From NCBI GenBank assembly GCA_944381495.1, contig CALWLJ010000003.1, forward strand, positions 62,001-126,000: a stretch of 64,000 bases of DNA, read 5' to 3'. Origin of the DNA: an uncultured Mediterraneibacter sp. Lineage in GTDB: Bacteria > Bacillota > Clostridia > Lachnospirales > Lachnospiraceae. Under the pieces are notes generated by a model. That model saw only the letters and a program-made list of their open reading frames with translations, made no database searches and was not told the DNA's origin. Positions 1 through 64,000 of the stretch are shown piece by piece (position 1 is the stretch's first letter; each line of letters starts with the position of its first letter). The position numbers were made by a program, and so were the translations under genes.

Positions 1-1628
1 ACAAGCACGATCCCCGCCATCACAGCTACAACGATCCCCATCACCGGACTGCTCTCTTCTTCCGGTTCTATCATTTCAAGCTCACCATTATCTACCATCT
101 CCTCCGCCGGAGATACCATCATGGTAAATGGCTGCTCAACTGTTGTTACATTTCCAGAATCATCCTCATAACTTAATACCAGTTTGCAGTTTGACTCATC
201 ATATGATTCAGCAGCAGCTGTTATAATACTGTCGATCACTCCCGTTCCGCCGGATTCAATATTTCCAAGGAACTGTTCCTGGCCTGTAATGGCATCCCCT
301 TCAAAACTTGCCTTTACATTGTACATCTTCACCCTTCCCAGGTTATAAAGATTACATGTAATATTCGCCTCGTCTCCAACCATCACCGTATCCGGCATGA
401 TCTGGATCTCGCTAAACTCAAATCTGGCAGCCTGCATGACAGGGATTGCCAGGCTGGACTGGCCTTCAAACTGTACTGCATCGCTGTTTTCATACTGCAT
501 GGTCATAGTGATACTGTACGGTTTCTGTATCAGATCCGCCCGGCTGTTCAGCTCGATAGAGATATCTTTTGTCCCGTTTGCAGGAATTTTCTCCAGATAA
601 ATGGAACTGGAACCTGACACAGGAAGGAATGCCGGCGCTTCCGCAGCCTCGTCTGTTCCGGCCGCCGGGGCCTGAAGGTCAAAAAGCATATTGGAAACAG
701 CTGTCTTCTTCGATGTATTCTTCAGATGGATGATCAGTTTAAAATCACTGCCTGCCTTCACCTGTGCCGGTTCCGTATCAAATCCGGTCACAATCACCCT
801 GGGCACCGATTGATCCGTTTCTGATCCGGAGCCGCCCATATCGCCGCCGGACACAACAGGATCCTCATTGTAAACACTTGGGGACATATCATCGTAACCA
901 CCAGACGGACGTTCATCTCCTGCCGAATCGCCGCCATTTCCGCTGCCGGTATTGCCGATGTTGGTGCTGCCTCCGGAATTTGTATTTCCGCCTCCATTCG
1001 TATTTCCGCCATTGTCTGTGCTGCTGGTATTCTCTTTTGCAGCCTCTGTCTTCACGAAAACATATTTATCTGTTTCGTATGCATTCTTTCCGTCATCGTA
1101 AGTTATTTTAAAAGTCAGCTTATAGGACTTTCCTGTCACATCGTTCCGGACAGTAAGCTTATCGTCTCCGTCTCCCCATACAGCTGCCGCCTGTTCGCCG
1201 GCTCCGATTTCTCCGAGACTCTGCTCATAATTCAGCTTCTCCATGTCAAAGGGCCACTCTTCCGTTTTCCCGATCACGGGAGTAATGGTCACATTTCGTG
1301 CGTCTACATTCCCCTTATTCGTTACATTGATCTTAAGCTCTGCCTTCGTTCCGGCCTTGTATACCGGAGTCTTCTGCCCGTCTCCCACACTCAGGACGAT
1401 CCGGTTCAGCGTTTCTGTATCTTCCGTGCTGCCTTCGCCTGAGTCTTTCAACTGGATATCCAGAGTCAATGGATCCGTCTTATTATCTGCTCCTCCTTTT
1501 GTATCCTGCTCTGCTTTCAGACCAGCCGCCTGGCCTGCCTCTGCCCGAGTGCCCGGCACAAGCCCTGTGGAACATGCCAGCAGTGCACAGAGCAGACATA
1601 TCCCTGTGTTTTTAAACAGTTTATTCAT
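1..1628 (-). CDS. Secreted CARDB/COG1361-like repeat protein, 3' end outside window
   Basis: About 542 residues are visible; the frame stays open to the left edge, so the C-terminus is missing. The N-terminus (MNKLFKNTGICLLCALLACS) is a signal peptide with a possible lipobox cysteine. Several Ig-like segments follow, rich in phrases such as KAGTKAELKINVTNKG and VKAGSDFKLIIHLKNTS, typical of CARDB/COG1361 modules that fold outside the membrane. A Gly/Asn/Ser-rich linker lies near residues 205-250. The last visible residues (SSPVMGIVVAVMAGIVLV) begin a C-terminal membrane segment. The ATG overlaps the stop of the upstream ABC ATPase by 8 bp and has a GGGAGG site, so the two are translationally coupled. 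In related Firmicutes such proteins sit between a LolD-type ATPase and an FtsX-fold permease; the permease would lie outside this window (inference). Substrate unknown. Confidence 0.8.
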   Translation of the reverse strand, partial: MNKLFKNTGICLLCALLACSTGLVPGTRAEAGQAAGLKAEQDTKGGADNKTDPLTLDIQLKDSGEGSTEDTETLNRIVLSVGDGQKTPVYKAGTKAELKINVTNKGNVDARNVTITPVIGKTEEWPFDMEKLNYEQSLGEIGAGEQAAAVWGDGDDKLTVRNDVTGKSYKLTFKITYDDGKNAYETDKYVFVKTEAAKENTSSTDNGGNTNGGGNTNSGGSTNIGNTGSGNGGDSAGDERPSGGYDDMSPSVYNEDPVVSGGDMGGSGSETDQSVPRVIVTGFDTEPAQVKAGSDFKLIIHLKNTSKKTAVSNMLFDLQAPAAGTDEAAEAPAFLPVSGSSSIYLEKIPANGTKDISIELNSRADLIQKPYSITMTMQYENSDAVQFEGQSSLAIPVMQAARFEFSEIQIMPDTVMVGDEANITCNLYNLGRVKMYNVKASFEGDAITGQEQFLGNIESGGTGVIDSIITAAAESYDESNCKLVLSYEDDSGNVTTVEQPFTMMVSPAEEMVDNGELEMIEPEEESSPVMGIVVAVMAGIVL

Positions 1629-2334
1629 GTTTTTCCTCCCTCATCTTTTCTTTTTCTTCAATCCTGACAATTTTACCGTCAATAATATGGAATATCCGAT
1701 CCGCATAGGATGCCAGGTGATCATCATGGGTCACCATAACGAGTGTCCGGTTCTGCTCACGGACAATCTTCTGCATCAGATGCATCACGTCCTCAGATGT
1801 ATGAGAATCCAGATTTCCCGTTGGCTCATCGGCAAAAATAATCTTCGGATCCGACACCAGAGCCCTTGCCACGCCTACTCTCTGCTGCTGTCCGCCCGAC
1901 ATCTGATTCGGCATATGCTTCTTATGCTTTCCAAGTCCTACCATATCCAGCATCCGGTCCGCTTTTTTCATCCTCACCTTAGGCGCCGTCCCCCGAAATG
2001 TAAGCGGAAGCGCTACATTTTCAAGTGCATTCATTGTACCGATCAAATGAAATGACTGAAAGATAAATCCCACATTCTCCCGTCTGAACTTGACAAGTTC
2101 CCCTTCCTTCATTGTTTCAATGTGCCTGCCGCTTATCACAATCTCTCCTTTGGTAGGCTTCTCCAGGCCTGCCAGCATGTTCAAAAGCGTGGATTTGCCT
2201 GATCCCGAAGTCCCCACAATAGCACAGAATTCTCCTTCACCGATATCAAAACTCACCCCGTCCAGGGCACGCACGACAGAATCACCCACACGGTAGAGTT
2301 TATAGAGATTCCTGACACTGATCACTCTCTTCAC
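1621..2334 (-). CDS. ABC transporter ATP-binding protein, LolD/MacB type
   Basis: A 237-residue nucleotide-binding subunit. Visible motifs are Walker A GTSGSGKST (about residues 42-50), a Q-loop (FIFQSF), signature MSGGQQQRV, Walker B IIFADEPTGNLDS and the H-loop VTHDD. The DEPTGNLDS wording and length match the LolD/MacB/FtsE-like class, which powers mechanotransmission or export-type permeases rather than solute import. The start is a GTG at 2334 preceded by GGGGGGAG. It is the first gene of a unit continuing into the secreted CARDB-like protein with an 8-bp overlap. The upstream DNA at about 2355-2440 is AT-rich and holds repeated TTAAG motifs that might bind a response regulator, but no clear -35/-10 pair was found. 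A C-terminal Glu/Lys/Arg tail ends the protein. Substrate not predictable. Confidence 0.9.
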   Translation of the reverse strand: MKRVISVRNLYKLYRVGDSVVRALDGVSFDIGEGEFCAIVGTSGSGKSTLLNMLAGLEKPTKGEIVISGRHIETMKEGELVKFRRENVGFIFQSFHLIGTMNALENVALPLTFRGTAPKVRMKKADRMLDMVGLGKHKKHMPNQMSGGQQQRVGVARALVSDPKIIFADEPTGNLDSHTSEDVMHLMQKIVREQNRTLVMVTHDDHLASYADRIFHIIDGKIVRIEEKEKMREEKHE

Positions 2335-2452
2335 GATCTCCCCCCTTTTCCGTTTACTTAAGGATATTTTAAGGGAATATTCAGAATACTTTACTTGTTA
2401 ATTTATGAAGATTTTCTTAAGATTTCTGGGAAGCAGGGAAATTTTTCCATAG

Positions 2453-2477
2453 AAAAAGTCCCTCGACAAGGGACTTT
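2453..2477 (-). terminator. Intrinsic terminator of tRNA-Gly(CCC)
   Basis: An 8-bp perfect stem (2455-2462 with 2470-2477, AAAGTCCC/GGGACTTT) with a 7-nt loop, ending in a run of T on the minus strand, about 8 nt after the tRNA 3' end. Confidence 0.9.
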
Positions 2478-2484
2478 GTAAGAA

Positions 2485-2555
2485 AGCAGATGACGGGAAT
2501 CGAACCCGCCTCGCCAGCTTGGGAAGCTGGAGTTCTACCGATGAACTACATCTGC
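2485..2555 (-). tRNA. tRNA-Gly, anticodon CCC
   Basis: A 71-nt cloverleaf. The acceptor stem GCAGATG pairs with CATCTGC (2549-2555 with 2486-2492), with discriminator U at 2485. The anticodon stem CCAGC/GCTGG encloses loop TTCCCAA, giving anticodon CCC, which reads GGG. The T-arm GGTTCGATTCC is intact. CCA is not encoded. It is a single-gene unit with its own promoter and terminator. Confidence 0.96.
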
Positions 2556-2564
2556 ATGTTTGAA

Positions 2565-2593
2565 ATTATAACTCTATTCATATCAAAATGCAA
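2565..2593 (-). promoter_or_regulatory. Promoter of tRNA-Gly(CCC)
   Basis: On the minus strand TTGCAT (2593-2588), a 17-bp spacer, then TATAAT (2570-2565), about 10 bp before the tRNA. The second glycine tRNA in the window has the same -35 hexamer. From there to about 2780 no gene is visible. Confidence 0.85.
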
Positions 2594-2740
2594 GCATTTA
2601 TTTACCTGGCAGTCATTCATCCATGGACCTGTCGCTCCTGTTCACTCATTCTCAGATATCCGCCATACCGGAGCCGTGCTGCCCCGGCGGCCACGCTTGC
2701 GCTCGGAAGCGGACATCTGAATTGAACACCTGTATACGAA

Positions 2741-2776
2741 GAAAACAGAGGCATAGCTGTCTGCGCCTCTGTTTTC
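2741..2776 (-). terminator. Terminator after ung
   Basis: A 12-bp perfect stem (2741-2752 with 2765-2776, GAAAACAGAGGC/GCCTCTGTTTTC), starting 6 nt after the ung stop and giving GTTTTC on the minus strand. Confidence 0.75.
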
Positions 2777-2782
2777 GCTTAC

Positions 2783-3451
2783 TCAGTCTATCTGCCAGTC
2801 TATAGGCTCGATACCGTTCTTTTCCAGGAATTCATTGGTCTTACTGAACGGTCTGCTTCCGAAAAATCCCCGGAATGCAGAGAGCGGGCTCGGGTGTGGG
2901 GCTTCGAGGATCAGATGCTTCGGATTGTTGAGCATCCTTTTCTTCCTCTGCGCAGGCGCTCCCCAGAGAATAAATACAATGGGTCTGTCCTGTGCATTGA
3001 GCACTGTGATGGCTGCATCCGTAAACTCCTCCCAGCCGATTCCCCGATGTGAATTTGCCTGATGCGCACGGACCGTTAAAACCGTGTTCAGCATAAGCAC
3101 TCCCTGCTCCGCCCACTTCGTCAGGCATCCATGGTCCGGGATCGTACACCCCAGATCATCATGCAGTTCCTGATAAATATTTACAAGAGAGGGCGGAATA
3201 TCCACGCCTTTTTTCACTGAAAAGCAGAGCCCATGTGCCTGCCCGTTATTATGATACGGATCCTGGCCAAGTATCACCACCTTCACATCCTTCAGAGGAG
3301 TCAGGTGAAAGGCATTAAAAATATCCTGAGCCGGCGGAAAAATCAGCCTTGTCTTGTACTCATGATTCACCGTCTCAAAAAGCTTTCTGTAATACGGTTT
3401 CGAAAATTCCCCTTTCAGCGCTTCATACCAGTCGCCGTTTAAACCAGACAT
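2783..3451 (-). CDS. ung: Uracil-DNA glycosylase, family 1
   Basis: Removes uracil from DNA to start base-excision repair. The 222 residues match the usual family length. The catalytic water-activating motif GQDPYHN is at about residues 62-68 (Asp64), and the C-terminal DNA-intercalating motif HPSPLSAFRGFFGSRPF holds the catalytic histidine. ATG at 3451 is preceded by AGAAGGAG. It lies 42 bp after hisF in the same direction, so it may be the last gene of a hisH-hisF-ung unit. A terminator follows immediately. Confidence 0.97.
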   Translation of the reverse strand: MSGLNGDWYEALKGEFSKPYYRKLFETVNHEYKTRLIFPPAQDIFNAFHLTPLKDVKVVILGQDPYHNNGQAHGLCFSVKKGVDIPPSLVNIYQELHDDLGCTIPDHGCLTKWAEQGVLMLNTVLTVRAHQANSHRGIGWEEFTDAAITVLNAQDRPIVFILWGAPAQRKKRMLNNPKHLILEAPHPSPLSAFRGFFGSRPFSKTNEFLEKNGIEPIDWQID

Positions 3452-3493
3452 TATTTTCTCCTTCTCATTTGTTTTTCCAGAATATTCCTTTAA

Positions 3494-4255
3494 TTACAAT
3501 CTTACCGACACACCTTCCTCCCGCAGGTATTCTTTCACCTGCCGGATCTCAAGTTCCTTATAATGGAACAGGGATGCTGCCAGCGCCGCGTCTGCCTTTC
3601 CTTCTGTCAGCGCGTCCCGGAAATGTTCCAGTTTTCCCGCTCCGCCGGAGGCGATCACGGGAATGGATACGCTTTCGGCAATAGCCCGGGTCAGTTCCAG
3701 ATCATATCCGGCTTTTGTCCCGTCGCAGTCCATACTGGTCAGAAGGATTTCTCCGGCTCCCAGTTTTTCCACTTTGCGGGCCCATTCGACCGCATCGATC
3801 CCTACGTCGATCCGGCCGCCGTTTTTATAGATATTCCATCCGCTTCCGTCTTCCCGACGTTTTGCATCGATGGCTACAACGACACACTGGCTGCCGAATT
3901 TTTCTGCTGCTCTGGTGATCAGATCCGGCGTATTGATCGCAGAAGAATTAATCGAGACTTTATCTGCGCCTTCCCTCAGTATGGCACGAAAATCTTCTAC
4001 CGTACGTATCCCCCCGCCTACAGTAAAGGGAATAAACACGCACTCTGCAACCTTGCGTACCATATCAACCACAGTCGCCCTCGCATCAGAAGAAGCTGTG
4101 ATATCGAGGAAAACCAGTTCATCCGCTCCCGCCTTGTCGTAGGCTCTGGCAATCTCCACCGGATCTCCCGCATCTCTGAGGTCTACAAAGTTAACGCCTT
4201 TTACGACCCTGCCTTCATTCACATCCAGGCAGGGAATAATCCTTTTTGTAAACAT
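3494..4255 (-). CDS. hisF: Imidazole glycerol phosphate synthase, cyclase subunit
   Basis: The (beta/alpha)8 barrel cyclase of histidine biosynthesis, which with HisH converts PRFAR and ammonia to imidazole glycerol phosphate and AICAR. The N-terminus [23 protein letters not shown] carries the catalytic Asp11. [21 protein letters not shown] (catalytic Asp about 130) and [13 protein letters not shown] are phosphate-binding and catalytic segments. Length 253 is standard. It is encoded 40 bp after hisH; no other histidine gene is in the window, so the pathway is split at least here. Confidence 0.97.
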
Positions 4256-4295
4256 ATTTTTCTTCCTCCGGTTTCTTTTTTACAATTATGCCGCC

Positions 4296-4901
4296 TCACA
4301 GCTCTACGAAATTTTTCAGGATCCGGATTCCGGCATCACTGCTTTTCTCCGGATGGAACTGGCATGCGAAAACATTGTCCTTTTCTACAGATGCATGAAT
4401 ATGTACCCCGTATTCTGTTGAAGCTTTCACGATGTTCTCATCTTCCGCCTTCAAATAATAGGAATGTACAAAATATACATATTCTCCTTCTCTGATTCCC
4501 CGAAACAGCCTTCCGTTGTGTTCCAGATGGAGAGAATTCCACCCCATATGAGGAATCTTCAGCCCATCCGCCTCCGGTATTCTTAGAATCTCCCCTTTCA
4601 GGATTCCAAGTCCTTCTACTCCCGGCGCCTCGTCGCTTCTTTCAAACAGAAGCTGCAGTCCCAGACAGATTCCCAGGAATGGGATCCCTTTGTCCACAGT
4701 TTCACGGATCACACGGTCGAGACCCGTTCGCCGAAGGTTTCCCATTGCATCGCCAAAGGCGCCGACTCCAGGCAGGATCACCTTGTCCGCCTTCAGGATT
4801 TCTTCTCTGTCTCCGGTGATCGTAACTTCCTGCCCCAGCAGAAGCATTGCCTTTTCCACACTTTTAATATTTCCGGCATCATAATCGATAATCGCTATCA
4901 T
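4296..4901 (-). CDS. hisH: Imidazole glycerol phosphate synthase, glutaminase subunit
   Basis: A class I glutamine amidotransferase supplying ammonia to HisF. The nucleophile is in GICLGLQLLF (Cys about 79), and the His-Glu pair is in ACQFHPEKS. PGVGAFGDAM forms the oxyanion-side loop. The start chosen is ATG at 4901 (MIAIIDYDAGN), because AGAGGG lies 8 nt upstream; a GTG three codons earlier (4910) is less well placed. About 201 residues, normal for the family. It partners the adjacent hisF. Confidence 0.96.
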   Translation of the reverse strand: MIAIIDYDAGNIKSVEKAMLLLGQEVTITGDREEILKADKVILPGVGAFGDAMGNLRRTGLDRVIRETVDKGIPFLGICLGLQLLFERSDEAPGVEGLGILKGEILRIPEADGLKIPHMGWNSLHLEHNGRLFRGIREGEYVYFVHSYYLKAEDENIVKASTEYGVHIHASVEKDNVFACQFHPEKSSDAGIRILKNFVEL

Positions 4902-4938
4902 ACTGTTCACCCTCTGCTAACCAAATTTTCTCTCTCCG

Positions 4939-4974
4939 GGATCCTGCTGCCGGGCCACGCCATCAGCAGGATCC
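4939..4974 (-). other. Hairpin between the symporter gene and hisH
   Basis: An 11-bp perfect inverted repeat (4939-4949 with 4964-4974, GGATCCTGCTG/CAGCAGGATCC) 14 nt after the symporter stop and about 40 nt before hisH. No T-run follows on the minus strand, so it is a poor intrinsic terminator. It may be an RNA stabiliser or attenuator. Confidence 0.5.
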
Positions 4975-4988
4975 GCCGGGTCTTTCAA

Positions 4989-6401
4989 CTACTTGTCTTT
5001 CTTCCCGCCTATACCGGTTTCAATTACCGGAACCGGCGTTTCATCCACTTCATCCAGATTATTTACATACTTCCTTGTCTCTTTGACAATAACCGGTGAA
5101 AGGAGCAGCACAGCGATCAGGTTGGGGATAGCCATAAGTGCATTCAGGATATCCGCTATCTTCCACACCAGATCAAGAGCAAGGACAGGAGCGATGAGCG
5201 CTACTACAATATAAAGCACCCGATAAGGGATCAGCCCTTTCTTTCCAGAGAAATACTCCACACATCTCTCCCCATAATACGCCCATCCCAGGATGGTTGA
5301 ATAAGCAAATGTAATAATTCCTACCACAAGGATAATCGGTCCCAGATAAGGGATCTGGCTAAACGCCATCGTCGTCAGCTTTCCTCCGTCTATGATGGAC
5401 TCTGCATTAATCGCAGGATTCTTTATCATAGTAGAGACAAGTACCAGACCTGTCATCAGGCATACGACAACCGTATCCCAGAACGTACCTGTAGAAGATA
5501 CCAGCGCCTGTCTGACCGGATTCCTTGTCTTGGCCGCCGCAGCCGCAATGGGTGCGGAACCCATACCTGACTCGTTGGAGAACAGACCTCTGGCAACTCC
5601 GTACTGGATCGCATACCGGAGACCGCCTCCTACCAGACCGCCTGCGATGGCGCCTTTATCAGCGAAGGCCAGTTTACAGATCGTTGTGATCGCCGGGATC
5701 ACGTACTCATGGTTGATTCCCAGGATGACCAGGCAGCCGATCACATAAAAGGCAGCCATAAAGGGAACCAGCTTCTCACATACGCTTGAGATAGACTTGA
5801 TTCCTCCGAAGATAACAAACGCTGTCAGGACAGCAATGATCACTCCGATGATCCACGGCTCAACACCGAGATTGGTATTGACTACTTCAGCAATGGCATT
5901 TACCTGAGTCGCGCATCCGATTCCGAAAGAGGCAAATCCTGCAAATATTGCAAAGAGAATTCCCAGCCATTTCATGTTCAGGCCACGCTCCAGCGCATAC
6001 ATGGCTCCGCCCTGCATACGTCCGTCCGGAGTTTTCACACGGTATTTCACTGCGATCAGAGACTCTCCGTATTTGGTGGCAATACCGAACACACCGGTCA
6101 GCCAGCACCACAGCACCGCTCCCGGCCCGCCCAGAGCGATCGCCGTCCCTACACCGATGATATTACCGGTTCCAATAGTAGATGCCAGCGCCGTTGCAAG
6201 CGCGCCAAACTGACTCACCTCTCCGTCAGCGCCTTCTTCTTTCGCTACAGAGAGTGGAATTCCCTTGGTGATGGTCTTTCTCTGGATAAATCCGGTCCTC
6301 ACTGTAAGGAACAGATGTGTACCCAGCAGGAGAATGATCATTCCCCAGCCCCAGACCAGATCGTCGACAGATTGCACAAATCCATAAATTTTGTCATACA
6401 T
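4989..6401 (-). CDS. Sodium:alanine/glycine symporter, AgcS family
   Basis: An inner-membrane amino-acid:cation symporter of the APC-fold AGCS family, importing alanine or glycine with Na+. About 470 residues with 10-11 hydrophobic helices. Diagnostic segments are ALASTIGTGNIIGVGTAIALGGPGA (TM1, ion/substrate site), GRMQGGAMYALERGL and GLFSNESGMGSAPIAAAAA. The start chosen is ATG at 6401 (MYDKIYGF): GAGGAGG lies 8 nt upstream, whereas the frame extends further 5' without a site; ATG at 6407 is an alternative. It follows a promoter and a leader hairpin. hisH begins 88 nt after its stop. Confidence 0.93.
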   Translation of the reverse strand: MYDKIYGFVQSVDDLVWGWGMIILLLGTHLFLTVRTGFIQRKTITKGIPLSVAKEEGADGEVSQFGALATALASTIGTGNIIGVGTAIALGGPGAVLWCWLTGVFGIATKYGESLIAVKYRVKTPDGRMQGGAMYALERGLNMKWLGILFAIFAGFASFGIGCATQVNAIAEVVNTNLGVEPWIIGVIIAVLTAFVIFGGIKSISSVCEKLVPFMAAFYVIGCLVILGINHEYVIPAITTICKLAFADKGAIAGGLVGGGLRYAIQYGVARGLFSNESGMGSAPIAAAAAKTRNPVRQALVSSTGTFWDTVVVCLMTGLVLVSTMIKNPAINAESIIDGGKLTTMAFSQIPYLGPIILVVGIITFAYSTILGWAYYGERCVEYFSGKKGLIPYRVLYIVVALIAPVLALDLVWKIADILNALMAIPNLIAVLLLSPVIVKETRKYVNNLDEVDETPVPVIETGIGGKKDK

Positions 6402-6517
6402 CAGCATTTCCTCCTCAATCTGATTAAACCTTCGTGACATATTTTCTGCAGGAAGAACTCTCATTCCTCAGAAGGGCTTACCCTGCGGCATCCTTCAATT
6501 TCCGCAATTAATAAACA

Positions 6518-6562
6518 GGGCATACGGAATACCACTGTCGTCAGCTGGCATGCCGTATGCCC
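6518..6562 (-). other. Strong hairpin in the symporter leader, or terminator of the upstream kinase gene
   Basis: GGGCATACGG (6518-6527) pairs with CCGTATGCCC (6553-6562), with further inner pairing. On the minus strand it is followed by TGTTTATTAATT. It lies downstream of a good promoter at 6586-6614, so it may attenuate the symporter rather than only end the histidine-kinase transcript. Confidence 0.6.
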
Positions 6563-6585
6563 GGATATGAAATGTCAACGGTAAC

Positions 6586-6614
6586 ATTTTACCTCATTTT
6601 CATGTAGATGTAAA
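6586..6614 (-). promoter_or_regulatory. Putative promoter of the AgcS symporter
   Basis: TTTACA (6614-6609), a 17-bp spacer and TAAAAT (6591-6586) on the minus strand, starting just after the stop of the histidine kinase. Confidence 0.6.
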
Positions 6615-6632
6615 GAAAAATATTTTTTCAGA

Positions 6633-8180
6633 TTACTGTGCTAAAGTGCTGTTGTTTTGTTCCATTACAGTGTTTTCCTGCGCCTTCAGCTCTTTTCGTT
6701 CTGTCTTCGCATCCAGTTCAAACCAGAATGCAACCCCATTGTCAAAGTTTTTTACGCCGTATGCCTCATGGAACGAATCCATAATCGCTTTCACAATCGA
6801 AAGCCCGATGCCGTTTCCACCGTACTCCCGCGTATGGGCCTTATCCACTTTATAGAATTTATCCCAAAGCTTTGGCACATCTTCTTCCGGGATCGGCTTC
6901 CCACTGTTAAATACAGTAATCCTTGCCTTATCGCCGCAGTGGATGACCCGCACCTCGATCCGTTTCTCATTTTCTACATGATGGATGGCGTTGGTAAGAT
7001 AATTCCGTACCACCTGCTCTGTCTTGAACTCATCCGCCCACACAAAGACCGGACCGTCGGCAATAAAATCAACCTTCGCCTCCGCCTGACGGATAAGGAT
7101 ATCGCAGCTTGCGATCACGCCTTGCACCAGTCCCACAATGTCAAATCTTTCAAATTCTACTTCATCATCACCGAACTCCAGCTGATTCAAAGTCAGCAGA
7201 TTCTTCACCATCTGATTCATCTTTCCAGCTTCATCCATGATCACATCACAGTAGAATTCCCTGCTTTCCGGATCGTCATTCACTCCTTCTTTCAGGCCTT
7301 CCGCATACCCCTGGATCAGAGCCAGCGGAGTTTTCAGCTCATGAGATACATTTCCCAGAAATTCATTGCGCATATCTTCTATTTTTTCTTTCTGTTCAAT
7401 ATCCTTTTTCAGCTGGTTATTGGCGCTCTTTAATTCTGAGATTGTCCTCTCAAGCTCAAGCGCCATCTTGTTAAAATTCTCACCCAGGATTCCTATCTCA
7501 TTTTTCCCGCCGCTTGTATATTTCGCGTCAAAATTCAGATTTGCCATAGATTCCGACAGCTCGGTCAATTCCATAATGGGCTTTGTAATTCTTCTTGAAA
7601 ACAGCCAGACAAGGATTCCTCCCACAACCATTCCAAACACACCCAGATATATTAGGAACTGATTTGCTATGGCAGCACTCTCCCTTATGCTCTCCAGGGG
7701 GCTCTGTATCATAAACGCATAGCCATTGGAAAATAATCCCTTTATCCGGAGATACGTGGTATTGTTCTGCTCATCCGTTGTACTTGTGATCTCATAATTA
7801 TCATTTGATTCTATAACCGTGCTGTCTTTCTCGCCATAGTAAAGGCTTCGAAAACTGCTGAAGAAACGAGGATCTTCATTTTTTATCGTAGCAAGGAAAG
7901 GATTGCCGTTTCTGTCTATTATGATAATATCCAGATTCATTCGCTCTGTCATGGCTCCCATTTTCTTCAAGATCGTGCTGTACTCACTGGTATCCTCGTC
8001 CGGCTCCTGTCCCCCGATCGCATTATTCAGATACTGATAGGTTTCTACCAGGTCATCTGTCTTGTTGGAAATATAATACCGTTCCAGGAACACTGCATTT
8101 ACAATAAAAATAGCTCCCAGGATAAAAGCCAGCAGACCGATAAATACTATCGTCATCTGCCTTCTGATCGAATATCGCAT
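6633..8180 (-). CDS. Sensor histidine kinase with HAMP domain
   Basis: A membrane two-component sensor of 515 residues. TM1 is about residues 10-31, followed by an extracytoplasmic sensing region of some 140 residues. TM2 lies near 172-193 (FLIYLGVFGMVVGGILVWLF), then HAMP (RRITKPIMELTELSESMANL) and a coiled coil. The HisKA phospho-acceptor is in FLGNVSHELKTPLALIQGYAEG. HATPase motifs are N (VRNYLTNAIHHV), G1 and G2 (GNGIGLSIVKAIMD). Its ATG directly abuts the TAA of the response-regulator gene, so the two are cotranscribed with the regulator first. The extracytoplasmic part gives no recognisable ligand domain. A Gln/Asn-rich tail ends the protein. Confidence 0.93.
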   Translation of the reverse strand: MRYSIRRQMTIVFIGLLAFILGAIFIVNAVFLERYYISNKTDDLVETYQYLNNAIGGQEPDEDTSEYSTILKKMGAMTERMNLDIIIIDRNGNPFLATIKNEDPRFFSSFRSLYYGEKDSTVIESNDNYEITSTTDEQNNTTYLRIKGLFSNGYAFMIQSPLESIRESAAIANQFLIYLGVFGMVVGGILVWLFSRRITKPIMELTELSESMANLNFDAKYTSGGKNEIGILGENFNKMALELERTISELKSANNQLKKDIEQKEKIEDMRNEFLGNVSHELKTPLALIQGYAEGLKEGVNDDPESREFYCDVIMDEAGKMNQMVKNLLTLNQLEFGDDEVEFERFDIVGLVQGVIASCDILIRQAEAKVDFIADGPVFVWADEFKTEQVVRNYLTNAIHHVENEKRIEVRVIHCGDKARITVFNSGKPIPEEDVPKLWDKFYKVDKAHTREYGGNGIGLSIVKAIMDSFHEAYGVKNFDNGVAFWFELDAKTERKELKAQENTVMEQNNSTLAQ

Positions 8181-8858
8181 TTAATCCACCTCAAATTTAT
8201 ATCCCATCCCCCAGATGGTCCTGATATATTCACCTTTATCCCCCAGCTTGCTCCTCAGTTTCTTCACATGAGTGTCAATGGTCCTTGCATCTCCAAAATA
8301 ATCATAATTCCAAACATTATTCAAAATCTTTTCCCGAGACAGAGCAATACCCTGATTCTCTACAAAATAAGTCAGCAGTTCGAATTCTTTATAACTCAGG
8401 TCGATCTGTTTTCCATCCAGCTTCACAATATGCGCCGCCTTGTCAATGACAATGCCTCCGGCCTCCAACACGTCTCCGTCCGTATTTCCCAGTGTTCTTC
8501 TGAGGATTGCATTCACCCTGGCTACCAGAATCTTCGGGCTGAATGGTTTAGAAATGTACTCATCCACGCCCAGTTCAAATCCCTGCAGCTCATCCCGTTC
8601 TTCTGACCGGGCAGTCAGCATGATAATCGGGACCTTAGACGACTCCCGGATTTCCCGGCACACCTGCCACCCGTCCATTTTCGGCATCATCACATCCAGA
8701 ATGATCAGCGAAATATCTTTATCCGCATAAAAGACATCCATAGCCTCCATCCCATCTCCCGCTTCCAGAACGGTATATCCCTCCCTGGTCAGGAAGTCTC
8801 TGACAAGTTTACGCATCCTGCTCTCATCATCTACTACAAGAATCTTTATATTCTCCAT
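8181..8858 (-). CDS. OmpR/PhoB-family response regulator
   Basis: The DNA-binding partner of the adjacent histidine kinase. The receiver domain starts MENIKILVVDDESRMRK (acidic pocket DDE) with phospho-acceptor Asp in LIILDVMMPKMDGW, switch Thr in IIMLTARSE and Lys in YISKPFSP. The C-terminal winged helix is about residues 128-225, with SYKEFELLTYF and RTIDTHVKKLRSKLGDKGEYIRTIWGMGYKF. The start chosen is ATG at 8858, with GAGGAG 10 nt upstream; an in-frame extension to 8924 lacks family similarity. About 225 residues, standard length. A promoter lies at 8941-8968. Confidence 0.95.
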   Translation of the reverse strand: MENIKILVVDDESRMRKLVRDFLTREGYTVLEAGDGMEAMDVFYADKDISLIILDVMMPKMDGWQVCREIRESSKVPIIMLTARSEERDELQGFELGVDEYISKPFSPKILVARVNAILRRTLGNTDGDVLEAGGIVIDKAAHIVKLDGKQIDLSYKEFELLTYFVENQGIALSREKILNNVWNYDYFGDARTIDTHVKKLRSKLGDKGEYIRTIWGMGYKFEVD

Positions 8859-8940
8859 CTCGTTTTTCTCCTCTCTCCGCCGCCGGATATCCGTCCTGGT
8901 TCCGGCATCTGCGTCCGGCTGCATCGTATCTTGAAACTAT

Positions 8941-8968
8941 CCTATATCTTAGCAAAGAAATATGTCAA
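8941..8968 (-). promoter_or_regulatory. Putative promoter of the response regulator/kinase pair
   Basis: Perfect TTGACA (8968-8963), a 16-bp spacer and TATAGG (8946-8941) on the minus strand. The leader to the ATG is roughly 75 nt. Confidence 0.6.
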
Positions 8969-9030
8969 TATTGTGAAGAAAAAGTGGGACAATCCGCCTG
9001 ACAGAAACTGCTATTCATTCTCAAATATCC

Positions 9031-9080
9031 AAAAAAACGGCAGCTGCACCGAAGGACATCCGTCCTGATGCAGCTGCCGT
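9031..9080 (-). terminator. Terminator after htpG
   Basis: A 12-bp perfect stem (9037-9048 with 9069-9080, ACGGCAGCTGCA/TGCAGCTGCCGT), followed on the minus strand by seven T, 12 nt beyond the htpG stop. Confidence 0.92.
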
Positions 9081-9092
9081 AATAGCTGTCGA

Positions 9093-11165
9093 TTATTCTT
9101 TTGTCAGAAGCATCATGATTTCGTTGCTTCTCTGTACAAATGCAGTCATTTCTTCCGGATTCAGCGGCTTGTTTGCCAGCATTGCCAGATCGTAGAGCTG
9201 CTTGCAGATAATGGAGGTATTTTCTCCGTCCTTATGCTCTGCCAGATATTTTACAAGCGGATGGTTTGCGTTCAGAACAAGCGTTGCCTTGCTGCCGAAC
9301 ATGGACGGATCCATGCCGCTCATGCCGTACATTCTCATCATCTCTGCCATACGTCTGTCCTGTTCGGAAAGGACTGCCATGGAAGCCACCTTGTCGTCTT
9401 TGAGTTTCTCAACCTTGACTTCCAGCTTATCGTTGTTCAGCTCTTTGCGGAAGATCTCAACAAGAGTATCCGTGGTTTTCTGGAACTCTTCTTTTTCATC
9501 CTCAGCGACCTCGTCTTTCAGAGAATCATGGACATCAGCATCGATCCGCAGGAACTGTACATCCTGATGCTTCTGCTCCAGATATGTGATGAACGCAGAA
9601 TCAATATTGTGTGTCAGGATAATAGCATCCTGTCCCTGAGCCTTGAACATATTGATGTACTGGCTCTGCTGGATCTCGTCTGTCACATAATAGATTCGTG
9701 TCTTTTCTTCTTCCTTATTTTCATCAGTCTTCTCGTCTGTATTCTCTGTTGCATCCGCTGTATCCGCCTCTGCAGCGCTGTCAGCGTTCTCCGCAGCGGC
9801 TTCTCCGTCTTCGGCGCCCTTGCTCTCCTTGATGATATCATCCAGCGTCAGATACTTGTGATCCAGATTCTTGTAGAGCATGGAATCTTTCATCTTCTCG
9901 CCGAACTTCTCATCCTTCAGGCAGCCGAACTTGATGAAAGGACTGATGTCGTCCCAGTATTTCTCATAGTTCTCACGGTCTGTCTTAAACATACCGGTCA
10001 GCTTGTCTGCAACCTTCTTGGAAATGTAATCTGCTACTTTATTTACAAATCCGTCGTTCTGCAGCGCACTTCTGGAAACATTCAGCGGCAGGTCCGGACA
10101 GTCGATAACGCCTTTGAGCACCATAAGGAACTCAGGGATCACTTCCTTGATATTATCCGCGATAAATACCTGATTGTTGTACAGCTTGATGGTTCCCTCG
10201 ATGGAATCATACTCTGTGTTGATCTTCGGGAAGTACAGGATACCCTTCAGGTTAAACGGATAATCCATGTTCAGGTGGATCCAGAACAGAGGTTCCTTGT
10301 AATCCATAAACACCTTCCGGTAGAACGCAATATATTCATCTTTCGTACATTCACTTGGGTTCTTTGCCCACAGCGGATGGGTATCATTGACCGGAACAGG
10401 ACGTTTTACAATTTTTGCCTTTTTCTTCGGCTCGCCCTCTTCCCCTTCCTTCGGCTCTTCGGTAATGTGTTCAACTACTTCATCTGTATCCAGCACATCC
10501 GCCTCGTCGATAGTCTCGTATTCCGGCTCTGCATTTGCACGGGACAGATAGATCTCAACCGGCATAAAGGAACAGTACTTCTCCAGCACCTCTCTCGCCC
10601 GGTACTCATTTGCGAACTCCAGGCTATCCTCATTCAGGAACAGAGTAATCTCTGAACCTACCGTCGTCTTGTTTCCGTCCTGCATCTCATACTCCGTGCC
10701 GCCCTGGCTCGCCCAGTGTACCGGAGTGGCTCCTTCTTTATAGGAAAGCGTATCGATCTGAACCTCATCAGCTACCATAAATGCAGAATAGAATCCCAGA
10801 CCAAAGTGTCCGATCATATCATCCTCTGTCGTCTTGTCCTTATACTTCTCAAGGAACTGAGTCGCACCGGAAAAGGCGATCTGTGTGATATACTCCTCCA
10901 CTTCATCAGCTGTCATACCAAGACCGTTATCAATAAACTTCATGGTCTTCTCTTCCGGATTCACGATCACCTCAATCTTCGGTTTATATCCTTCCGGAAG
11001 CTCATACTCTCCCATCATATCCAGCTTCTTCAGCTTCGTGATGGCGTCACATCCGTTCGATACCATCTCACGGACAAAAATATCATGATCTGAATATACC
11101 CATTTCTTTATAATAGGAAATATATTCTCACTGTCTATGGATAAGTTGCCCTTTTTTACTGCCAT
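9093..11165 (-). CDS. htpG: Molecular chaperone HtpG (Hsp90)
   Basis: Cytosolic ATP-dependent chaperone of 690 residues. The N-terminal GHKL ATPase has EMVSNGCDAITKLK, the DNGLGMT motif and GHFGLGFYSAFMVAD. The middle domain includes PLFWIHLNMDYPFNLKGILYFP and LPLNVSRSALQND. The C-terminal dimerisation domain ends near TAFVQRSNEIMMLL. Two low-complexity inserts are visible: a charged segment near residues 228-255 (EEPKEGEEGEPKKKAK) and an Ala/Glu/Asp-rich linker near 455-495 (between KESKGAEDG and EEEKTRIYYV). The family is usually about 620-640 residues. A charged linker after the N-domain is typical of eukaryotic Hsp90. A CIRCE operator and a strong promoter lie upstream. Confidence 0.97.
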   Translation of the reverse strand: MAVKKGNLSIDSENIFPIIKKWVYSDHDIFVREMVSNGCDAITKLKKLDMMGEYELPEGYKPKIEVIVNPEEKTMKFIDNGLGMTADEVEEYITQIAFSGATQFLEKYKDKTTEDDMIGHFGLGFYSAFMVADEVQIDTLSYKEGATPVHWASQGGTEYEMQDGNKTTVGSEITLFLNEDSLEFANEYRAREVLEKYCSFMPVEIYLSRANAEPEYETIDEADVLDTDEVVEHITEEPKEGEEGEPKKKAKIVKRPVPVNDTHPLWAKNPSECTKDEYIAFYRKVFMDYKEPLFWIHLNMDYPFNLKGILYFPKINTEYDSIEGTIKLYNNQVFIADNIKEVIPEFLMVLKGVIDCPDLPLNVSRSALQNDGFVNKVADYISKKVADKLTGMFKTDRENYEKYWDDISPFIKFGCLKDEKFGEKMKDSMLYKNLDHKYLTLDDIIKESKGAEDGEAAAENADSAAEADTADATENTDEKTDENKEEEKTRIYYVTDEIQQSQYINMFKAQGQDAIILTHNIDSAFITYLEQKHQDVQFLRIDADVHDSLKDEVAEDEKEEFQKTTDTLVEIFRKELNNDKLEVKVEKLKDDKVASMAVLSEQDRRMAEMMRMYGMSGMDPSMFGSKATLVLNANHPLVKYLAEHKDGENTSIICKQLYDLAMLANKPLNPEEMTAFVQRSNEIMMLLTKE

Positions 11166-11254
11166 AATTGAACACTCCTTTTCCTTGTTATAAATATTAT
11201 ATCAGCCTGATCTGTCTTCAGGCTGTTGAAGGCCGCATCTTACGTCCAGAAAAT

Positions 11255-11283
11255 ATTCTAGTACAGGAAAATTTAAAAGTCAA
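11255..11283 (-). promoter_or_regulatory. htpG promoter
   Basis: TTGACT (11283-11278), a 17-bp spacer and TAGAAT (11260-11255) on the minus strand. It begins directly downstream of the CIRCE inverted repeat. Confidence 0.88.
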
Positions 11284-11290
11284 TAGAAAA

Positions 11291-11317
11291 CTAGCACTCT
11301 TTTAAAGTGAGTGCTAA
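11291..11317 (-). promoter_or_regulatory. CIRCE operator (HrcA site) upstream of htpG
   Basis: The inverted repeat CTAGCACTC-N9-GAGTGCTAA matches the CIRCE consensus TTAGCACTC-N9-GAGTGCTAA at 17 of 18 arm positions. It is placed 8 bp upstream of the -35 box of the htpG promoter. HrcA is the known CIRCE repressor; hrcA itself is not in the window. Confidence 0.93.
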
Positions 11318-11346
11318 TAATTGTATGAATTCTCTTAAAAATTAAT

Positions 11347-11389
11347 AAAACGGCTGGAAAAAGTATCTGTCACCTTTCCCCGCCGTTTT
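11347..11389 (-). terminator. Terminator after the cyclophilin gene
   Basis: AAAACGGC (11347-11354) pairs with GCCGTTTT (11382-11389), with additional GG/CC pairs inside; it is 13 nt after the stop and followed by ATTAATTTTT on the minus strand. Confidence 0.75.
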
Positions 11390-11402
11390 CATGATATTCT
11401 GA

Positions 11403-11921
11403 CTACACTCTCTCCGGTTCGCCGTAATCTTCACCGAATGTATCTACTGTCACCTTTTTCATGACTTGTTTTTCAAGGGGTCTGTCGCTGTAGTCTGTGG
11501 CTGTCTCTGCGATCTTGTTTACTACATCCATTCCCTCGATGATCTTTCCGAAGGCCGCATACGCGCCGTCCAGATGAGGCGCTTTCTTGTGCATGATAAA
11601 GAACTGGCTTCCTGCAGAGTCCGGATGCATGGCGCGCGCCATGGAGAGCACGCCCGGGTCATGAGCCAGATCATTTGCAAAACCGTTCTGTGCGAACTCG
11701 CCTTTGATCGAATATCCCGGGCCTCCCATTCCTGTTCCGTCCGGACAGCCTCCCTGGATCATAAACCCGCTGATCACGCGGTGAAAGATCAGTCCGTCAT
11801 AGAACCCTTTGTTTACCAGGGAAATAAAATTCTTCACTGTATTCGGCGCGATCTCCGGATAGAGTTCTGCCTTCATGATATCTCCGTTTTCCATCTCAAA
11901 TGTAACAACTGGATTAGCCAT
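11403..11921 (-). CDS. Cyclophilin-type peptidyl-prolyl cis-trans isomerase
   Basis: Catalyses proline isomerisation during folding. Cytoplasmic, as no signal peptide is present. Active-site segments are FHRVISGFMIQGGCPDGTGMGGPGYSIKGEF (catalytic Arg in FHRV), GVLSMARA, GSQFFIMHKKAPHLDGAYAAFGKIIEGMDVV. About 172 residues, the normal size of small bacterial cyclophilins (PpiB type). ATG at 11921 (MANPVV) is preferred because GAGGA lies 8 nt upstream; ATG at 11927 sits too close to the site. The C-terminal FGEDYGEPERV extension is short and acidic. It lies downstream of the C39-like gene in the same direction. Confidence 0.94.
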   Translation of the reverse strand: MANPVVTFEMENGDIMKAELYPEIAPNTVKNFISLVNKGFYDGLIFHRVISGFMIQGGCPDGTGMGGPGYSIKGEFAQNGFANDLAHDPGVLSMARAMHPDSAGSQFFIMHKKAPHLDGAYAAFGKIIEGMDVVNKIAETATDYSDRPLEKQVMKKVTVDTFGEDYGEPERV

Positions 11922-11971
11922 AATCATATTCCTCTTCTTTCTGCTGATTTTTCAAACGTTATTTTAGCTGA

Positions 11972-12592
11972 TTACGCTCCGTCCGTCAATCCGGTATGGA
12001 TTCCGATCAGGCCGCCTTTCTCTTCATATCCGGTGTCCCACAGGTCGCGCAGAGAAAAGGTGCTGGATTCTCCGTAGGTTGCCACGGTGATCCACAGGCC
12101 GTCCGCCCGTTCTTCATATCCATAGCAAAGGAACCAGTGCCAGACAAAATCCTTATAATATGTCTTTTTATGCCTGAGCATGAGATAAGGCACGGGAACG
12201 CCGGCGTCGATCTGTCTGCGTATAAACGCCGCCGCATCTTCATACGTCCCTTCTCCGGAAAACTCTTCCATTGAGATGTCTGTTCTGCCTGCATCGGCGA
12301 GATACGCGCCGAAACCTTCTGTAAACATATACAGTTTATTCACGCCGTTGACTCTTGGCCGGAGATAGGGCTTCATTTTCATGGAGAAGTTCACATAATC
12401 TTCTCTGGTCAGAGCATGGACGTCGTATGGATAGAGCTCCTCCATCCCGCGGTGAAGCGCCAGATAGATACAGGTATCGCAGGCCGTAGCTGCGGCACAG
12501 CCCCCGATATACATGACCACGTTCTTAAACCATTCCTGATTTCCGCCCACTGCGCCATCGATCGTAAAGTAATCAAGGATCTTTTTCTTCAT
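11972..12592 (-). CDS. Unknown protein with C39-peptidase-like (papain-fold) signature
   Basis: 206 residues, no signal peptide and no clear membrane segment. The product is not recognised by name. Residues about 17-45 (GGNQEWFKNVVMYIGGCAAATACD) resemble the Gln...Cys region of bacteriocin-peptidase C39-like proteins. Later WHWFLCYGY (about residue 151) resembles their catalytic His segment, followed by WITVATYGE, where an Asp/Asn-type residue is expected. The order Gln-Cys-His fits a papain-like fold, so it may be a cysteine peptidase or transglutaminase-like protein, or an inactive relative. It is followed 50 bp on by the cyclophilin gene, and is divergent from the sugar-importer ATPase. 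Function is inference only. Confidence 0.6.
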   Translation of the reverse strand: MKKKILDYFTIDGAVGGNQEWFKNVVMYIGGCAAATACDTCIYLALHRGMEELYPYDVHALTREDYVNFSMKMKPYLRPRVNGVNKLYMFTEGFGAYLADAGRTDISMEEFSGEGTYEDAAAFIRRQIDAGVPVPYLMLRHKKTYYKDFVWHWFLCYGYEERADGLWITVATYGESSTFSLRDLWDTGYEEKGGLIGIHTGLTDGA

Positions 12593-12659
12593 TAATATGT
12601 CCTGCCTTTCTGTTCCATCCTTCCCTTTCCGTCTGTACCATTATAGTCTTAACCAGGCA

Positions 12660-12699
12660 AAATGTACACCTTGACCAGCCCATATGGTTGAAATGTACA
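12660..12699 (+). promoter_or_regulatory. Direct repeat upstream of the sugar-importer ATPase gene
   Basis: AAATGTACA occurs at 12660-12668 and again at 12691-12699, 31 bp apart (about three helical turns) and roughly 70-105 bp before the predicted transcription start. Possible regulator-binding half-sites; the regulator is unknown. Confidence 0.35.
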
Positions 12700-12731
12700 T
12701 TTTTCCCCGGCTTTTTTGGTTACTCGTTACA

Positions 12732-12760
12732 TTGTTTCTCCGGCCCGCCGGGGGTATACT
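12732..12760 (+). promoter_or_regulatory. Promoter of the sugar-importer ATPase gene
   Basis: TTGTTT (12732-12737), a 17-bp spacer and TATACT (12755-12760), about 47 bp before the ATG. Confidence 0.75.
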
Positions 12761-12807
12761 GTCAACAGAAACAAACGAAACACATAATTCTAAGGAGGCT
12801 ACATAAA

Positions 12808-13920
12808 ATGGCAAGTTTATCTCTTGAAGGCATTCAGAAAATTTATCCGAATGGGTTCCACGCAGTAAAAGATTTCAATCTTGAGATTAAAGATAAAGAG
12901 TTCATCATCTTCGTTGGACCGTCAGGATGTGGTAAATCAACAACACTTCGTATGATCGCTGGTCTGGAGGACATCTCCGGCGGTACTCTTAAGATCGACG
13001 GCAAGGTTATGAACGATGTAGAGCCGAAGGATCGTGATATCGCAATGGTATTCCAGAACTACGCTCTGTATCCGCATATGACAGTATATGACAACATGGC
13101 ATTTGGTCTGAAACTTCGTAAAGTACCGAAGGCTGAGATCGACAAGAAAGTGAAAGAAGCTGCAAGGATCCTTGACCTTGAGAAACTGCTTGACCGTAAA
13201 CCGAAGGCTCTTTCCGGTGGACAGAGACAGCGTGTTGCTATGGGACGTGCAATCGTTCGTAACCCGAAGGTATTCCTTATGGACGAGCCTCTTTCCAACC
13301 TGGATGCAAAACTGAGAGTTCAGATGCGTATCGAGATTTCCAAGCTCCATGAGAACCTGGGTGCTACGATCATCTACGTAACACATGACCAGACAGAGGC
13401 TATGACACTTGGTACCAGAATCGTTGTTATGAAAGACGGAGTTGTTCAGCAGGTAGATACACCTCAGAACCTTTATAACACACCTTGCAACCTGTTCGTT
13501 GCAGGATTCATCGGATCCCCGCAGATGAACTTCATGGATGCAAAATGTACAATTAAGGGTGATGACGTTACTCTGACAGTCGGACAGCACGTACTGAAAG
13601 TACCGGCTTCCAAGAAGAAAGCACTTATCGAGGGAGGATATAACGGAAAGACAGTCATTCTTGGTATCCGTCCTGAAGATGTACATGATTCACAGGCATT
13701 TATCAGCAACTCTCCGGACAGCGTAATCGAGTCCACGATCAAAGTTTACGAGCTGCTTGGTGCTGAAGTATTCCTGTACTTCGATGTTGAGGGAACTCAG
13801 ATGACAGCACGTGTTAACCCGCGTACAACTCTGAGAACAGGCGACAAGGCTGTATTCGCTCTTGATATGGAGAAAATTCACGTATTTGACAAAGATACAG
13901 AGTTGACGATTACAAACTAA
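12808..13920 (+). CDS. Sugar ABC importer ATPase, MsmK/UgpC type
   Basis: Nucleotide-binding subunit of CUT1 carbohydrate importers, 370 residues. Walker A is GPSGCGKST, Q-loop MVFQNYALYPHMTV, signature LSGGQRQRVAMGRA, Walker B VFLMDEPLSNLDA, H-loop VTHDQTEAM. The C-terminal regulatory OB-type (MalK/UgpC) domain spans about residues 235-370 (GFIGSPQMNFM, LGIRPEDV). ATG at 12808 follows AAGGAGG by 9 nt; the frame extends 5' without a site. It stands alone with its own promoter and terminator and no permease beside it. Such orphan MsmK ATPases are known to serve several importers in Firmicutes. The CUT1 importer at 29-36.7 kb lacks an ATPase, so it is a likely client (inference). Codon choice looks like that of a highly expressed gene. 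Confidence 0.95.
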   Translation: MASLSLEGIQKIYPNGFHAVKDFNLEIKDKEFIIFVGPSGCGKSTTLRMIAGLEDISGGTLKIDGKVMNDVEPKDRDIAMVFQNYALYPHMTVYDNMAFGLKLRKVPKAEIDKKVKEAARILDLEKLLDRKPKALSGGQRQRVAMGRAIVRNPKVFLMDEPLSNLDAKLRVQMRIEISKLHENLGATIIYVTHDQTEAMTLGTRIVVMKDGVVQQVDTPQNLYNTPCNLFVAGFIGSPQMNFMDAKCTIKGDDVTLTVGQHVLKVPASKKKALIEGGYNGKTVILGIRPEDVHDSQAFISNSPDSVIESTIKVYELLGAEVFLYFDVEGTQMTARVNPRTTLRTGDKAVFALDMEKIHVFDKDTELTITN

Positions 13921-13996
13921 TGTTTTAAAATCTGAATAGCAGCTTGGCGGTTGCAAGGATGCTATTCTCCGCTGAATAATAGCTTACCGCTTATAG

Positions 13997-14030
13997 AAAG
14001 GCTGCACACTCACAGGGGTGCAGCCTTTTT
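13997..14030 (+). terminator. Terminator after the MsmK-type ATPase gene
   Basis: An 11-bp stem AAAGGCTGCAC (13997-14007) with GTGCAGCCTTT (14018-14028), then a T-run. Confidence 0.92.
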
Positions 14031-14097
14031 CTTTGGGAAAAAATACAGGTTCTTCCTGTTATTTTGCAGAGTACATGTTAGATTGAGGTTTATTTTT

Positions 14098-15003
14098 ATG
14101 GAATACGCACTGGAACTGGAAAAAGCTCTTAATGAACTGAAACGGATCACAGGGGTTCAACTGGAGGTATCTGCCGGGACACCGGAGGAAACCAGCCAGG
14201 TCGTGACACAGATCCGCTGTCTGTGCACTGCTTACAAAGAGAAGTACAACAAGGCCGATTTTCTAAAAGGCCTTATGCTGAACGGGATTCCCTCTTATGA
14301 TATATCCGAGAGAGCCTCCCGGCTTCACATTGTACCGGATGAGGACCGGGTTCTTTTTCTTCTGGAGACAAAGGCCTCAGATGAAGTAGTGACAGAGATC
14401 CTGAAGAATCTGTTTCCGTCCCAGACAAAGACTTATCTGGTACCAGTCACAGAAAACGGGCTTGCCGTCCTCCGCCCCTTAAAGTCCGGAGAGACGGACG
14501 CTTCCATACGACAGGTTGCCAGTACGATTGTAGATACTCTGAATACAGAGGCTCTAACCCATGTGCAGGTATCTTACAGTTCAGTGATCCATAATCTTGC
14601 CGAGCTTTCTGGCGCTTTCCGCGAAACAAGCCTGGCGCTTAAAGTGGGAAAACTGTTCTACTCCGAGCAGACCGTATTCCCCTATAATGAACTGGGCATC
14701 GGACGACTGATCTATCAACTTCCGGTTTCCCTGTGCGAAAATTTCCTGAAAGAGATTTTCGGCAGTGATATACCTGAAGGCTTTGACGAAGAGACGTCCG
14801 CCATGATCAATCGTTTCTTCCAGAACAACCTCAATATTGCGGAGACTTCCCGGCAGCTCCATATGCACAGAAACACGCTCATCTACCGATTGGAGCAGAT
14901 TCAGAAAAATACAGGTCTGGATCTCCGCCTTTTCGAAGATGCCATGACTTTTAAAATTGCCACAATGGTAATGAACTATTTACGCACAGAAAGGAACCAG
15001 TAA
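14098..15003 (+). CDS. PucR/CdaR-type helix-turn-helix regulator
   Basis: 301 residues. The C-terminal PucR-type HTH_30 domain is clear at about 245-295 (NNLNIAETSRQLHMHRNTLIYRLEQIQKNTGLDLR...DAMTFKIATMV). The central part (about 140-240, with SYSSVIHNLAELSGAFRETSLALKVG and GRLIYQLPVSLCENFLKEIFG) matches the GGDEF-like CdaR arrangement. The start ATG at 14098 is chosen because GAGG lies upstream; the longer open frame covers the terminator of the preceding gene. It is followed 2 bp after its stop by a small membrane-protein gene. Target genes and effector are unknown; family members often control carbohydrate or organic-acid use. Confidence 0.88.
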   Translation: MEYALELEKALNELKRITGVQLEVSAGTPEETSQVVTQIRCLCTAYKEKYNKADFLKGLMLNGIPSYDISERASRLHIVPDEDRVLFLLETKASDEVVTEILKNLFPSQTKTYLVPVTENGLAVLRPLKSGETDASIRQVASTIVDTLNTEALTHVQVSYSSVIHNLAELSGAFRETSLALKVGKLFYSEQTVFPYNELGIGRLIYQLPVSLCENFLKEIFGSDIPEGFDEETSAMINRFFQNNLNIAETSRQLHMHRNTLIYRLEQIQKNTGLDLRLFEDAMTFKIATMVMNYLRTERNQ

Positions 15004-15005
15004 CC

Positions 15006-15506
15006 ATGAATGACGCTTTATATGAACAGCTTATAGCACGCAGACCAAAACCTTACGATCTTCCCCTTCGTATACTTATAATCTTTGTGATCGTGGCAGT
15101 AGCAGTTTTCGGTACGCCTTTTCTCGGTTTCCTGTCGTTTTTTATCGCAGTGATTCTGGCGATTCTGGCATACTATTTTGTTTTTCCGAAGCTGAATGTT
15201 GAATTCGAATACATTCTTCTGAATCATGATCTCCAGATAGATGCCATTTACAACAAGGCAAAGCGGAAAAAGAAACTTAATATTGATATCCAGGGAGCGG
15301 AAATCATTGCTCCGAAAAAATCTCCCCGGATGAATTCCTACAAACCTGAAAAGACGATGGATTTTTCATCTGGTAATCCAAATGCAAAGACTTACGCTAT
15401 TATGATCTCTATGAATCAGAACAATACATGCATCTATTTCGATCCGGATGAGAAGATGATAGATCACATGAAGCAGTGGATGGGAATGAAGATGTTTACA
15501 GATTAA
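15006..15506 (+). CDS. Small membrane protein, DUF6106-like
   Basis: 166 residues. Two adjacent hydrophobic segments (about residues 20-58, LRILIIFVIVAVAVFGTPFLGFLSFFIAVILAILAYYFVF) form a hairpin in the membrane, followed by a soluble region of about 105 residues with a Lys-rich patch (NKAKRKKKLNID). The soluble part (FEYILLNHDLQIDAIYNKAKRKK) recalls a short PH-like domain. It closely follows the PucR-type regulator (2 bp), so the two are cotranscribed. The DUF6106 assignment is from memory of this neighbourhood in Lachnospiraceae. Function unknown. Confidence 0.75.
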   Translation: MNDALYEQLIARRPKPYDLPLRILIIFVIVAVAVFGTPFLGFLSFFIAVILAILAYYFVFPKLNVEFEYILLNHDLQIDAIYNKAKRKKKLNIDIQGAEIIAPKKSPRMNSYKPEKTMDFSSGNPNAKTYAIMISMNQNNTCIYFDPDEKMIDHMKQWMGMKMFTD

Positions 15507-16084
15507 ATCTGGGTTTGTTTCAGAGACAGCGACAAATCCGCAGCAAGAAGTTTATATGAGATGTAGTCCGCAGGAAGGGCGGATGCTGTAACGCGGTGCA
15601 GAGCTCCACTTATACAGCATCCGCCCTTCCTGCTACTTTATTCAGATAAGAACTTCTTACAGCAGATATGAAGTGTCTCTGTAAGAAACCCCTGGATTCA
15701 GCCGATAGTTCAAAATTGAACAACGTAGCAAATTTAAAACGAATTACCGGCTGAACATTCTGGATTAATCCCGGATTTGAGCATGGAGACCGTGTTGGAC
15801 CTGGAACGGAAATTAAAAATTGGATAAAATGAAGCGTGAGTGCAGATGTATTACGGAAGGATGCGTTAAGCAGGAGCAGACGAAGACATTTCGTGCGGAT
15901 TGTTAGAAGGCACAGACAGGAGTCCCTTTGGACAAGTGTCTGTGCCTTCGTTATAATCCGTCGAAATGGCTGAGGAAGCGGGCGCCGCATCCTGAAGGAA
16001 TACATCTGCACTCACGCGTCCCTTAGTCAACAATAAAATTTTACTCCTGATTTTATTCCGGTCTCTGAGACAAACCCAGATTTT
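15505..16084. ncRNA. Large multi-stem structured element, candidate ncRNA or foldback mobile element
   Basis: The gap between two convergent genes is filled by a nested set of inverted repeats. The ends (15505-15527 and 16062-16084) are 23-bp inverted repeats with one mismatch. Inside are a 21-bp perfect stem (15570-15590 with 15613-15633), AAGAAGTT/AACTTCTT around it (15545-15552 with 15651-15658), TTCAGCCG/CGGCTGAA (15697-15704 with 15748-15755), a 19-bp perfect stem (15834-15852 with 15999-16017), GGATGCG/CGCATCC (15859-15865 with 15986-15992), CGGATT/AATCCG (15896-15901 with 15955-15960) and a 13-bp perfect stem (15906-15918 with 15937-15949). No conserved ORF is seen. The strand is undecided: a T-rich stretch follows the right end on the plus strand, and TATATA lies just outside the right end on the minus strand. 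Confidence 0.6.
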
Positions 16085-16086
16085 GT

Positions 16087-16998
16087 TTATATAAGAGTGT
16101 CTGTATATTTGCATGCTGCCAGTGCCGCTACTGCTCCGTCAGCTGCGGCAGTGGTGAGCTGACGCACTTCCTTGGTGCGGCAGTCGCCGGCGGCGAAAAT
16201 CCCGGGATGAGAGGTCATGCAGTCTTCAGCGGCCAGGATGAATCCGCTGCCGTCCAGTTTCACCACATCAGCGAACCGATCATTCTGCGGGATCTGACCA
16301 ACGGCGATGAATACGCCGGATACGGGCAGCCGTGACTCTTCTCCGGTCTTTTTGTGATTCAGAATCAGTGCCTCCACCGCATTTTCACCGACAATTTCTT
16401 TTACCGTAGCGCTAAGGATGAATTCTACATTTTCCTTCTGTTCCAGCCGTTTTACAATACTGTTCTCTCCTCGGAACTCGTCTCTCCTGTGGATCAGATA
16501 CACCTTGCTGCAATAGTTGGAAAGGAACTCAGCGTCCTGCAGAGCCGTGCTGCCGCCTCCGACCACTGCCACTTCTTTGCCTCTGAAAAAGGCTCCGTCG
16601 CAGGTAGCGCAGTAAGATACGCCGGCGCCGGTCAGGCGCTCCTCTCCGGGTACACCCAGATGACGGTGGGTAACTCCTGTGGCAAGGATCACGCTTCTGC
16701 AAGGATATTCCTTTCCTGTAGTTTCGATAACTTTAATCGGGCCTTCGTCGCGGATTCCTGTCACCTGCTCCATTTCTGTTTCTGCCCCCAGTTTCATGGC
16801 CTGATCCAGAAGATTCATGGAGAATTCACTGCCGCTGACGCTGGCGATTCCCGGATAATTTTCCACATTGGTAGAAGAGACAATCTGTCCCCCGAATCCG
16901 GATCCTTCTATAATAATCGTACGTTTTCCTGCCCGCTGTCCATAAATAGCCGCGGTCATTCCGGCGGTCCCTCCGCCGATGATTCCTATATCGTACAT
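16087..16998 (-). CDS. trxB: Thioredoxin-disulfide reductase
   Basis: NADPH-dependent flavoprotein that reduces thioredoxin. 303 residues, standard. FAD-binding GGGTAGMTAAIYGQRAG at the N-terminus, the redox pair CATC at Cys130/Cys133 (SYCATCDGAFF), NADPH-binding VVGGGSTALQDAEFLS, and the C-terminal FAD motif GIFAAGDCRTKEVRQLTTAAADGA. ATG at 16998 follows GGAAAGGCAGG. Its promoter is perfect at -35 and abuts the proC terminator. The gene ends only 3 nt before the large structured element. Confidence 0.96.
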   Translation of the reverse strand: MYDIGIIGGGTAGMTAAIYGQRAGKRTIIIEGSGFGGQIVSSTNVENYPGIASVSGSEFSMNLLDQAMKLGAETEMEQVTGIRDEGPIKVIETTGKEYPCRSVILATGVTHRHLGVPGEERLTGAGVSYCATCDGAFFRGKEVAVVGGGSTALQDAEFLSNYCSKVYLIHRRDEFRGENSIVKRLEQKENVEFILSATVKEIVGENAVEALILNHKKTGEESRLPVSGVFIAVGQIPQNDRFADVVKLDGSGFILAAEDCMTSHPGIFAAGDCRTKEVRQLTTAAADGAVAALAACKYTDTLI

Positions 16999-17091
16999 TT
17001 CTGTTACCTGCCTTTCCTGTATATTTATATATTGATCATAAAGACGATGAGCTGTTTCTTCAGCAGCATCCCTCAGATGGTGTCTGAATCC

Positions 17092-17120
17092 ATTCTATCA
17101 TCCTGCATTTTCCATGTCAA
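17092..17120 (-). promoter_or_regulatory. trxB promoter
   Basis: TTGACA (17120-17115), a 17-bp spacer and TAGAAT (17097-17092) on the minus strand. The -35 box begins 2 nt after the T-run of the proC terminator. Confidence 0.88.
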
Positions 17121-17178
17121 CAAAAACACCAATATCTAGTATGTCCTATTCTTGTTCAAACCAGATATTGGTGTTTTC
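17121..17178 (-). terminator. Terminator between proC and trxB
   Basis: A 15-bp stem (17123-17137 with 17163-17177, core ACACCAATATCT/AGATATTGGTGT), followed on the minus strand by TTTTTG. It lies about 150 nt after the proC stop; 17180-17323 contains no recognisable gene. Confidence 0.82.
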
Positions 17179-17323
17179 TCTCGTGTATATACAGAAACTT
17201 ATTTCTGTCTTTTATTACTCTGAACATGCATCCGGCCGTTCTCAGCCCGCGTCTCTGAATTCTGCGTTGGAAATAAATTGCTCCGTTCCGACGCCGGATC
17301 CATAGTACAAAACAGACGCATAA

Positions 17324-18118
17324 TCACAGATTTCTTGATATTTCCGCGCATGCTTTCATCGCCTCAATAAGGGCGCTGCGAAATCCTTCCTTCTCCAGCA
17401 CACGCACTGCTTCAATGGTAGTTCCCGCAGGGGAGCATACCATATCCTTCAGCTCTCCCGGATGTTTTCCTGTCTCCAGAACCATTTTTGCACTGCCATA
17501 TACAGCCTGAGCGGCGAACTCATATGCCTGTACACGGGGAAGTCCCTCTGCAACAGCAGCGTCTGCCATGGCCTCAATCATCATGAATACATATGCAGGT
17601 GAACTGCCGCTAACTGCCACAACCGCATCAATCTGGGATTCGGGAACGATCTCAACCTTTCCAAAAGCCCCAAGAAGCTCTCTAATATACTGCTTTTCTT
17701 CTTCCGTCACATACTCGTTAGGGCACATGGCCGTCATGCCCTCTCCCACCAGTGCCGGTGTATTTGGCATAGTACGGACGATCTTCACCGGTTTTCCAAA
17801 CTGCTCCTCCAACCAGGAAAGCGTCTTTCCGGGAGCAAGGGTAACAATGATCTGATCCTCCCCCACTGTATCTTTAATCTGCGCAATAGTCTGAGCATAA
17901 TACTGAGGTTTCACAGATAAAACCAGCACCTCAGCGTTTGCAGCCGCCTCGCAGTTATCTGCAGTAATCCGGATCCCGTAGGTTTCCTTCACCCGATTTC
18001 TCCCGGCTTCCAGAATATCCGATCCGATAATCTCATCCGGCGCAATCATCCCCTTGCGGATAATGCCTCCCATAATGGCCCCCGCCATATTGCCAGTTCC
18101 AATAAATCCCAACTTCAT
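17324..18118 (-). CDS. proC: Pyrroline-5-carboxylate reductase
   Basis: Last step of proline synthesis, reducing pyrroline-5-carboxylate with NAD(P)H. The Rossmann motif GFIGTGNMAGAIMGG is at residue 4. The signature of the C-terminal domain is ALVGEGMTAMCPNEYV, AVSGSSPAYVFMMIEAMADAAVAEGLPR and HPGELKDMVCSPAGTTIEAVRVLEKEGFRSALIEA. ATG at 18118 (MKLGFIGTG) follows AGGAGG by 10 nt; a longer frame starting at 18145 is not supported. 264 residues. It lies about 90 bp after acyP, probably in the same transcript. Confidence 0.96.
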   Translation of the reverse strand: MKLGFIGTGNMAGAIMGGIIRKGMIAPDEIIGSDILEAGRNRVKETYGIRITADNCEAAANAEVLVLSVKPQYYAQTIAQIKDTVGEDQIIVTLAPGKTLSWLEEQFGKPVKIVRTMPNTPALVGEGMTAMCPNEYVTEEEKQYIRELLGAFGKVEIVPESQIDAVVAVSGSSPAYVFMMIEAMADAAVAEGLPRVQAYEFAAQAVYGSAKMVLETGKHPGELKDMVCSPAGTTIEAVRVLEKEGFRSALIEAMKACAEISRNL

Positions 18119-18209
18119 AATATGTGTCCTCCTGTAAATTTCCAAAATATTCTGAATTTGCTCTTAAAAAATACCCTTCAATTTTTCCGCCGTTATCTGA
18201 TCCTTCCGA

Positions 18210-18479
18210 CTACTTCACCACAAACTGCTTTTCTTCTTCCAGCGGGATTTCTTTTGTATCAATCCAGTCAATCGTGATAAACCGGTTATTGTTCAGTCCC
18301 ATCAGCAGTTTATTGATCAGAGTTTCCCGCCCCTGAACTTCCATAGTGACAGTCCCGTCGTACTCGTTTCTAACCCAGCCAGTCAGATCAAGTGACCGAG
18401 CCATGTATTTTGCGGTATAACGGAAGCCTACTCCCTGGACACGGCCGTAGAACACGAAATGTTTTCTCACATCTGCCAT
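18210..18479 (-). CDS. acyP: Acylphosphatase
   Basis: Small enzyme hydrolysing acyl phosphates, 89 residues. The catalytic loop YGRVQGVGFRYTAKYMA holds the phosphate-binding Arg, and the catalytic Asn is in GWVRNEYDGTVTMEVQG. ATG at 18479 is preceded by GGAGG. Promoter at 18562-18590. Divergent from the hydrogenase-maturation operon. Confidence 0.95.
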   Translation of the reverse strand: MADVRKHFVFYGRVQGVGFRYTAKYMARSLDLTGWVRNEYDGTVTMEVQGRETLINKLLMGLNNNRFITIDWIDTKEIPLEEEKQFVVK

Positions 18480-18561
18480 ATTTCTTGCCTCCGATATGAT
18501 TTTTCATATTCAGACTGAAAAATTCTGAATTTCGTGAAAATATAATTTATATCTGAAATTT

Positions 18562-18590
18562 ATTTTATCCCGATTTATAAAGAAAATCAA
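18562..18590 (-). promoter_or_regulatory. acyP-proC promoter
   Basis: TTGATT (18590-18585), a 17-bp spacer and TAAAAT (18567-18562) on the minus strand. Confidence 0.7.
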
Positions 18591-18608
18591 TTCTTTTGTT
18601 CTCCGTGA

Positions 18609-18637
18609 TTGTATCCTGCTGTTTTTGTTGGTATAAT
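18609..18637 (+). promoter_or_regulatory. Promoter of the TM1266-hydE-hydG operon
   Basis: TTGTAT (18609-18614), a 17-bp spacer and TATAAT (18632-18637). Transcription would start near 18644, leaving a leader of about 200 nt. Confidence 0.85.
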
Positions 18638-18643
18638 ATTCTG

Positions 18644-18842
18644 GTAAAACGTTCTGACTACGAAGGGTTTTCCTGAGTAATAAGGCGCTGAAAACCGAAA
18701 TCCACAGGGATAGTATACCCGTTTTTCGATGCGCCTTTAAGGCGCATTTTTTTTCGAAAGGATCTGGTCATCAGATCCGTAATTTTCAGCACCGGCGCTG
18801 ATATTACTGAAAACGCCGTGCTGCCGGCAAGGAGGTGAACAG
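18644..18842 (+). promoter_or_regulatory. Structured leader with terminator, upstream of hydrogenase-maturation genes
   Basis: A hairpin GGTTTTC/GAAAACC (18666-18672 with 18690-18696) carries loop GGCGC (18684-18688), complementary to GCGCC of the terminator stem, so terminator and antiterminator can compete. After the terminator a second hairpin TTTTCAG/CTGAAAA (18783-18789 with 18807-18813) carries CCGGC (18792-18796), which can pair with GCCGG (18823-18827) just before the ribosome-binding site AAGGAGGTG. I do not recognise it as a known riboswitch class. Confidence 0.6.
18729..18754 (+). terminator. Intrinsic terminator inside the hydrogenase-maturation leader
   Basis: ATGCGCC (18729-18735) with GGCGCAT (18741-18747), then eight T. 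It lies about 85 nt into the transcript and about 90 nt before the first gene, so it is an attenuator, not an end-of-operon signal. Confidence 0.85.
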
Positions 18843-19091
18843 ATGGAGACACGAATCGCACTTATCGGGATCATTCTGGAATCCCGGGAATCTGTAGATG
18901 ATCTGAATCATCTGCTGAGCCAGTACGGGGAATACGTGATCGGGAGGATGGGAATCCCATACCGTGAAAAGGGGATCCATGTCATCAGCATTGCCATGGA
19001 CGCTCCCAATAATATTATCAGCGCCCTGTCAGGCAAGCTGGGCATGCTCCCAGGTGTCAGCACTAAGACCATCTATGGGAAGAACATCTGA
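18843..19091 (+). CDS. TM1266-family putative iron-only hydrogenase system regulator
   Basis: 82 residues. The ferredoxin-like ACT/NikR C-terminal-type fold is suggested by the pattern RIALIGIILESRESVDDLNHLLSQYGEYVIGRMGIPY...HVISIAMDAPNNIISALSGKLGMLPGVSTKTIY. Family members are small proteins encoded next to HydE/HydF/HydG in Clostridia and Thermotoga and are annotated as putative regulators, with no DNA-binding domain of their own. ATG at 18843 follows AAGGAGGTG. hydE begins 28 bp later. The exact role is not established. Confidence 0.88.
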   Translation: METRIALIGIILESRESVDDLNHLLSQYGEYVIGRMGIPYREKGIHVISIAMDAPNNIISALSGKLGMLPGVSTKTIYGKNI

Positions 19092-19119
19092 AATAACATA
19101 AAGTAAGGAAACAGCTCAT

Positions 19120-20217
19120 ATGAAAACCAATAATTCTGAAAACAGAGACAGAAACATCCCTTTTTCCAAGGGGAAAGAGCTGATCGACAGGCTGGCGCAG
19201 GAGCATTCCCTGACCAGGGAAGAATGGACCGCTCTGATCCGGGGGCGAACCCCGGAATTAGCGGAATACCTGTTCGAGAAGGCCCGGGCGGTGCGGATCC
19301 GGCACTATGGACACGACATCTACATCCGGGGACTGATAGAATTCACCAACTACTGCAGGAACGACTGCTACTACTGCGGCATAAGAAAGAGCAATCGAAA
19401 CGCTGTCCGGTACCGGCTGACAAAGGAGCAGATTCTCTCCTGCTGCAGCAAGGGATACCGGCTGGGTTTCCGCACTTTCGTCCTTCAGGGCGGAGAGGAT
19501 GGATGGTATACGCCGGAACGGATGACCGACATCATCGCAGAGATACACGCTTCCTGGCCGGACTGCGCCATTACCCTGTCCATCGGGGAACTGTCCCGGG
19601 CAGAATATCTGCAGTATTTTGAAGCCGGAGCAGATCGTTTCCTGCTGCGTCACGAAACCTTTGACGCAGACCATTACAGCAGACTTCATCCCCCTGGACT
19701 GACAGCCGCCCACCGCCAGAAATGTCTGTGGAATCTGAAAGAAATCGGATACCAGGTAGGCACCGGATTTATGGTCGGCTCTCCCTATCAGACAGCGGAA
19801 AATCTGGCTGACGACATGCTGTTTCTCAGGAAGCTGAATCCGCATATGGTAGGGATCGGACCTTTCATCCCGCACCACGACACACCCTTTGCCGGTAAAC
19901 CGGCAGGAACAGCCGAACTTACCCTGTTCATGCTTGGTCTGATCCGGCTCATGATCCCACGTGTCCTGCTGCCCGCCACTACAGCGTTAGGAACGATTTT
20001 GCCTGACGGCAGAGAAAGGGGAATCCTTGCCGGAGCAAATGTAGTCATGCCCAACCTTTCGCCTGAACAGGTGAGGGGGAACTATCTTCTCTATGACAAT
20101 AAACTTTGTACCGGAGACGAGGCCGCCGAAAGCCTGCAGAGTCTGTCCCGGCGAATGGAGGCCATCGGATACCGGATCGCGGTCTCACGGGGGGATTCCC
20201 TGAACACGGATTTCTGA
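19120..20217 (+). CDS. hydE: [FeFe]-hydrogenase H-cluster radical SAM maturase HydE
   Basis: Radical SAM enzyme acting in synthesis of the H-cluster [2Fe] subsite. 365 residues. The CX3CX2C cluster motif is NYCRNDCYYCGI (Cys79, Cys83, Cys86), with barrel segments GYRLGFRTFVLQGGEDGWYT and the C-terminal ALGTILPDGRERGILAGANVVMPNLSP typical of HydE. Start ATG at 19120 is preceded by AAGGAAA. It is cotranscribed after the TM1266-type gene. 196 bp separate it from hydG. hydF and a hydrogenase structural gene are not in the window and must lie elsewhere if the system works. Confidence 0.96.
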   Translation: MKTNNSENRDRNIPFSKGKELIDRLAQEHSLTREEWTALIRGRTPELAEYLFEKARAVRIRHYGHDIYIRGLIEFTNYCRNDCYYCGIRKSNRNAVRYRLTKEQILSCCSKGYRLGFRTFVLQGGEDGWYTPERMTDIIAEIHASWPDCAITLSIGELSRAEYLQYFEAGADRFLLRHETFDADHYSRLHPPGLTAAHRQKCLWNLKEIGYQVGTGFMVGSPYQTAENLADDMLFLRKLNPHMVGIGPFIPHHDTPFAGKPAGTAELTLFMLGLIRLMIPRVLLPATTALGTILPDGRERGILAGANVVMPNLSPEQVRGNYLLYDNKLCTGDEAAESLQSLSRRMEAIGYRIAVSRGDSLNTDF

Positions 20218-20413
20218 ACCGGCTTCCGTATACCAGATGCACGATAGACACTGCAGATGAAACCTATATGAGCGGCTTCATCAGCGGCTGCACCGGATCT
20301 ACCCGGATTGAAAGCTGCAGATAAACAGAACAGTATATTTCTACTAAAATGGTTTTTCCGATCTAAAGATAGATCGAAGAAATACAATTTAATATCTCAG
20401 GAGGATTATCAAC

Positions 20414-21835
20414 ATGTACGACGTGAATTCAAAATGCGCAGACGACTTCATTAATCACGAAGAAATACTCGAGACATTGGCCTACGCAGACGAAAACAAA
20501 GAAAATGTAGAACTGATCGACGCAATTATCGAAAAAGCAAAGAAAAGGAAAGGGCTGTCTCACAGAGAGGCTTCCGTCCTTCTGGCCTGTCCTATTGAAG
20601 AAAAAAACGAGGAGATTTATAAACTGGCGGAGCAGATCAAAAAGGACTTCTACGGCAACCGGATTGTAATGTTTGCTCCGTTATACCTGTCCAACTACTG
20701 CATCAATGGATGCACCTACTGTCCATATCACGCAAAAAACAAACATATTCCCCGCAAGCAGCTCTCTCAGGAGGATATCCGTCGGGAAGTCATTGCGCTT
20801 CAGGATATGGGCCACAAAAGACTGGCTCTGGAAGCCGGAGAAGATCCGGTTCGCAACACGATGGACTACTACCTGGAATCCATCAAGACCATTTACAGCA
20901 TCAAGCATAAAAACGGCGCCATCCGCCGGGTAAATATCAACATCGCAGCAACAACAGTAGACAACTACCGCCTGCTGAAAGAAGCCGGAATCGGCACATA
21001 CATCCTCTTCCAGGAGACCTATCACAAAGAAAGCTATCTGGAGCTCCATCCAACAGGACCGAAACATGACTACAATTACCACACCGAAGCCATGGACCGT
21101 GCCATGGAGGGCGGGATCGACGATGTAGGTCTGGGCGTTCTCTTTGGCCTGGACAAATATCGTTATGAATTTGCCGGCCTGCTCATGCACGCAGAACATC
21201 TGGAGGCTGCTTTCGGCGTTGGTCCCCACACAATCAGCGTGCCCAGACTGAAACACGCAGACGACATTAATCCAGAGGAATTCGACAACGGCATCGATGA
21301 CGATACCTTCCTCAAGATCATTGCCTGCATCCGTATCGCTGTTCCCTACACCGGCATGATCATCTCCACCCGCGAGGGCAAGAAATGCCGTGAACGCGCC
21401 CTTCATCTGGGCATCTCCCAGATCAGCGGCGCTTCCCGCACCAGCGTGGGCGGATATTACGAGCCGGAACCAGAAGATGAGTGTTCCGAGCAGTTCGACG
21501 TCAGCGACAACCGTACTCTGGACGAAGTGGTCCGCTGGCTCATGCAAATGGGCTACATTCCAAGCTTCTGCACCGCCTGCTACCGGGAAGGCCGCACCGG
21601 CGACCGCTTCATGTCCCTGTGCAAGAGCGGACAGATCCAGAACTGCTGCCACCCCAACGCACTGATGACTCTGAAGGAATATCTGATGGACTACGCTTCC
21701 CCTGAAACAAAAGCCATCGGAGACAAATTGATCGACAGAGAAGTATACAACGTGCCGAACGAAAAAGCAAGGAAGATCGTGATTGAGAACCTGCGGCTGA
21801 TCGAGCAGGATAACCGGCGAGATTTCCGCTTCTAA
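20414..21835 (+). CDS. hydG: [FeFe]-hydrogenase H-cluster radical SAM maturase HydG
   Basis: Radical SAM tyrosine lyase that makes the CO and CN- ligands of the H-cluster. 473 residues. The SAM cluster motif is NYCINGCTYCPYH (Cys96, Cys100, Cys103). The C-terminal auxiliary-cluster motif CTACYREGRTGDRFMSLCKSGQIQNCC provides the CX2CX22C set that distinguishes HydG from ThiH. ATG follows AGGAGG by 9 nt. The 196-bp gap before it holds no other gene; a weak hairpin (CGATCT/AGATCG near 20359-20376) is present. The gene ends 9 nt before a strong palindrome of the REP-like type, which probably terminates it. Confidence 0.97.
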   Translation: MYDVNSKCADDFINHEEILETLAYADENKENVELIDAIIEKAKKRKGLSHREASVLLACPIEEKNEEIYKLAEQIKKDFYGNRIVMFAPLYLSNYCINGCTYCPYHAKNKHIPRKQLSQEDIRREVIALQDMGHKRLALEAGEDPVRNTMDYYLESIKTIYSIKHKNGAIRRVNINIAATTVDNYRLLKEAGIGTYILFQETYHKESYLELHPTGPKHDYNYHTEAMDRAMEGGIDDVGLGVLFGLDKYRYEFAGLLMHAEHLEAAFGVGPHTISVPRLKHADDINPEEFDNGIDDDTFLKIIACIRIAVPYTGMIISTREGKKCRERALHLGISQISGASRTSVGGYYEPEPEDECSEQFDVSDNRTLDEVVRWLMQMGYIPSFCTACYREGRTGDRFMSLCKSGQIQNCCHPNALMTLKEYLMDYASPETKAIGDKLIDREVYNVPNEKARKIVIENLRLIEQDNRRDFRF

Positions 21836-21840
21836 AATTC

Positions 21841-21900
21841 AATTGGGGACGTAGTCAAATGCGATTTGACTACGTCCCCTTTCACAGAATGTTCACATTT
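21841..21900. repeat. REP-like palindrome, copy 1
   Basis: A perfect 16-bp stem, GGGGACGTAGTCAAAT (21845-21860) with its complement (21864-21879), 3-nt loop, then TTTCACAGAATGTTCACA. Copies 2 (40399-40497) and 3 (55704-55782) share the stem; copy 2 also shares the TTTCACAGAA-GTTCACA tail. It sits between convergent hydG and GH31 genes and can act as a two-way terminator. Confidence 0.9.
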
Positions 21901-24414
21901 TTATCCGTTATTTTCCATCCCGATCAGATCAAATTTCTCGAAGCTTACCACCACGGAGAAGTCTTCTTTTTCCGGCTTTGCGAATTTTACCATGACCGTC
22001 CGGTCTGTAAGGTTGTAATACCAGCCTTCTTCTGCCTCGTCATAGTCTTCTATGGTAAGGAAGCTTTTGATCTTTCTTCCGTCCACGGTCACCCAGTAAG
22101 CGCCTTTTTCTTTATTGACTACCCGCAGGTTTGTCTTTTCCCATGTATCCTGATAGGCGCCGTGTTTTTCAAACCGGATTGCTACCCGGTCGCCGCTTGT
22201 GACGCTGATCCGGGTTTCGGCACAGATGCCTTTCTCATAATCTCTGGTATGCCCGTCATCATCGTAGTATACGAAGCTGACATCATGAGCCGCGCTGACC
22301 AGGATATCCAGTGTACGAACCTGATCGTTGAGTATATGGTGGACATCCTCGCTGGTGATATATACTGCACTGTCTCTTAAAAACATCGGAATGGATGCCT
22401 GATCAACGGGCAGGAAGATCGTCTGTCCGCCTTCGTACTCTCTCAGATCATCTCCCAGATCGTACCATCTGCTTCCGGCCGGAAGATAGATTTCCCGGAA
22501 CTCCTCTCCCTTTTCCAATACATTGGCCACAAGTACGGATGGACCGAACATAAAGGTCAGATTCTGATCCGAATAGGTGTTCCGATCATCCGGGAACTCC
22601 AGGAACAACGGCCTCATGGCCGGCATGCCGTCTCTGTGCGCCTCCCACATCAGGGAGTACAGATAGGGCAGCATCCGGTATCTCTGGGCAAATGCCTCTC
22701 TTACATAATCTACCACGTTCTCATACATCCAGGGCTGTGTTACCGTGTTGTCGGAATTGGCGGAATTCATACAGAATCTGGGCTGGAAGATGCCGTTCTG
22801 GATCCAGCGCAGCAGAAGTTCTTCTTCCGGCGCCGGACCGGCAAATCCGCCGATATCGCATCCGTTGTTGGCTGCGCCGCTCAACCCCATTCCCAGTATC
22901 GTTGCCACATTGAATTTCAGTGTTCTCCAGTCTGTCAGGTTATCTCCTGCCCACACCTGGGCGTAGCGCTGGATTCCTGCGAAACCGGCACGGCTGATAA
23001 TGTACGGTCTCTCCTGTGGATATACATCTCTGATCGCCTCTTTTGCCATATAGGCCATCATATTGGACTGGATGATCTTCAGCTCGGCCATGGTGCCCCC
23101 CAGTCCTTCTTTGCCGCAGCGGGCATTTCTGTCCTCCACTCCGTCGAATTCACAGTTGTCGTTCCACACGGTTTTGGTTCCTTTTTTCAGGAGCGTTTCC
23201 TCCAGCAGGTGTTTCCATGTGTCCCGTCCCGCTTTGGATGTGAAATCTACAAATCTTCCGGGGCCTCCCCACCACTGTCCCACATAATCCTCGTCGCTGT
23301 CCGCCTGTCTGATGAAGGCATGATTTTCTTCAAACACTTGTCTGTAAGGATGATTCTGCAGGATTCCCGGTTTTGTATTGGGTATCACATTGATTCCCAT
23401 CTGGTTCATCTTGTCGAAGAACCCTTCCGGATCCGGGAACCGTTTCCGGTTCCAGTTAAAAGTATACCGCAGGTTGTCTTCTTCTCCGGAGGAATATCCG
23501 CTGGCAAGCCAGAAATTATCCACGTAGATCTTTTCCTGTTTATGCTTTTCAATCACCTTGTAGATCTCCTGGTCGCAGTTCTCATCCAGCTCCGCATAAT
23601 ACATGGTGGATGCAGTAAATCCAAGCGACTGCTTTGTAGGCATTGCCGTCCTTCCTGTGAGCATAGTATAACGGCTGATCACATCGGTAATCCGCGGTCC
23701 GTTAATCAGGAACAGATCGATATCGCCGCCGTCCGTCATGTAGTAGCAATAGCTGTCCCAGTAGCCGCTTCTCTCATTTCCCATATCAAAGGCACAGTCA
23801 TAGGAATTGTTATAAAACAGTCCGACTGCATGGAGCTGTTCTTCATTTACCCGGATATAGAAAGGAATATGCTTATACATCGGATCCCCGGTTTCCGGAT
23901 CCAGTCCGATCGCATCCTTCGGGCACATTCTCATATGTCTTCCTGATTTATCAAGATGTCCTGATTTCTCGCCGAACCCATAGAAATGGTCTTTTCCGTA
24001 GTCTATTCTGGAATAGTGGGTTCTGCGGCCCAGCTGATCTATATCAAAAGCACGGTTCCTCAGATCCTCGTAAATCACCTGCCCCTCCTTATCCTGAAGA
24101 ATGAATCCCAGAGGATTCTTTCTCATTTTCAGGACAAGGGTTTCTGTCCGGAAGACAAGTTCGTTTTCATTTTCCTCGCATTCTACTTTTTTTGCCTGGA
24201 TCCGTTTCCTCTCCTCTGCAAAGAGCTGATCCAGAGAATCTTCCCAGGCCGTCATGACCAGTGCATAAGATGCTTCCTCAAATTTCCCGTCAAATGACAC
24301 ACGGATCCGGATAATATCATCTGTCATGAATACAAGCATAATATCCGCTGTATCTGCATGGATCATATAACCATTATCTGTCGGTTCAATCCCGGTATAT
24401 CTTTTCACTATCAT
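21901..24414 (-). CDS. Glycoside hydrolase family 31, last gene of the glycerol operon
   Basis: A retaining alpha-glycosidase of GH31, about 837 residues, without a signal peptide (cytoplasmic). The N-terminal galactose-mutarotase-like sandwich ends near FYGFGEKSGHLDKSGRHMRM. The catalytic nucleophile is the Asp of VWNDNCEFD (about residue 419) and the acid/base is the Asp of VWAGDNLTDW (about 491). ANNGCDIGGFAGPAPEEELLLRWIQNGIFQPRF lines the active site. ATG at 24414 (MIVKRYTG) follows AAAGGGA; an in-frame GTG at 24435 overlaps the upstream stop. It starts 17 bp after DUF1667. The WNDNCE variant is shared with the second GH31 at 37 kb. Substrate could be alpha-glucosides, galactosides or glycosyl-glycerols; not resolved. 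Confidence 0.92.
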   Translation of the reverse strand: MIVKRYTGIEPTDNGYMIHADTADIMLVFMTDDIIRIRVSFDGKFEEASYALVMTAWEDSLDQLFAEERKRIQAKKVECEENENELVFRTETLVLKMRKNPLGFILQDKEGQVIYEDLRNRAFDIDQLGRRTHYSRIDYGKDHFYGFGEKSGHLDKSGRHMRMCPKDAIGLDPETGDPMYKHIPFYIRVNEEQLHAVGLFYNNSYDCAFDMGNERSGYWDSYCYYMTDGGDIDLFLINGPRITDVISRYTMLTGRTAMPTKQSLGFTASTMYYAELDENCDQEIYKVIEKHKQEKIYVDNFWLASGYSSGEEDNLRYTFNWNRKRFPDPEGFFDKMNQMGINVIPNTKPGILQNHPYRQVFEENHAFIRQADSDEDYVGQWWGGPGRFVDFTSKAGRDTWKHLLEETLLKKGTKTVWNDNCEFDGVEDRNARCGKEGLGGTMAELKIIQSNMMAYMAKEAIRDVYPQERPYIISRAGFAGIQRYAQVWAGDNLTDWRTLKFNVATILGMGLSGAANNGCDIGGFAGPAPEEELLLRWIQNGIFQPRFCMNSANSDNTVTQPWMYENVVDYVREAFAQRYRMLPYLYSLMWEAHRDGMPAMRPLFLEFPDDRNTYSDQNLTFMFGPSVLVANVLEKGEEFREIYLPAGSRWYDLGDDLREYEGGQTIFLPVDQASIPMFLRDSAVYITSEDVHHILNDQVRTLDILVSAAHDVSFVYYDDDGHTRDYEKGICAETRISVTSGDRVAIRFEKHGAYQDTWEKTNLRVVNKEKGAYWVTVDGRKIKSFLTIEDYDEAEEGWYYNLTDRTVMVKFAKPEKEDFSVVVSFEKFDLIGMENNG

Positions 24415-24431
24415 ATGGCGTTCCCTTTCTG

Positions 24432-24794
24432 TCACAAAGACTCTACGTTTTTCGTTGCGATCACCGCAGTACCGGTTCCCGCGCAGTCCGCGATCACCGT
24501 ATCCCCGATCCGGACCGGAGCGCTTACAGACGTTCTGCGGATCTCATTCATCACATCAAAAATCTTATCCTTTGGGATGTCGTGTTCTGTTTTCACCGAT
24601 ACCCTGCTGATCACACCGCCCTCTACCGGAACCGTTGAAGTCACGATTCTTGTAGGGCAGGTAACTTCTTTTATAGCATAGTCCTTTCCCCTGGCGCAGG
24701 TATATCCCGTGACGTGGATTTCTCCTCCGTCATCTGTTTCCACAGTCAGCGCACAGCCGAGAGGACACCCGATACAAGTAAGTTCTCTTTTCAT
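24432..24794 (-). CDS. DUF1667 protein, glycerol-3-phosphate dehydrogenase-associated
   Basis: 120 residues. Cys-rich N-terminus with CIGCPLGC and a further Cys in GYTCARGKDYA, suggesting a metal or Fe-S site; the rest is RIVTSTVPVEGGVISRVSVKT...VRIGDTVIADCAGTGTAVIATKNV. DUF1667 (COG3862) proteins are typically encoded right after the two FAD-dependent subunits of a clostridial-type glycerol-3-phosphate dehydrogenase, as here: 4 bp after the oxidoreductase gene. They probably complete an electron-transfer complex (inference). Start ATG at 24794. Confidence 0.9.
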   Translation of the reverse strand: MKRELTCIGCPLGCALTVETDDGGEIHVTGYTCARGKDYAIKEVTCPTRIVTSTVPVEGGVISRVSVKTEHDIPKDKIFDVMNEIRRTSVSAPVRIGDTVIADCAGTGTAVIATKNVESL

Positions 24795-24798
24795 ATGC

Positions 24799-26061
24799 TC
24801 AATCCTCCAAACAGATCCTGATTTCTTTTACATCGGGGCAGCTGCTGAATGCGGACTTCTTCAGGATGATCTGCTCCATCTCACCCGGCGCAAGGATCCT
24901 TTTCTTCCGCCGCACGGCTTCCTTTCCGTCAAAGTAAACTACAATGCTTTTATTCCGGTAAATATTATCCACGCGGAATCTTACCACGGTCTGCTCGTCC
25001 ATACATTCTACATTCAGATGCTGTGGGATTGTATAACGCACGCCGTTTTCCCCCTTGAGAAGGGCATCTTGCTTTTCTTCCTTTTTCCGGGGTTCCCGGA
25101 CGAAACGGGCAGCCTGTCTTCCGGCTCTTGCCGCCTCTTCCGACACATAATCCACCAGATCGTGTACATGAAGCACATTTCCGCAGGCAAAGACTCCTTC
25201 CACACTTGTCTCCAGATCATCCCCTACCACCGGACCGGATGTAACCCGGTCCATCTCCAGTCCGGCCTGTCTGCTCAGCTCATTTTCCGGAATCAGACCG
25301 CAGGACAAAAGCAGCGTATCACAACTGTAATACTCCTCTGTTCCGGGCACTGGCTTTCTGTCCGCTCCTACCTGGGCGATAGTCACTCCGGTTACCCGTT
25401 CTTTTCCGTGGATATCTACCACAGTATGGCTCAGCTTTAAAGGAATCCCGTAGTCGTCCAGACATTGGACGATATTCCTTTTCAGGCCTCCGGAATAGGG
25501 CATCAACTCGGCCACTACTTTCACCACTGCGCCTTCCAGAGTCATTCTTCTGGCCATGATCAGTCCGATATCACCGGATCCAAGCACGACCACTTCTTTT
25601 CCAACCATGTATCCTTCTATATTCATAAGCCGCTGAGCAGTGCCTGCAGAATAAATCCCCGCCGGCCGGTATCCGGGAATATTCAAAGCACCTCTTGGTC
25701 TCTCCCTGCATCCCATGGCAAGGATCACGGCTCCTGCCTGAAGGCGTACCAGTCCTTCCTCTCTGTTGATATACGTTACCTGCCTGTCCCGGCTGATATC
25801 GATCACCATGGAATGAAGCCTGTAACTGATCTTCTCCTCCAGCACCCGGTCTATGTAGCGCTGTGCATACTCCGGTCCGGTCAGTTCCTCCTTGAAAGTA
25901 TGAAGGCCGAAACCATTATGGATACACTGGTTCAGGATTCCTCCCAGCATCTCGTCTCTCTCCAGGATCAGGATATCCGAGATTCCGGCTTCCTTTGCGG
26001 CGGCCGCCGCGGCAAGCCCGGCCGGTCCCCCGCCGATTATTACAATATCATGATATAACAT
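24799..26061 (-). CDS. FAD/NAD(P)-dependent oxidoreductase subunit of the glycerol operon
   Basis: 420 residues. Two Rossmann motifs: FAD-binding IIGGGPAGLAAAAAAKEAG at the N-terminus and NAD(P)-binding VVLGSGDIGLIMARRMTLEG about residue 165. SVEGVFACGNVLHVHDLVDYVSEEAARAGRQAA is the FAD-closing motif. The C-terminal 100 residues are a beta-rich extension seen in this partner class. It lies 15 bp after the GlpA-like gene and 4 bp before DUF1667. Family knowledge: the trio is thought to pass electrons from glycerol-3-phosphate to NAD(P) or a carrier; the actual acceptor is unknown here. Confidence 0.88.
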   Translation of the reverse strand: MLYHDIVIIGGGPAGLAAAAAAKEAGISDILILERDEMLGGILNQCIHNGFGLHTFKEELTGPEYAQRYIDRVLEEKISYRLHSMVIDISRDRQVTYINREEGLVRLQAGAVILAMGCRERPRGALNIPGYRPAGIYSAGTAQRLMNIEGYMVGKEVVVLGSGDIGLIMARRMTLEGAVVKVVAELMPYSGGLKRNIVQCLDDYGIPLKLSHTVVDIHGKERVTGVTIAQVGADRKPVPGTEEYYSCDTLLLSCGLIPENELSRQAGLEMDRVTSGPVVGDDLETSVEGVFACGNVLHVHDLVDYVSEEAARAGRQAARFVREPRKKEEKQDALLKGENGVRYTIPQHLNVECMDEQTVVRFRVDNIYRNKSIVVYFDGKEAVRRKKRILAPGEMEQIILKKSAFSSCPDVKEIRICLED

Positions 26062-26076
26062 AGTCTCTCCTCCGTC

Positions 26077-27501
26077 TCAGCCTTTTAAGAATTCCGAACC
26101 TTCTCTATTCTTGCAGATGGTATGTATATCCACGTGCAGTTCTTCTGCCAGGATGTTCATGGCCTTCGGCGTACAGAATCCCGCCTGGCACCGTCCCATT
26201 CCCTGGCGCACGCGCCGCTTGATCCCGTCAAGTGACACAGCGCCCGGAGTCCTGCGGATAGCATCCCGGATTTCTCCTTCGCTGATATTCTCACATCTGC
26301 AGATGATATTTCCATACTCCGGCTTTTCACGGATCAATTTTCCCCGTTCTTCCGGATCCAGCTCCGCCGCCCGGATAAATCCTTTTCTTGTTCCTTTGAA
26401 ATCAGGTTTCTTATCAGCTCCCGCCTTTGCCGCTATCATTTCCGCCGCATATTTTCCAAGTGCAGGCGCACAGGACAACCCTGGAGATTCGATTCCGGCC
26501 GCATCGAAAAATCCCTCTGCATCTTCTGCTTCTCCAATGATGAAGTCATCGTTTTCTTCATGAGCTCTCAGTCCGGCAAAGGAGGTAATCGTAAGATGAT
26601 ATGGTATCCCCTTTACGCTCTTTAAAGCCTTCTGCCGGATCTCATCCAGCCCTTCCGCTGTGGTAGCTGTGTTCTCCTTATCATCCAGATCCACTGCATT
26701 GGGTCCTACCAGGAGATTCCCATGAACCGTAGGAGTCACAAGGACGCCTTTCCCCAGTTTTCCCGGAAGCTGGAATATGGTATGGGAAACCAGACCGCCG
26801 GCTTCCTTATCCATGAGCACGTACTCGCCTCTTCTGGGAATGATCTTTATTTTATTCTCTGATACCATATTGTGGATCCGATCCGCATATACTCCTGCCG
26901 CATTTACAACATATTTTGCAGACAGATCCCCCTTTGATGTATGTACCGCATATCCTTCCCCGGTATTCTCAATACGGTCAACTGACCGGTTAAACAGGAA
27001 TTCCACTCCGTTTTCCGCCGCATTCTCCGCCAGCGCGATGGTCAGCCCGAAGGGACACACGATTCCGCCGGTTGGAGCATGCAGAGCGTACACAACTTCA
27101 TCTGAAAGAGAAGGCTCCATTTCTCTGGCTTCGTCTCCGGTTATGATCTGCAGTCCTTCCACGCCGTTTGTTTTTCCTCGCTCTAACAGCTTCTCAAGCC
27201 CCGGCTTCTCTTCCTCCGAGAAGCAGAGAACCATGGATCCGTTTCTCTTAAACGGGAAATCCAGGTCCTGGGAAAGCCTCTCCATCATCCGGTTGCCCTC
27301 TACATTCAGCTTTGCTTTCCAAGTACCGGGTACCGCATCGAATCCTGCATGCACAATGGCGCTGTTCGCCTTGGAAGTTCCGGAGCACACATCTTCCTCT
27401 TTCTCGACTACCGCGGTCCTGAGACTGTATCTTGCCAGTTCCCTGGCGATTGCGGATCCGGTAACACCTGCTCCGATGATAATCACATCATAGTCCAACA
27501 T
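26077..27501 (-). CDS. GlpA-like glycerol-3-phosphate dehydrogenase with BFD [2Fe-2S] domain
   Basis: 474 residues. FAD-binding IIGAGVTGSAIARELARYSL at residues about 6-26, then the DAO fold with TSKANSAIVHAGFDAVPGTWKAKL and GGIVCPFGLTIALAENAAENG. The C-terminal BFD-like [2Fe-2S] domain, about residues 395-445, has CRCENISEGEIRDAIRRTPG and GRCQAGFC (four Cys). This layout (DAO plus BFD, no membrane anchor) is that of LhgO/GlpA-like proteins in Firmicutes. It starts 3 bp after glpK, so it most likely oxidises the glycerol-3-phosphate made by that kinase. A 2-hydroxyglutarate oxidase role is less likely given the neighbours. Confidence 0.9.
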   Translation of the reverse strand: MLDYDVIIIGAGVTGSAIARELARYSLRTAVVEKEEDVCSGTSKANSAIVHAGFDAVPGTWKAKLNVEGNRMMERLSQDLDFPFKRNGSMVLCFSEEEKPGLEKLLERGKTNGVEGLQIITGDEAREMEPSLSDEVVYALHAPTGGIVCPFGLTIALAENAAENGVEFLFNRSVDRIENTGEGYAVHTSKGDLSAKYVVNAAGVYADRIHNMVSENKIKIIPRRGEYVLMDKEAGGLVSHTIFQLPGKLGKGVLVTPTVHGNLLVGPNAVDLDDKENTATTAEGLDEIRQKALKSVKGIPYHLTITSFAGLRAHEENDDFIIGEAEDAEGFFDAAGIESPGLSCAPALGKYAAEMIAAKAGADKKPDFKGTRKGFIRAAELDPEERGKLIREKPEYGNIICRCENISEGEIRDAIRRTPGAVSLDGIKRRVRQGMGRCQAGFCTPKAMNILAEELHVDIHTICKNREGSEFLKG

Positions 27502-27504
27502 CTT

Positions 27505-29028
<1,524 letters not shown>

Positions 29029-29056
29029 TCAATTCCAATGGTTACTGTTTTGCCGG

Positions 29057-29117
29057 GAAAGAGAAAGGAGGACATGACTCTCCTTGCCGTCCACCAGAGC
29101 CATGTCCTCCTCTTTCC
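29057..29117 (-). terminator. Hairpin between the sugar-binding-protein gene and glpK
   Basis: GGAGGACATG (29067-29076) pairs with CATGTCCTCC (29101-29110), extended across a bulge by GGAAAGA/TCTTTCC. No clean T-run follows on the minus strand, so partial termination or RNA processing between the importer genes and the glycerol operon is likely. Confidence 0.55.
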
Positions 29118-29126
29118 TGTTTCTAT

Positions 29127-30392
29127 TTAGTTGAGATCAGCCAGTGATTCTGTGATCAGTCCGTCAATGTTTTCTGTAAATTCATCTGTGGTTGTATCTC
29201 CCGCCAGTACACTTGCCAGACCGTCAACGATATCTGTCTGTACGGAATTGACCAGTGCCTGATATCCCCACTCAGCCGCCGGCTGCGGTCCTGTCGCGTT
29301 CAGTTCATCTGCAAAGATTTCAAAATATTCTGCGCCAAAGTCGTAATCCAGGCTTTCATTGCCTTTTACCTGAGAAATATAATAGTTCTCTTTGCAGTAC
29401 TGTGCATTGTTTTCCGCTGACATAATCCACTCGATAAAGTCTGCTGCTTCCTGCTCTACACCTGATCCCTGGAATGCTCCAAGCCATTTTCCTCCCGGAA
29501 CGGTAGATCTCTGAACTTCCTTCGGCAGATATGTAACGCCCCACTCGAAATCTGTGATCTGCTCTTTGTAGTTTGCGATCATCCAGCTTCCTGCAAAATG
29601 TGCTGCAACCTGACCGGTACGGAACATCTCGTTGGGATTCTCTGATCCAAGCCAGATTGACGTAGGCATAAGGCCGTTGTCATGCATTTCTTTAAACCAG
29701 TTCACAGCGGTCTTCACTTCATCTGTGTTGAAATTAGACGCTGTCAGATCTTCATTCAGAAGGCTTCCGCCCGCCTCATAGATCAGTGTGGAAAATCTCT
29801 GTGCAGACTTGTCAAAGACCATGCCGTACTGACAATCACTGTTGTCTACTACTTTCTGAAGCGCCGCTTCGAACTCGTCCCATGTCCATATCTCGTCCGG
29901 AGACTGAGGAACCTGCACGCCCGCCTGATCGAATGCCGTCTTGTTATAAATGATACCATTTGCCGTAACATCCATCGGAGCTGCGATCATCTTGTCATCA
30001 TAAATAAACTGAAGTCCGGATCCAAAGCTGTCTACAAACGCATCCGGATCAGACACATACTCTTTCAGATCGATCAGCTGATTCTGGAATGTTCCGATAT
30101 TGGTCATTCTTGCAAGCGCCGGCTGTTCTCCTGCATTGATCATGTTTTTCAGTTTGTTGTCCAGATCCGCGTAGGGAACTTCGATCAGCTCAATCTCAAT
30201 ATCTTCATGAGTCTTCATATACTCATCTGCAAGCTTCATAAAAGAATCGCCCTCATTCCCGTCGCTGAACCAGACGACATCCAGAGTTTTCTTTCCATCG
30301 CTGCTCTTTCCCCCTGAGCCTCCGGAAGAGCATCCTGCCAGAAGTCCCAGTGCCATCGCTCCTACAAGTGCACACGCCAAAACCTTTTTCAT
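29127..30392 (-). CDS. Extracellular sugar-binding lipoprotein of a CUT1 ABC importer
   Basis: 421 residues. The lipoprotein signal MKKVLACALVGAMALGLLAGC has lipobox LAGC with Cys21 as lipid anchor, followed by a Ser/Gly linker. The body is a family 1 solute-binding fold (LDVVWFSDGNEGDSFMKLADEYMKTHEDIEIELIEVPYADLDNKLKNMINAG; FRTGQVAAHFAGSWMIANY; AADFIEWIMSAENNAQYCKENYYIS). ATG at 30392 follows AAGGAGAGG. It follows the AraC gene in the same direction. The matching permeases are 5 kb upstream; no ATPase is encoded nearby. Ligand not predictable; the linked glycosidases suggest an oligosaccharide or glycoside. Confidence 0.93.
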   Translation of the reverse strand: MKKVLACALVGAMALGLLAGCSSGGSGGKSSDGKKTLDVVWFSDGNEGDSFMKLADEYMKTHEDIEIELIEVPYADLDNKLKNMINAGEQPALARMTNIGTFQNQLIDLKEYVSDPDAFVDSFGSGLQFIYDDKMIAAPMDVTANGIIYNKTAFDQAGVQVPQSPDEIWTWDEFEAALQKVVDNSDCQYGMVFDKSAQRFSTLIYEAGGSLLNEDLTASNFNTDEVKTAVNWFKEMHDNGLMPTSIWLGSENPNEMFRTGQVAAHFAGSWMIANYKEQITDFEWGVTYLPKEVQRSTVPGGKWLGAFQGSGVEQEAADFIEWIMSAENNAQYCKENYYISQVKGNESLDYDFGAEYFEIFADELNATGPQPAAEWGYQALVNSVQTDIVDGLASVLAGDTTTDEFTENIDGLITESLADLN

Positions 30393-30487
30393 AATCTTAC
30401 CTCTCCTTTCTGTTATATAAAATTCTTAACTTGTATATAATTATATCGGTCGTTTCGCATAATAACTCGGCTTTTTTTTCGAAAAAA

Positions 30488-31393
30488 TTATGCATTTTTG
30501 CTATTCTTTTCCTTTGCATACTGTTTTGGTGTTATTCCGGTATTTTTCTTAAATACAGAAATAAAATGACTGTCACTCTTATAAGAGAGCTGCAGAGCCA
30601 CATCCGTAACAGACATACCGTTCATCAACATTTTTTTCGCCGCACTGATTTTCTGATTTGTAATATACTGTGTCAGCGTAAATCCTGTCTCCGTTTTGAA
30701 ATAATGGCTGAGATAATATCGGTTTATATAAAACCGATCGGCAATTTCATCCAGATTCAGCCGTTCTTCTACGTGTTCTGCAATATACTTTTTTATCTGT
30801 TCCGTTCGTTCCCGGTAAGAAAAGGAAGATTCTTCATTTACCTTTTCCCCCTCCGGCTCTTTTATGTTCTCCTTCTTTTTGCCATAAAATTCCCCGCACA
30901 TTGAGTCAAGCATATTCAGCAGTTCGATCAGTTTCAGCTTCAGCTGAAGCTGGTTATGTCTGTCACCCGCGTCCTTTGATATCTCCTGCTCGATCGCAGC
31001 CAGCATTTCTTCCGTGCGTTCCAGATTGCGGTCTGTCAGATGAAGCCTGCGGGCTCCGTCTCCCGGCTGCGGTTCAAAGAGCAGCAGCAGATCATAATCC
31101 AGTGTGTCCGATATTTGTTTAATTATCTCGGGATCAAACATAAGTACATATCTTTCATATGCCATTCCCCTCTGCCCGATCGTACGGTGGTATTCTTTGT
31201 TGTTGATAAAGAATATATCTCCTTTTCCGACTTCGAATATCCGGTTGCCGATTTCCAGTTTAGCGCCTTCGCTCATAAACATAATAATCTCATACTGTTT
31301 GTGGAAATGCAGACCAGACATCTCCCAGCCCTGAGTCGATCCATGAAAGTAATAAAGTGAGTCAAAATCTTCAAAGAATATCTTCTTTTTCAT
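30488..31393 (-). CDS. AraC-family regulator with N-terminal cupin
   Basis: 301 residues. The N-terminal cupin (about 20-95: GSTQGWEMSGLHFHKQYEIIMFMSEGAKLEIGNRIFEVGKGDIFFINNKEYHRT) probably senses a sugar. A linker follows, then the C-terminal AraC double HTH (about 195-295: IKKYIAEHVEERLNLDEIADRFYINRYYLSHYFKTETGFTLTQYITNQKISAAKKMLMNGMSVTDVALQLSYKSDSHFISVFKKNTGITPKQYAKEK). It is encoded inside the importer operon, between the GH105-like and binding-protein genes, so it is the obvious local regulator (inference). The 95-bp gap to the binding-protein gene has a good TATAAT (minus strand, near 30444) without a -35, fitting an activator-dependent promoter. Confidence 0.92.
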   Translation of the reverse strand: MKKKIFFEDFDSLYYFHGSTQGWEMSGLHFHKQYEIIMFMSEGAKLEIGNRIFEVGKGDIFFINNKEYHRTIGQRGMAYERYVLMFDPEIIKQISDTLDYDLLLLFEPQPGDGARRLHLTDRNLERTEEMLAAIEQEISKDAGDRHNQLQLKLKLIELLNMLDSMCGEFYGKKKENIKEPEGEKVNEESSFSYRERTEQIKKYIAEHVEERLNLDEIADRFYINRYYLSHYFKTETGFTLTQYITNQKISAAKKMLMNGMSVTDVALQLSYKSDSHFISVFKKNTGITPKQYAKEKNSKNA

Positions 31394-31403
31394 GCGTAAT
31401 TAT

Positions 31404-32489
31404 TCACCTTTCCGTTACATACAGCATTGCCTCCTGTAATGCCATGATCATCATTGCCTGTCCATACGTCATAGGACAGCATCTGATATTTTTGTAAAAT
31501 GCCGTATCCTCTCCGATGGGCGTCCCGTATGAAACGTTAAGGACTGTTCCATCTTTGTCAATATAATCCATTATCCCCCCCAGTGCCTTTTCAACCAGTC
31601 CGCTGTATTCCTCTTTATCCAGTACTCCCGTACGGATCCCGTGCAGGATCCCGCAGAGGAATCCTGCACTTGCAGATATCTCAATGTAGGAATCACTGTC
31701 ATTGATCACTGTATGCCATAGACCGTTTTCGGAATCTGCGTATTTTTTCAGTGCTTTCACCTGATTCTTATATACGGTCAGAAGGTACCTTCTGATACAC
31801 GGATCAACATCCACCATTTCCAGATAATCAAGCACCGCAACTGTATACCAGCTGTTTCCGCGCCCCCACATGATCCTGCCGTAGTTGTCATTTCGGATGA
31901 AGCTGAATCCATGATAGAAGAGTCCTTCTTCTTTATTCAGCAGATATTTGATATGACTCAGCATCTGATAATTCGCTTCATCGACCATCTCCTGCTTTTT
32001 CAGAAGATACCCTGCCCTGGCAAGGAACAGGACCGCCATAAACAGTGTGTCAATAAGTATTTCTCCTGTATTCGGATCCTTCGTTATCATATGTTGAAAG
32101 CATCCGTCCCCGGTCTTGATTAGTCCATCGCTGCTCATCACCCAGGCTGCCCAGTCTTCGATCTGACGCCGGTAATCTTCCCTCCCCGTCATCTCATATA
32201 AATATGTCAGGGTCAGCATAGGAGCAGTTGTATTGACATTTTGCTCAACAATCCCCTCCCGCAGCCGGTCATCATACCATTTTATAAGGAAATGGAGAAT
32301 CTCTTCATCTTTTGTCTCCAGATAATACTTATAGAGACCGTACAGTCCGACACCCTGGGGCCACTCCCAGCAGTCAATATCGATCAGGCTGACCGGGAAT
32401 TGCTCTTCTACTCCTTCATTTTTCATCCCTTTCATACGCTCTGTTACAAGGCGCAGCTTTTCCTCATATTTTGCTCTGTCTGATCCCAC
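31404..32489 (-). CDS. GH88/GH105-type unsaturated glycuronyl hydrolase
   Basis: 361 residues, (alpha/alpha)6-barrel enzyme that removes unsaturated uronic acids left by polysaccharide lyases (family knowledge). Visible: DIDCWEWPQGVGLYGLYKYY, the family-typical WGRGNSWYTVAVLDYLEMV, EISASAGFLCGILHGIR and CCPMTYGQAMMIMALQEAM. No signal peptide, so cytoplasmic. The start is GTG at 32489, 5 bp after the stop of the 838-residue gene, with AAGGAA upstream. YteR-like rhamnogalacturonyl hydrolases are the best-known relatives. Because GH88 and GH105 share folds, the exact family is open. Confidence 0.85.
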   Translation of the reverse strand: MGSDRAKYEEKLRLVTERMKGMKNEGVEEQFPVSLIDIDCWEWPQGVGLYGLYKYYLETKDEEILHFLIKWYDDRLREGIVEQNVNTTAPMLTLTYLYEMTGREDYRRQIEDWAAWVMSSDGLIKTGDGCFQHMITKDPNTGEILIDTLFMAVLFLARAGYLLKKQEMVDEANYQMLSHIKYLLNKEEGLFYHGFSFIRNDNYGRIMWGRGNSWYTVAVLDYLEMVDVDPCIRRYLLTVYKNQVKALKKYADSENGLWHTVINDSDSYIEISASAGFLCGILHGIRTGVLDKEEYSGLVEKALGGIMDYIDKDGTVLNVSYGTPIGEDTAFYKNIRCCPMTYGQAMMIMALQEAMLYVTER

Positions 32490-32494
32490 TGTTT

Positions 32495-35011
32495 TCAGTT
32501 CCTTTCCAATGTAATTTTTCCTCCGGTCCCCAGAGGATAATCGTATTTGTCCTTTCCGTTTACACGGAATGTCATATCATATCCGATCCGGAATTCTGTC
32601 TCGCCGTCTTTTACTGTTACTCCGCTTTCGTCTTTCTCGATACCGATAGCCCTTATTTCCTCGAGGAAGGAGTCTGTATCGTTTTGCTCCTGACAGCTCT
32701 TTACTTTTAATACCCAGACATTCATACGCCCGGGACTGACAAATTCCCGGTAGGTGCAGGGACCGTCCTTCACCATTTTCAGTCCGTTCATTGCCTTCAG
32801 CCCGATATATCCTCCGTCTTTACTCAATGCGATCGTGTTTTCCACACCCCTGTACTCCTGAAATTCATTTAACGGAACATATGCATGGGTATAATCGATC
32901 CTGTTTTCTTCTGATATCCTGTAAATAAGTATCGCAGTATTCCTATACTGCACCGCCAGCGGCAGTTCACCGTTTCCAGCCCAGTAATTCGGTCTCCCGC
33001 TTCCGTAGGGATGAACTTCTCCCGGATGATTGACAAATATCTGAGCCGTCTCATCTATGGTCGCCTGGACAATATGTTCCTGGTATCCTTTTCGGAACGG
33101 GTTATACATCACAGCGGTAGAGAGAAGCACGTCTTTGTTTTTATACAGATACAGATTTACATGCTGTTCAAATCCCTGTGTGTTTTCATGGATCAGAGTT
33201 TCCCCTTCTTCAAGGAAAACATATTTCTTGTATTCAGAAGGCGGCGCATAGTCTCCTACGGCAACCGCACTGCTTCCGACCGCATCTCTTGTCAGGAATC
33301 CGGCATTGTAAAACAAATAAAGCAGGGAAGTTGTTCCGGCATTATAATTGCCTTTCAGCTCTTTCTCATAAGTTCTTCCGAAACTTGTCATGACAGCCCC
33401 TTTATGAGCGTTTACTGCAACACTGAAGGCAACCATATTCAGAGCTTTTTCCGCCATTTCATGCAAGCGTTCTGCCTTATCCGTAAGATTGTACAGAGTA
33501 GCAAGTCCAAGAACATCAATCGGAATATAGGCATTGGAATTCCACTCGGTTATAAATTCATTGAAAAATCCCTCGAACCATTCCTCAAGCAGTTCTCTGC
33601 CTCTCTTTTCAACTTCTTCTCCTGTCTTGCCGCTGTTTGTAAACAATCTCTCCGGGAAAGTACGTCCTGCCAGAAACTGGCAGAGGTGGAACAGCAGAGC
33701 ATGATTCTCGCTGAAGAACCACATCACATCATCTCCCGGTTCATCGATCCAGTACCGGTAATTTACCGCAGCATCCTCTATTACATCCTTGATTTTCTCT
33801 GACAGCTGATCCCGGTATGTAATATAAATATAAAGGATCATGGTAAAATGGAAATCCGAACAATCCTGCCGGGCATTCACTCCCTGGATCTCATCAAGTA
33901 TGATTTTCTCTGCCTTTTCCTGGTCAGTCCCGAGTGTAAAATAGGCTGCTGCTTTGTATACATTATCTACACCATACTGTGTCATCATACTGAGGAGCTT
34001 GTTCTTTCTCGTCTGTAGATCATCCGATCCCGGTTCCAGGAATTCCTTCCAAACCAGCTGATTGCCGATCTTCCTGCGGATGCGCACAGGTCCGGATTCA
34101 AATCCGAACAGGAAATAATAATATCCGGGAAGGTAGTCATCCGAAGAGAAAAGTTCTGCTTCTCTCTGATTCACCTGCAGATGATAGTATCTGGTATTTT
34201 CCAGACTCTCCTGATCCTGCATCTTTTCGATAAATTCTCCCGGAGAAATCAGGCAGCTGAGTGTATCCTTCTGTATCAGGTGAGGCGGCAGCACAAGTGT
34301 GACCGGCTCACTGATATAGGATTCTTTCTCAAAAAAGATATGGTCCAAAATTGCTTCATACCTCGCAATATCAGATATATCAGCCTCGTCCGGAACTTTG
34401 AGGACCATCTTCATCTCCTGTCCTCCTGTGTACCGGATACGGAAATAATAATCTGTATCTCTCTCCGCCAGATCATCCAGACAGAATACCAGCTGGTTGT
34501 CGCCGCTTCTGAGCGGGATGTCAAAACTGGTATGTTTTACCATATTTCTTGTAAACGGAATATAATCGGTTATAAAATCCCCATTATTCCATACAGTGAC
34601 TCCGCCGCATGTTTCCGCCTCAAAGGACGCATTTTCATCTGCCGGAACTGTCAGAGTAACCGTACAATATGTACGCAGATAAGTCGGACACGAATAGAAC
34701 CCTGAATCCTCATATCCGATATTACCAAACGGGAAATACACTTCTGCCTTTCTCTTCTGTCCCCAGATCTCTAATTCTTCACCGGGAAGCAGACCGCAGA
34801 TATCCATATAATCCGGAACCTGGTCTCTCCTCTTATCTATGAATTCCTTTCTGCATGGATTTTCATGAATTGAAAACCCTTTTTTCAGCCATTCATTTAC
34901 TCTTCCTTTCAGTATGGCTTTCTTAAACTTCTGAGGCTGCGTAAAAACTCCCGTTGTAATAAAACGGTTGATATACCCCTCTTTTGCCACATCATATTCA
35001 AGTTTTTTCAC
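32495..35011 (-). CDS. Large protein of unknown family, likely carbohydrate-active
   Basis: 838 residues, no signal peptide. I do not recognise the family. The first 230 residues are beta-rich, with carbohydrate-binding or jelly-roll-like phrases (TYLRTYCTVTLTVPADENASFEAETCGGVTVWNNGDF). Residues about 310-600 are helical with alternating aromatic and acidic motifs (WIDEPGDDVMWFFSENHALLFHLCQFLAGRTFPERLF; EWNSNAYIPIDVLGLATLYNL), the look of an (alpha/alpha) toroid. The last 230 residues are beta-rich again. This beta-alpha-beta order resembles lyases or hydrolases with an (alpha/alpha) toroid. It sits 34 bp after the permease genes and 5 bp before the GH105-like gene. A lyase feeding GH105 would be logical, but this is inference. 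Confidence 0.75.
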   Translation of the reverse strand: MKKLEYDVAKEGYINRFITTGVFTQPQKFKKAILKGRVNEWLKKGFSIHENPCRKEFIDKRRDQVPDYMDICGLLPGEELEIWGQKRKAEVYFPFGNIGYEDSGFYSCPTYLRTYCTVTLTVPADENASFEAETCGGVTVWNNGDFITDYIPFTRNMVKHTSFDIPLRSGDNQLVFCLDDLAERDTDYYFRIRYTGGQEMKMVLKVPDEADISDIARYEAILDHIFFEKESYISEPVTLVLPPHLIQKDTLSCLISPGEFIEKMQDQESLENTRYYHLQVNQREAELFSSDDYLPGYYYFLFGFESGPVRIRRKIGNQLVWKEFLEPGSDDLQTRKNKLLSMMTQYGVDNVYKAAAYFTLGTDQEKAEKIILDEIQGVNARQDCSDFHFTMILYIYITYRDQLSEKIKDVIEDAAVNYRYWIDEPGDDVMWFFSENHALLFHLCQFLAGRTFPERLFTNSGKTGEEVEKRGRELLEEWFEGFFNEFITEWNSNAYIPIDVLGLATLYNLTDKAERLHEMAEKALNMVAFSVAVNAHKGAVMTSFGRTYEKELKGNYNAGTTSLLYLFYNAGFLTRDAVGSSAVAVGDYAPPSEYKKYVFLEEGETLIHENTQGFEQHVNLYLYKNKDVLLSTAVMYNPFRKGYQEHIVQATIDETAQIFVNHPGEVHPYGSGRPNYWAGNGELPLAVQYRNTAILIYRISEENRIDYTHAYVPLNEFQEYRGVENTIALSKDGGYIGLKAMNGLKMVKDGPCTYREFVSPGRMNVWVLKVKSCQEQNDTDSFLEEIRAIGIEKDESGVTVKDGETEFRIGYDMTFRVNGKDKYDYPLGTGGKITLERN

Positions 35012-35045
35012 GGTAATCTCCTTTCACTACAGCTGAATTATTTTT

Positions 35046-35876
35046 TTATCCTTTCACTCCGCCTGCAGTCATTCCGCCGATGATATGCTTCTGGAACATC
35101 AGGAACACGATCAATACCGGAATCATAGAAATCACGGACATTGCCAGAAGACTGTTCCAGTCCACAGAATACTCTCCTGAGAAGTTCGCCAGCGCCAGCT
35201 GCAGGGTATACTGAGCTTTATCATTTATAACAAGTTTCGGCCACAGGTAGTCGTTCCATCTCCACATAAATGAGAAAATACAAAGGACCGCAATAACCGG
35301 TTTTGCAATCGGAAGCATAACTCGCAGGAATATCTTAAGTTCTGACGCTCCGTCAATTCTTGCAGCTTCCATCAGTTCCGTAGGAATCGGCACATAATAC
35401 TGTCTTACAAGAAATACTGCCGTAGGCGACGCCACTGCCGGTATGATCAGTCCCCACAGACTGTTATACATATGTGTAGCAACGATCACCTTGAACACAG
35501 GGATCATGATAACTTCCAGAGGAATCATCAATGTAGCCATAACAAGCGCAAACAGCAGCTTCTTAAAACGGAAATCATATTTTGCAAAGACATATCCTGC
35601 CATAACGTTCACGATAACTGTCAGGATCGTAGCCACGATGCTGACAAATACAGTGTTTACAAAATACTGTACGAAATCGCCTTCTTCAAGTGCCAGGAGA
35701 TAGTTGTCCACCGTCGGATGTTCTCCGAGCAGAGAGGGCGGCCATGCAAAGAGTTCGCCTGCTGTTTTGAAAGATGAAAATACGATCCATACGATCGGCA
35801 GCAGAAATACAAGCGCGAAAAACACCAGCAAAATATAAATAATAACTTTTCCACTTACTTTATTTTTAGTTTTCAC
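35046..35876 (-). CDS. CUT1 ABC sugar permease, MalG type
   Basis: 276 residues, six membrane segments (first at about 11-33, IIYILLVFFALVFLLPIVWIVFSSF). The EAA loop EAARIDGASELKIFLRVMLPIAKPVIAVL, which docks to the ATPase, is at about 175-205. The C-terminus FLMFQKHIIGGMTAGGVKG is the usual MalG-like end. Its start overlaps the stop of the upstream permease by 11 bp. No ATPase gene is adjacent, so an external MsmK-type ATPase is needed. Confidence 0.94.
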   Translation of the reverse strand: MKTKNKVSGKVIIYILLVFFALVFLLPIVWIVFSSFKTAGELFAWPPSLLGEHPTVDNYLLALEEGDFVQYFVNTVFVSIVATILTVIVNVMAGYVFAKYDFRFKKLLFALVMATLMIPLEVIMIPVFKVIVATHMYNSLWGLIIPAVASPTAVFLVRQYYVPIPTELMEAARIDGASELKIFLRVMLPIAKPVIAVLCIFSFMWRWNDYLWPKLVINDKAQYTLQLALANFSGEYSVDWNSLLAMSVISMIPVLIVFLMFQKHIIGGMTAGGVKG

Positions 35877-36738
35877 CCTCGCTACCTCCTTTATTTAATT
35901 TAAACTGTACCGAAGTCAGAACTGCAAGTACGACGAAAAGGACCATTGTCATTGCACAGGCATATCCCATCTGACTCTTCTCGAAACCGGTCTCCTGAAT
36001 GATCTGTACCATAAACTTGGTTGCTCCTGCCGGTCCTCCATCCGTCAAAGCCACAACGAGAGGATAGGTCTTGATCACGGTAACTGTAGACAACACAAGT
36101 ACAAGAAGGCTTGTTGCTTTCAGAAGCGGAAGCGTAATGTACCAGAACTGCTGCCAGAATCCGGCTCCGTCAATTTCTGACGCTTCGTAGTAGTCCTGGG
36201 AGATCGCTTTGATTCCTGCCACAAACATAACCATGTAGTATCCGGCCATACTCCATACTGTTACAAAAATAATCACTCCCATAGCTGCCGTGGGATTGGT
36301 CAGCCAGGAGATCTTTTCCCCTCCGAACAGGGAGATGATATAGTTGATCACACCAAATTCTCCCAGAAGGAATCTCCATGACAGACCTACAACGATGGAT
36401 GAGATCATGGTCGGCCAGTAAAAAATCGCACGGAACAGATTGCTGCCCTTGATCGCTCTCGTAAGCAGAAGAGCAAGCCCGAGAGCCGCTACATAGATTC
36501 CCGGTACCGAGAGCACTGTGAACACCATGGTCTTTATAAATGACCTCCAGAAATCACCATCTCCTGCGAGTTTGATATAATTATCAAAGAGAACAAACTC
36601 CTGTGCATTGATTCCATCCCACTTTGTAAATGAAATCCAGAGTCCGTTCAGCGCCGGGTAAAACAGGAACACGCCGAAAATCACGATCATCGGCAGCAGC
36701 ATCAGATAGGGAAATACTTTTCTTTCTAAACTCTTCAT
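35866..36738 (-). CDS. CUT1 ABC sugar permease, MalF type
   Basis: 290 residues from ATG at 36738 (MKSLERKVFPYLMLLPMIVIFGVFLF), chosen because AAAGGAGG lies 7 nt upstream; the frame extends 21 codons further without a site. Six membrane segments. The EAA loop is EASEIDGAGFWQQFWYITLPLLKATSLL. It is the first gene of the minus-strand importer operon and divergent from the second GH31 gene, with 271 bp between the starts. Confidence 0.94.
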   Translation of the reverse strand: MKSLERKVFPYLMLLPMIVIFGVFLFYPALNGLWISFTKWDGINAQEFVLFDNYIKLAGDGDFWRSFIKTMVFTVLSVPGIYVAALGLALLLTRAIKGSNLFRAIFYWPTMISSIVVGLSWRFLLGEFGVINYIISLFGGEKISWLTNPTAAMGVIIFVTVWSMAGYYMVMFVAGIKAISQDYYEASEIDGAGFWQQFWYITLPLLKATSLLVLVLSTVTVIKTYPLVVALTDGGPAGATKFMVQIIQETGFEKSQMGYACAMTMVLFVVLAVLTSVQFKLNKGGSEGEN

Positions 36739-37009
36739 TCCACATCCTCCTTTTTTTACAGATCTTGTTTTAATACATCTTAACATATCCGCTCTTTTCA
36801 ATTTTGCGTTTTATTGTGCTTTTTTGCCATTTTATTGCTGTATGCCAGTCTTAAAATAGTATATTTTTATCATTTTTATTTTACAATTTTCTATATTTAT
36901 AAAAATAAAGGCAATTTTCCATAGTTTTTTGCCAAAATACCGTTAGACATTTGTTATATATTTACCATATAATTTTTTCAGAAATATTATTTTATAAGGA
37001 GGACTGTTT
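36739..37009. promoter_or_regulatory. AT-rich divergent control region between importer and GH31/esterase operons
   Basis: No gene. The decamer TTTTTTGCCA occurs at 36820-36829 and 36925-36934, 105 bp apart, both on the plus strand, and could be AraC-family sites. TATAAT near 36967-36972 precedes the GH31 gene, with TTAGAC 19 bp upstream, a weak promoter. On the minus strand TTGAAA near 36800 is the only -35 candidate. Confidence 0.4.
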
Positions 37010-39511
37010 ATGAAAATATGTTTAAAAGCTGTTTCTGTAATAAAACATGGCAACTACTGCTCTATTATCACTGACGGCGCTGAAATCCGGGTATGGTTCC
37101 TGACCGATCATATCGTCCGCATACGCGCCGGATTTGGCGGAGACTTTGCCGAAGAATCTTACAGCCTTGTATCAACAGCCTGGCCGGACCGCATGGATGA
37201 TTTCCTGAAGGATTACAGGCACTGCATTACAGCCGCAGATTTCTCGCTGGATGATCTTGCAGATAAAGCTGTCCTCCAGGGCAGGGAGCTGAAAGTCATA
37301 ATTGAAAAAGATCCCTTCCGCATCTGCATCTATGATCATGAGGGCACCCTTCTCCATGCTGATATCGTGGATATCGGTTATATAGAAGACTCCAACCACC
37401 GGCGCATCCACACAAGCGAGATTTCCCCGGACGACTGCTTCTATGGTTTCGGAGAAAAGAGCGGAGAGTTCAACAAAGCGCAAAAATTCATGGGAATGAG
37501 CCCCAAAGACGCCATGGGTTACAATCCAAAAGAAACGGATTCCCTATACAAGCATATTCCATTCTACATCAAACTGAGCCGGAATACAAAGAAAGCCGTA
37601 GGCTATTTCTACCATAATACATACGAATGCGACTTTGACATGGGAAGAGAAAAGAGCAACTACTGGAAAATGCACAGCCGATACCGCACAGACGGTGGAG
37701 ATATCGACCTCTTTTTGATCTCAGGTCCGTCTATCCGCAATATCATTGAACGATACACGGATCTTACGGGAAAATCTGTCATGCTGCCCAAAGCGGCTCT
37801 CGGATATCTCGGCTCTTCCATGTATTATCCGGAGCTGGAAGCAGACTGCGATGACGCTATAACCGAATTCATCGACACAACGAAGGAAGAAGGAATCCCG
37901 GCAGACGGATTTCAGCTTTCCTCTGGCTACTGTGCCATTGACACAGAAGAAGGGATCAAGCGTTGTGTTTTCACCTGGAATAAGAAGCGTTTCAAAGACC
38001 CGAAAGATTTCTTTGCACAGATGAAGAAACGGGGAATCTGCGTTTCTCCGAATGTAAAGCCGGGCATTCTCCTTCTCCATCCAAAGCTGAAGGAAATGAA
38101 GGAAAAGGATATGTTCGTCAAGGCCAGTGACAGTGATGAGCCGGGCATCGGCACATGGTGGGGAGGAAAAGGCGTATTTGTAGACTTCACCAATGCTGCC
38201 ACCAGGGAACACTGGAAGACATATCTGAAAGAAAACGTACTGGATTACGGCACGAGCTCTGTCTGGAATGACAACTGCGAATACGACAGCATGATCGATA
38301 AAGACTGCCGCTGCAGCTTCGAAGGAAAAGGAGGGACTATCGGGCAGCTGAAATCTGTCATGTCCAATATCATGTGCCAGACAGCTGTGGAAGCAGTGCA
38401 TGAAACATATGATAATGTACGTCCCTATATTGTATGCCGCTCCGGTCACTGCGGTATCCAGAGATATGCGCAGACCTGGGCAGGGGACAATCTCACATGT
38501 TGGGATTCGTTGAAGTATAATATTGCCACAATCCTGGGCATGAGTCTCAGCGGCGTAGCCAACCAGGGCTGTGACATCGGAGGCTTCTTCGGTCCGGCTC
38601 CGGAGGCTGAACTGCTTGTCCGCTGGATACAGAACGGAATCTTCCAGCCCCGTTTTTCCATCCACTCAACCAACACAGACAACACAGTAACCGAGCCCTG
38701 GATGTATTCCGACTGTACAGATTATATTCGGGAAGCGATCCGGTTCCGCTACCGCCTTTTCCCCTATCTTTATTCCCTCATGGAGAGGGCGCACGAGACA
38801 GGACTTCCGATCATGGAACCTCTCTGCAGCGCATTTCAGAACGATCCTTCCTGCTATGACGAAGGCATTGACTTCATGTTCGGGGATTCCCTTCTCGTGG
38901 CAAATGTAGTAGAAAAGGGCGCTGAAACAAGGACCGTATATTTTCCGGAAGGACAATTCTTCTATGATTACTATACCAGGCAGAAATACGAAGGAGGCAG
39001 CACTGTGGAATTTCCAGTGGATCTGGGCAGCATTCCCATGTTCGTAAAAAGCGGAGGAATCATCCCGATGGCCTCCAACCAAATGGACAATCTTACTACT
39101 CAGACCGTGACCGGAATCACTCTGCTGTGTGAAGCGGGGCAGAACAATACATTTACACTATATGAAGACGACGGTATTTCCATGGATTATGAGAAAGGCA
39201 GATACCTGAAAACTCATATCAATATGAAATCCGGAATGCAGACAGTCCTGGAATTCTCTTTTGAAGGAGATTACAGCACTACTGTCGAAAATATGTATAT
39301 TGACATGATCCACCGGGAGAAAGCTCCCTTCTGGGTTACAGTAGATGGAAAACAGCTGCCCCACTTCCTGCACCGGAGAAAATTTGAAGAAGCAGATTCC
39401 GGCTGGTATTACAGCCAGCGTCTGAAATCCGTCCAGATCAAATATCCAAATCCGCAGAAAGACTACCAGGTCGTAGTTTCATTCGAGCAGTTTGATCTGA
39501 TCGGAATGTAG
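37010..39511 (+). CDS. Glycoside hydrolase family 31, second paralogue
   Basis: 833 residues, cytoplasmic. The nucleophile is the Asp of VWNDNCEYD (about residue 421) and the acid/base the Asp of WAGDNLTCW (about 493). CFYGFGEKSGEFNKAQKFMGMSPKDAMGYNP, ANQGCDIGGFFGPAPEAELLVRWIQNGIFQPRF and the C-terminal SFEQFDLIGM closely parallel the GH31 at 21.9 kb (VSFEKFDLIGM), so the two are paralogues from duplication. ATG at 37010 follows AAGGAGG. An esterase gene follows in the same direction. It is transcribed away from the importer operon. Confidence 0.93.
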   Translation: MKICLKAVSVIKHGNYCSIITDGAEIRVWFLTDHIVRIRAGFGGDFAEESYSLVSTAWPDRMDDFLKDYRHCITAADFSLDDLADKAVLQGRELKVIIEKDPFRICIYDHEGTLLHADIVDIGYIEDSNHRRIHTSEISPDDCFYGFGEKSGEFNKAQKFMGMSPKDAMGYNPKETDSLYKHIPFYIKLSRNTKKAVGYFYHNTYECDFDMGREKSNYWKMHSRYRTDGGDIDLFLISGPSIRNIIERYTDLTGKSVMLPKAALGYLGSSMYYPELEADCDDAITEFIDTTKEEGIPADGFQLSSGYCAIDTEEGIKRCVFTWNKKRFKDPKDFFAQMKKRGICVSPNVKPGILLLHPKLKEMKEKDMFVKASDSDEPGIGTWWGGKGVFVDFTNAATREHWKTYLKENVLDYGTSSVWNDNCEYDSMIDKDCRCSFEGKGGTIGQLKSVMSNIMCQTAVEAVHETYDNVRPYIVCRSGHCGIQRYAQTWAGDNLTCWDSLKYNIATILGMSLSGVANQGCDIGGFFGPAPEAELLVRWIQNGIFQPRFSIHSTNTDNTVTEPWMYSDCTDYIREAIRFRYRLFPYLYSLMERAHETGLPIMEPLCSAFQNDPSCYDEGIDFMFGDSLLVANVVEKGAETRTVYFPEGQFFYDYYTRQKYEGGSTVEFPVDLGSIPMFVKSGGIIPMASNQMDNLTTQTVTGITLLCEAGQNNTFTLYEDDGISMDYEKGRYLKTHINMKSGMQTVLEFSFEGDYSTTVENMYIDMIHREKAPFWVTVDGKQLPHFLHRRKFEEADSGWYYSQRLKSVQIKYPNPQKDYQVVVSFEQFDLIGM

Positions 39512-39575
39512 AATGAAACAGAACACCTGCCCACAGACAGTAATATTTGCAGCAGAAAACAAAGGAGGTATGCTT

Positions 39576-40385
39576 ATGGCACTATTGACATGCCATATAT
39601 ACAGTTCAACACTTCAACGGAACACGGAAATCTTTGTGGTCATTCCCACACCGGAAGGAGACGAACAGATCACAGACAAGACAACCGTTGAACAGTACCA
39701 CTATACAGCCGGTCTTCCCGTACTGTACCTGCTCCATGGAGCCTACGGAGATGCCAGTTCCTGGATCCGGAACAGCTGCATCGAGCGGTACGCCCAGCAG
39801 CACCGGTGCTGCGCGGTCACCGCGTCCTGCGGAAATAACTTCTATCAGGATATGGAACACGGCGACCGGTATGAGACCTTTTTCACCGAAGAACTCCCAA
39901 GCCTCATCCAGACCCTCTTCCCCGTATCCCGGGAACGGAAAGACACCTGTATCGCCGGCTTTTCCATGGGAGGCTACGGAGCATGGTTCCTGGCTCTAAG
40001 ACATCCGCAGCTCTATGCAAAAGCCGCCAGCATGTCCGGCGCCCTGGATATTGCCCGGACATACCGGCAGGTAAAAAACAAAACCATCGGCGGTCCCTTC
40101 CCCTGGGATCAGATCTTCCACACCCCGGAGCAGCTGGAAGGCAGCAGTTTCGATCTGCTCACCCTGTATCAAAACTGCCGGAAAGCGGGAACCATTCCCG
40201 ACCTGTATCAGACATGCGGCACAGAAGACTTCCTCTACCACATGAATCTCGATATCAGAGACAAACTCCGCTCAATGGGCTCCGAGCATATTTATACCGA
40301 AGGCCCGGGCGGCCATGACTGGAATTACTGGGATCATCATATTCAGACCATCATGGAGTGGATGTTCAGCCCGGGAAAAAGTTGA
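39576..40385 (+). CDS. Esterase D/tributyrin-esterase-like alpha/beta hydrolase
   Basis: About 269 residues. The nucleophile elbow is GFSMGGYGAW, with YLLHGAYGDASSW forming the oxyanion hole; a late Asp (GTEDFLYHMN) and His (GGHDWNYWDHHI) complete a Ser-Asp-His triad. This is the EstA/FrmB-like esterase D family. ATG at 39576 (MALLTCHIYSS) follows AAAGGAGG by 7 nt; the open frame begins earlier at 39513 without a site. It is cotranscribed with the GH31, so it may remove acyl groups from sugars or glycerides (inference). No signal peptide. Confidence 0.88.
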   Translation: MALLTCHIYSSTLQRNTEIFVVIPTPEGDEQITDKTTVEQYHYTAGLPVLYLLHGAYGDASSWIRNSCIERYAQQHRCCAVTASCGNNFYQDMEHGDRYETFFTEELPSLIQTLFPVSRERKDTCIAGFSMGGYGAWFLALRHPQLYAKAASMSGALDIARTYRQVKNKTIGGPFPWDQIFHTPEQLEGSSFDLLTLYQNCRKAGTIPDLYQTCGTEDFLYHMNLDIRDKLRSMGSEHIYTEGPGGHDWNYWDHHIQTIMEWMFSPGKS

Positions 40386-40398
40386 TCTATTTTCATCC

Positions 40399-40497
40399 GG
40401 GACGTAGTGAAATTCGATTAGGGACACACTGAAATACGATTGGGGACGTAGTAAAATGCAATTTTACTACGTCCCCTTTCACAGAAAGTTCACAATT
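40399..40497. repeat. REP-like palindrome with degenerate tandem units, copy 2
   Basis: GGGACGTAGTGAAATTCGAT (40399-40418) and GGGACACACTGAAATACGAT (40421-40440) precede a perfect 16-bp hairpin (40442-40457 with 40461-40476, GGGGACGTAGTAAAAT). The tail TTTCACAGAAAGTTCACA matches copy 1. It lies between the convergent esterase and AIM24 genes. Confidence 0.9.
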
Positions 40498-41180
40498 TAT
40501 GACGATTTCTGAGGCATAAACTTCATGAGCAGCTCTGCCACATTAGACATCGGCATTGTCTGAAGCCATACCCGTCCCGGTCCGGTTATAATCGTGTTGA
40601 AAATTCCTTCTCCGCCGAAAACCATATTTTTCAGGCCAGGCACCGTCTTTACATCTATGCTGCATGTATTCTCCATTGCAGCCAGATAACCGGTATCTAC
40701 TACAATCTGCTGTCCCGGCTGCAGGTTGTATTCTACAACGTGTCCGTCAAACTCCAGGAACGCTGTTCCCTGTCCGGACAATCTCTGCATGATAAATCCT
40801 TCACCGCCGAAAAATCCTGCTCCCAGCTTTTTCTGGAAGAAAACAGACAGCTCAACACCAGACTCTGCCGCAAGGAAACCGGATTTCTGAACAATCAGTT
40901 CTCTGCCCGGTCCGATGTCCCATGCCATAATCTGCCCCGGAAAACTGGACGCAAAAGCAATCATTCCATTTCCATTTCTTGCTGTGTAGCGGTTCTGGAA
41001 CAGGGCCTCTCCGGCAAACATCCTTCCCAGTGCCTTTCCAATCCCGCCATTGGAAGTGGTCTCCATCTGCATGTTGGGAGACATCCAGCTCATCGACCCT
41101 CTTTCTGTGATCATCTGCTCCCCGTCTTCCAGATAACAGATTACTACAGGAAGCGTCTCCCCTTTGATTTCATACTTCAT
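40497..41180 (-). CDS. AIM24/TIGR00266-family protein
   Basis: 227 residues, repeated beta-strand pattern of the AIM24 (TIGR00266) family: VVICYLEDGEQMITERGSMSWMSPNMQMETT, GEALFQNRYTARNGNGMIAFASSFPGQIMAWDI, GGEGFIMQRLSGQGTAFLEFDGHVVEYNLQPGQQIVVDTGYLAAM and GPGRVWLQTMPMSNVAELL. Soluble with a TRAP-like beta-sandwich fold (family knowledge). ATG at 41180 (MKYEIKGE) is preceded by GAGGAGG. Biochemical function in bacteria is unknown. It is a single gene. Confidence 0.9.
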   Translation of the reverse strand: MKYEIKGETLPVVICYLEDGEQMITERGSMSWMSPNMQMETTSNGGIGKALGRMFAGEALFQNRYTARNGNGMIAFASSFPGQIMAWDIGPGRELIVQKSGFLAAESGVELSVFFQKKLGAGFFGGEGFIMQRLSGQGTAFLEFDGHVVEYNLQPGQQIVVDTGYLAAMENTCSIDVKTVPGLKNMVFGGEGIFNTIITGPGRVWLQTMPMSNVAELLMKFMPQKSS

Positions 41181-41266
41181 TCTTTTTACCTCCTCATTTA
41201 ATTTGCCGCCGATCAGCACCTCGTTTTTCGATTCCCTTATTCAAAATTCATCTCACATCAATATGT

Positions 41267-41318
41267 AAAAAAATCCCGGGCGGCTTCTGTTATATATCCA
41301 TAGTACCACACCCGGGAT
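41267..41318 (-). terminator. Terminator of the second two-component operon
   Basis: ATCCCGGG (41273-41280) with CCCGGGAT (41311-41318), then seven T on the minus strand, 5 nt after the kinase stop. Confidence 0.85.
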
Positions 41319-41322
41319 CCTT

Positions 41323-43638
41323 TTACACTAATTTTCCGTTAAATGATCCGTCCTTGCCTTCCTGAGCTGCTTCTCCATCCGTTCTTTCCTGCTGCCCGGC
41401 TTCTTTCTCCGGCCCGGTCTCCCCGGGCTCCTCAGCATCCGCCTCATCGGGACGCCCGAAGGCTTCTTCCTGTTGTTTTCTCATAGCTTCCAGTTCTTCC
41501 TGCTCTTTCCTGGCCTCTTCAGGCATCTCCATCTTGGGAAGGTCGATATCCGCCTTGAACAAATCCGCCTCTGTAGAAATCTTGAGCGTGCCATGCTGCA
41601 GCTCCACAAAGCTTTTTGCAATGGCAAGGCCAAGCCCTGACCCTTCCGTATTTCTGGAAGAATCTCCCCGAACAAAACGGTCCGTGATCTCTTCCGTATC
41701 AAAGGTCAGCTCGCATGCGGATACATTTTTCATGGAAATATGTACCCCGTCCTCTCGCTCTGTCATCTCCACATAGACTCTGGTATGAGGCATAGCATAT
41801 TTGGTAATATTCACGATCAGATTCTCGAAGATCCGGTAAGTCTTCTGACTGTCCAGCCACATGATCAGCTTGTGATCCGGCAGCTTCCAGCGGAACTCCA
41901 GGTTCGCCCCTTTGATCTTGCTGTCGTTCTCCAGTCCCACCTGCTTAAGCAGGTCCACGATATCCACCTTCATGTAATGCATGACCACGCTCTTGCTGGC
42001 TGCTTTGCTGATCTCGAAGAGGTCCTCGATGAGTACCTTCAGCCGGAGAGATTTCCGCTCCAGAACAGCAATGTACTCATTCCGCTTCTCGTCATCCTTC
42101 TCATGTTTCAGAAGATCTACATATGTGATGATAGCGGTCAGCGGTGTGCGCAGATCGTGGGACACGTTGGTCACCAGCTCGGTCTTCATCCGCTCATTCT
42201 TGACCTCTTCCTCCACCGCCTTCCGGAATCCCTTCTGGATCTTCTTCAGTTCATCCTGGATGGGATTGAACAGTCCAACATCTCCCTCAATGGGAACATC
42301 CAGGTGCCCTTCCGCCAGCTGATTGGTTGACTGCAGCAGCAGCTTATATTTGTCCTGCAGATCGTTCATATACTTCCTGAGGAAAAGGAACAGGAGCACA
42401 GAGTATACGATCAGGGCGAATATCCCGTAAAACCAGAACATACATACAACTACCAGGATCGCGAAATTGATCAGCACCACCCGCAGGATCGTCCGGTTTG
42501 TCTTATCCTGGAAATCCAGATGGAGCAGGGCGTCATACTGCTTTATAAAGAATCTCTTTACACTGCGGAATCCGTCTCCGATCCCTCCTGCTATTTTCCT
42601 TCTAACTGAACCTTCACCTTCTTTCAGTCTGCGGATCACCCGGGCTGTCAGAGTTCTTTCTTTCCAGTAAGCTGTGCCCATGGTAAAAATCTCCCTCAGA
42701 CATGTGGCGATCCAGAAAACAAGCCCGAAAAACAGGAACCATCCGGCAAAATTAACCAGCATGGTAGGCAGCCCGCCGATAAAACCGTTCATCAGGTTTC
42801 CCGTCAGTGTAGCTGACACCAGCGTACTCATGACCTCCAGGGGAAGCGCGATGCAGCACAGCACAAATACTACCACTTCAAAGGGCACCTCAAAGATCTT
42901 CCCCTTCCACCGTCCTGCCCGCTTCAGACAGGGCAGCAGCAGCGCAGCAGCTGCGGCAATGCAGGAAAAGATCAGTGCGTTGCTCTGGAGATTGGTATAG
43001 TTCATCACCACATAGACACTGTCCAGCTCCGTTCCCTGCAGTTTATCGTAAGCGGTAAGGTTCTCTTTGGTCATGCCGTAGGCTATCGTCACGCCCGCCG
43101 GAGTGCTGATATCAGATATATAGTCTCCCTCAGCCTCATCAGCCTTACTGATAAAACCGTTTTCCACATAATACTCTTCCTCGGGATCCATGACGTTTCC
43201 TGTCACCTGGATATCCGACAGGCTTCCGTCCTCCAGAAAACGGTAGAGTACCCGGAAGGCATAATAATCTCCGCTGTCATCCAGAAGCCGCTGGGCTTCC
43301 TCTGCATCCATCCCGTCCAGCATCGGATTGCCCTCTCCATCAAATACTTCACAGTCCATGTATTTTCTTGCCAGATTAAACTCGTTGTCCCCGTACTCTT
43401 CCAGCACGTCTGAAAGCGGAGTCTCTGTCACCACCTCGTTGTAGATAATATAGTTGCCGCACGCAAGCGTATAGCCCAGCCCGTATATCGTGCCATCATC
43501 TGTGCTATCCGTCTCAGTGGCACTGCTGACCTGCGTCCTGAATGAGCCGTAATTTGCCATCATACCCAGCGAACAGATACACAGGACGATCACCGTCAGG
43601 ATAACCAGCTTACGGCTGTTTTTCGATCTTGTATCCAA
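41323..43638 (-). CDS. Multi-pass sensor histidine kinase with acidic C-terminal tail
   Basis: 771 residues. TM1 at about 10-32, an extracytoplasmic region of about 190 residues, then a block of hydrophobic helices up to about residue 410 (including NALIFSCIAAAAALLLPCLKR and INFAILVVVCMFWFYGIFALIVYSVLLFLFL). HAMP-like segment, HisKA motif VTNVSHDLRTPLTAIITYVDLLKHE, then ATPase lobe GSGLGLAIAKSFVELQHG. A Glu/Gln-rich tail of about 75 residues (EEARKEQEELEAMRKQQEEAF...) follows and is unusual. Its start overlaps the response-regulator gene by 29 bp. The input signal is unknown. Confidence 0.93.
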   Translation of the reverse strand: MDTRSKNSRKLVILTVIVLCICSLGMMANYGSFRTQVSSATETDSTDDGTIYGLGYTLACGNYIIYNEVVTETPLSDVLEEYGDNEFNLARKYMDCEVFDGEGNPMLDGMDAEEAQRLLDDSGDYYAFRVLYRFLEDGSLSDIQVTGNVMDPEEEYYVENGFISKADEAEGDYISDISTPAGVTIAYGMTKENLTAYDKLQGTELDSVYVVMNYTNLQSNALIFSCIAAAAALLLPCLKRAGRWKGKIFEVPFEVVVFVLCCIALPLEVMSTLVSATLTGNLMNGFIGGLPTMLVNFAGWFLFFGLVFWIATCLREIFTMGTAYWKERTLTARVIRRLKEGEGSVRRKIAGGIGDGFRSVKRFFIKQYDALLHLDFQDKTNRTILRVVLINFAILVVVCMFWFYGIFALIVYSVLLFLFLRKYMNDLQDKYKLLLQSTNQLAEGHLDVPIEGDVGLFNPIQDELKKIQKGFRKAVEEEVKNERMKTELVTNVSHDLRTPLTAIITYVDLLKHEKDDEKRNEYIAVLERKSLRLKVLIEDLFEISKAASKSVVMHYMKVDIVDLLKQVGLENDSKIKGANLEFRWKLPDHKLIMWLDSQKTYRIFENLIVNITKYAMPHTRVYVEMTEREDGVHISMKNVSACELTFDTEEITDRFVRGDSSRNTEGSGLGLAIAKSFVELQHGTLKISTEADLFKADIDLPKMEMPEEARKEQEELEAMRKQQEEAFGRPDEADAEEPGETGPEKEAGQQERTDGEAAQEGKDGSFNGKLV

Positions 43639-44308
43639 CGCCCCACACCACCTTTAAATATTTTGGATTTTTCGGATCGATCTCGATCTTCTCCCGGATA
43701 TTCCGGACATGGACCATAATGGTATCCGTGTTGATCGCTTTCTCCTGCCATACCCTCTCGTAGATCTCCTCCGAGGAGAAAACTCTTCCCGGATTCTTGG
43801 CCAGCAGCAGGAGGATCTTGTACTCAATGGGAGTCATCTTTACCGGAACGCCGTCCACAGACACCTCTACAGTATCCTCGTTGATCTCCAGGCCTCCAAT
43901 CACGTGAACATTATCCTTCGGAGTCAGCTTCTCCAGGAATTTCCGGTATCTCCGGAGCTGAGAATTAACCCTTGCCATTAATTCCATCGGGGTGAAAGGC
44001 TTTGTCACATAGTCGTCCGCCCCGATGTTCAGTCCCGTGATCTTATCCACTTCCTCGGACTTGGCGGACAGCATGATCACCGGGAAATCATATTTTTCTC
44101 TCAGCTTCATGGTCATCCGGATCCCGTCCATCCGGGGCATCATAATATCCACGATGGCAAGATGGATCTCCTCCTTCTCTATGATCTCCAGGCCTTCCAC
44201 TCCGTCTGCTGCCTGATACACCTTATAGCCCTGACTCTGCAGATAGATCTGGACGCCTTCCCTGATCTCTTTGTCGTCCTCCACGATGAGTATGTGATTT
44301 GTTTCCAT
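43610..44308 (-). CDS. OmpR/PhoB-family response regulator
   Basis: 232 residues. Receiver METNHILIVEDDKEIREGVQIYLQSQGY with phospho-acceptor Asp in LAIVDIMMPRMDGIRM, Thr/Ser switch in VIMLSAKSEE and YVTKPFTP. The C-terminal winged helix ends NTDTIMVHVRNIREKIEIDPKNPKYLKVVWGVGYKIEKQP. It is first in an operon with the 771-residue kinase, overlapping it by 29 bp. The pair resembles VncR/VncS-type systems common in Lachnospiraceae; targets unknown. Confidence 0.95.
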   Translation of the reverse strand: METNHILIVEDDKEIREGVQIYLQSQGYKVYQAADGVEGLEIIEKEEIHLAIVDIMMPRMDGIRMTMKLREKYDFPVIMLSAKSEEVDKITGLNIGADDYVTKPFTPMELMARVNSQLRRYRKFLEKLTPKDNVHVIGGLEINEDTVEVSVDGVPVKMTPIEYKILLLLAKNPGRVFSSEEIYERVWQEKAINTDTIMVHVRNIREKIEIDPKNPKYLKVVWGVGYKIEKQP

Positions 44309-44426
44309 TTTATAAAGTTCTCCTTTTCCCTCTCATTTTATCTGTCATACACCGCAGTTCTTCCCTCCTGGAGCCTGATATCATCTGCTCCGTCTGGCTG
44401 CTGCGTTTTTCCTCCTGGCGAAGGAT

Positions 44427-45104
44427 TCAGAGGCCTCCGCCCTGCAGCCCTCCTGCCGGTCCAGCTTTGCCGAGATCCATTATATCACATTCAGCCCCGT
44501 CTGCATTTACCGGAAGTTCCGGAATCTGATTCTTTTTCACTACTCCATAATCCTTCACAGCCACTGTCACTCGGGAGAAAGGCAGCGGTATGGCATACTT
44601 ATCCCACCGGCGGTTCAGCCGGATACAGGAAGAATAGGAAATACTGATGCCTACAAACTCCTCAGCCCCATGCTCAGACAGGTAGAATGCCAGCTTCTTC
44701 GGCTCATGCCTGGGTCCCAGCGGGCCATCCAGGGCTACCGCAATAGAGTGATCCTTCTCATAATTGTCCTGTACGATTTTCTTCAGCGCGGCAAAAGCCT
44801 TAAATCCGTCAGGTACTCGCAGAGCATTGCCGCCGCATCGCTTTATCATGTGTTCAATATAATTTCCTCTTGTATCAGCCGTAACGATCACGTCAACCGG
44901 CGTTGTCCTGTGAGCCAGCTTTTCCAGCACAAGGATCATGAAGAAGCTATCCTCATGCCAGAACCCGAAGATCTGACTGTCACCGAATCTTGTATTTTCA
45001 ACCCATTTGATCCGGACTGTCCTCTCAATCAGTTTCAGATAACTATCGAATAACCACTGCAGAAGACTCTCTCCCATTTTCTTCATCTTCATATAAGCTG
45101 CCAT
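44427..45104 (-). CDS. DUF374/lysophospholipid acyltransferase-like protein
   Basis: 225 residues. FGFWHEDSFFMILVLEKLAH, VIVTADTRGNYIEHMIKRCGGNALRVPDGFKAFAALKKIV, VALDGPLGPRHEPKKLAFYLSEHGAEEFVGISISYSSCIRLNRRWDKYAIPLPFSRVTVAV are typical of COG2121/DUF374, a relative of lauroyl and glycerol-3-phosphate acyltransferases. The H-x4-D-like motif is represented by HEDSF. It overlaps the 3' end of the glycosyltransferase gene by 62 bp, so they are coupled. Role probably envelope lipid acylation; substrate unknown. ATG at 45104 has AGAGGG upstream; ATG at 45092 or 45077 are alternatives that shorten the overlap. Confidence 0.82.
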   Translation of the reverse strand: MAAYMKMKKMGESLLQWLFDSYLKLIERTVRIKWVENTRFGDSQIFGFWHEDSFFMILVLEKLAHRTTPVDVIVTADTRGNYIEHMIKRCGGNALRVPDGFKAFAALKKIVQDNYEKDHSIAVALDGPLGPRHEPKKLAFYLSEHGAEEFVGISISYSSCIRLNRRWDKYAIPLPFSRVTVAVKDYGVVKKNQIPELPVNADGAECDIMDLGKAGPAGGLQGGGL

Positions 45105-46356
45105 CCTTTCCCTCTCCCTTTAAAACATACTGCCGGTCCAGCAGATGAGACTGTTCCTTTTTGCCGCAGATACATTGATTGTAGAGCATCTCTTCATATA
45201 AGGCAAGACTGGATGAGCGGTAATTCTCCGCTGTCTTCAGTGCCTGCTGCCTCATCTTTCTGCCGGTATTCTCCTCCAGCGCCATCTTCACACGCTCCGC
45301 CCATACTACTTCATCCTCTTCTGTCAAATAACCATTTATTCCGTCCCTGATGATATCATCTGAACCAACAGCATGAACTGCCACTACCGGGTTTCCTGCC
45401 GCCATTGCCTCGGCCAGTACGATTCCCTGGGTCTCAGACTTCGATGCAAAGAGGAACAGATCCGATGCGGCAAGATAGTCCTTCACTTCATGATTTGGCA
45501 CATTTCCCACAAATGTGACCACATCCTGGATTCCAAGCAGGGACGCCCTTACCTTCAGCTCTCCCTTCTGGCTTCCATCTCCCAGGATCATCACATGGAA
45601 ATCATCGCCGTATCTGTGCCGGAACTCCGCGATCCCACGCAGCAGGAATCCGTAATTTTTCTCTTTCTCCAGTCTGGATACAGTAGAGAAAAGATATTTC
45701 TTTCCTTTTCCGTACCTTTCTCTGATTTCAGATGCACGTTCCTTATTTACCCGGAAAAAGCTGTCATCCAGCCCTGTGGGAAATACTTCCACAGGTACGG
45801 AGGCACCGTATCCCCGGATGATCTGCCGCATCCCCGCCGACGGCGCCAGCACCATATCACACCGGTCCGCAAACCATTTCATATATGCGGGAACAATCTT
45901 TTCTCCGATCTCCTTTACCACATGTTTCTTCAGGAATGAGCTGTGCTCGCTGACTCTGAAACAGGGAATATAGTGAAGATAGTCTTCGTATCTCGTATGG
46001 TAGGTGTAAATCACTGGTATTCCGTATTTCTTCCCAAGATAAAGCGCCCACTGTCCTACAAACATAGGATGATGTACATGGATGCAGTCAAATGTCTCCT
46101 TTTCGAACACGCTCAGGATTTCTCTGGGATAAAATCCCGGATATACCATTCCATTGTCCATCGTACGTTTCTGAGAGTGATACCGTACCACCCGCTCCGG
46201 TGCAGCCTGATCCTCCGCCTCTGTATCCCCGTAGGTTGGTGCGAATACCGTCACCTCATGTCCCAGACGGATCAGCTCATGTGCCTGACGCTCTACGGAA
46301 ACCGGAACTCCCCCGACAAATGGTCTGTAATTATTCGTAAGCATTGCTATCTTCAT
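45043..46356 (-). CDS. GT4 glycosyltransferase, diacylglycerol-glucosyltransferase-like
   Basis: 437 residues from ATG at 46356 (MKIAMLTNNYRPFVGGVPVSVERQAHELIRLGHEVTVFAP), with GGGGG 8 nt upstream. GT-B fold. The C-terminal lobe carries YLFSTVSRLEKEKNYGFLLRGIAEF and the nucleotide-sugar EX7E motif in SKSETQGIVLAEAMAAGNPVVAVHAVGSDDII. The N-terminal GGV and the HHPMFVGQWALYLGKKYGIPVIYTYHTRYEDYLHY region match family members that glucosylate diacylglycerol. With the acyltransferase-like neighbour this suggests glycolipid synthesis (inference). Its last 20 codons overlap the next gene. Confidence 0.87.
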   Translation of the reverse strand: MKIAMLTNNYRPFVGGVPVSVERQAHELIRLGHEVTVFAPTYGDTEAEDQAAPERVVRYHSQKRTMDNGMVYPGFYPREILSVFEKETFDCIHVHHPMFVGQWALYLGKKYGIPVIYTYHTRYEDYLHYIPCFRVSEHSSFLKKHVVKEIGEKIVPAYMKWFADRCDMVLAPSAGMRQIIRGYGASVPVEVFPTGLDDSFFRVNKERASEIRERYGKGKKYLFSTVSRLEKEKNYGFLLRGIAEFRHRYGDDFHVMILGDGSQKGELKVRASLLGIQDVVTFVGNVPNHEVKDYLAASDLFLFASKSETQGIVLAEAMAAGNPVVAVHAVGSDDIIRDGINGYLTEEDEVVWAERVKMALEENTGRKMRQQALKTAENYRSSSLALYEEMLYNQCICGKKEQSHLLDRQYVLKGEGKDGSLYEDEENGRESSAVVIR

Positions 46357-46428
46357 AGTGATTGCCCCCTTCATATCAGTCTCTTTTTCTTATGCTCTCT
46401 TTCTTTCCGCCATACTTGGTATCCTCTC

Positions 46429-46938
46429 TCAGGAGAGCAGGCTGATCGCCTTTTCCCCCAGAAAATATCCTGCGCCCACAAAGGCCAGGTTCCAGAGGAA
46501 GATCCCGCATACAGAACTGATCGTATATTTGACAAAATCCATTTTCACCATGCCTGCAGGGATGGAGATCAACGTCCGCACCATGGGGAGCAGCTTGCTC
46601 ACAAACACCCCTATGCAGCCTTTCTCTCTTAAGAACTCCATCTTCTCCTCTATGACCGGCTGGTGCTTTGGGAACTTCTTAAAATATAACTCCATTACTT
46701 TCGTTCCCCCCAGCCTGCCCAGCAGGTACAACGCCCAGCTTCCTGTAAGTCCCGCCGCCACAGTCAGTACCATGACCACCGGAAAACTGATCTCTCCGCT
46801 GGCTGCCCAGATTCCTGCCAGAGGCATGATCACCCCCGCCGGGAAACCAGGCAGGTTCAGGTATTCCAGAAGTACGATCAGATAAATAAAGAATGCGCCA
46901 TATTGTATAAAATAATTCGTTAACTCTTGGATACTCAT
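46429..46938 (-). CDS. DedA-family membrane protein
   Basis: 169 residues from ATG at 46938 (MSIQELTNYFIQYGAFFIYLIVLLEYLNLPGFPAGVIMPLAG), preceded by GGGGGAC. The DedA (SNARE-associated) signature includes FVSKLLPMVRTLISIPAGMVKMDFVKYTISSVCGIFLWNLAFVGAGYFLG, with the conserved Arg of the R-T/S-x2-P-A-G motif. Four to five membrane segments. DedA proteins are lipid scramblases/flippases in several bacteria (family knowledge), which suits the adjacent lipid-modifying genes. It has its own promoter. Confidence 0.93.
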   Translation of the reverse strand: MSIQELTNYFIQYGAFFIYLIVLLEYLNLPGFPAGVIMPLAGIWAASGEISFPVVMVLTVAAGLTGSWALYLLGRLGGTKVMELYFKKFPKHQPVIEEKMEFLREKGCIGVFVSKLLPMVRTLISIPAGMVKMDFVKYTISSVCGIFLWNLAFVGAGYFLGEKAISLLS

Positions 46939-46978
46939 CAATGTGTCCCCCTTTTTACAGTATCTAAAATACCGCGGA

Positions 46979-47007
46979 ATTCTAAAGGGTTCTGATATAA
47001 GATTCAA
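46979..47007 (-). promoter_or_regulatory. Promoter of the DedA gene and lipid operon
   Basis: TTGAAT (47007-47002), a 17-bp spacer and TAGAAT (46984-46979) on the minus strand, just downstream of the xpt terminator. Confidence 0.75.
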
Positions 47008-47086
47008 AAGATTTTCTTAAGAAAATGAGAAATCATATGAAGAAACGAGCTGGATGCCGAAATACGTACGAACAATGTCTTATCAC

Positions 47087-47120
47087 GTAAAAAGACCGGC
47101 GCCTTTTCAGGAACCGGTCC
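47087..47120 (-). terminator. Terminator after xpt
   Basis: GACCGG (47094-47099) with CCGGTC (47114-47119), followed on the minus strand by TTTTTACG. Confidence 0.8.
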
Positions 47121-47136
47121 ATAATATCCTGCAGGA

Positions 47137-47793
47137 TCAGTCGAGCGTTGCGCTCCTGCAGATGCCGTCTCCGTTTCCGGAGTCGGTCTCGTTCTTTTTC
47201 TCCGCCTCATCCCCCTGAGGCCGGAACTCAATATGTCCTGTAGCTGCGTCCATGCCGTCTACGATAGCAAGTGACTCCAGCTGAAATCCAAGGTTGCGGA
47301 TGATCCTTCCCCCGGACTGGAATCCCTTCTCAATGGCGATCCCGATACCTTCCACAGTAGCTCCCGCCGCCTGTACGATCTGGATCAACCCCTGGAGAGC
47401 ACATCCGTTTGCAAGGAAATCATCGATGATCAGTACGTGATCCGCCGGCGACAGGAACTTCTTCGACACGATCACATGATTAATACATTTGTGGGTAAAT
47501 GACTCCACCTCAGCCACATACATCTCCCCGTCCAGGTTGATGCTCTGAGACTTCTTGGCGAAAACCACCGGCACATCGAAATGCTGTGCCGCAATACAGG
47601 CGATCCCGATGCCTGACGCCTCAATCGTGAGGATCTTATTGATCGGCTTGTCCGCGAACCTCCGCTTGAACTCCGCCCCCATCTGATCCAGCAGTTTAAT
47701 GTCCATCTGATGATTTAGAAAACTGTCAACCTTCAGCACATTACCTTCTTTTACAATTCCATCCTTTACGATCCGTTCTTCCAGAAAATTCAT
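47137..47793 (-). CDS. xpt: Xanthine phosphoribosyltransferase
   Basis: Salvages xanthine to XMP. N-terminus [31 protein letters not shown] is typical of Xpt. The PRPP-binding loop is [13 protein letters not shown] (about residue 126), with the product-binding [15 protein letters not shown] upstream. 218 residues, with about 25 extra at the C-terminus ([23 protein letters not shown]) compared with typical 190-residue Xpt. It overlaps the yesL-like gene by 4 bp (ATGA), so it is translationally coupled; no purine riboswitch is seen upstream. Confidence 0.94.
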
Positions 47794-48446
47794 TTTTCTC
47801 CCTCTTCCTTTGTATTGTTTTCTTCTTCCCCTTCAAATATGACAAATACACGTCTCAACAGGTAGGAATTCACCCAGACGATCAGGGACACGCCAAATAT
47901 CATCCACATCGGCAGAGCCATCAGCAGCGTTGATATATTCCAGAGCGACAAAATAACCGCAGCAACCAGGATCACAACCATAAGCAGCGTATACGGCAGC
48001 TTCGCAACAGTAAGAATCAGCGCATTTTTAAATGTCGCCTTTACAGGATTCACATAGCGCGCAGTCAATGGAAATACATAGATCAGTATCGACAGCATAA
48101 CAAAACCGATCAGTGTAAAAATCACTCTCAGTACAAACTGTATCGTGCCAGGGAAATATCCCAGCAGTCTGAAATCGATTCCCCAAATAATCCCCAGCAC
48201 AAGAAGAATCAGCCATATAATGGTGCTCTGTTTGAAATTTTCTTTAAATGCCTTGAAAAATCCCCTGAATATGTATCCCTCTTCATTTCTGACAAACTTC
48301 AGCATAATAGAATAGAGGGCGGCTGTAGAAGCGCCGATCGTCACGATCGGTATGGAACAGATCAGCCAGAGGACATTGAGACAGACCATGTCGCAAATCT
48401 TGGAAAGCGCCCGGGTTACAATATTGTCCGTAATGTTAAATCTCAT
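47790..48446 (-). CDS. YesL/DUF624-family membrane protein
   Basis: 218 residues from ATG at 48446 ([45 protein letters not shown]), five membrane segments. The N-terminal [16 protein letters not shown] and the [24 protein letters not shown] loop are the signature of YesL-like proteins, often encoded near sugar importers; here it is linked to xpt by a 4-bp overlap. Function unknown. A promoter lies at 48535-48563. Confidence 0.86.
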
Positions 48447-48534
48447 GGTAACACTTCTCTCTTTCAATATTATTTTCATTACCGCACCGGGCGCCGTCTA
48501 TCCCCACATCGGCACACCCGGATAATTTTCTTAC

Positions 48535-48563
48535 AGTATAACACAAGAACGAAAGGGGGACAA
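48535..48563 (-). promoter_or_regulatory. Promoter of the yesL-xpt operon
   Basis: TTGTCC (48563-48558), a 17-bp spacer and TATACT (48540-48535) on the minus strand, directly after the terminator of tRNA-Gly(TCC). Confidence 0.75.
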
Positions 48564-48567
48564 TGCG

Positions 48568-48618
48568 AAAAACGGGGAGAGCCGCAAGATAAACAAAATC
48601 TCATGCGACTCTCCCCGT
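48568..48618 (-). terminator. Terminator of tRNA-Gly(TCC)
   Basis: A 15-position stem (48572-48586 with 48604-48618, one mismatch; core ACGGGGAGAG/CTCTCCCCGT) followed by TTTTT on the minus strand. Confidence 0.88.
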
Positions 48619-48635
48619 TCCGGGCAAAAAAATAA

Positions 48636-48706
48636 AGCGGGTGATGAGAATCGAACTCACGTATCCAGCTTGGAAGGCTGGTGTTCTACCATTGAACTAC
48701 ACCCGC
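48636..48706 (-). tRNA. tRNA-Gly, anticodon TCC
   Basis: 71 nt. Acceptor GCGGGTG pairs with CACCCGC (48700-48706 with 48637-48643), discriminator U at 48636. Anticodon stem CCAGC/GCTGG encloses CTTCCAA, anticodon TCC, which reads GGA and GGG. The T-arm GAGTTCGATTCTC is intact; CCA is not encoded. Confidence 0.96.
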
Positions 48707-48727
48707 GTCATCTCTGACACGAGTAGT

Positions 48728-48756
48728 ATCTTATCACAGGTTTTCCCAAAATGCAA
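48728..48756 (-). promoter_or_regulatory. Promoter of tRNA-Gly(TCC)
   Basis: TTGCAT (48756-48751), a 17-bp spacer and TAAGAT (48733-48728) on the minus strand. Confidence 0.8.
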
Positions 48757-48814
48757 GTCTTTTTTTCAAAAATTTTTTTTATTTAAAAAAACTTCCGCTC
48801 TATCCCCTCTTTTT

Positions 48815-48843
48815 TTGACTTCCCGGCAATCTCGTTATATAAT
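48815..48843 (+). promoter_or_regulatory. Promoter of the DUF6465 gene
   Basis: TTGACT (48815-48820), a 17-bp spacer and TATAAT (48838-48843), about 48 bp before the ATG. Close to consensus, so strong expression is expected. Confidence 0.88.
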
Positions 48844-48891
48844 GTGGAAGGGCGATTTTCCCGATATTCTATGAAAAGAGGTTATATCATT

Positions 48892-49563
48892 ATGAGCAGA
48901 CGTACAACGAAGAAGAGAGCAAAGAAGATAAATGAGACACAGTCAACGGCTCCTGTTTCCACCGCTTCTGCTGCTGTGAAAAAAGCTGCTGAAGAACCGG
49001 CTGCAAAAACTGCAGAGGTACTGGCTGAGGAGAAAACAGAAAAGGAAGAAGCAGCTGCGGCTGTAAAGGAGACGGCAAAGGAAACGGTTAAAGCAGAGGA
49101 AGCTCCAAAAGCTGAGAAAGCTGAAAAAACAGAAGAAGCTCCAAAGGCGCAGGAAGCTGTAAAAGAGGAAGCTGCTCCGGCTGCTGAGGAACCTGTTAAA
49201 ACGGAAGAAGCTCCAAAAGCAGAAAAAGCTGCTGAAACAGAGAACGCTCCGGTCGAGAAGAAAGCTGCTGAAGAAATTCCGGCCGAGGAAAAAACTGCTA
49301 AGACCGCCAGAGCTCCGAAGGCAGAAAAGGCAGCCAAAACAGAGAAAGCTCCGGCGCCCAAAGCCAAGAAAACCAAGACAGAGTACACCGTATATCTTCA
49401 GTACCAGAACCGCGAATATAACATGGCAGACCTGGCAGAACAGATCATTGAAAAATGCGAAGCTGAAGAGATGGATACAACAGACCTGCGCATCTACGTG
49501 AAACCAGAGGACAACAGAGCCTATTATGCATGCGCCGGCGGCAACAGCTCCGTTGCATTATAA
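48892..49563 (+). CDS. Lys/Ala/Glu-rich protein with C-terminal DUF6465 domain
   Basis: 223 residues from ATG at 48892 (MSRRTTKKRAKK), after AGAGG. The first 12 residues are strongly basic. Residues about 20-160 are low-complexity Ala/Lys/Glu/Pro with a repeated EEAPKAEKA-type motif, like histone-H1-like or disordered linker regions. The last 60 residues (TEYTVYLQYQNREYNMADLAEQIIEKCEAEEMDTTDLRIYVKPEDNRAYYACAGGNSSVAL) are the conserved DUF6465 domain. A near-consensus promoter suggests high expression. Function unknown; the DUF number is recalled, not searched. It converges on the Crp/Fnr gene with 13 bp between stops. Confidence 0.85.
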   Translation: MSRRTTKKRAKKINETQSTAPVSTASAAVKKAAEEPAAKTAEVLAEEKTEKEEAAAAVKETAKETVKAEEAPKAEKAEKTEEAPKAQEAVKEEAAPAAEEPVKTEEAPKAEKAAETENAPVEKKAAEEIPAEEKTAKTARAPKAEKAAKTEKAPAPKAKKTKTEYTVYLQYQNREYNMADLAEQIIEKCEAEEMDTTDLRIYVKPEDNRAYYACAGGNSSVAL

Positions 49564-49576
49564 ATTTTGCATAAAC

Positions 49577-50284
49577 CTATTCATCTGCATTCCGGAATTC
49601 CGGGTGCAGACAGAAATGGTTTTTCCGGTATGTGAGCAGACCTTCTTTCTGCATCCGCGATAATTCAGCAGAAAGGGCGCTTCTGTCTACCAGGAGATAA
49701 TCCGCCATCTGCTGGCGGCTGAACGGGATATCGAACTCTGCACTTTTTCTGCGCAGTGCTTCACCGGAGAGATAAGATTCGATTCTGCCCCGGATGGATT
49801 TCGGTGTGATATGATTGATCTTACGTGCCAGATTCAGATTTTTTCCCGTCATAATATACAGCATATTCTGAAGCAGCCGTCTGCGGGCATGTTCCCCGGA
49901 CGGCATTTCTTTTTCCTTTTTCCCGTTCCCCCACTCCTCTGTCATCAGTTTCCGTATCCGAAGAAAAAGAATTTCTGTTTCTGCAGCGGCCTCCGCATCC
50001 ACCATCAGAGGTTCCCCGCCCAGGCAGGCATAAGTCTCTCCAAATACTTCTCCCAACGCTACATGATCCAGAATACTCTGTCGCCCCCACAGATCTGTCC
50101 GCAGTATATTTACCCCGCCTGAGAGCACGATTCCCATTCGCTCCGTCGTATCACCCATACGGAGAATCCGGCTGCCTTTTGCATACCGTTCCCGCCGAGC
50201 CTCCAGGAAAACCATCAGCTCCTCCAGATCCTCTTCCTTTATCCCATAAAATATTGGATTTTTCAAAATTATCCTCAAATTCAT
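49577..50284 (-). CDS. Crp/Fnr-family transcriptional regulator
   Basis: About 235 residues. N-terminal cyclic-nucleotide-binding-like beta-roll (LVFLEARRERYAKGSRILRMGDTTERMGIVLSGGVNILRTDLWGRQSILDHVALGEVFGE) and C-terminal HTH (FDIPFSRQQMADYLLVDRSALSAELSRMQKEGLLTYRKN). No Cys cluster typical of oxygen-sensing Fnr is seen in the N-terminus. ATG at 50284 (MNLRIILKN) is preferred, with TGGAG 7 nt upstream. It is divergent from the ferredoxin-like gene, and a perfect palindrome lies just upstream, so it probably regulates itself and its neighbour (inference). A hairpin within its 3' end (49582-49606) may terminate the convergent DUF6465 transcript. Confidence 0.9.
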   Translation of the reverse strand: MNLRIILKNPIFYGIKEEDLEELMVFLEARRERYAKGSRILRMGDTTERMGIVLSGGVNILRTDLWGRQSILDHVALGEVFGETYACLGGEPLMVDAEAAAETEILFLRIRKLMTEEWGNGKKEKEMPSGEHARRRLLQNMLYIMTGKNLNLARKINHITPKSIRGRIESYLSGEALRRKSAEFDIPFSRQQMADYLLVDRSALSAELSRMQKEGLLTYRKNHFCLHPEFRNADE

Positions 50285-50301
50285 AATCATTCTCCATTTC
50301 C

Positions 50302-50315
50302 GTTGTTATAACAAC
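50302..50315. promoter_or_regulatory. Palindrome, candidate Crp/Fnr-type operator
   Basis: GTTGTTATAACAAC, a perfect 14-bp palindrome 17 bp before the regulator ATG and downstream of its predicted start site, fitting autorepression. Confidence 0.6.
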
Positions 50316-50330
50316 AGATTATTCTCTTTT

Positions 50331-50359
50331 AATATAGTACAATTCTCTTCACAGCACAA
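50331..50359 (-). promoter_or_regulatory. Putative promoter of the Crp/Fnr gene
   Basis: TTGTGC (50359-50354), a 17-bp spacer and TATATT (50336-50331) on the minus strand. Confidence 0.6.
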
Positions 50360-50368
50360 GCAGCCCTG

Positions 50369-50404
50369 CAGCTCCATGAGCTGAACTGTTGCAGTATATA
50401 TAAT
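50369..50404 (+). promoter_or_regulatory. Putative activator-dependent promoter of the ferredoxin-like gene
   Basis: The palindrome CAGCTC-CAT-GAGCTG (50369-50383) lies where a -35 box would be; TATAAT at 50399-50404 is the -10. No -35 hexamer is present. AAAGGAG and the ATG follow at 50442-50457. Confidence 0.45.
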
Positions 50405-50456
50405 CTGAAACACAGGGCTCGATTGCCATATAACAACCACAAAAGGAGAATGTACC

Positions 50457-51101
50457 ATGATCAGAAAGATCATCCAGATTAACGAAGAAAAATGTAACGG
50501 CTGTGGTCTCTGCGCACAAGCCTGTCATGAAGGCGCTATCGGTATGGTAAACGGTAAAGCCCGTCTATTAAGAGACGACTACTGCGACGGTCTGGGCGAC
50601 TGTCTGCCTGCATGCCCCACCGGGGCCATCACATTTGTAGAAAGAGAAGCCGATGCCTATGACGCCCAGGCAGTAAAGAGGAATATGGAAGCCAAAAAAT
50701 TCAGCAACTCTGAAAATATCCCGGCTTCACCGGTCCGTTCCCGCCTTGCCCAGTGGCCGGTTCAGATCAAGCTGGCCCCTGTCAACGCGCCTTATTTTGA
50801 AAACGCCTCTCTTCTCATCGCTGCGGATTGTACGGCATATGCCTACGCACAGTTCCACGAAGAGTTTATGAAGGGGAAGATTACTTTGATCGGCTGTCCC
50901 AAACTGGATGCCATCGACTATACAGAAAAACTGACAGAGATCATCCGCCAGAATAATATCAGAAATGTATGCATCGTCCGTATGGAAGTACCCTGCTGCG
51001 GCGGGCTGGAAATGGCAGCAAAAAAAGCGCTTCAGGCCAGCGGGAAATTCATTCCCTGGCAGGTAGTAACAATTTCCATTGACGGACATATCCTTGACTG
51101 A
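50457..51101 (+). CDS. Two-[4Fe-4S] ferredoxin-like protein
   Basis: 214 residues. The N-terminal 65 residues hold two ferredoxin cluster motifs, CNGCGLCAQACHEGAI and (with an atypical second CX2C) YCDGLGDCLPACPTGAI. The C-terminal 140 residues (LLIAADCTAYAYAQFHEEFMKGKITLIGCPKLDAIDYTEKLTEIIRQNNIRNVCIVRMEVPCCGGLEMAAKKALQ) contain further Cys (DC, GCPKLD, PCCGG) and form a domain also seen next to such clusters. Proteins of this type are often encoded beside Crp/Fnr regulators and redox genes in Clostridia. Electron-transfer role likely; partner unknown. ATG follows AAAGGAG. Confidence 0.87.
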   Translation: MIRKIIQINEEKCNGCGLCAQACHEGAIGMVNGKARLLRDDYCDGLGDCLPACPTGAITFVEREADAYDAQAVKRNMEAKKFSNSENIPASPVRSRLAQWPVQIKLAPVNAPYFENASLLIAADCTAYAYAQFHEEFMKGKITLIGCPKLDAIDYTEKLTEIIRQNNIRNVCIVRMEVPCCGGLEMAAKKALQASGKFIPWQVVTISIDGHILD

Positions 51102-51122
51102 CCGCCAGTAGATTACAGACAT

Positions 51123-51178
51123 AAGGATGCCGCAGCGCCAAGGGCTCTTTTCGATATCCTGGCTGCTGCGGCATCCTT
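51123..51178. terminator. Bidirectional terminator
   Basis: A 14-bp perfect stem AAGGATGCCGCAGC (51123-51136) with GCTGCGGCATCCTT (51165-51178) between the convergent ferredoxin-like and small membrane-protein genes. Confidence 0.8.
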
Positions 51179-51187
51179 CTGACTGTC

Positions 51188-51535
51188 TCATCTTGCGGCT
51201 GCACGTCTTTCAAAATGCTGATTCCTCGGTCTTGTACGCTCTTTCGTCCGGTCCGTCCGTTCATCCGGCCTGTCTCTCATGTCTCTGTACTCCTGACCAA
51301 ACAGGAAAAAGGTCCTGTTCTCTTCTCTCAGCTTTCCCTGCCGGAAATGCCTAAGACTGTTCATCGTGTCCGAAAACATGATCTGCCATGTCCGTATCCG
51401 TGAAGACATCCTCGGTTTTCCAAGCATCTCTTCCATGCTGTGAGTGTCCGTATAAATCTGATATTCGGTCACTACCCAGCAGATAAGAAGAAAGGTAACT
51501 GCCAGCAAAAATGTAGCAATATATACATCCGTCAT
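51188..51535 (-). CDS. Small single-pass membrane protein, unknown
   Basis: 115 residues, not recognised. One membrane segment at about 5-23 (YIATFLLAVTFLLICWVV), then a cytoplasmic or external part that becomes strongly charged near the C-terminus (RDMRDRPDERTDRTKERTRPRNQHFERR). ATG at 51535 has GAGGAGAGG upstream, which supports expression. It lies between nth and the ferredoxin-like gene. Possibly lineage-specific. Confidence 0.6.
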   Translation of the reverse strand: MTDVYIATFLLAVTFLLICWVVTEYQIYTDTHSMEEMLGKPRMSSRIRTWQIMFSDTMNSLRHFRQGKLREENRTFFLFGQEYRDMRDRPDERTDRTKERTRPRNQHFERRAAAR

Positions 51536-51664
51536 ATTGATCCTCTCCTCTCGTTCATGTTAATTAAATTTTAGAACTTTATAGAGAGATAGTCAATATT
51601 TTCAGAAAATTTATTTTATATTTTTATTTTGCATTTGCATTTCAGAAAGCATCTTCCGTTTCAT

Positions 51665-52303
51665 TTATACCTTAAACGCACTTTTGCAGATATCCGCCAG
51701 ACAGCATTTCTCGCAATGAGGCTTCGTCCTTGCCGTACATATGTCTCTTCCATGGTAGACAAGACGGTGGCAGAAATCACTGCCCTCCTCCGGAGGAATA
51801 ATCTTCCAGAGCGCCATCTCAACCTTCTTCGGTTCCTTTATATTATCTACAAGGCCGATTCGGTTGACCAGACGGATGCAATGAGTATCCGTCACAATAG
51901 CAGGCTTTCCGAATACATCTCCCATGATCAGGTTGGCGCTCTTCCTTCCCACTCCCGGCAACTTCAGAAGCGCATCAAAATCATCCGGTACTTTTCCATC
52001 GTATTCGTCTCTCAGGATCTTCATGCATGCGCTGATGTCTCTGGCCTTGCTCTTTCCCAGCCCGCAGGGTCTGACAATCTCCTCGATATCATTGACATCC
52101 GCGTCAGCCAGTGCATTTACATCCGGATACTTCTCATAAAGTCCCTCTACTACTACATTTACCCGGGCGTCTGTACACTGAGCGGCCAGCCTGACGCTGA
52201 CCAGCAGTTTCCATGCCTGATCATAGTCCAACGTACAGCCTGCGTCCGGATATTCCTTCTTCAGTCTCTCAATCACTTCCAGAGCTCGCTGTTTCTTTGT
52301 CAT
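51665..52303 (-). CDS. nth: Endonuclease III
   Basis: DNA glycosylase/AP lyase for oxidised pyrimidines. 212 residues from ATG at 52303 (MTKKQRALEVIERLKKEYPDAG), with AAGGAAG upstream; the frame extends 10 codons further without support. HhH motif LLKLPGVGRKSANLIMGDVFG with catalytic Lys, catalytic Asp in VTDTHCIRLVNRIGL, and the C-terminal [4Fe-4S] motif C-X6-C-X2-C-X5-C (ICTARTKPHCEKCCLADIC). Preceded 23 bp upstream by the CmpB-like gene. Confidence 0.96.
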   Translation of the reverse strand: MTKKQRALEVIERLKKEYPDAGCTLDYDQAWKLLVSVRLAAQCTDARVNVVVEGLYEKYPDVNALADADVNDIEEIVRPCGLGKSKARDISACMKILRDEYDGKVPDDFDALLKLPGVGRKSANLIMGDVFGKPAIVTDTHCIRLVNRIGLVDNIKEPKKVEMALWKIIPPEEGSDFCHRLVYHGRDICTARTKPHCEKCCLADICKSAFKV

Positions 52304-52326
52304 TTGTCTTCTTCCTTTCCGTCTTT

Positions 52327-53286
52327 CTACCATTTCTTATCCAGGATTTTCCGGATTTCATCCATGGCATCTTTAAATTTATCTGAAACTGCCGTTGGGT
52401 TCCGATGGAGCTGAGAAGCTATGTGCAGCCATCTCTGATCTGTATATCCGGAAATTTTTCTCATCTCGTTTTCTACTGTATTCCGAAGCTGTGTCAGTTC
52501 TTCTCTCTGCTCAACCGAAAGCAGCCTGCCCGGAATCTCTTCTCTGAGAAGTGTATCTGCCCGGTCCGCCAGATATTCCAGCAGCTGTCTGCGTTCCTCT
52601 CTCTTCATATCAAGCCATTCCAGATAAGCAGCTTTTCGCGACCTCTGCTTTTCCGCTGCCTGATCCACACGTCGGATACAATCCGCCTTTACCTCGCCTG
52701 CGGTAACCTTAAGCTTCTCCTGCAGTTTGCGGATCTCCGTCCGGCTTTCCTCCAGATGGATCAGGATATATTTCAGATCCATAGCCTCATTGAAGGCCTG
52801 GGTAAAATCAACCGCAGCAGCAGCTGTCAGCACAAATCCGATTCCCTCTGCCGCCAGAAGCGGAAGCCGGAGTACAGCATACTCTATGGGAACATGGATC
52901 CACCGGACAAGAAGCACAGAGAAACAGCCCCAGCACAGGGAGGCCGCGGGGCAAATGTAGCCGTTTATATTGAATTTCACTTTACTGTAGTCCCAATACC
53001 GCACGCGAAACAACCGTTCCATGACTGCTCCGGTACAGTATTCCAGGATCGTCGCAGCGATCATCCCCATCACGAAGACAAGGGGAATACTGTTCCGCAC
53101 ACCTATGGTACAGACCAGGATCACCAGCGCTCCCGATCCGTACAGAGGCAGCATAGGTCCGTGCATAAATCCTCGGTTCACCCATTGTCTTTTCTTCAGA
53201 GACACATAGCAGCTCTCCCAGACCCATCCGATAAAACTGTAAATAAAGAAAAACAGGATCCACTGACTCAGGGCATACTCATGCAT
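52327..53286 (-). CDS. CmpB-like putative ABC transporter permease (PF06541 type)
   Basis: 319 residues. N-terminal four-helix membrane domain with the family signature FFFIYSFIGWVWESCYVSLKKRQWVNRGFMHGPMLPLYGSGALVIL, MIAATILEYCTGAVMERLFRVRYWDYSKVKFNINGYICPAASLCWG. The C-terminal half (about 170-290) is a charged coiled coil (EESRTEIRKLQEKLKVTAGEVKADCIRRVDQAAEKQ). Annotated as a type IV ABC-transporter permease; direct evidence for transport is thin. It overlaps rpiB by 8 bp, so the genes are coupled. Confidence 0.88.
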   Translation of the reverse strand: MHEYALSQWILFFFIYSFIGWVWESCYVSLKKRQWVNRGFMHGPMLPLYGSGALVILVCTIGVRNSIPLVFVMGMIAATILEYCTGAVMERLFRVRYWDYSKVKFNINGYICPAASLCWGCFSVLLVRWIHVPIEYAVLRLPLLAAEGIGFVLTAAAAVDFTQAFNEAMDLKYILIHLEESRTEIRKLQEKLKVTAGEVKADCIRRVDQAAEKQRSRKAAYLEWLDMKREERRQLLEYLADRADTLLREEIPGRLLSVEQREELTQLRNTVENEMRKISGYTDQRWLHIASQLHRNPTAVSDKFKDAMDEIRKILDKKW

Positions 53287-53725
53287 TTTCTTCCTCGATC
53301 TTTGTGATCAAGTCAACGCGTCTCTGATGGCGTCCGCCTTCGAACTCTGTATCCAGCCATGTCTCAACGATCATCTTCGCCAGTTCCGGCCCGATGACCC
53401 TGGCTCCGAATGCAAGAATATTACAGTCATTATGCAGTCTTGCCATCTTGGCTGTATAGGGTTCGCTGCACACTGCCGCCCGGATTCCCTTCACTTTGTT
53501 GGCCGCAAGAGAAATTCCCAGGCCGGTCCCGCAGATCAGGATTCCCTGGTCCACCTCACCGGCCGCCACTGCCCGTGCAACCTTTTCACCATATATGGGA
53601 TAGTCACAGCTCTCTGTTGAATTCGTCCCGTAATCAACTACTTCACAGCCTCTTTCCTTTAAGTAATCAATAATCTCTGCTTTCATTTCCAACGCGGAAT
53701 GATCATTTCCTATTCCAATCTTCAT
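53279..53725 (-). CDS. rpiB: Ribose-5-phosphate isomerase B
   Basis: Interconverts ribulose- and ribose-5-phosphate. 148 residues. N-terminus MKIGIGNDHSALEMKAEIIDYLKERGCEVVDYG, active-site GILICGTGLGISLAANKVKGIRAAVCSEPYTAKMARLHNDCNILAFGARVIG. Relatives with galactose-6-phosphate isomerase (LacA/LacB) activity share the fold. It has its own promoter and is first in a unit with the CmpB-like and possibly nth genes. It overlaps the next gene by 8 bp. Confidence 0.94.
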   Translation of the reverse strand: MKIGIGNDHSALEMKAEIIDYLKERGCEVVDYGTNSTESCDYPIYGEKVARAVAAGEVDQGILICGTGLGISLAANKVKGIRAAVCSEPYTAKMARLHNDCNILAFGARVIGPELAKMIVETWLDTEFEGGRHQRRVDLITKIEEENA

Positions 53726-53862
53726 AATGATATCTCTTCCTCTTTTCTTTCTTTGTTTAACTTGCAGCTCTTCTCTCAGTTCCGCCCGGTATACTCTCCG
53801 GGCCGTTCCCGACCAGTGCAGAACCGCAAAACCATCGGAAACTGCCGCCGGGGACTATGCTT

Positions 53863-53891
53863 ATCATACCAAATCAGATAAATGAAAGCAA
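53863..53891 (-). promoter_or_regulatory. rpiB promoter
   Basis: TTGCTT (53891-53886), a 17-bp spacer and TATGAT (53868-53863) on the minus strand, about 135 bp before the ATG; 53726-53862 is leader without a visible gene. Confidence 0.75.
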
Positions 53892-53908
53892 CACAAAAGG
53901 AAAAGGGG

Positions 53909-53978
53909 AGTTCAGTTGTTCCCGGGGGCCGCTGTCAGGACGGTGTGTTGTCACCTGGATACCGGGAACAGGCCTGAA
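53909..53978. repeat. Hairpin upstream of the rpiB promoter
   Basis: AGTTCAG (53910-53916) pairs with CTGAACT, and GTTCCCGG with CCGGGAAC (about 53918-53925 and 53962-53969). It is adjacent to the 260-bp foldback. Confidence 0.55.
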
Positions 53979-53984
53979 CTGGCC

Positions 53985-54247
53985 AAAACACAGAACCGCT
54001 CTCGAAAACCTTTCTGCGGGGAGGGAGGATGCGTTCGGGCTCCGCTTCGGAAAATAAGGAAAACTAGAAAGTTCCGGGCACGGACTAAAAGCCAGAACAG
54101 GCGGCGAGCAACTCGTTTTACTCAGACAATCTCGCCGCCTGTTCTAACGTCCGTACCCGGAACTTTAAGTTTTGCTAATCTTCCTGTGAAGTCGCCCGCC
54201 CACATCCTCCCTCCCCGCAGAATACGTTTTAGAGACACCTCTGTTTT
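53985..54247. repeat. 260-bp imperfect foldback between dnaJ and rpiB
   Basis: Nested arms around a centre near 54120: AGAACAGGCGGCGAG (54094-54108) with 54131-54145, perfect 15 bp; 54068-54085 with 54149-54166, 17 of 18; AAAACT (54060-54065) with 54168-54173; a 20-bp perfect stem (54012-54031 with 54203-54222); TCTCGAAAAC (54000-54009) with 54226-54235, 9 of 10; AAAACACAG (53985-53993) with 54239-54247, 8 of 9. No ORF with family similarity. It lies 40 nt after the dnaJ stop. It could be an RNA hairpin at the 3' end of the dnaJ transcript or a foldback mobile element. Confidence 0.7.
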
Positions 54248-54287
54248 CGGATGTTTAATCATCAAAGTCCGTGTCCTACACAGCCCA

Positions 54288-55376
54288 TCATGCAGTCCTT
54301 GCCTTCCCTGCGCAGACCGCCTCATATTCTTTCAGTTTCTGCTTTGCAGCCGGACTTAAGTATCTCGGCACCTCAATCTGCACAGTTACATAATGATCGC
54401 CGTGCACCGAAGGATCCTTCATGGAAACAATTCCTTTTCCTCTGAGCCGGATCTTCGTTCCTGACTGAGTTCCTTCACGTATCTTGCAGAGCACATTCCC
54501 ATAAAGGGTGCTGACTACTGCTTCTCCGCCAAATACCGCTGTCGTAAACGGAACGTTTACCGTAGTATAAACATCCATTCCTTTTCTCTCATATCCCGGC
54601 TTCGGGCTGACCTGTACTTTCAGGAGCAGATCGCCATTCTCTCCGCCGTTGACCCCGGGCATGCCTTTTCCCCGGAGCCGCACACTCTTGCCGGAGTCAA
54701 TTCCTGCCGGAATGTGTACCTTCAGAGTCTGTACTTTTCCGGACGGATCACCGGGATCCTGCAGACGGATCATCTTGTCACATCCAAATGCCGCCTCATC
54801 AAAGCTTACCGTCACTTCTGACCTCAGATCAGAACCCTTTGACCGGAAATTGCCGCCGAAGCCGCTGAAGCTGCCGTTCCCATATCCGCCGGAACCACTG
54901 CCGAAGCCGCCGGTAAATCCGCCGCTCCTGCTGCCATATCCGCTGCCGGACGATGAACCGGATGCCGAACCATGGTGGAAGATATCGCCGAATATATCGT
55001 TGAACATATCATCCATATCGCCGCCTTCGAAATGGAACTCCTGATAGTTGCCTCCCGGACCGCCATATGTCCGCCGCCATGTTCCGCCCTGCTGGCCGCT
55101 GAAACCGCCTGCGCCGTATGCTCCGCCGGCGCCGTAGCCGCCAGTCTCATCAAATGCCGCATGACCGAACTGATCATACATTTTCTTCTTCTCCGGATCA
55201 CTCAGTACTGTATAAGCCTCCGTTACTTCCTTAAATTTCTTTTCCGCTTCTTTATCTCCCGGATTGGTGTCCGGATGATATTTCTTCGCAAGTTTACGGT
55301 ATGCCTTTTTAATAGCTGATGCGTCCGCATCCCTGCTGACGCCCAGCACCTCGTAATAATCTCTTTTCGCTGCCAT
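54288..55376 (-). CDS. DnaJ-family co-chaperone without zinc finger (CbpA type)
   Basis: 362 residues from ATG at 55376 ([38 protein letters not shown]), with GGAGG 10 nt upstream; a GTG three codons earlier is possible. The J-domain has the HPD motif. A long Gly/Ser/Phe-rich linker (about 80-180) is followed by two C-terminal substrate-binding beta domains ([41 protein letters not shown]). The four CxxCxGxG zinc repeats of canonical DnaJ are absent, so this is a CbpA-type protein. No CIRCE is visible upstream; instead there is a leader with a terminator. Confidence 0.93.
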
Positions 55377-55507
55377 TTCCGTCACCCTCCTGATCTATCC
55401 TTCTGTCACTGCCTCCTGTTATCCACAAAGCAGCTTCCCATATCTAAAATCCAGTACCTGCAGATGAGTACTGACTTCCAGATCTGCACCAGCTTTTCCA
55501 CTGACAT

Positions 55508-55533
55508 AAAAACCCCCGGAACTTCTCCGGGGG
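55508..55533 (-). terminator. Terminator inside the dnaJ leader
   Basis: CCCCCGGA (55513-55520) pairs with TCCGGGGG (55526-55533); TTTTT follows on the minus strand. It lies between the leader ORF and dnaJ, about 130 nt before the dnaJ ATG. Confidence 0.88.
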
Positions 55534-55572
55534 TCAAGAAAACCATACTTCAATTTTTATCACACTGTTACG

Positions 55573-55623
55573 TCAATTTTCCTTCCCGCTCTCCGGAATG
55601 TCCATCGGCAGAACCCGCGGCAT
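55573..55623 (-). CDS. Putative 16-codon leader ORF upstream of dnaJ
   Basis: Encodes MPRVLPMDIPESGKEN. ATG at 55623 is preceded by AGGAG with a 9-nt spacing, and the whole ORF lies between a near-perfect promoter (55649-55677) and an intrinsic terminator (55508-55533). No regulatory codon run is obvious. Translation is inferred from the promoter, ribosome-binding site and ORF alone; it could also be an untranslated small RNA of about 130 nt. Confidence 0.4.
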   Translation of the reverse strand: MPRVLPMDIPESGKEN

Positions 55624-55648
55624 TGGATGTCGCTCCTGTTCTATTTGT

Positions 55649-55677
55649 AATATAGCAGATGCATTTCATTATGTCAA
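55649..55677 (-). promoter_or_regulatory. Strong promoter of the dnaJ leader
   Basis: Perfect TTGACA (55677-55672), a 17-bp spacer and TATATT (55654-55649) on the minus strand. The terminator is about 115 nt downstream. No second promoter was found between the terminator and dnaJ. Confidence 0.85.
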
Positions 55678-55703
55678 GCCTGTTTTCAAGGAAAATTGCG
55701 ATT

Positions 55704-55782
55704 GGGGACACACTGAATCTCGATTTGGGACACACTGAAATTCAATTGGGGACGTAGCAAAATCGCATTTTACTACGTCCCC
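55704..55782. repeat. REP-like palindrome with tandem units, copy 3
   Basis: GGGGACACACTGAATCTCGA and GGGACACACTGAAATTCAAT (from 55704 and 55727) precede a hairpin 55748-55763 with 55767-55782 (GGGGACGTAGCAAAAT, one mismatch). It lies 7 nt after the gatB stop. Confidence 0.88.
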
Positions 55783-55789
55783 AATCGTG

Positions 55790-57223
55790 TTATTTCAGCA
55801 TATCCCGAAGCATCTGATTGACAACTCCCGGATCTGCTTTTCCTTTCATAGCCCGCATTGTCTGGCCCATCAGGGCTCCCAGTGCTTTTTCTTTTCCGCC
55901 TTTATAGTCTTCCACGGCTTTCGGGTTTGCCGCGATGACCTGTTCTACTACTTCTTTCAGGGCGCCTTCGTCGCTGACGGTCTTCAGCCCCTGCTCTTCT
56001 ACATATTTTTCCGGATCTACATTGTCTGTAAATATCTTTTCAAAAACTTTTTTTGCCACAGTTCCGTTAATGGTCCCTGCATCTACCAGATCGATGAGTT
56101 TTGCCAGATTCTCCGGGGAGAATGTCAGGTCCTCCGGCTCGGTGCCGGTCTCTTTCATGAGACGGAATACTTCCACCATGATCCAGTTGGCCACTTTCTT
56201 GGGCTTGCCGCAGGCAGCGGCTGCCGCTTCGAAAAGGTCTGCGGTCTTCTTTGATTCTGTAATGATCTCTGCATCATATTCCGGAATGTCGAACTCTTTC
56301 TTGTACCGCTCCAGCTTCTCGGAACGGAGTTCCGGCTGAGCCGCCTTCACTCTCGCGATCCATTCGTCGCTGATGACGATCGGAACCAGATCCGGTTCCG
56401 GGAAATAACGGTAATCCTGAGCATCCTCCTTGGAACGCATGGCATAGGAGTGTTCCTTATTATCATCCCACCGTCTTGTCTCCTGGATGACTTCCTTGCC
56501 TTCCTCGAGAAGCTCGATCTGACGCTGGCGTTCCCCTTCGATAGCATGTGCAATCGCCTTGAAGGAGTTCAGGTTCTTCATTTCTGTCCTTGTGCCGAAA
56601 GTCTCGCTTCCCACTTCCCGGACTGAGAGGTTTACGTCCGCACGCATGGAGCCTTCCTGCAGCTTGCAGTCCGAAGCGCCCAGATACTGAACGATCATCC
56701 GAAGCTTCTCAAGATATGCGATCACTTCATCTGCAGTGCGCATATCCGGCTCAGAAACGATCTCTACCAGAGGTACGCCGCTCCGGTTGTAATCTACGAG
56801 AGATGTATCATCCCACTCATCATGGATCAGCTTACCCGCATCCTCCTCCATGTGCATCTCATGGATACGTACTTTCTTTTTGCCATTTCCTGTCTCGATC
56901 TCCACATAACCGTCCCGGGCAATTGGCAGATACAACTGTGAAATCTGATAGTTCTGGGGGTTGTCCGGATAGAAATAATTCTTCCGGTCGAACTTGCACA
57001 CCTGAGTGATCTTACAGTTCGTGGCAAGACCAATGGCCATGGCATACTCCACTACCTGTTTGTTCAGCACCGGAAGGGATCCGGGCATACCGGTACACAC
57101 CGGACAGGTATGAGAGTTGGGCGCTCCGCCGAACTCTGTGCTGCATCCGCAGAAAATCTTTGTCTTCGTTGCCAGCTCAATATGGACTTCCAGTCCGATC
57201 ACTGTCTCATACTGCTTTGCCAT
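55790..57223 (-). CDS. gatB: Asp-tRNA(Asn)/Glu-tRNA(Gln) amidotransferase subunit B
   Basis: tRNA-binding and kinase subunit of GatCAB, which amidates mischarged Asp-tRNA(Asn) or Glu-tRNA(Gln). 477 residues. N-terminus YETVIGLEVHIELATKTKIFCGCSTEFGGAPNSHTCPVCTGMPGSLPVLN, with the Zn-type Cys residues. MHMEEDAGKLIHD and NRSGVPLVEIVSEPDM are conserved. The C-terminal GatB/YqeY-like domain ends ALMGQTMRAMKGKADPGVVNQMLRDML. It shares one base with the gatA stop (TAATG). Confidence 0.97.
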   Translation of the reverse strand: MAKQYETVIGLEVHIELATKTKIFCGCSTEFGGAPNSHTCPVCTGMPGSLPVLNKQVVEYAMAIGLATNCKITQVCKFDRKNYFYPDNPQNYQISQLYLPIARDGYVEIETGNGKKKVRIHEMHMEEDAGKLIHDEWDDTSLVDYNRSGVPLVEIVSEPDMRTADEVIAYLEKLRMIVQYLGASDCKLQEGSMRADVNLSVREVGSETFGTRTEMKNLNSFKAIAHAIEGERQRQIELLEEGKEVIQETRRWDDNKEHSYAMRSKEDAQDYRYFPEPDLVPIVISDEWIARVKAAQPELRSEKLERYKKEFDIPEYDAEIITESKKTADLFEAAAAACGKPKKVANWIMVEVFRLMKETGTEPEDLTFSPENLAKLIDLVDAGTINGTVAKKVFEKIFTDNVDPEKYVEEQGLKTVSDEGALKEVVEQVIAANPKAVEDYKGGKEKALGALMGQTMRAMKGKADPGVVNQMLRDMLK

Positions 57224-58716
57224 TACTGTCTCGCCTCCTTTCCAAACTCTCTTCCGAACTCCGCCGGACCTTCATACTGCTTTTCCGTAGCACATTCATA
57301 TGTGTATGCTGCCCGGAAAAGAGTTTTCTCCTGAAATACATTTCCGATGAGCTGCATGCCGACAGGCAGCCCTTTTCCGTCCCTGCCCACCGGGATGCTG
57401 ATTCCCGGAAGTCCTGCCAGGTTCACGGAAATGGTGTAAATATCTCCCAGATACATCTTGATAGGATCGCTCAGGCTCTTGCCAAGCTCCGGCGCCGTAG
57501 TAGGAGCCGCCGGTCCCAGGATCACATCGTATTTCTCAAACGCACGGTCAAAAGCCTGCTTGATCAGTGCTTTCACCCTCAAAGCTTTCAGATAATATGC
57601 GTCATAATATCCGGAGCTCAGGACAAAGGAGCCCAGCATGATCCTTCTCTTTACTTCAGGACCGAAGCCCTCGGACCTTGTCCTCTTATACATATCGTGA
57701 AGTCCCTCATAGTCCGGTGTCCGGTATCCGTACTTCACGCCGTCAAACCGTTCCAGGTTAGAGCTTGCCTCTGCCGCTGCAATCGTATAATATGCGGGGA
57801 TGGCATATTTCACCAGGCCGAGGTCGAACATTTCCACCTTTGCACCGCATTTCTCCAGGACCTTCGCAGCCTCTGTAACAGCTGCCTGCACTTCTCCGTC
57901 CAGTCCGTCTCCCAGATAATCTCTGGGAATACCGATCCGCAGTCCCTGCACATCATTGACCAGAGCATCTGTAAAACGGTAATCCTCCCTGGCAATGGAA
58001 GTACTGTCTTTGGCGTCATGTGAAGCGATGGCCTCCAGCACTGCCGCACAGTCGGAAACGTCTTTTGTAATAGGTCCGATCTGATCCAGAGAGGACCCAT
58101 AGGCGATGAGCCCGTAACGGGATACCGTGCCATAGGTCGGCTTCATGCCTACCACGCCGCAGAACGAACTGGGCTGACGGATCGATCCGCCGGTATCTGA
58201 TCCCAAAGCGTAGAAGCTCTCTTCCGCTGCCACTGCCGCACAGGACCCGCCTGATGATCCTCCGGGTACATGGGCCGTATTGTGCGGGTTTCGCGTAGGT
58301 CCATACCAGGAAGTCTCTGTGGTACTTCCCATGGCGAACTCATCCATATTGGTCTTTCCCAGGATGACTGCGCCTGCCCGCTGCAGGTTTTCCACTGCCT
58401 CCGCTGTAAATGTAGGTCTGAAATTAGAGAGGATCTTGGAACTGCATGTAGTCAGCTGTCCCCGGATACACATATTGTCCTTAATGGCTGCGGGAACTCC
58501 CGCCAGCGGACCAGCCGCCTCGCCCTGATCGATCTTTCTCTGCATCTCTTCCGCCTGCGCAAGAGCGCCTTCCTCGTCCAACGTCACGAAGCTGTTCAGC
58601 TCCGGCTCCGCTGCCTTGGCTCTCTCAATGGCAGCCTCCGCCGCCTCACGGACGGAAATTTCTTTATCCTTTATCTTCTTTCCCAGCTCAAGAGCTGTCA
58701 GTTTCAATATATCCAT
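57223..58716 (-). CDS. gatA: Asp-tRNA(Asn)/Glu-tRNA(Gln) amidotransferase subunit A
   Basis: Amidase-signature glutaminase releasing ammonia for GatB. 497 residues. The Ser-cisSer-Lys triad is visible: Lys in AAIKDNMC, Ser in GSDTGGSIRQPSSFCGVVGMKPTYG and Ser in PGGSSGGSCAAVAAE. It is 30 bp after gatC and overlaps gatB by one base. Confidence 0.97.
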   Translation of the reverse strand: MDILKLTALELGKKIKDKEISVREAAEAAIERAKAAEPELNSFVTLDEEGALAQAEEMQRKIDQGEAAGPLAGVPAAIKDNMCIRGQLTTCSSKILSNFRPTFTAEAVENLQRAGAVILGKTNMDEFAMGSTTETSWYGPTRNPHNTAHVPGGSSGGSCAAVAAEESFYALGSDTGGSIRQPSSFCGVVGMKPTYGTVSRYGLIAYGSSLDQIGPITKDVSDCAAVLEAIASHDAKDSTSIAREDYRFTDALVNDVQGLRIGIPRDYLGDGLDGEVQAAVTEAAKVLEKCGAKVEMFDLGLVKYAIPAYYTIAAAEASSNLERFDGVKYGYRTPDYEGLHDMYKRTRSEGFGPEVKRRIMLGSFVLSSGYYDAYYLKALRVKALIKQAFDRAFEKYDVILGPAAPTTAPELGKSLSDPIKMYLGDIYTISVNLAGLPGISIPVGRDGKGLPVGMQLIGNVFQEKTLFRAAYTYECATEKQYEGPAEFGREFGKEARQ

Positions 58717-58746
58717 ATTTCTGCCGCCTTTCTGTCTGAGGTTCTG

Positions 58747-59049
58747 TTAACCGATCGTCCTGGGCACTTCAAAGCTGTCCTCTTTGCGCAGCGGCGCATT
58801 GGCCAGCGTCTCTTCCCGGTTATCCCCGTTTGTCACTACATCTTCGCGGAATACATTGCTTACAGGGAATACATGAGACATGGGTTCCACACCTGCAGTG
58901 TCCAGTTCATTCAATGTATCGATATAGTCCAGCATCTTCTCCATATCTGCCTTTGCCGCTTCCTTCTCCTCTTCCGACAGCTCCAGCTTGGCAAGAATGC
59001 CTACATATTCAATGGTTTCATCCGATATTTTATTTGCCATATCAGCCAT
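58747..59049 (-). CDS. gatC: Asp-tRNA(Asn)/Glu-tRNA(Gln) amidotransferase subunit C
   Basis: Small structural subunit linking GatA and GatB. 100 residues. [53 protein letters not shown] and NVFREDVV are the family pattern. ATG at 59049 or 59040 (MANKISDE); AAGGAAGG lies upstream of both. It lies between aspS and gatA. Confidence 0.95.
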
Positions 59050-59075
59050 ACCTTCCTTTCACGTATCTGTCTGTA

Positions 59076-60407
59076 CTAAGGCTCCAGTCTGCTCAGGTCC
59101 CGCGGGAACAACGTAGTCTCACGGACATTGTCCTCTCCCAGCAGCTGCATCGTCAGACGCTCCATGCCGATTCCAAGTCCTCCGTGGGGCGGCATACCAT
59201 GTTTAAATGCACTCAGGTACTGCTCCATGCCCTCATCCGTCATACCTCTCTTCTCCATTTTTTCCATAAGGCTCCGGTAGTCATGGATTCTCTGTCCGCC
59301 GGTGGTGATCTCCAGGCCGCGGAACAGCAGGTCAAAGCTCAGTGTGTATGTGGGATCTTCCGGATCATCCATAGCGTAGAAAGGCCGCTTTTTCGATGGA
59401 TAATGTGTGACAAATACGAAGTCGGCTCCCCACTCTTCCTTTGCGTAACGTCCGATGAGCATCTCCTCCTCCGGCTCCAGGTCATAAGGCGTCCGGATCT
59501 TCCTGTTATACTTCTCAGATACCAGTCTCTTGATCTCGTCAAACCGCACTGCCGGAATCTCCTCTGTCTTCGGCAGCTCCACTCCCAGAATCTGAAGCTC
59601 TCTGGCATACTCTTTTTCCAGCAGCTTCATGGTGTACTGGAGAAATCCGGTCTCCATTGCCATCACGTCCTCAAATCCGTCAATGTATCCCATCTCAAAA
59701 TCAAGGCTTGTATATTCGTTCAGATGGCGTTTTGTGTTATGCTTTTCCGCACGGAACACCGGCGCGGTCTCAAACACTCTGTCAAACACGCCGACCATCA
59801 TCTGTTTGTAAAACTGCGGGCTCTGCTGAAGGATCGCCGGTCTGTGGAAATACTCCAGACGGAACAGATTTGCTCCTCCCTCGGCGCTCTTGGCTCCGAT
59901 CTTAGGTGTATGGATCTCTGTAAAGCCCTGTGTGTAGAGGAAATCCCGGAATCCTCTCACGATTCCCTCCTGTATTCTGAATTTCGCCCGTTCCCGGATA
60001 TTCCGAAGAGAGATGGGTCTGTAGTTCAGTTTCGCTTCCAGCGAGGTGTTCATCTTCCACTTGGAGATAGGAAGCGGCATTGGCTCCACAGGCTCGCTGA
60101 GGATCCTGACTTCCTTCATCCGGATCTCCACGCCGTTGGGTGCTTTCTCTGACCGAGTCAATGTGCCGGACACCTCGATCGTGTCTGCGTCTTTGAGTTC
60201 CTTCAGATCAAACAGGGAGATTCCTTCCTCGTAGACGCACTGCAGCAGCCCTTCCCGTTTTCTCAAAATAACGAAACCGACATTTCCCATATCACGGATA
60301 GAGTGGACTGCGCCGTTTACCTTTACTTCGCGTCCTTCCATGCCTTCCTCAAGCAGTTCTCCAAGTTCCAGTGTCTCTGGTTTTTTTACTCCTGTTACAA
60401 ATTCCAT
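59076..60407 (-). CDS. aspS: Archaeal-type aspartyl-tRNA synthetase, probably non-discriminating
   Basis: Class II synthetase of 443 residues. The N-terminal OB fold (VKVNGAVHSIRDMGNVGFVILRKREGLLQCVY) is followed by the catalytic domain: motif 2 FRAEKHNTKRHLNEYTSLDFEMG and motif 3 HGGLGIGMERLTMQLLG. Length 443 and the lack of the GAD insertion mark it as archaeal-type AspRS rather than the bacterial type of about 590 residues. Archaeal-type enzymes in bacteria often charge both tRNA(Asp) and tRNA(Asn). Linkage to gatCAB fits the route that makes Asn-tRNA(Asn) by amidation. A T-box leader controls it. AsnRS of similar length is an alternative, but residue use and neighbours favour AspRS. Confidence 0.88.
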   Translation of the reverse strand: MEFVTGVKKPETLELGELLEEGMEGREVKVNGAVHSIRDMGNVGFVILRKREGLLQCVYEEGISLFDLKELKDADTIEVSGTLTRSEKAPNGVEIRMKEVRILSEPVEPMPLPISKWKMNTSLEAKLNYRPISLRNIRERAKFRIQEGIVRGFRDFLYTQGFTEIHTPKIGAKSAEGGANLFRLEYFHRPAILQQSPQFYKQMMVGVFDRVFETAPVFRAEKHNTKRHLNEYTSLDFEMGYIDGFEDVMAMETGFLQYTMKLLEKEYARELQILGVELPKTEEIPAVRFDEIKRLVSEKYNRKIRTPYDLEPEEEMLIGRYAKEEWGADFVFVTHYPSKKRPFYAMDDPEDPTYTLSFDLLFRGLEITTGGQRIHDYRSLMEKMEKRGMTDEGMEQYLSAFKHGMPPHGGLGIGMERLTMQLLGEDNVRETTLFPRDLSRLEP

Positions 60408-60441
60408 TTTCTTTTCTCCTTTCAGATGCCGTACCCCGAAA

Positions 60442-60475
60442 CAAAAAAAGCCCCGGGATACTTCAGTATCCCGGG
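60442..60475 (-). terminator. T-box terminator hairpin
   Basis: CCCGGGATAC (60452-60461) pairs with GTATCCCGGG (60466-60475); GCTTTTTTT follows on the minus strand, 35 nt before aspS. Confidence 0.92.
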
Positions 60476-60842
60476 ACGGAAATTATCAAGATAAAATCCG
60501 CGGTACCACCCGCATTGAACCCTGCTGAATGTCCAAGGAAGTCCTTGCTCCCCAGGCTCGAAAATACCTCGCCAAGTTCCCAAGGACAACTCCTGCTCAC
60601 TAAACTCTTCCTTCGCCTCCGGCTCCTCATCGTTAAGTGTTCAGGGTTCCACTCTTTGCATGTAACGTATGCCCCACGTACCGCCCTACTTCGTTTCAGA
60701 CGGTCAGCTCCCAAGTGTTCCCAAAGTTTCCTCCGCTGTCCGGCGCTCTCAGTCGGTGACGCCAACTTCCTGTCAGTTTCTGAAAACCAGAGTCTTGTTC
60801 TCAGCCTTTCCCTATTTCAACACTTTAGTCTGTTAAAATATG
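60442..60842 (-). promoter_or_regulatory. T-box leader of aspS-gatCAB
   Basis: The T-box sequence GGGTGGTACCGCG (about 60500-60512 on the minus strand) is followed by a strong intrinsic terminator. The leader is about 400 nt from the predicted start. A second, degenerate T-box-like stretch AGGGCGGTACG lies at about 60678-60688. The base of stem I may be AAGTGTT/AACACTT. I could not fix the specifier codon; Asn (AAC) is expected, and AAC occurs just before that helix. Confidence 0.88.
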
Positions 60843-60848
60843 TTTCCC

Positions 60849-60877
60849 ATAATAGCACAGCCTTTTTCATTTTGCAA
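60849..60877 (-). promoter_or_regulatory. Promoter of aspS-gatCAB
   Basis: TTGCAA (60877-60872), a 17-bp spacer and TATTAT (60854-60849) on the minus strand. It lies about 40 bp after the stop of the S41 protease gene. Confidence 0.8.
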
Positions 60878-60917
60878 GACCTTTTTTATTTTTCTGTTTT
60901 TATTTTTTGACAGCATC

Positions 60918-62213
60918 TTATTTGCCGATCTGTTCTTTTACAACATCCAGTGCCTTCTCAAGCTGATTATCTGCTTCCGGATTATCTGCGTCATATACAT
61001 ATTTCACTTCCACATCCGGCTCCACTCCTGTGCCGTTAATGCTTCTTCCGCTGGGTGTATAATATTCCGCTATGGTCAGCTTCAGACAGGTACCGTCACC
61101 CAGATCCATAAGCTGCTGTACCACACCTTTTCCATATGTTGTGGTCCCCACGATAATTCCTGTGCCATAATCCTGTACCGCACCGGTAAATATCTCAGAA
61201 GCGCTGGCGCTGTTCTGATTGACCAGCACAGCAAGCGGCTTTTTAAACTCATGCTCTCCGTCACATGTAATTTCCTCTGTATTTCCATTCTTATCCTTGG
61301 TAGACACAATGGTTCCTTTCGGCAGAAGAAGCTTCAACATATCTGTTACCGTGTTCAGATTTCCTCCCGGATTATTCCTCAGATCAATCACAAGTCCTTT
61401 CATATTCTGGTTTTCCAGAGCTTCCAGAGCTGTCTGAAACTGTTCATAAGTAACGGTGTCAAATTCACTGACACGGATATAACCGATTTCTCCTTCTTTC
61501 ATTTCATACTCTACTGTCTGCACCTGAATCGTATCTCTGACAGCTGTAAATTCCAGCTTATCTCCATCGCGGATCACATAAAGTGTAACCTCTGTTCCCT
61601 TTTTCCCCTTTACCCAGGAAACTACAGTTTCCAGTGACTCTCCTGCCACTTCCCGGCCGTCTACCTGATACAAAATATCCCCTTCCCGGAGCCCCGCCTC
61701 TTCCGCCGGCGAATCTGCATATACACTGGTCACTGTAATCTTACCATCCTGAATGCTCTGGGACATCGTTGCTCCAATCCCGGAGAATTCACCGCTGGTT
61801 GATTCCATCAAAGCTTCCGTATCCTCCTCGTCATAGTACGTAGTATACGGATCCCCCAGCGCCCCTGTATATCCCGAATATATTCCTTCTATGAGCTGAT
61901 CTTCATCGATCTCATCATCATACAGGTAATAGCGGTCTACCAGTGCATTGATCAGATTCAGTTTCTGTTCAACATCTCTTTCCGAAACCTTTCCTGAAGC
62001 ATAGCTGCCAAACGGCCAGCCGCCAGCCAGATTCCAGGCCGCCCATATACAGCATAACACAAGCAGTGAAGCCCCAATTCCTGTAAGCACACCTCTGACA
62101 AATTTCCCCCGACGGCTGCGTGCTGAGCCGCCGGCGACAGCCTCATCCGCTTTTTCTTCCATTCCCGGTTCTTTCAACTCCTGTTCCGGTTCAAACTTCT
62201 GATCCATAATCAT
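60918..62213 (-). CDS. S41-family C-terminal processing peptidase
   Basis: 431 residues. N-terminal cytoplasmic stretch and one membrane anchor (about 38-62, FVRGVLTGIGASLLVLCCIWAAWNLA), then an extracellular part with a PDZ domain (about 130-215: GKITVTSVYADSPAEEAGLREGDILYQVDGREVAG) and the tail-specific protease core. The catalytic Ser is in NQNSASASEIFTGAV and the Lys in TTYGKGVVQQ, as in CtpA/CtpB. ATG at 62213 or 62207. It follows ftsX by 210 bp, across a terminator. Such proteases near FtsEX often act on cell-wall hydrolase systems. Confidence 0.95.
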   Translation of the reverse strand: MIMDQKFEPEQELKEPGMEEKADEAVAGGSARSRRGKFVRGVLTGIGASLLVLCCIWAAWNLAGGWPFGSYASGKVSERDVEQKLNLINALVDRYYLYDDEIDEDQLIEGIYSGYTGALGDPYTTYYDEEDTEALMESTSGEFSGIGATMSQSIQDGKITVTSVYADSPAEEAGLREGDILYQVDGREVAGESLETVVSWVKGKKGTEVTLYVIRDGDKLEFTAVRDTIQVQTVEYEMKEGEIGYIRVSEFDTVTYEQFQTALEALENQNMKGLVIDLRNNPGGNLNTVTDMLKLLLPKGTIVSTKDKNGNTEEITCDGEHEFKKPLAVLVNQNSASASEIFTGAVQDYGTGIIVGTTTYGKGVVQQLMDLGDGTCLKLTIAEYYTPSGRSINGTGVEPDVEVKYVYDADNPEADNQLEKALDVVKEQIGK

Positions 62214-62277
62214 TTATCTCCATTCAAGATTGATTTACTTTCTTCAGCCACTTACATGGCTTATCGTGAAAACGAAA

Positions 62278-62309
62278 GGACAAAGCGGAATACTTCTTCC
62301 GCTTTGTCC
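62278..62309 (-). terminator. Terminator after ftsX
   Basis: GGACAAAGCGGAA (62278-62290) pairs with TTCCGCTTTGTCC (62297-62309), 13 bp, followed by TTTCG on the minus strand. 62310-62422 holds no gene. Confidence 0.85.
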
Positions 62310-62422
62310 TCCCTCTTTTATTATTATGCTATTGTGATTCTCTGTATTCCATGGAGTACAATCAGACTTTCCATTCTCTTCCTCCGGCTGGAATACAGCA
62401 TAAACGACAGACATATCCGCCG

Positions 62423-63373
62423 CTATACTTTGAGATGCTTGCGCACAGTAAAGAAACTGCCCAGAAAACCGATGCCGATTCCCATGATCAGTCCGATGGG
62501 AAGCAGATACCGGTAAACACTCCACACCGGAAGGAAATCAATGATATTCTGCAGAATACTGAATCTTGTCATAACATATTCCACAGCTTTATCATACAGA
62601 ACATACAGCAGTCCCAGCGGGATCAGAGCACCAAAAACACCGATGATCAAACCTTCCAGTACGAAAGGAGACCGGACCACGAAATCCTTGGCGCCGATAT
62701 ATTTCATAATAGCAATCTCTTCTCTTCTGACCGTGATACCCATGGTAACCGTATTACTGATCAGGAAAATAGACACTCCCAGCAGAATGATTATAATCGC
62801 AATAGAAACATATGCAACAAGCAGATTAACGCTTGACAGTGTATTCGCAACAACATCTGATTTATTAACCTGCCGCACTCCATCCAGACTCTGGGCAAAG
62901 GTAACAAGCGCTTTCTGCGTTTGTGAAAGAGACCTGCTTCTGGCCACCAGCCCCTGGTCCTCATTCATCGTCTTCATATACACTTCATAGTTGTCCGATG
63001 TAGCAAGCGGATTATCATCGGCAAATCCTTCTGCCAGCTCCGGATTATCCCCGAAATACTGTTTCTGGAACTCATCCCATGCCTCTTCAGCCGACACATA
63101 GACGACATCCTTAACGCCATCCTGCTTACGGAGCTCCTCTCCGATCTCCTTTTTCTGCTCATCTGTGGCGTCCTCATCGAAAAACACGGTTATGGCTACG
63201 CCTTCCTCAGCAGTCCGGATGATATACTGAAAGTTTAAAAGAATCGAAAAAAACAAACCAAACAGGAAGATACATGCCGACATTGTCGCAATGGATGCGA
63301 GAGAAAACATTTTGTTCCTCCAGATATTCTTGACTCCCTGTTTTCCTACGTATCCTAATGTACTAATTCTCAT
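62423..63373 (-). CDS. ftsX: Cell-division ABC permease FtsX
   Basis: 316 residues, the permease of FtsEX, which activates peptidoglycan hydrolases at the septum. N-terminal TM (about 22-48, FSLASIATMSACIFLFGLFFSILLNF), an extracellular domain of some 140 residues (AEEGVAITVFFDEDATDEQKKEIGEELRKQDGVKDVVYVSAEEAWDEF), then three C-terminal TM helices. IRRE-type coupling loop TVRREEIAIMKYIGAKDFVVRSPF. It overlaps ftsE by 11 bp. Confidence 0.96.
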   Translation of the reverse strand: MRISTLGYVGKQGVKNIWRNKMFSLASIATMSACIFLFGLFFSILLNFQYIIRTAEEGVAITVFFDEDATDEQKKEIGEELRKQDGVKDVVYVSAEEAWDEFQKQYFGDNPELAEGFADDNPLATSDNYEVYMKTMNEDQGLVARSRSLSQTQKALVTFAQSLDGVRQVNKSDVVANTLSSVNLLVAYVSIAIIIILLGVSIFLISNTVTMGITVRREEIAIMKYIGAKDFVVRSPFVLEGLIIGVFGALIPLGLLYVLYDKAVEYVMTRFSILQNIIDFLPVWSVYRYLLPIGLIMGIGIGFLGSFFTVRKHLKV

Positions 63374-64000
63374 CTATATACCCACCTTTTTGTTCATCAC
63401 TGACAATCACACCCTGTTTCATTGTGATCACCCGCTCATTCATCTCATTTACGATTTCCTGGTTATGCGTAACCACAAGCACGGTTGTGCCGCGGTCATT
63501 AGCCTCTTTCAGCAGACTCATGATCTCCCATGAATTCGTCGGATCCAGGTTTCCGGTGGGTTCGTCGGCCAGCAGGATAGCGGGCTCATTGACAAGCGCC
63601 CTGGCAATTGCCACACGCTGCTGCTCTCCTCCTGACAGCTCTTTCGGAAAAGACTTGTATTTCTGAGCAAGCCCTACAAGCGACAGTGCCGCAGGCACCT
63701 TTTTCTTAATAATCCTTGTAGGTGTCTCCGTTACCCGGAGAGCAAACGCAATATTCTCATAAATGTTCCGATCTTTCAACAGACGGAAATCCTGGAATAC
63801 AACTCCAAGCCCTCTCCTGTATTTTGCTATGTTACGATGCCTCATCCGGTTCAAGTTCTGTCCATTTACAATAATGGTACCTTCTGTCGGATTCAGCTCT
63901 TTCATGATCAGACGGATCAGTGTTGATTTACCCGAGCCGCTGTCACCGACGATGAAGACGAACTCTCCCCGTTCAATCTTCACGGACACTCCGTTAATGG
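63363..64000 (-). CDS. ftsE: Cell-division ATP-binding protein FtsE, 5' end outside window
   Basis: About 212 residues are visible; the frame continues past the right edge (INGVSVKIERGEF), so roughly the first 15-20 residues are missing. Walker A GDSGSGKST, Q-loop VVFQDFRLL, signature LSGGEQQRVAIARAL, Walker B ILLADEPTGNLDP, H-loop VTHNQEIV. This matches FtsE, partner of the overlapping ftsX. It couples ATP hydrolysis to hydrolase activation at division. Confidence 0.95.
   Translation of the reverse strand, partial: INGVSVKIERGEFVFIVGDSGSGKSTLIRLIMKELNPTEGTIIVNGQNLNRMRHRNIAKYRRGLGVVFQDFRLLKDRNIYENIAFALRVTETPTRIIKKKVPAALSLVGLAQKYKSFPKELSGGEQQRVAIARALVNEPAILLADEPTGNLDPTNSWEIMSLLKEANDRGTTVLVVTHNQEIVNEMNERVITMKQGVIVSDEQKGGYIDEN

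Follow-up and report, generated by a model that had tools for sequence, protein, structure and literature searches.

A composite palindrome between convergent genes of a Mediterraneibacter genome is a worn copy of a dispersed family of modular palindromes

Results

The stretch of DNA analysed here, which we call the window, comprises 64,000 nucleotides from an uncultured Mediterraneibacter sp. It contains two convergent genes, one on the plus strand at 15006 to 15506 which belongs to the DUF6106 family (PF19601; its score, 25 bits, equals the curated cut-off), and one on the minus strand at 16087 to 16998 which encodes the thioredoxin-disulfide reductase TrxB (TIGR01292). The gap between them is filled by a composite palindromic element at 15505 to 16083, recognized by its terminal arms, stems and folding and assigned to neither strand, in which two arms lie within one outer stem. 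Its left terminal inverted repeat (15505 to 15527, plus) pairs at 22 of 23 positions with the right repeat (16061 to 16083, minus). The stop codon of the DUF6106 gene (15504 to 15506) overlaps the element by 2 nt, the first two bases of the left repeat (15505 to 15506) being the last two of the TAA; at the other end, the TrxB stop codon (16087 to 16089, minus strand) lies three bases beyond the element.

Among perfect stems of at least 11 bp within 15505 to 16083, there was one of 21 bp (15570–15590/15613–15633), one of 19 bp (15834–15852/15999–16017), one of 14 bp at the very ends (15505–15518/16070–16083), and one of 13 bp (15906–15918/15937–15949). The 21-bp stem is the basal stem of arm 1 (15533 to 15670, minus), which reads as the remnant of a B-type module reduced to that stem, and the 19-bp stem is the basal stem of arm 2 (15834 to 16017, plus). 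Arm 2 encloses the core hairpin module, of A type (15859 to 15992, plus), which has conserved asymmetric internal loops and is among the sequences behind our covariance models R1 and R2. The element folded with a z-score of −17.4 with DNA parameters and −17.3 with RNA parameters, and in each case none of 100 shuffles folded as well. Two open reading frames of the window, of 133 and 82 amino acids, overlap the element; because they run through the palindrome, we took them for chance. An earlier note on this DNA, made from the sequence alone, had described a multi-stem element filling the gap between two convergent genes, with 23-bp terminal inverted repeats carrying one mismatch, perfect stems of 21, 19 and 13 bp and no gene of its own, and each part of that description held.

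A nucleotide search placed the element at four sites in its own genome, namely in the window (contig C3), at C10:56521–57221, at C5:105712 and at C10:25973. The C10:56521–57221 copy, of 699 nt, was the fullest seen there; its single outer stem encloses two modules facing opposite ways, one of B type and one of A type. Where arm 1 of the window element holds a remnant, the G000:C10 copy has a whole module. The two arms of the element hold homologous modules in opposite orientation, that of B type having shrunk in the window to its basal stem. The same search gave matches in 6 of 61 genomes, its own included, all of one genus, and in two of these (G004 and G026) the matches covered the left gene end and the first bases of the outer stem only. 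Across copies the length of the element was about 0.4–1 kb. We concluded that composite palindromes form a family dispersed among gut Mediterraneibacter-like genomes, and that the window element is one of its worn copies.

The conserved module is a hairpin of about 131–144 nt, in which the A and B types have similar asymmetric internal loops and different stems. The reverse strand of the module also matched model R1, at 25.7–44.3 bits. Since any long hairpin might score well with R1, we read individually the 52 matches that make up alignment A6; all 52 looked like members by eye, and 16 of them missed at least one of three crude motif flags. R1 matched in 37 of 58 genomes of the same genus, a count taken without individual inspection of the matches and possibly including reverse-strand ones, and under strict filters, with many of the genomes incomplete, no match was found in the other 21. 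Genome G028 gave 57 R1 matches, which equals the number of candidates scored there. Model R2 matched in 6 of 392 genomes of the order, from 2 of 173 genera: five were of the window's genus, with a weak and partial match in one of them (G010), and the sixth (G401), from another genus of the same family, had four copies with the loop motifs recognizable by eye. This order-wide search may miss copies, because 8 candidates were scored per genome and the filters were strict. The earlier note had proposed a search for homologous copies in Lachnospiraceae; matches were obtained within the genus (R1 and R2) and in one other genus of the family (R2). An exact pattern for the hairpin tip was found in no viral contig and in four stretches of genome contigs (records of the own or near genomes were possibly left out of this set), two from Candidatus Mediterraneibacter stercoripullorum, one from Lachnoclostridium sp. 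An169 and one from Butyrivibrio sp. SIG345. The Butyrivibrio match was counted as chance, since it had no R1 match at E ≤ 1e-9.

The copies were best resolved in G028, a genome of one contig (2,733,858 bases). With one 760-bp copy as the BLAST reference, there were 19 matches of 716–786 bp and 85–100% identity which cover essentially all of it, and many further matches spanning about half of it. Element ends carry a AAATYYGNRTTTGTT-like repeat, and those of the G028 copies form near-perfect inverted repeats, for example AAATTTGTAGTTGTTGGGG...CCCCAACAAATACAAATTT.

Other hairpins of the same general kind were also present. Module C is a dispersed palindrome, with at least 37 matches of about 110 bp and one fragment in G029, where scoring covered 40 of 138 candidates. 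By a loose motif search, module C was recovered in all 40 loci examined, 36 from G029 and 4 from other genomes, and its flanks were complementary by eye in most of them, though not in L272 and L278. We distinguished further module types, D and E, by eye. The window itself holds a second palindromic element (within 53910 to 54240), in which a shortened family-C palindrome at about 53910–53985 lies beside an element of module-D type, again by eye, with 20-bp arms at 54012–54031 and 54203–54222. At 2636 to 2725 of the window, a family-C palindrome without a tip adjoins a tRNA gene (2485 to 2555, minus). Two near-identical 16-bp hairpins, GGGGACGTAGT...ACTACGTCCCC, lie between convergent genes at 21845 to 21879 and 40442 to 40476 and are apparently a third, small repeat. 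In G029, the hairpin GGCGCGGCTTGG...TTACCATT...CCGCGCC recurred 3′ of family-C palindromes at three loci (L254, L257 and L273). In G000, three loci (L313, L315 and L316) carried a further type of element with the same core module and other outer arms and ends; that at L316 is between tandem genes.

The position of the window element against stop codons was seen at other copies also. By mechanical ORF rules, 27 of the 38 boundaries of the 19 full G028 copies face the end of an ORF, 10 face a start side and 1 faces none. At 19 of these 27 gene-end boundaries, the element either shares one or two bases with the stop codon or directly adjoins it; at the remaining 8 the stop codon is 2–138 nt away. 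In the window's own genome, under the same rules and by our reading, six of seven loci inspected were between convergent genes and the seventh was between tandem genes. The proteins of the DUF6106 gene and of a DegV gene that also borders elements ended by eye at about the same last residue in species with and without the element, and on this agreement the gene ends that abut the elements look native.

Elements occupy the same two gene ends across many species. By our own reading of 30 loci, taken from the 52 matching genomes, the DUF6106 gene is followed in 13 of 30 species by a flush outer stem of the window type; G027 has at this locus a bare hairpin only, consisting of the outer stem, and other species have unrelated terminator-like sequence or different neighbours. 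After the DegV gene, a window-type outer stem was present in 14 of 28 species, and in five more (G080, G063, G007, G072 and G066) the stem was of another kind, accompanied in four of them by a module C that looked intact. At the DegV locus of G006 and G016, only about ten bases apparently separate the two stop codons, which share a single small palindrome; this arrangement hints at the form an empty site could take. The recent origin that the earlier note considered does not fit the window copy, because diverged relatives share its locus in several other species.

Comparison of sister species revealed differences within elements. Relative to the window, the orthologous element of G029 lacks the stretch aligned with 15559 to 15758, so that arm 1 was either lost in G029 or gained in the window. 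At the L004 locus of G000, module C (a 110-bp match) is inside a small hairpin; the same hairpin is empty in G029, where module C is elsewhere in the same gap, in opposite orientation and without module A. At the C10/C118 locus both flanking genes aligned one way and the element the other, from which we concluded that the element is inverted between the two species. No before-and-after pair was found for insertion of a whole element; the insertion-like differences were of modules within elements.

The module covaries strongly, in the manner of an RNA, with a pattern of substitution more like that of DNA. Alignment A6 contains 52 modules, 49 of them distinct, and is fitted to the structure of R1; counted in cells, which are sequences and not independent events, 94.9% pair, 656 are double-changed relative to a mean of 183 in shuffles and at most 115 in slid controls, and only 36 standard cells are changed on one side. 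A double change was seen in 40 of the 42 pairs given by RNAalifold. Conservation of the loops depends on orientation, as it does in RNA. Taken alone, such covariation would normally be read as RNA. For comparison we used the tmRNA of the same genus, taking the 30 best-scoring sequences from the 52 genomes with one above the cut-off. Relative to this control, which is more conserved than the module, G-U pairs made up 2.4% of paired cells in the module vs 10.5% in tmRNA, and one-sided changes were 5.4% of standard changes vs 47.4%. In columns at least 90% paired, the difference in G-U had a Fisher p of 1.6e-31, and G-U and A-C cells numbered 39 and 11 on the modelled strand of the module vs 262 and 8 in tmRNA. 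Covariation that is almost exclusively Watson-Crick, with little G-U, fits a palindrome kept at the DNA level better than an RNA; as G-U cells still outnumber A-C cells, some constraint specific to one strand may also act. A structured RNA would combine compensatory change with ordinary use of G-U; the module had strong double changes and little G-U. Passages of PMC8794818 describe template switching as able to alter both sides of a stem in one event.

Searches for RNA and transcription signals gave little. At the gathering score, Rfam models matched only two tRNAs in the window and nothing over the element; at E ≤ 10 there were 11 matches on the element, all far below the gathering score, and on 10 related loci there was no match. 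ROOL, GOLLD and OLE, with which the earlier note had compared the element, are among the Rfam families, and the element matched none of them. Promoter-like sites were no more frequent in the window element than in shuffles. One promoter-like match lies inside the A-type hairpin, and its second hexamer, TATAAT, is present in 6 of the 52 A6 sequences. Between 15400 and 16200 there were no intrinsic-terminator-like sites, that is, a G+C-rich stem followed by a T run; a role of the element in ending transcription is possible.

We found no target duplication at the 19 G028 copies (observed mean 1.63 vs 1.22 after permutation, a value reached in 5% of permutations). HUH and RAYT enzymes aside, nothing that might mobilize the element, such as a transposase, was identified. 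In 9 genomes searched for exact matches to one end pattern, which with no mismatch allowed misses most ends, no insertion sequence with element ends was recognized; from the same matches, facing pairs of ends were regularly about 520–760 bp apart. One facing pair in G028, 2.2 kb apart, encloses a gene for an Rpn (PF04754) protein, and all six PF04754 genes found in G028 (L057, L058, L134, L137, L138 and L147) lie between element-type ends. At these six loci nearly identical upstream sequence abuts the element, and at three of them (L137, L138 and L147) the downstream end is truncated or bare. The six copies are so alike that they look like one recent expansion. Among 30 fetched PF04754 loci, with flanks of up to about 1.5 kb each, the module was present at only two, both from G028, and two genomes with 14 and 9 R1 matches (G004 and G064, respectively) had no PF04754 match. 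Rpn was therefore rejected as a general mobiliser for the genus and counted as a peculiarity of G028; since 28 of the 30 Rpn loci are without the module and R1-positive G004 and G064 are without PF04754, Rpn is probably a passenger.

Discussion

In our judgement the family probably consists of non-autonomous repeats, DNA palindromes of a foldback- or MITE-like type built up from hairpin modules, with the window element as a worn member. We base this reading on the dispersed copies with shared terminal repeats, the placement at stop codons and mostly between convergent genes, the opposed homologous modules of the two arms, the module differences and inversion between sisters, and the Watson-Crick covariation. 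The foldback mobile element that the earlier note had also offered drew support from the dispersed copies, which are nearly identical and carry terminal repeats; the target duplications expected at its flanks were not found. Occupation of the same two gene ends in many species counts against a mobile palindrome, as it would also suit a conserved functional element.

Such a functional element could be one maintained by the host at 3′ ends, a bidirectional terminator or insulator of convergent genes which grew by palindromic duplication and whose mobility is secondary. The position at stop codons, mostly between convergent genes, the persistence at the same two gene ends, and the bare outer-stem hairpin at the window locus of G027 all favor it, as does the enrichment in Escherichia coli of inverted repeats just 3′ of stop codons, mostly parts of intrinsic terminators, according to passages of PMC6060812. 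A short hairpin would suffice for that purpose, however, leaving the 0.6–1 kb length and the conserved internal loops unexplained, and with no terminator-like site at 15400–16200 and many near-identical copies in one genome we regard this explanation as possible but rather unlikely. For a structured noncoding RNA family of the ROOL, GOLLD or OLE kind, transcribed from the gaps and acting as RNA, one can point to the asymmetric internal loops, the double changes in 40 of 42 pairs (656 cells vs 183 in shuffles), the folding z-score of about −17, and the 39 to 11 preponderance of G-U over A-C on the modelled strand. These same pairs are nevertheless far poorer in G-U than those of tmRNA; moreover, neither the element nor the 10 related loci match Rfam, there is no promoter-like excess, modules nest in each other, sister species differ in the orientation of one element with respect to the genes beside it, and copy number differs widely, with dozens of copies in G028 and no match in 21 of 58 genomes. 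The large noncoding RNA of the earlier note is thus very unlikely, its G-U steps being few.

Two further explanations concern how copies would move. A classical MITE, an internally deleted insertion sequence with a DDE transposase, moved by its parent, would have terminal inverted repeats, a length of about 0.4–0.8 kb and many copies, as here; we nonetheless judge it improbable, since the 19 G028 copies show no target site duplication, the exact search of 9 genomes with one end pattern, which misses most ends, recognized no insertion sequence with these ends, and the conserved part is an internal hairpin and not the ends alone. Movement with or through the Rpn PD-(D/E)XK nucleases is suggested by the six G028 genes between element-type ends, by the three truncated or bare downstream ends, and by the link of E. 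coli Rpn proteins to RecA-independent horizontal transfer described in parts of PMC5350276. We give it very little credence, because the module is at 2 of 30 Rpn loci, both in G028, where the six Rpn copies look like one recent expansion, because G004 and G064 have R1 matches without PF04754, and because Rpn proteins are described, in parts of PMC10327210, as anti-phage toxin-antitoxin systems.

If the element is a mobile palindrome, the conserved bulged hairpin may be what a trans-acting enzyme recognizes, its substrate being probably single-stranded DNA or a cruciform. Repair by template switching from one strand of the hairpin to the other would keep it palindromic while changing both sides of a pair at once. 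Insertions would survive at convergent gene ends, or be targeted to them, because neither a reading frame nor a promoter is broken by a palindrome in that position. Copies could then become points at which the DNA rearranges locally, and may contribute to transcription termination. We suggest, as a speculation that may well prove wrong, that these elements represent a new class of mobile DNA which works as a folded strand, in which an enzyme recognizes bulged hairpins and places them inside small palindromes that sit flush against the stop codons of genes; there the hairpins would nest and swap cassettes, and template switching would mimic the covariation of RNA.

The ROOL, GOLLD and OLE RNAs are large and ornately folded. 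The element is like them in size and ornate folding only, and is unlike them in its lack of an Rfam match, its repeat behavior and its DNA-type covariation. The ERIC or intergenic repeat units of enterobacteria are medium-size imperfect palindromes in intergenic DNA. They belong to another host group and are far smaller than the element, with units of 127 bp and 168 bp given in an abstract, and we set them apart by description. With MITEs and foldback elements the element shares terminal inverted repeats, multiple copies and the lack of a convincing ORF (ORFs were listed for the window, and other copies were judged by length and fold), and it differs from them in having no target duplication found, no parent recognized, bulged hairpin modules and self-nesting. 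Nearest in lifestyle, as intergenic palindromes in contact with stop codons, are the REP, BIME and REPIN sequences with their RAYT (TnpA-REP) transposases. In passages of PMC3733652, REPs are described as extragenic palindromes of 20–40 bp that bear a GTAG or CGTC tag, form inverted hairpin pairs and lie chiefly where neighbouring genes are convergent or unidirectional; frequent G-T pairing in the stem is cited, and GTAG ends often supply a stop codon. The module here, in contrast, is about 131–144 nt and the element about 0.4–1 kb, G-U is rare, and REP size and tags are not found. On account of its size, the rarity of G-U and the failure to find a target duplication we file the element as a larger, modular variant of palindromic mobile repeats, and not as a member of the REPs, the MITEs or an Rfam family. 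The open PMC subset, which gives partial coverage, yielded no description of elements like these from Mediterraneibacter or Lachnospiraceae; one may be in print.

Covariation is a common basis for claiming new structured RNAs, and a palindrome family such as this one would very likely pass such tests, yet behaves like mobile DNA. A simple way to separate RNAs from DNA palindromes is to set the share of G-U against that in a control, here the tmRNA of the genus. Why palindromes of half a kilobase and more repeatedly lie right against stop codons is a testable question, and a single gut genus with several palindrome families is a good place to look for the enzyme.
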